DNA from: Candidatus Roizmanbacteria bacterium
Lineage (GTDB): Bacteria; Patescibacteriota; Microgenomatia; UBA1406
NCBI GenBank assembly: GCA_024653645.1
Contig: JANLHK010000064.1
Location: forward strand, 1 to 10,604
Direction of reading: 5' to 3'
DNA length: 10,604 nt
Shown here piece by piece: positions 1-10,604 of the stretch; the stretch's first letter is position 1; each line of letters begins with the position of its first letter. Position numbers and translations under genes: made by a program. The notes beneath the pieces were generated by a model that was given only the letters and a program-made list of their open reading frames with translations, made no database searches and had not been told where the DNA came from.

Positions 1-387
1 ATCAGGACCGAGCGAGGGGGTAACAGTGATTTGAGCCGTAGGCCGAGGCGTAGCCGATGGTGCCGACGAAGGGGAGGATGAAGGACTGAGTGTGGGCGTA
101 ATGGGCCCTGCTTGCGTACATGAAGTATAACTGGTGTTATTATCACGATTGGTAAACTCAATTTTTTGTTGCCTCCATAGTTGTGAATTTCCACCAAATA
201 CTTCGCGGGTTGCGCTGCTGGCGCATTCACGCAAACAATACCAATCAAGATCGTCGCACACGCGGGGAGTTGGCGTTGATGTTGGGCAGTCGGGATCACC
301 AGGACAGGGGCCGGCGGCATAAGCACTGGGCACAAAAATAAAGGCTACTGTTAGGGTCAATAACAATACAAATAGCGTTGCACGCAT
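1..387 (-). CDS. Secreted cysteine-rich protein with Ser/Thr/Pro-rich segment (C-terminus beyond window)
   Basis: The frame is open from ATG 387 to the left edge, giving 129 residues without a stop, so the gene is partial. Residues 1-24 form a clear Sec signal peptide: a positive start (MRAT), a hydrophobic core and an AYA cleavage site before residue 25. The mature part has six cysteines (C28, C34, C44, C51, C55, C90), an even number that suits three disulfides. After residue 93 it becomes a Ser/Thr/Pro/Ala-rich stretch typical of an extended or glycosylated surface linker, followed by whatever lies off the edge. The start is 8 bases after the stop of the upstream polymerase gene, so the two are probably one operon; there is no Shine-Dalgarno. 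I do not recognise a domain family. An exported envelope protein is a safe inference; its role is unknown. The DsbA/DsbB pair elsewhere in the window could oxidise it. Confidence 0.8.
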   Translation of the reverse strand, partial: MRATLFVLLLTLTVAFIFVPSAYAAGPCPGDPDCPTSTPTPRVCDDLDWYCLRECASSATREVFGGNSQLWRQQKIEFTNRDNNTSYTSCTQAGPITPTLSPSSSPSSAPSATPRPTAQITVTPSLGPD

Positions 388-395
388 GTTGCAGA

Positions 396-2375
396 TTACT
401 CTACACTTTTTTCAAGGAGTTGCAAATACTCGAGGGCTTCAGGATAGTTCGGCTTCAGTTTTAGTGCTTTGCGTAATAATCGTTTTGCGTCCTCTGGTTT
501 ATCTTCAGAAAGTACGAGTGCATGGCTTAAGTAATTTTTAGGATCGGTTGGCGCAATCTCTTCTGCTTTTTTAAATGCCTGTTGCGACTGGCTCAGATAT
601 TCCTTAGATTGTTTTGGCTTGTCCGACATATAAGCCAAACTTAAAACATAATAGATGCGTCCTCGGCTTCTCCAGTAGGTAAGTGAAAACGGCGAGCCGT
701 CTAAGGTTTCTTTATTCATTTGTATAGCCTGTTGCGCATACTGATTTCGGTGTTTGAGGTCTTTAACTGATTGATAGTACAATGATAATTGGGCCGAAAG
801 ATATGCCTGTTGATCAAGGTAGATTGGCTCCTTGCGACGAAGCAGAGCATGGGCGGTATAGGTATACGCTGGTGCAATGGCTTCACTGTTTTTATACCCC
901 TTACCCTTGGCATAGGCAAGATCGGCTGCAGCATAATCAATAAGGTAATTACCCGCAATTACCAGGAAGACAATATAGCAGAAAATAGCCAGTACTCCCG
1001 GTTTCGAAAACGCTTTGGTGTCTGGTTCTTTCATATATATAAGGAGCAGGACAGGGAAGAGGTACAAGAAAAGCTGCGTGGTTGAGGTTGAAAACCCAAA
1101 GAAGTTAGAGACACTGAGACCAGCCAGCATTGAAAAAACCAATAATGCCAGGTGCGAACGGATTCCGCCCTTGGTAGGGTAAAACAGGTAAGCGGCTATG
1201 CCCGCCATAGTCAGTAACATGAAGGTATATAAGGTAATGCCGATATAACCGGAATTCGCCGCGGTGTTAATAAATTCGTTATGTGCCTTGTTGTAGACAA
1301 AGTCCCACTCTGATGTCAGGTTATGTTCGGCGGGTCGGGTAAAGAAATAGGAAAGCGCAAAGGTTTCAGGTCCGGTACCGAGCCAAGGATACCGCTTCAA
1401 TAATTCCAAACCACCTTTCCATACGATCAATCGAATCTGGGAGGAGGGGGTTACGCTTTGGGTGGTTGCTACAGAAGAAGCTTCTGTTACGGTTGCCGGT
1501 GTAGCCTCTGGTACGGGTTTAATAACCATTCCTTTTATAGGTTCGTACAGCAAGACCACCAAGGGAATGACAGCAAAAACTAGGTACATCCAGGGTAGCT
1601 TTACTTTTTTGTACCAACTGCCCAACGTAAATATAATTATTGCTATAAGAAATGAAATCATACCGGATCTTGAGCCGGTCCACACCAACTCTATACAAGT
1701 TAATAAAAACATAATAAACAGCGCATATCGCTCATATTGAACATATTTTTTGTTCACTAAGTTAGTGCCTGTAGTAATGATAAAAAGGATAGTCAATGCA
1801 ATCACCATAAGATGGGCAGCATACCAATTGGGCTGGCCAATGGTACTGAATAACCGCACCGTGGGATTGAAGTCGCTGGTCCAGCAGGAAACCGATAATG
1901 ATCCGGTTGCCACTAGGCAGGTAACGTCATAGCCAAACTTAGCGGGTAATCCCCACAGCAACAGTATGACACCTCCGAGTAATACCCCTTTAAGTACGGT
2001 TATCACGTGCTCCTTGTACAGCAGTATATAGGTGGAAACAGCTAAAATAAGGTACGCAGACAATGAGAGCATACCCCCATTAATACGCGAGTAGTACCCA
2101 AACCAGGAGAGATGGCGATCGATGGAAAAGAGGGTTGCGAGCAGTTGCGACAGATAGAAAAGAATCAGAGACCCAAAGAGTAATTGGGTGAGTCGATTCA
2201 GTGTTAATAATTTATTGAGCTGATAGTAGCGGTAGATCGCCAGAGGGCCTAAAATTGCCGTATAGGCGTATACGGTAAGCATTTTAGGAAGTTCAAAGAG
2301 TTCGCTTGAAAAAGGGCTGAATATGAATGGTACAACGACAAATAGACTGGCGATAATATACACACTTAACTGCAT
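396..2375 (-). CDS. O-antigen polymerase/ligase family membrane protein with C-terminal TPR region
   Basis: A 659-residue polytopic membrane protein of the Wzy/WaaL type (Wzy_C domain), which joins or transfers lipid-linked glycan units at the outer face of the cytoplasmic membrane. Hydrophobic helices fill residues 1-280 and about 380-480. Between them is the large extracytoplasmic loop with the family signature: R315/W319, GTG at 333-335, and H365-N366 followed by G376 and G379. GSRSG at 234-238 is another typical motif. The loop begins with an unusual Thr/Ser/Ala/Pro-rich insert at about 288-312. Residues about 520-659 are helical repeats of TPR type, ending with a good TPR near 614-650. 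Length is above the usual 400-450 because of the TPR tail, a layout common in Gram-positive and CPR homologues. The ATG at 2375 is fixed by a TATAAT box 6 bases upstream. Ligase, polymerase or protein O-glycosyltransferase cannot be told apart from sequence. Confidence 0.88.
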   Translation of the reverse strand: MQLSVYIIASLFVVVPFIFSPFSSELFELPKMLTVYAYTAILGPLAIYRYYQLNKLLTLNRLTQLLFGSLILFYLSQLLATLFSIDRHLSWFGYYSRINGGMLSLSAYLILAVSTYILLYKEHVITVLKGVLLGGVILLLWGLPAKFGYDVTCLVATGSLSVSCWTSDFNPTVRLFSTIGQPNWYAAHLMVIALTILFIITTGTNLVNKKYVQYERYALFIMFLLTCIELVWTGSRSGMISFLIAIIIFTLGSWYKKVKLPWMYLVFAVIPLVVLLYEPIKGMVIKPVPEATPATVTEASSVATTQSVTPSSQIRLIVWKGGLELLKRYPWLGTGPETFALSYFFTRPAEHNLTSEWDFVYNKAHNEFINTAANSGYIGITLYTFMLLTMAGIAAYLFYPTKGGIRSHLALLVFSMLAGLSVSNFFGFSTSTTQLFLYLFPVLLLIYMKEPDTKAFSKPGVLAIFCYIVFLVIAGNYLIDYAAADLAYAKGKGYKNSEAIAPAYTYTAHALLRRKEPIYLDQQAYLSAQLSLYYQSVKDLKHRNQYAQQAIQMNKETLDGSPFSLTYWRSRGRIYYVLSLAYMSDKPKQSKEYLSQSQQAFKKAEEIAPTDPKNYLSHALVLSEDKPEDAKRLLRKALKLKPNYPEALEYLQLLEKSVE

Positions 2376-2381
2376 AGTGTG

Positions 2382-2387
2382 ATTATA
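2382..2387 (-). promoter_or_regulatory. -10 box of the polymerase gene, leaderless spacing
   Basis: On the minus strand a perfect TATAAT occupies 2387 to 2382, followed by six bases (cacact) and then the ATG at 2375. Transcription would start about on the A of the start codon. No -35 match is visible at 16-18 bases upstream, where an A/T tract lies instead. Confidence 0.65.
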
Positions 2388-2414
2388 CAGAAAAAAAGTT
2401 TTTCGCTGCTGGTA

Positions 2415-2420
2415 TATACT
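2415..2420 (+). promoter_or_regulatory. -10 box of mreB, leaderless spacing
   Basis: TATACT sits at 2415-2420, six bases (gaatgg) before the ATG at 2427, mirroring the divergent promoter 28 bases away. Read as TGG-TATATA (2410-2418) it is an extended -10, which could make up for the missing -35. Either reading puts the transcript start within about two bases of the ATG. Confidence 0.6.
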
Positions 2421-2426
2421 GAATGG

Positions 2427-3518
2427 ATGCGAAGAAGAAGATCAACCCCTTGGCTTGATGCACTACTATCATCAGTGCAATCTATTACTCAAGGCTTCCT
2501 GTCGCCCCTCCCCTATATCGGTATTGATCTGGGAACCTACCAGACTCGCATCTGGGTTCCCGGTAAAGGCATCACGTTGCGCGAACACACCATGATTGTC
2601 AAGCAGGCCAGAGGAGGGACGCATGAATTTACTGCCATCGGCAACGAGGCCTATCAGATGTTGGGAAAAACCCCTCCTGAGATGCAAGTTTATTCACCTC
2701 TTGAGCGGGGACGGGTCAGTGATTTTGATGGATTGGTGTATTTTTTGGATCGCTGTACGCAACGTGCCCTCAGTACGAATCAGGGAAACTACAAGCAATT
2801 TAATGCACTTATCTCCGTTCCCATTGGACTTACCGAAGTTGAGGAAATGGCGCTGCTTGAAGTAGGAAAAAAAGTAGGTGGACGGCAGGTACACTTGGTG
2901 GAGGCACCGGTTGCCCTCGGATTTGGATTGCGTATGCCGGTTCTTGAGAATGTGGGAAGCGCGATCGTGGACATGGGTGGGGGAACCACGGAAATCAGTT
3001 TGCTATCCTTGGGGGGAATCGTCTTATCCAAAGTATTACCGATCGGTGGTCATGACGCCAATGAGGCTATACAAAATTACTTACGCATCCGTTATGGTTT
3101 GCTAGTTGGTGAAAAAACAGCCGAGGAAGTGAAACATACCCTGGGTTCAATCACGACTCCACAGGATTTTGTTATTGAGGTTAATGGCCGCAGCATTGAG
3201 AACGGCATGCCTAAAACCATCAAGGTACGCAATCACTTATTCTATGAAAGTTTGTATCCCTTATTTGGTCAGATTATTGATGCGCTGCGCGACATGGTGG
3301 AGGAAACACCGCCGGAGCTGGTAGGGGACATTACCAAAAAAGGTATTGTATTAACCGGCATGGGTTCTAAATTCATTGACTTGGATAAATACATTCAACA
3401 CGAACTGGGAGTACATGTTGCCAGCAGTGAGGAACCGGCAGACCGGTTGGTAAAGGGGTTGGGATGGCTTATTGAACATCCCGACATTATGCGCCGGATT
3501 GCAATTCGTTGGCCGTAA
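2427..3518 (+). CDS. mreB: Rod shape-determining protein MreB (actin-like)
   Basis: A 363-residue actin-fold ATPase that forms membrane-bound filaments guiding lateral cell-wall synthesis. The phosphate-1 loop is IGIDLGTYQT (31-40), phosphate-2 is DMGGGTTE (182-189), and the adenosine motif is GIVLTGMGSKF (306-316). The TEVE segment at 136-139 contains the glutamate expected for hydrolysis, and GEKTAEEVK (228-236) is typical MreB. The first 28 residues are an extension: four arginines, then a segment (9-26) that could form an amphipathic membrane helix. A GTG at 2379 would add 16 residues, but the TATACT box at 2415-2420 would then lie inside the gene, so ATG 2427 is preferred. mreC and mreD do not follow; the gene stands alone between a divergent polymerase gene and the rRNA unit. 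An MreB paralogue (Mbl-like) cannot be excluded. Confidence 0.93.
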   Translation: MRRRRSTPWLDALLSSVQSITQGFLSPLPYIGIDLGTYQTRIWVPGKGITLREHTMIVKQARGGTHEFTAIGNEAYQMLGKTPPEMQVYSPLERGRVSDFDGLVYFLDRCTQRALSTNQGNYKQFNALISVPIGLTEVEEMALLEVGKKVGGRQVHLVEAPVALGFGLRMPVLENVGSAIVDMGGGTTEISLLSLGGIVLSKVLPIGGHDANEAIQNYLRIRYGLLVGEKTAEEVKHTLGSITTPQDFVIEVNGRSIENGMPKTIKVRNHLFYESLYPLFGQIIDALRDMVEETPPELVGDITKKGIVLTGMGSKFIDLDKYIQHELGVHVASSEEPADRLVKGLGWLIEHPDIMRRIAIRWP

Positions 3519-3524
3519 CTCGTG

Positions 3525-3553
3525 TTGCATTTTATATACCCAATCGTTAAAAT
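3525..3553 (+). promoter_or_regulatory. Candidate 16S rRNA promoter
   Basis: TTGCAT (3525-3530), a 17-base spacer and TAAAAT (3548-3553) give a five-of-six -10 with a weak -35. A start near 3560 would lie upstream of the boxA-like element and the processing stem, as the rRNA transcript requires. The -35 begins 7 bases after the mreB stop, so mreB read-through could also feed the rRNA. A second TGG-TATATC at 3682-3690 lies inside the stem and would give an unprocessable transcript, so I favour the upstream site. Confidence 0.45.
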
Positions 3554-3576
3554 AGAGACTCACCTTTCACGTACTT

Positions 3577-3589
3577 TGCACGTTAACAA
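3577..3589 (+). promoter_or_regulatory. boxA-like rRNA antitermination element
   Basis: TGCACGTTAACAA matches the E. coli rrn boxA TGCTCTTTAACAA at 11 of 13 bases, including the whole 3' TTAACAA. It lies in the expected leader position, downstream of the candidate promoter and upstream of the processing stem. In rRNA operons boxA loads the NusB/NusE antitermination complex; that role is inferred here. Confidence 0.6.
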
Positions 3590-3600
3590 GTAACTATAGG

Positions 3601-3639
3601 TGGTTCAGAGCGCAGAATGCACTGAACCAGAATTTTTTT
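3601..3639 (+). terminator. Leader hairpin with T tract (mreB terminator or rRNA attenuator)
   Basis: TGGTTCAG (3601-3608) pairs perfectly with CTGAACCA (3622-3629), with a 13-base loop that can close further, followed three bases later by seven Ts (3633-3639). This looks like an intrinsic terminator 82 bases past mreB. The same bases also form the 5' arm of the 16S processing stem, so the two structures exclude each other. It lies downstream of boxA, so antitermination could let rRNA transcripts pass while stopping mreB read-through. Confidence 0.5.
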
Positions 3640-3648
3640 CGTGCGACC
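3605..3648 (+). other. 5' arm of pre-16S processing stem
   Basis: Bases 3605-3623 pair continuously with 5289-5307 (19 pairs, two of them G-U). Bases 3635-3648 pair with 5268-5281 (13 of 14, two G-U). An internal loop of 11 against 7 bases separates the two blocks. Such a stem closing the 16S gene is the usual RNase III substrate in bacterial rRNA maturation. The pairing is directly visible; the enzyme is inferred. Confidence 0.82.
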
Positions 3649-3709
3649 AATTTTTAAACCATATCGTCTTAAAAGAACGGTTGGTATATCTAACGATGTA
3701 CTCAATCAC

Positions 3710-5248
3710 TAATTTAAGAGTTTGATCATGGCTCAGGATAAACGTTGGCGGTGTGTCTTAGGTATGCAAGTCGAGCGATCATTCGTTCTGACGCAAGTCA
3801 GAGTGGATGGTAGCGGCGGACGGCTGAGTAACGCGTGGGAACGTGCCCCATGGCAGGGAACAGCTCGCTGAAAGGCGGGGTAATACCCTATACGCTCCAT
3901 TCAGTAATATGGATGGAGGAAAGAGCGTAACTGCTCACCAAGGGATCGGCCTGCGTCCTATCAGGTTGTTGGTAGGGTAATGGCCTACCAAGCCTATGAC
4001 GGGTAGCTGGTCTGGGAGGACGGACAGCCAGAGGAGCATTGAGATACGGGCTCCACTCCTACGGGAGGCAGCAACCAAGAATCTTGCGCAATGGGCGAAA
4101 GCCTGACGCAGCGACACCGCGTGTGGGATGACGCCTCTAGGGGTGTAAACCACTGTGATAGGAGAAGAAGTCCAGCTTGCTGGATTGACGGTACCCTATT
4201 AGAAAGTAGCTGCTAACTACGTGCCAGAAGCCTCGGTTAGACGTAGGCTACGAACGTTATCCGATTTCACTGGGCGTAAAGGGACGCGTAGGCGGCTTAG
4301 TAAGTCGTGCTTTAAATCCCCCTGCTTAACGGGGCGGATGGGCGCGATACTATTGAGCTGGAGTTTTCTTCAGGAGAGCGGAACGTTCTTTGTAGCGGTA
4401 AAATGCGTTGATAAAGAACGGAACACCAAAGGCGAAGGCAGCTCTCTGGAAGTTTACTGACGCTGAGGCTCTAAAGCCAGGGGAGCAAAAGGGATTAGAG
4501 ACCCCTGTAGTCCTGGCCCTAAACGCATGCCTGCTAGTCTTTCTATATCCGGCGTAAGCTGGATGGGAGAGGCGTAAGCTAACGCATTAAGCAGGCCGCC
4601 TGGGGAGTACGGTCGCAAGGTTAAAACTCAAACTGAATAGGCGGGGACCCACCCAACGAGTGGAACATGTGGCTCAATTCGAAACAAACCGAAGAACCTC
4701 ACCAAGGTTTGACATTCTTGTGAAATCCTTATGAAAGTAAGGACCTTTAGACTTTGTTTAAACTATAGAACAGCTGTTGCATGGCTGTCGTCAGCTCGTT
4801 CCGTGAGGAGTGCCCTTAAGTGGGACAACGAGCGCAACCCTTGTCTTGAGTTACAAGTGTCTCAAGAGACAGTCCCGATTATATCGGGAAGGAAGGAGAG
4901 GCGGACGTCAAGTCATCATAACGCTTATACCTTGGGCTGCACACATGTTACAATGAACAGCAACAACGGGCTTGCAACTTCGTAAGAAGGAGCGAATCCC
5001 TGAAATCTGTTCTCAGTGGGGATTGAGGGCTGAAATTCGCCCTCATGAACACGGAATTCGTAGTAATCGCGGATCAGATACGCCGCGGTGAATACGTTCT
5101 TGGGTCTTGCACTCACCGCCCGTCAAGCCACCAAAGTCGAGAGTACCTGAAATATCCCGTTAACTGGGAGACTAGGGTAAATTTGGCGATGGGGACTAAG
5201 TCGTAACAAGGTAGCCGTTCTGGAAGGAGCGGCTGGATCATCTCCTTT
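3710..5248 (+). rRNA. rrs: 16S ribosomal RNA
   Basis: The complete small-subunit rRNA gene, about 1539 bases, with ends placed by alignment to E. coli from memory. Landmarks in order: AGAGTTTGATCATGGCTCAG (3717-3736), ACTCCTACGGGAGGCAGC near 4051, the 530 loop (4221-4242), ATTAGA at 4494-4499, CAACGAGCGCAACCC near 4826, the CACCGCCCGTCA decoding region (from 5114), AAGTCGTAACAAGGTA near 5199, and helix 45 with its GGAA tetraloop (5222-5225). Helix 17 is short. Several normally invariant bases differ: A at 522 with U at 527, U at 532, G at 534, a C inserted between 915 and 916, and U at 1396. The 522-527 change keeps the base pair, which argues for a functional gene and not decay. No intron-sized insertion is present. 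No tRNA or 23S follows, so this gene is unlinked. The divergence fits a CPR bacterium. Confidence 0.97.
5239..5248 (+). other. 16S 3' tail with altered anti-Shine-Dalgarno
   Basis: The tail reads GGCTGGATCATCTCCTTT where most bacteria have GGATCACCTCCTT. The base equivalent to E. coli C1535 is U (5241), so the CCUCC core is UCUCC. An AGGAG still pairs fully, but GGAGG now ends in a G-U wobble. Confidence 0.85.
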
Positions 5249-5267
5249 CTATTTTTTTTTGGAGTGC

Positions 5268-5307
5268 GGTTGCGAGAAAAACAAGGGGAGTGTATTCTGC
5301 GCTTTGA
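5268..5307 (+). other. 3' arm of pre-16S processing stem
   Basis: This is the partner of 3605-3648. Because it must be transcribed with the 16S, the rRNA transcript extends past the T run at 5252-5260 and at least to 5307. The T run can itself pair with AAAAGAA (3671-3677), extending the structure towards the mature ends. No terminator-like hairpin is seen between 5307 and the efp start. Confidence 0.8.
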
Positions 5308-5360
5308 CACCTATAGTTACTTGGAATGCTGCGGTACGATGTAATAATAATCGACTGACT

Positions 5361-5924
5361 ATGCAAATTAGTGCATCAAATCTACGAAGAAAAGAATATA
5401 TCCAATTCCGTGATGATATTTATCAGGTATTGTCTGCCGAATTTTATCATCCCGGAAAAGGGCGTACCGTTATGCGTACTAAGCTGCGCAGTATTACAAC
5501 CGGTAAGGCCGTTGATCAGGTCTTTTCTTCAAATGATTCCATAGAATCGGCTGACGTACAATCAGTACCGGCACAATTTTTATACAACCAGCACGATATG
5601 TTGGTGTTTATGGATGAGATTAATTATGAGCAGCATGAAGTGCCGGTAGTGCTGGCTGAGGATATTGCGGGCCTCTTAAAAGAAGGGCAGTCGATGTATG
5701 TGTTGCTTCATGAGGGCAAACCCATTGGGGTCATTCCTCCCAAAAAAGTAGTGCTGAAAGTAATTGAGGCTGACGCTGCCGTCAAGGGTGATACGGCAAC
5801 CAATGCCAAGAAAAGTGTGAAAGTTGAAACCGGGGCAAGTATTCTGGTACCCCTCTTTATTAAAACTGGTGACACTATTGTGATTAATCCTGAGACTGGT
5901 GAATATACGGGCCGCGAAAATTAA
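5361..5924 (+). CDS. efp: Translation elongation factor P
   Basis: EF-P binds between the P and E sites and rescues ribosomes stalled at polyproline. The 187-residue length equals the family norm (E. coli 188). The N-terminal KOW-like domain has the exposed loop HPGKG (30-34), with K33 at the position of the modified Lys34 of E. coli. The central OB domain holds YLYN-like FLYNQHDMLVFM (73-84). The C-terminal OB domain holds VKGDT (141-145), TGASILVPLFIKTGD (157-171) and the closing NPETGEY (176-182). A TTG at 5259 would add 34 unrelated residues and fall in the T run after 16S, so ATG 5361 is chosen. There is no Shine-Dalgarno. An AATAAT at 5346-5351 could be a weak -10 of its own; otherwise the gene may be read from the rRNA promoter. 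It converges on the operon that encodes its likely modifier, EpmA. Confidence 0.96.
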   Translation: MQISASNLRRKEYIQFRDDIYQVLSAEFYHPGKGRTVMRTKLRSITTGKAVDQVFSSNDSIESADVQSVPAQFLYNQHDMLVFMDEINYEQHEVPVVLAEDIAGLLKEGQSMYVLLHEGKPIGVIPPKKVVLKVIEADAAVKGDTATNAKKSVKVETGASILVPLFIKTGDTIVINPETGEYTGREN

Positions 5925-5927
5925 TCG

Positions 5928-6572
5928 TTATTGCAGAAGTTCTTCAATCGCTGCCGGTAGTTGGATATAGCTTCCTTCAAACTTTACCCCATTGATAAAA
6001 AAGGTCGGTGTTGCGTTAACACCAACAGCATTCCCATCAGCCACATCTTTATTAATCTTGTCTTTAAATTTCTGCTCATCGAAATCTTTAGTGAATTGTT
6101 CTTCATTTAACTGCAGTTCCTGTGCATAAGCGATAAATACTGCACGCACATCCTTGTTTTCACTCCACGCATTTTGCGTTTCATACAGCTTGTCATACAT
6201 TTCCCAGTATTTGCCTTGCGCTCCGGCAGCCTCAGCAGCCAGTGCGGCCGGGAAGGCATTTTTATGAATATTTATTAGCGGAAAATTGCGGACTACAAAG
6301 GTAACATCGTTTTTATGATCCTCTACTATCTGCTTCACCACTGGGTAGGCAGCGCCACAAGCAGGACATTGTAGGTCGGTGAATTCCACCAGGGTAATGG
6401 TGGCATTTTTTGCGGGCCTGATATTACTGTTTGATCGAACCAGCAGCGACGGGTCAATTTGTTTTGTTTCAACCGGTTTATTACTGAACACACTGACGGC
6501 ATATATAACGCCTACGAGAATAGCCAAGGTAATGGCTCCGATACTGATGAGTGTTTTTGTTTCGTTATTCAT
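5928..6572 (-). CDS. Membrane-anchored thiol:disulfide oxidoreductase, DsbA/BdbD type
   Basis: A 214-residue protein with one N-terminal membrane helix (about 8-30) and an extracytoplasmic thioredoxin-fold DsbA domain. The active site is C69-P-A-C72 in the context FTDLQCPACG, and the cis-proline loop is ATPTFFING with P189. This enzyme puts disulfides into exported proteins and is reoxidised by the DsbB-type quinone reductase encoded just upstream. The start overlaps the dsbB end by 8 bases, so expression is coupled. An A-rich run (aaaaaaaac) precedes the ATG in place of a Shine-Dalgarno. The stop lies 3 bases from the efp stop on the other strand, with no terminator visible between. A DsbC/G-like isomerase is less likely, given the BdbD-like layout and the DsbB partner. 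Confidence 0.93.
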   Translation of the reverse strand: MNNETKTLISIGAITLAILVGVIYAVSVFSNKPVETKQIDPSLLVRSNSNIRPAKNATITLVEFTDLQCPACGAAYPVVKQIVEDHKNDVTFVVRNFPLINIHKNAFPAALAAEAAGAQGKYWEMYDKLYETQNAWSENKDVRAVFIAYAQELQLNEEQFTKDFDEQKFKDKINKDVADGNAVGVNATPTFFINGVKFEGSYIQLPAAIEELLQ

Positions 6573-6972
6573 GTTTTTTTTGGTACCAGATCAGGCAACA
6601 AGTAATAATACTAAATGCCATCAAAGAAAGAAAGGGAATGGTCATAAAACCAAACCACTCAATAAACTCAGTGGTGCAGGAAATACCCTGGGCACAGGGA
6701 GTAACGCTTTCAGGAATGAGTTCGTAGTACAACAAGTTATGATACAGGGCGATGAGTAGACCGATGATGCTTAAAGGCAAAGCATACCACTTGATGTTTT
6801 CGTCTTTGCGCGTAATGCCAACGGCGAGGATAATGACGAGCGGGTATAGGAAAATGCGTTGATACCAGCACAATACGCAGGGCGGATATCCCAGGACATT
6901 GCTAAAAATAAGGCTTCCGGCCATCCCAATGAGGGCCTGTATCCAGGCAATATAGAGCAGGTACGGCCTCAT
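6565..6972 (-). CDS. Disulfide bond formation protein DsbB/BdbC
   Basis: A small 135-residue membrane protein with four predicted helices (about 4-26, 39-54, 64-83, 107-129). It carries both redox pairs of the family: C32-V-L-C35 after the first helix, followed by the usual WYQR, and C93/C99 in the second outer loop. It passes electrons from the DsbA-type partner to quinone in the membrane. The length matches Bacillus BdbC better than E. coli DsbB (176). The start overlaps the epmA stop in an ATGA, and the gene overlaps the dsbA-type gene at its end, so the three are translationally coupled. An extra CC at 125-126 lies in the last helix and is probably not catalytic. Confidence 0.93.
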   Translation of the reverse strand: MRPYLLYIAWIQALIGMAGSLIFSNVLGYPPCVLCWYQRIFLYPLVIILAVGITRKDENIKWYALPLSIIGLLIALYHNLLYYELIPESVTPCAQGISCTTEFIEWFGFMTIPFLSLMAFSIITCCLIWYQKKHE

Positions 6973-7886
6973 GAAAATAATGTCGAGCTGGGAAACAGAA
7001 TCACGTCGGATAATTTGGCATACCCGCCTATGACCATTAATAACCGGTCGATGCCCATGGCCGCTCCACAGCAGGGAGGGATGCCTTTTTTCATGGCGTC
7101 CACAAACCCTTGGTCGGGAGTGATCGGATTTTTATGCAATTGCTGACGAATGCGCACCTCTTCCGCTAGATTCTGTTCTAACAGTGTGCCGTCTCCCAAT
7201 TCGGCACAGCCGTTTACCAATTCAATGCCATTTAGGTAGAGCTCAAACCGTTGAGCGATGCCGTTAATGGACGCAGACAACGGCGACTGCATGGCCGGAA
7301 AATCCATAAGGAAGGTTGGCGTCCCGCGTGTTCCCATATTAGGTTCAAGGTATTGCACATACAGCTGGCTAAAGCGGTCGGATGAAAGGGTATCAAAGGT
7401 GTTTCCCTGCAGCTCGTTGCTCGGCACGAATTGTGTAAACGCTTCCTCCATACTGATGCGTTCCCATGGTTTACCGCTATACAGAGGAGGCATCACCGAC
7501 TTTAACAAGCTTTCGGTTTCAGTCATAAACGCCTCATAATCAGAACTGAGTCGGTACCATTCAAGCATAGTAAATTCATGGTTATGCACGCCGTCCAATG
7601 GCTCATTATTACGAAATGCTTTGCCCAGATAAAACAAATTACTCTTGATACCCATGCTTAACAAGCGTTTCAGGTAAGCTTCAGGCGAAGCGGTAAGGTA
7701 GGCGGGGACGGGTTTCATATGGGGCGCTATAAAGGTGGTACTAAACGCTTCCAAATAACTTTCGGGAATGACAGAGGGAACCAGCACCGGCGCATCAACC
7801 TCTATATACGCATGTTTTTCTAAAAAGTTTCTCAGGCCGTGGTTAAGGCTTGACCGCTGTTTGAGTATCTGAATACTATGATCCAT
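6969..7886 (-). CDS. epmA: EF-P lysine ligase EpmA (PoxA/GenX), LysRS-like
   Basis: A 305-residue class II lysyl-tRNA synthetase core without the N-terminal OB anticodon domain, the layout of EpmA (E. coli 325). EpmA activates lysine, preferably (R)-beta-lysine made by EpmB, and attaches it to the tip lysine of EF-P. Visible motifs: LTASPEAYLKRLL (64-76), motif 2 FRN..E...HNHEFTMLEWYR (91-112), the GIELVNGCAEL segment (220-230) and motif 3 GAAMGIDRLLM (274-284). These align closely with E. coli EpmA as I recall it, including the segment PTFLMDFPA (190-198). The motif 2 loop seems one residue longer. It starts 8 bases after the preceding gene, has only a weak AAGG upstream, and overlaps dsbB by four bases. 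Convergent efp with its PGKG lysine supports the assignment. A truncated LysRS is the alternative, made unlikely by the conserved EpmA-specific C-terminus. Confidence 0.92.
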   Translation of the reverse strand: MDHSIQILKQRSSLNHGLRNFLEKHAYIEVDAPVLVPSVIPESYLEAFSTTFIAPHMKPVPAYLTASPEAYLKRLLSMGIKSNLFYLGKAFRNNEPLDGVHNHEFTMLEWYRLSSDYEAFMTETESLLKSVMPPLYSGKPWERISMEEAFTQFVPSNELQGNTFDTLSSDRFSQLYVQYLEPNMGTRGTPTFLMDFPAMQSPLSASINGIAQRFELYLNGIELVNGCAELGDGTLLEQNLAEEVRIRQQLHKNPITPDQGFVDAMKKGIPPCCGAAMGIDRLLMVIGGYAKLSDVILFPSSTLFS

Positions 7887-7894
7887 AGGAAACC

Positions 7895-8860
7895 TTAAGC
7901 ATGATCCATACTTGATAATCCGGTAGCACCAATGGCAAGGGCTAACAACATTAACATCAGTCCGATATTGCCTCCGCTTCGCACTATTTTGTCAGTTATT
8001 TCCTTTCGGCGCTCAGCTGATGCGGTAAATTGCGAAACGGCGCCCAACGCGGCTTCCAGCTCCTGAGCGGTGTACTGAGATGATTTAAGCCATTCGCCTA
8101 TGGTTTTTTGATTTGCTTCTGTTGAGTCTTGGGAAAGAGCGGATACATACGCTTGGTATTGATTACTTACCCCATCAAGGTATGATCGAGTGTTCGAATC
8201 GAGTTTAAGCATAATACCGTTTTCAGTAAGCAGAGGGATAAACTGAGTTAATTCGTCAGGCATAAGCAGAGCGCCTGTTCCATACTGGGTCAGAATCGCC
8301 ATTTGTTTGTTTGCTCGGTCAATGTCATCCTGAACTAATATATTATTACTACGTTTGACCTCAATCCATTTCATGATTTTATCCATACGCTCCTGCGCTA
8401 TATGATAAAACGCACTGCGCGGTATAAACCCCGCTTCACCTACCATACGCTCAAGCACCAGTTTTTGCCGCTGGACCTTAATGGTATATTCCTCATCAGC
8501 AGGATCGAGTTGCTCAAGGGCAACTTGGGCGAGTCGTTCAAAATTTGCCAGTCGTGCTATCTCGGGTGAGGGTACCTCAGCAGAGGTCTGTAACGATTCC
8601 TGTGCGTGTTGTAGAGATTGTATGAGTTGCTCGGGCGACTCTATCGGTGCAGCAAATGCAGTATCCTGCAGGTGGCGACGGACAGGCGCCAGTATGCCGC
8701 GCATCACCAACTGCGCATGTTGTTTGGGAAGCTCAGCTGAAAACTCTGATTGGACACCTTTTTTTTCGGGAAGCGGAGTTGAAGGTCCAATTACCACGTC
8801 AGTTTTGGGGGGTGTGGCAGTGTGTTGGGCTTGTCTTTCAGTGTCAGTATGAGAATCCAT
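7895..8860 (-). CDS. Unknown protein with C-terminal membrane anchor
   Basis: A 321-residue protein I do not recognise. Residues 1-50 are polar, Pro/Thr-rich and probably disordered. Residues about 75-290 are mostly helical and charged, with likely coiled-coil segments near 78-140 and 150-195. A single strongly hydrophobic helix (about 298-314) lies seven residues from the end, so the protein looks tail-anchored with its bulk in the cytoplasm. It has no cysteine. No enzymatic motif is visible. It is the first gene of the operon with epmA, dsbB and dsbA, 8 bases before epmA, and is divergent from the acidic 129-residue protein. A TATACT 11 bases before the ATG predicts a leader of only about 4-5 bases. 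Codon use and product look like a normal expressed gene. No function is proposed. Confidence 0.82.
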   Translation of the reverse strand: MDSHTDTERQAQHTATPPKTDVVIGPSTPLPEKKGVQSEFSAELPKQHAQLVMRGILAPVRRHLQDTAFAAPIESPEQLIQSLQHAQESLQTSAEVPSPEIARLANFERLAQVALEQLDPADEEYTIKVQRQKLVLERMVGEAGFIPRSAFYHIAQERMDKIMKWIEVKRSNNILVQDDIDRANKQMAILTQYGTGALLMPDELTQFIPLLTENGIMLKLDSNTRSYLDGVSNQYQAYVSALSQDSTEANQKTIGEWLKSSQYTAQELEAALGAVSQFTASAERRKEITDKIVRSGGNIGLMLMLLALAIGATGLSSMDHA

Positions 8861-8871
8861 AGATAAGGCCT

Positions 8872-8877
8872 AGTATA
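8872..8877 (-). promoter_or_regulatory. -10 box of the epmA operon
   Basis: TATACT on the minus strand (8877 to 8872), 11 bases before the ATG at 8860. A start 6-7 bases downstream would leave a leader of about 4-5 bases, too short for a Shine-Dalgarno. No good -35 is seen at normal spacing. Confidence 0.5.
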
Positions 8878-8889
8878 CCTAAATTCTTC

Positions 8890-8916
8890 TTGACATTAAT
8901 TGCAAAAACATACAGT
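8890..8916 (+). promoter_or_regulatory. Promoter of the right-hand two-gene unit
   Basis: A perfect TTGACA (8890-8895) is followed after 15 bases by TACAGT (8911-8916), or after 20 bases by TATGTT (8916-8921). The second reading puts the start at about the ATG at 8929. The TTG of this -35 could be mistaken for a start codon. The -10 area is covered by a perfect inverted repeat. Confidence 0.5.
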
Positions 8917-8921
8917 ATGTT
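8907..8921. promoter_or_regulatory. Perfect 15-base inverted repeat, candidate operator
   Basis: AACATACAGTATGTT has two 7-base arms around a central A and no mismatch. It overlaps either possible -10 of the plus-strand promoter and lies 30 bases upstream of the minus-strand -10, a position suited to a dimeric repressor acting on one or both units. The regulator is not identified. Confidence 0.45.
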
Positions 8922-8928
8922 ACTTAAC

Positions 8929-9318
8929 ATGGCACAGAATGTTGTTTTTGATGAGGAACAGAAAAAAGAGGTAGAAAAAGAACTGGCACTATTGGCGCTT
9001 TCATTGCTCGAGGAAAATATGCTTACCCCCGCAAAAGGACAGGAATTCAGCGAATACCTACTCGATAACCTTGAATTTATTGAAGACGTAGAAGACATGC
9101 TGGATATGCTGGTAGAGATTCATGAGGACTGGGGTGTTACCCATAAGATGCTGGTAGATTTGATAGAAAAATATATCAAGTTGACAGAGGGTGAGGCTGA
9201 ATCTGTACCGGCTGCATCTCCATCATCAGCACCATCGGTTTCACCCCGGCCAGCCATGGACACCAAAAAAGTAGAAGACATTAAAAGTAAGTTAGCCTCG
9301 CTAGCGAATTTATCATAA
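8929..9318 (+). CDS. Small acidic helical protein, unknown
   Basis: A 129-residue protein of no family I recognise. Residues 5-87 are acidic and helical, rich in Glu, Leu and Asp, with a cluster IEDVEDMLDMLVEIHEDW (51-68). Residues 92-109 are a Ser/Pro/Ala linker (AASPSSAPSVSPRP), and 110-129 form a short amphipathic helix with a lysine-rich face. There is no signal peptide or membrane helix, so it should be cytoplasmic. Start choice: a TTG at 8890 belongs to the -35 box and ATG 8917 lies inside the inverted repeat, so ATG 8929 is preferred; it begins 7 bases after TATGTT. There is no Shine-Dalgarno. The stop is one base before the next ATG, so the two genes are surely one transcript, and their products may interact; that is inference. 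Confidence 0.75.
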   Translation: MAQNVVFDEEQKKEVEKELALLALSLLEENMLTPAKGQEFSEYLLDNLEFIEDVEDMLDMLVEIHEDWGVTHKMLVDLIEKYIKLTEGEAESVPAASPSSAPSVSPRPAMDTKKVEDIKSKLASLANLS

Positions 9319-9319
9319 C

Positions 9320-10604
9320 ATGCCCGAACTATCAAAAGAAGTACGACATGAAATAAGAACGGGATTAGGTATTAAGCACGATTCTGTTCGTGCAAAAGCA
9401 TTAGAAGAGATGCGCAAAGAGGTTTACACACCTCGTGGAGCACGAAGTGTACTTGAGGAATTGGCCAATGTAAAAAAACAGGAAGTTACCGAAAAAGTGA
9501 TTCATGCCAGCCTCAAAAATGCGTTTCGTGAGGTTCGCAGTGGGGCAGTAGTTGATGGAGACGTTACCCGTTTTGCCAATACCGAGGCTGAAGCGCGCCG
9601 TTGGCACGAATTGCACCTGCGTGGCATAGAGGGCATGCCTGCCTCAGATGTGGGAGCTCTTGCGCGTCGCATGGTTGAGGCAACCAATGATATGTTTAAG
9701 GATCCCCGATTATTCGCCTCTATTCCGGAGGCTGAGCGGGTAAAGGCATTTGGGACGATTATGAATTCAGAGGCATATCGTACAGCCGTTAAAACCAGAC
9801 TTGATGCAGCCTTACTCGAAGCCCAGCGTTACGATCCCAGCCAGCTTGATGCGGTAGTTACTGCTGCTGAGACGGACCTGACGACCAAGGAAGCGGCTTA
9901 TAAAGCAAGCCCGAGTGATGCATCACGCACGGCATGGGAAGAGTCACTGTTAGCACTTGATGCAGCAAAAGAACGCAGGGCAAAGCCCTATGGTGGTATA
10001 GAGGAGGTCATTCAAAATATCGGCAAGGATGCCCTTATTGAAGTACTGCCAACCAAAATAACGGCTGCCGTTGACTCGTATCATACGAAAGAAGACGCAC
10101 AAAAAACAGAAACCTCCACAAAGGCGCATGATGCTATGTCACGCTTATCAGAAGCGTGGAAAAAAAGAAGAATTAACAGAAGCACCTTTGAAGAAGAGAT
10201 GGTGGTGGACAAACGAAAAGGAAACAAACTGAAGAGGCGCATGATGCGTAAAGGTTCTGAAGGTGTTATGGAGGAAATACTCAGCTCAAAGAAGGTCAAC
10301 GCTGAAACACGCGAAGCCTTTGCTCAGCTCAAAAAAGATAAACCCGAGGAATACGCAATGCTTAAAGCGCAAGCCACCTCATCAGCACTTCGTGAATACC
10401 TCAATGCCGGAGGAAGACTGTCGCGACGTGAGCTAAAAAAAATCGTAAAACAAGGCCATGAGGCCGATCTGTACCAGGTAGTTGCCATGGCCATGCGGGG
10501 TAAGAACAGCCCTGCAGATGTTGCAGCTAATGATTTGAAGATTGACGATACCGTTAGAAAGTATCTTAAGGAAACGCCGATTGATCGTATTAAACCAGCT
10601 GCCA
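9320..10604 (+). CDS. Long charged helical protein, unknown (C-terminus beyond window)
   Basis: The frame is open from ATG 9320 to the right edge, 428 codons with no stop, so the gene is partial. I do not recognise it. The product is hydrophilic and mainly helical, with no signal peptide, membrane helix or cysteine in the visible part. Residues 1-170 look globular (a tryptophan at 95 and the segment MVEATNDMFKDPRLF at 118-132). Residues 170-225 are Ala/Glu-rich and may be coiled coil. Residues 281-312 are strongly basic (KKRR, KRK, KLKRRMMRK), which could contact nucleic acid or acidic partners such as the 129-residue protein before it. Residues 320-390 are again helical and charged. It follows that gene by one base, with no Shine-Dalgarno, and so depends on translational coupling. 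No function is proposed. Confidence 0.8.
   Translation, partial: MPELSKEVRHEIRTGLGIKHDSVRAKALEEMRKEVYTPRGARSVLEELANVKKQEVTEKVIHASLKNAFREVRSGAVVDGDVTRFANTEAEARRWHELHLRGIEGMPASDVGALARRMVEATNDMFKDPRLFASIPEAERVKAFGTIMNSEAYRTAVKTRLDAALLEAQRYDPSQLDAVVTAAETDLTTKEAAYKASPSDASRTAWEESLLALDAAKERRAKPYGGIEEVIQNIGKDALIEVLPTKITAAVDSYHTKEDAQKTETSTKAHDAMSRLSEAWKKRRINRSTFEEEMVVDKRKGNKLKRRMMRKGSEGVMEEILSSKKVNAETREAFAQLKKDKPEEYAMLKAQATSSALREYLNAGGRLSRRELKKIVKQGHEADLYQVVAMAMRGKNSPADVAANDLKIDDTVRKYLKETPIDRIKPAA

Follow-up and report, generated by a model that had tools for sequence, protein, structure and literature searches.

The 16S rRNA gene of the bacterium analyzed here carries a changed anti-Shine-Dalgarno (anti-SD) core, UCUCC instead of CCUCC, and the strong Shine-Dalgarno (SD) sites of a few of its genes mostly carry the base that complements the change. 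We propose that in this lineage the anti-SD is a live channel that covaries with the SDs of few genes, most other genes starting without an SD, and we put the probability of this explanation as a whole at about 0.85. A sequence-only reading of the same DNA had ascribed the change to relaxed selection on the anti-SD; coevolution of a small set of SD-bearing genes with the rRNA is the better explanation and replaces it. The window, i.e., the whole stretch of 10,604 nucleotides that was analyzed, is contig 59 of a genome of 806 kb in 133 contigs that is 87% complete. This genome is referred to as G000, a member of the same genus as G001, and another member of the same family as G002. The features of the window are listed in Table 1.

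Table 1. Features of the window, with positions counted from its first nucleotide
Feature	Position	Strand	Basis
16S rRNA gene	3710-5248	+	Rfam RF00177, 1309.3 bits, model 1-1533
Expected 16S 3' tail GATCATCTCCTTT	5236-5248	+	Sequence, compared with relatives; DNA position, predicted 3' end
Anti-SD core TCTCC, not CCTCC	5241-5245	+	Alignment with E. coli rrsB and 27 order members
5' arm of long processing-type stem around 16S	3587-3623	+	Inverted repeats I1 and I2
3' arm of long processing-type stem around 16S	5289-5323	+	Inverted repeats I1 and I2
TATAAT, first base at -12 from ATG (2375) of Wzy_C-domain gene; predicted leaderless-type start	2382-2387	-	Pfam Wzy_C
TATACT, first base at -12 from ATG (2427) of MreB-like gene; predicted leaderless-type start	2415-2420	+	Pfam MreB_Mbl
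AATAAT (one mismatch) at -15 from efp ATG (5361), possible -10 box	5346-5351	+	Pfam EFP domains
TATACT at -17 from ATG (8860) of 321-amino-acid ORF	8872-8877	-	
TATGTT (two mismatches to TATAAT) at -13 from ATG (8929) of 129-amino-acid ORF	8916-8921	+	
Four-gene run: 321-amino-acid ORF, epmA, dsbB, dsbA-like	5928-8860	-	ORF ends; Pfam

The changed 16S tail and its distribution

A single 16S match was found in G000 as assembled. Its tail stretch, GGCTGGATCATCTCCTTT, occupies window positions 5231 to 5248, and alignment with E. coli rrsB shows the changed base, at 5241, to be C1535U in E. coli numbering. The gene looks functional, since it is flanked by RNase III-type inverted repeats (3587-3602 and 3605-3623 versus 5289-5307 and 5308-5323) and contains compensated family-specific pairs, which we take to be 53/358, 678/712, 683/707, and 921/1396. 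The 16S gene stands alone: the window matched no 23S, 5S, or tRNA family, and neither 23S nor 5S was matched near the 16S genes of relatives (stretches L104, L127-L128, and L137-L138).

The altered tail that the sequence-only reading had pointed out is real. Aligning the 16S tails of relatives, the check proposed with that claim, showed the identical tail in the separately assembled G002, and an assembly error is thus an unlikely source of C1535U. A 16S match was obtained in 47 genomes of the order, of which 43 tails were read and 4 were unread: the TCTCC core is present in G000 and G002, and the other 41 members read have CACCTCC. No 16S match was found in G001. Among the 83 genomes of the order, the changed pattern is confined to G000 and G002. 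Phylum-wide, 142 of 286 genomes matched the tail when any base was allowed at position 1535, and a T at this position was seen in three of these (G000, G117, and G210). The matches in G117 and G210 were rejected as 16S ends, both genomes also holding a CACC match, which leaves G000; one of these non-16S matches presumably belongs to a gene for RuvB, which it resembles when read in frame.

We then considered a wider scan that took a single genome from each species (84,980 species, according to the text of the tool). The changed pattern was present on 29 contigs, in 10 cases directly behind a 16S anchor. The other 19 matches, 10 of them from Aeromonas, had no 16S anchor in front and were discarded. 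The matches at 16S ends comprised G002, a Patescibacteria group metagenome-assembled genome (MAG) and an Azambacteria MAG sharing the same tail (L003 and L014), three Gracilibacteria, one Peregrinibacteria, one Chitinophagales MAG, and two MAGs of different phyla with an identical tail. It is very likely that the C1535U change had more than one origin. As to the last two MAGs (L006 and L018), labeled Verrucomicrobiaceae and Bacteriovoracaceae, their 16S ends are identical, and since they are assigned to different phyla, at least one of the two contigs is probably misplaced.

The 16S rRNA of the family has further peculiarities. At 15 shared sites, out of 723 examined, it departs from a near-invariant base. 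One of these is G693A, which is unpaired and presumably lies on the E-site side, and another is the replacement of the pair U921-A1396 by A-U. At positions 505/526 of the 530 pseudoknot, the family has U and C and its relatives have C-G. A swapped pair in the 530 loop, C522A together with G527U, is found in all 29 aligned 16S genes of the order, and the usual m7G527 target is consequently absent; rsmG is present in fewer than 10% of CPR genomes according to the consulted part of PMC12641178. Six tails of family f3 (L033, L035, L039, L052, L056, and L072) read TGAATCACC, compared to TGGATCACC in the others, at a site that adjoins helix 45.

A small set of strong SDs that match the changed tail

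The gene encoding bS21, rpsU, was found in 77 of the 83 genomes of the order, the remaining 6 giving no match; second rpsU matches in G065 and G031 were dropped. All 77 genes read are preceded by a strong SD, the weakest pairing at -12.3 kcal/mol. The base that faces position 1535 is a G in each of the 74 genomes of canonical type and an A in all three family genomes. Whereas the 74 canonical SDs pair at a mean of -16.0 kcal/mol with their own tail and at -13.4 kcal/mol with the changed one, the opposite holds in the family: the SD TTGGAGATG of G000 and G001 pairs at -13.5 kcal/mol with its own tail and at -8.8 kcal/mol with the canonical tail, and the SD AAAGAGAGATG of G002 pairs at -14.4 and -9.7 kcal/mol, respectively. 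The tail of G001 was taken to be that of its genus mate, and the three family genomes are not mutually independent. When sampled starts were ranked by SD strength, rpsU was 3rd of 162 in G000, 2nd of 165 in G002, and 1st or 2nd in the five controls.

Other lineages with the changed tail gave mixed results. (i) In the Peregrinibacteria MAG, AAAGGGGATGA precedes rpsU, with an A facing 1535 and pairing energies of -18.8 kcal/mol with its own tail versus -14.1 kcal/mol. (ii) No SD was detected before rpsU in the two Azambacteria-type MAGs and the Chitinophagales MAG, and no bS21 match was obtained in the three Gracilibacteria genomes. (iii) In the pair of MAGs with a common 16S end, the rpsU SD is absent from one and is canonical, with a G, in the other.

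Across the phylum, 71 genomes had an rpsU match above the family cut-off and 69 of these were used, the window's own genome and G103 (contig edge) being left out. Another 23 genomes with matches below the cut-off were excluded, and 4 of the 69 lacked a start codon close to where it was expected. Strong pairing, at -12 kcal/mol or below, is seen in 42 of the resulting 65 genes, whereas 15 pair more weakly than -5 kcal/mol. The facing base is a G in 46 genes, including all 42 strong ones, and is unpaired in 19; none of the 65 combines an A facing 1535 with a canonical tail.

The covariation extends to atpE. An A faces 1535 before this gene in all three family genomes, which pair at -20.0, -20.0, and -16.3 kcal/mol with their own tails. 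Among the 24 controls, 17 have a G there and the other 7 do not pair with 1535. The atpE SD of G000 and G001, AAAGGAGATGA, is complementary to the tail over 11 nucleotides. The start of rplL was readable in four genomes, with an A in G000 and a G in G005, G019, and G002. In G000, rplL pairs at -19.5 kcal/mol with its own tail versus -14.8 kcal/mol, and both atpE and rplL thereby exceed rpsU in SD strength. In G002, the old tail pairs better with rplL than its own (-17.8 versus -15.2 kcal/mol); we read this case as a wobble intermediate, and it also counts against complete compensation. Since the products of atpE and rplL are subunits needed in many copies, some SDs of this type may be plain boosters outside a bS21 circuit.

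Further SDs that match the family's own tail were found before an S1-like gene of G000 (a small gain, -14.4 versus -13.0 kcal/mol; the gene was named by eye, its first 90 residues having no Pfam match) and, in G001, before rplR and a gene for a 68-amino-acid protein. The SD of the latter (L358, G001:C8), again AAAGGAGATGA, matches the changed anti-SD over 11 nucleotides, and the first 60 residues of the protein gave no Pfam match. The motif GGAGATG precedes five sampled genes of G000 and G001 and GGAGGTG none, as opposed to 0 and 5, respectively, in the five controls and 0 and 1 in G002. The overall abundance of the two 7-mers is equal, with 30 each in G000 and 15 each in G001. In the SD-poor genome of the control G019, a 358-amino-acid ORF (L136, start 3200, minus strand) with an N terminus that appears by eye to be pilin-like or secreted has an SD of -21.2 kcal/mol, which is among the strongest.

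Translation starts of the remaining genes

To quantify SD use, we sampled approximately 280 kb of G000 and 240 kb of G002, together with 397 kb from five canonical relatives. Only genes with an unambiguous ATG were kept, starts being dropped if they had a second in-frame ATG within 60 nucleotides, an upstream stop more than 120 nucleotides away, or an N. The SD cores GGAG, GAGG, and AGGA were scored before the start and in a background zone. At starts versus background, there were 14 versus 13 cores among 161 genes of G000 and 7 versus 16 among 164 genes of G002. Pairing at -12 kcal/mol or stronger was seen at 6 of 337 and 4 of 266 ORFs, the second figure probably including spurious ORFs. The canonical relatives gave 5 versus 7 of 63 (G005), 6 versus 5 of 68 (G019), 5 versus 8 of 39 (G004), 5 versus 2 of 49 (G010), and 3 versus 2 of 52 (G014), amounting to 24 of 271 in both zones. 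The same scan is able to detect SDs, since an excess was recorded in 50 kb of E. coli (11 versus 4 of 25) and in Aeromonas pieces (13 versus 2 of 33). SDs are thus about as scarce in the sampled relatives with an intact CCUCC, and C1535U is not what made them scarce.

Within the window, we counted nine gene starts (ten had been given previously), and pairing with the genome's own tail bore out that they have no clear SD: the strongest values were -5.2 kcal/mol for epmA (AAGG) and -4.7 kcal/mol for the dsbA-like gene, the other seven starts pairing at -1.8 kcal/mol or more weakly. The sampled genes at large show no SD enrichment, but the broader statement that no gene uses an SD is not supported, as a few genes keep very strong SDs. 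In the same manner, GGAGA is not enriched at starts genome-wide and is found before the small gene set.

What was said of leaderless starts agrees with a strong signature at the heads of transcription units. A TATAAT-like box starting at -18 to -8 is present before 76 of 133 heads in the family (background, 22 of 133) and before 58 of 102 control heads (background, 14 of 102). In the family, the box begins at -17 to -12 in 12, 3, 11, 13, 14, and 19 cases, respectively, and at -11 in 2, so that it peaks at -12 from the ATG and drops at -11. Several observations characterize this signal. (i) Before in-frame internal ATGs, the box occurs in only 152 of 2,728 (family) and 128 of 1,488 (controls) cases. 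(ii) In 500 composition shuffles, the maximum was 44 for the family and 45 for the controls, and the observed counts were never reached. (iii) TATAAT tops 19 other arrangements of the same letters in each group. (iv) A -35-like signal 16 to 18 nucleotides upstream is weaker and small. A peak at -12 is expected if transcription begins at the A of the ATG or a few bases before, and the mRNAs of the heads probably carry no leader or one not exceeding about 5 nucleotides, the leaderless mRNAs themselves being predicted from DNA. In Deinococcus and in bacterial surveys, leaderless initiation has reportedly been found together with a -10 box immediately ahead of the start codon, and the position of the box at heads resembles that type, which is here a prediction from DNA.

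What was said of translational coupling agrees with the many genes close behind a same-strand neighbor, 67 of 161 in G000 and 63 of 164 in G002; genes classed as neither head nor internal were left out of the head and internal counts. The members of the four-gene run in the window are separated by gaps or overlaps of a few bases and pair at -5.2 to -0.3 kcal/mol, which is consistent with translational coupling. Next to this run, efp (5361-5924) lies near a gene with a lysyl-tRNA-synthetase fold (6969-7886) that we take to be EpmA-like, following its earlier naming, and the DsbA/DsbB pair lies between them.

Alternative explanations, known systems, and implications

The data suggest the following sequence of events. 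Most genes would start without SD pairing, heads being probably leaderless or provided with short leaders and operon-internal genes being largely coupled, and a small set (rpsU, atpE, rplL, and probably the S1-like gene, rplR, and the gene for the 68-amino-acid protein) would have kept strong SDs. In an ancestor of the family, the anti-SD would have changed from CCUCC to UCUCC. This step may have been tolerable because few genes depended on the anti-SD and because U can still form a wobble pair with G. Next, the SDs of the small set would have changed from G to A opposite position 1535, so that a U-A pair took the place of C-G. The base change with its distribution, the few SDs of the samples, the position of the -10-like box, and the covariation at rpsU and atpE are direct observations; that ribosomes use these SDs, and the order of these events, are what we infer from such patterns.

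Under relaxed selection, by comparison, SD use would have been lost, the anti-SD would drift, and C1535U would be a neutral step of decay. The SD-poor genome samples, the lack of an rpsU SD in some other lineages with a changed tail, and the uncompensated rplL of G002 are in line with this possibility, as are surveys in which, in the consulted part of PMC6107228, organisms without CCUCCU mostly lack matching SDs. Yet the five sampled canonical relatives are equally SD-poor and have kept CCUCC, so that having few SDs does not alone erode the anti-SD, and the SDs of rpsU and atpE are changed at precisely the one facing base in all three family genomes each. We therefore regard relaxed selection as unlikely. 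Somewhat less likely still is that another partner of the 16S tail, e.g., Era or KsgA in rRNA maturation, drove the change and the SDs followed. Era was found in all 13 genomes searched, and a KsgA-like protein scored below the family cut-off in G000 (104.5 bits, C122), G002 (119.9 bits, C7), and also G014 (159.6 bits, C5), the other ten genomes having at most 26 bits or no match. However, of 83 Era columns that are otherwise fixed, the family differs from 10 relatives at 5, all of them outside the GxxG loop, and rpsU and atpE would still require pairing. An artefact of sequencing, assembly, or binning, or a nonfunctional 16S copy, is highly improbable even for a fragmented MAG such as this one, given the same tail in G002, the compensated rRNA pairs, and the matching SDs on other contigs of G000.

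The coevolution of rRNA and SDs that we favor has parallels. In Flavobacteriales, according to the consulted parts of PMC9976891 and PMC8710568, the 16S tail is sequestered by bS21, bS18, and bS6, rpsU has an extended SD that is favored by bS21-lacking ribosomes, and Chryseobacteria and relatives have the anti-SD UCUCA with a complementary rpsU SD. The present lineage resembles these cases in that an SD-poor genome has an exceptionally strong rpsU SD that covaries with the anti-SD and in that a C-to-U change at 1535 is accompanied by a complementary change before rpsU. It differs in that it belongs to another phylum, one base is changed rather than the two of UCUCA, atpE and (in G000) rplL take part, so that strong SDs are not essentially confined to rpsU as in the Bacteroidota type, and heads look leaderless. 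Ribosomes with C1535U are dominant negative in E. coli, where they fail to support growth (PMC8710568, Table 1). If the analogy with Bacteroidota holds, ribosomes poor in bS21 may favor rpsU through its SD, and a tail sequestered by bS21, bS18, and bS6 is putative here; we give autoregulation of bS21 through the rpsU SD slightly less than an even chance.

Taxa with variant anti-SDs include the 128 exceptional taxa of PMC6107228; the class iv table of such taxa includes Absconditabacteria, Campbellbacteria, Peregrinibacteria, and Wolfebacteria, and such organisms are mostly treated as not using SDs in the parts consulted of PMC6107228 and PMC10783764. In that part of PMC6107228, no variant anti-SD is perfectly matched by a variant SD, with the exception of three AAAA motifs. 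The window lineage shares with these taxa a variant core and few SDs, but differs in that a few of its genes match. The archaeon Acidilobus sp. 7A has a changed core and compensatory changes in most leaders, as described in the consulted part of PMC10783764; rRNA and SDs have likewise changed together in the window lineage, but only few genes are involved, whereas SDs are abundant in the archaeon. In the openly licensed literature, searched at the level of titles and abstract openings, we found nothing on rpsU SD use or on anti-SD/SD covariation in Patescibacteria.

Taken together, compensation before more than one gene indicates an anti-SD that is still in use and points to the genes concerned. 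For the window lineage, the covariation qualifies the view of variant anti-SDs as mostly a loss of function, and it extends to Patescibacteria the rpsU pattern known from Bacteroidota, providing sequence evidence on initiation in a mostly uncultured phylum. Why the anti-SD persists where most genes do not use it becomes a question that can be tested. More tentatively, and with odds that we consider to be somewhat against it, much of Patescibacteria may have two initiation systems, namely, leaderless starts by default and, for a few genes (rpsU, atpE, rplL, and others), an SD regulon that is read by ribosomes in a state set by bS21; such a wide reach is consistent with the strong rpsU SDs in 42 of the 65 sampled Patescibacteria, in which rpsU alone was scored. 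If this is true, the family would amount to an orthogonal-ribosome experiment performed by nature, its rRNA and the larger part of its SD regulon having moved together from C-G to U-A.
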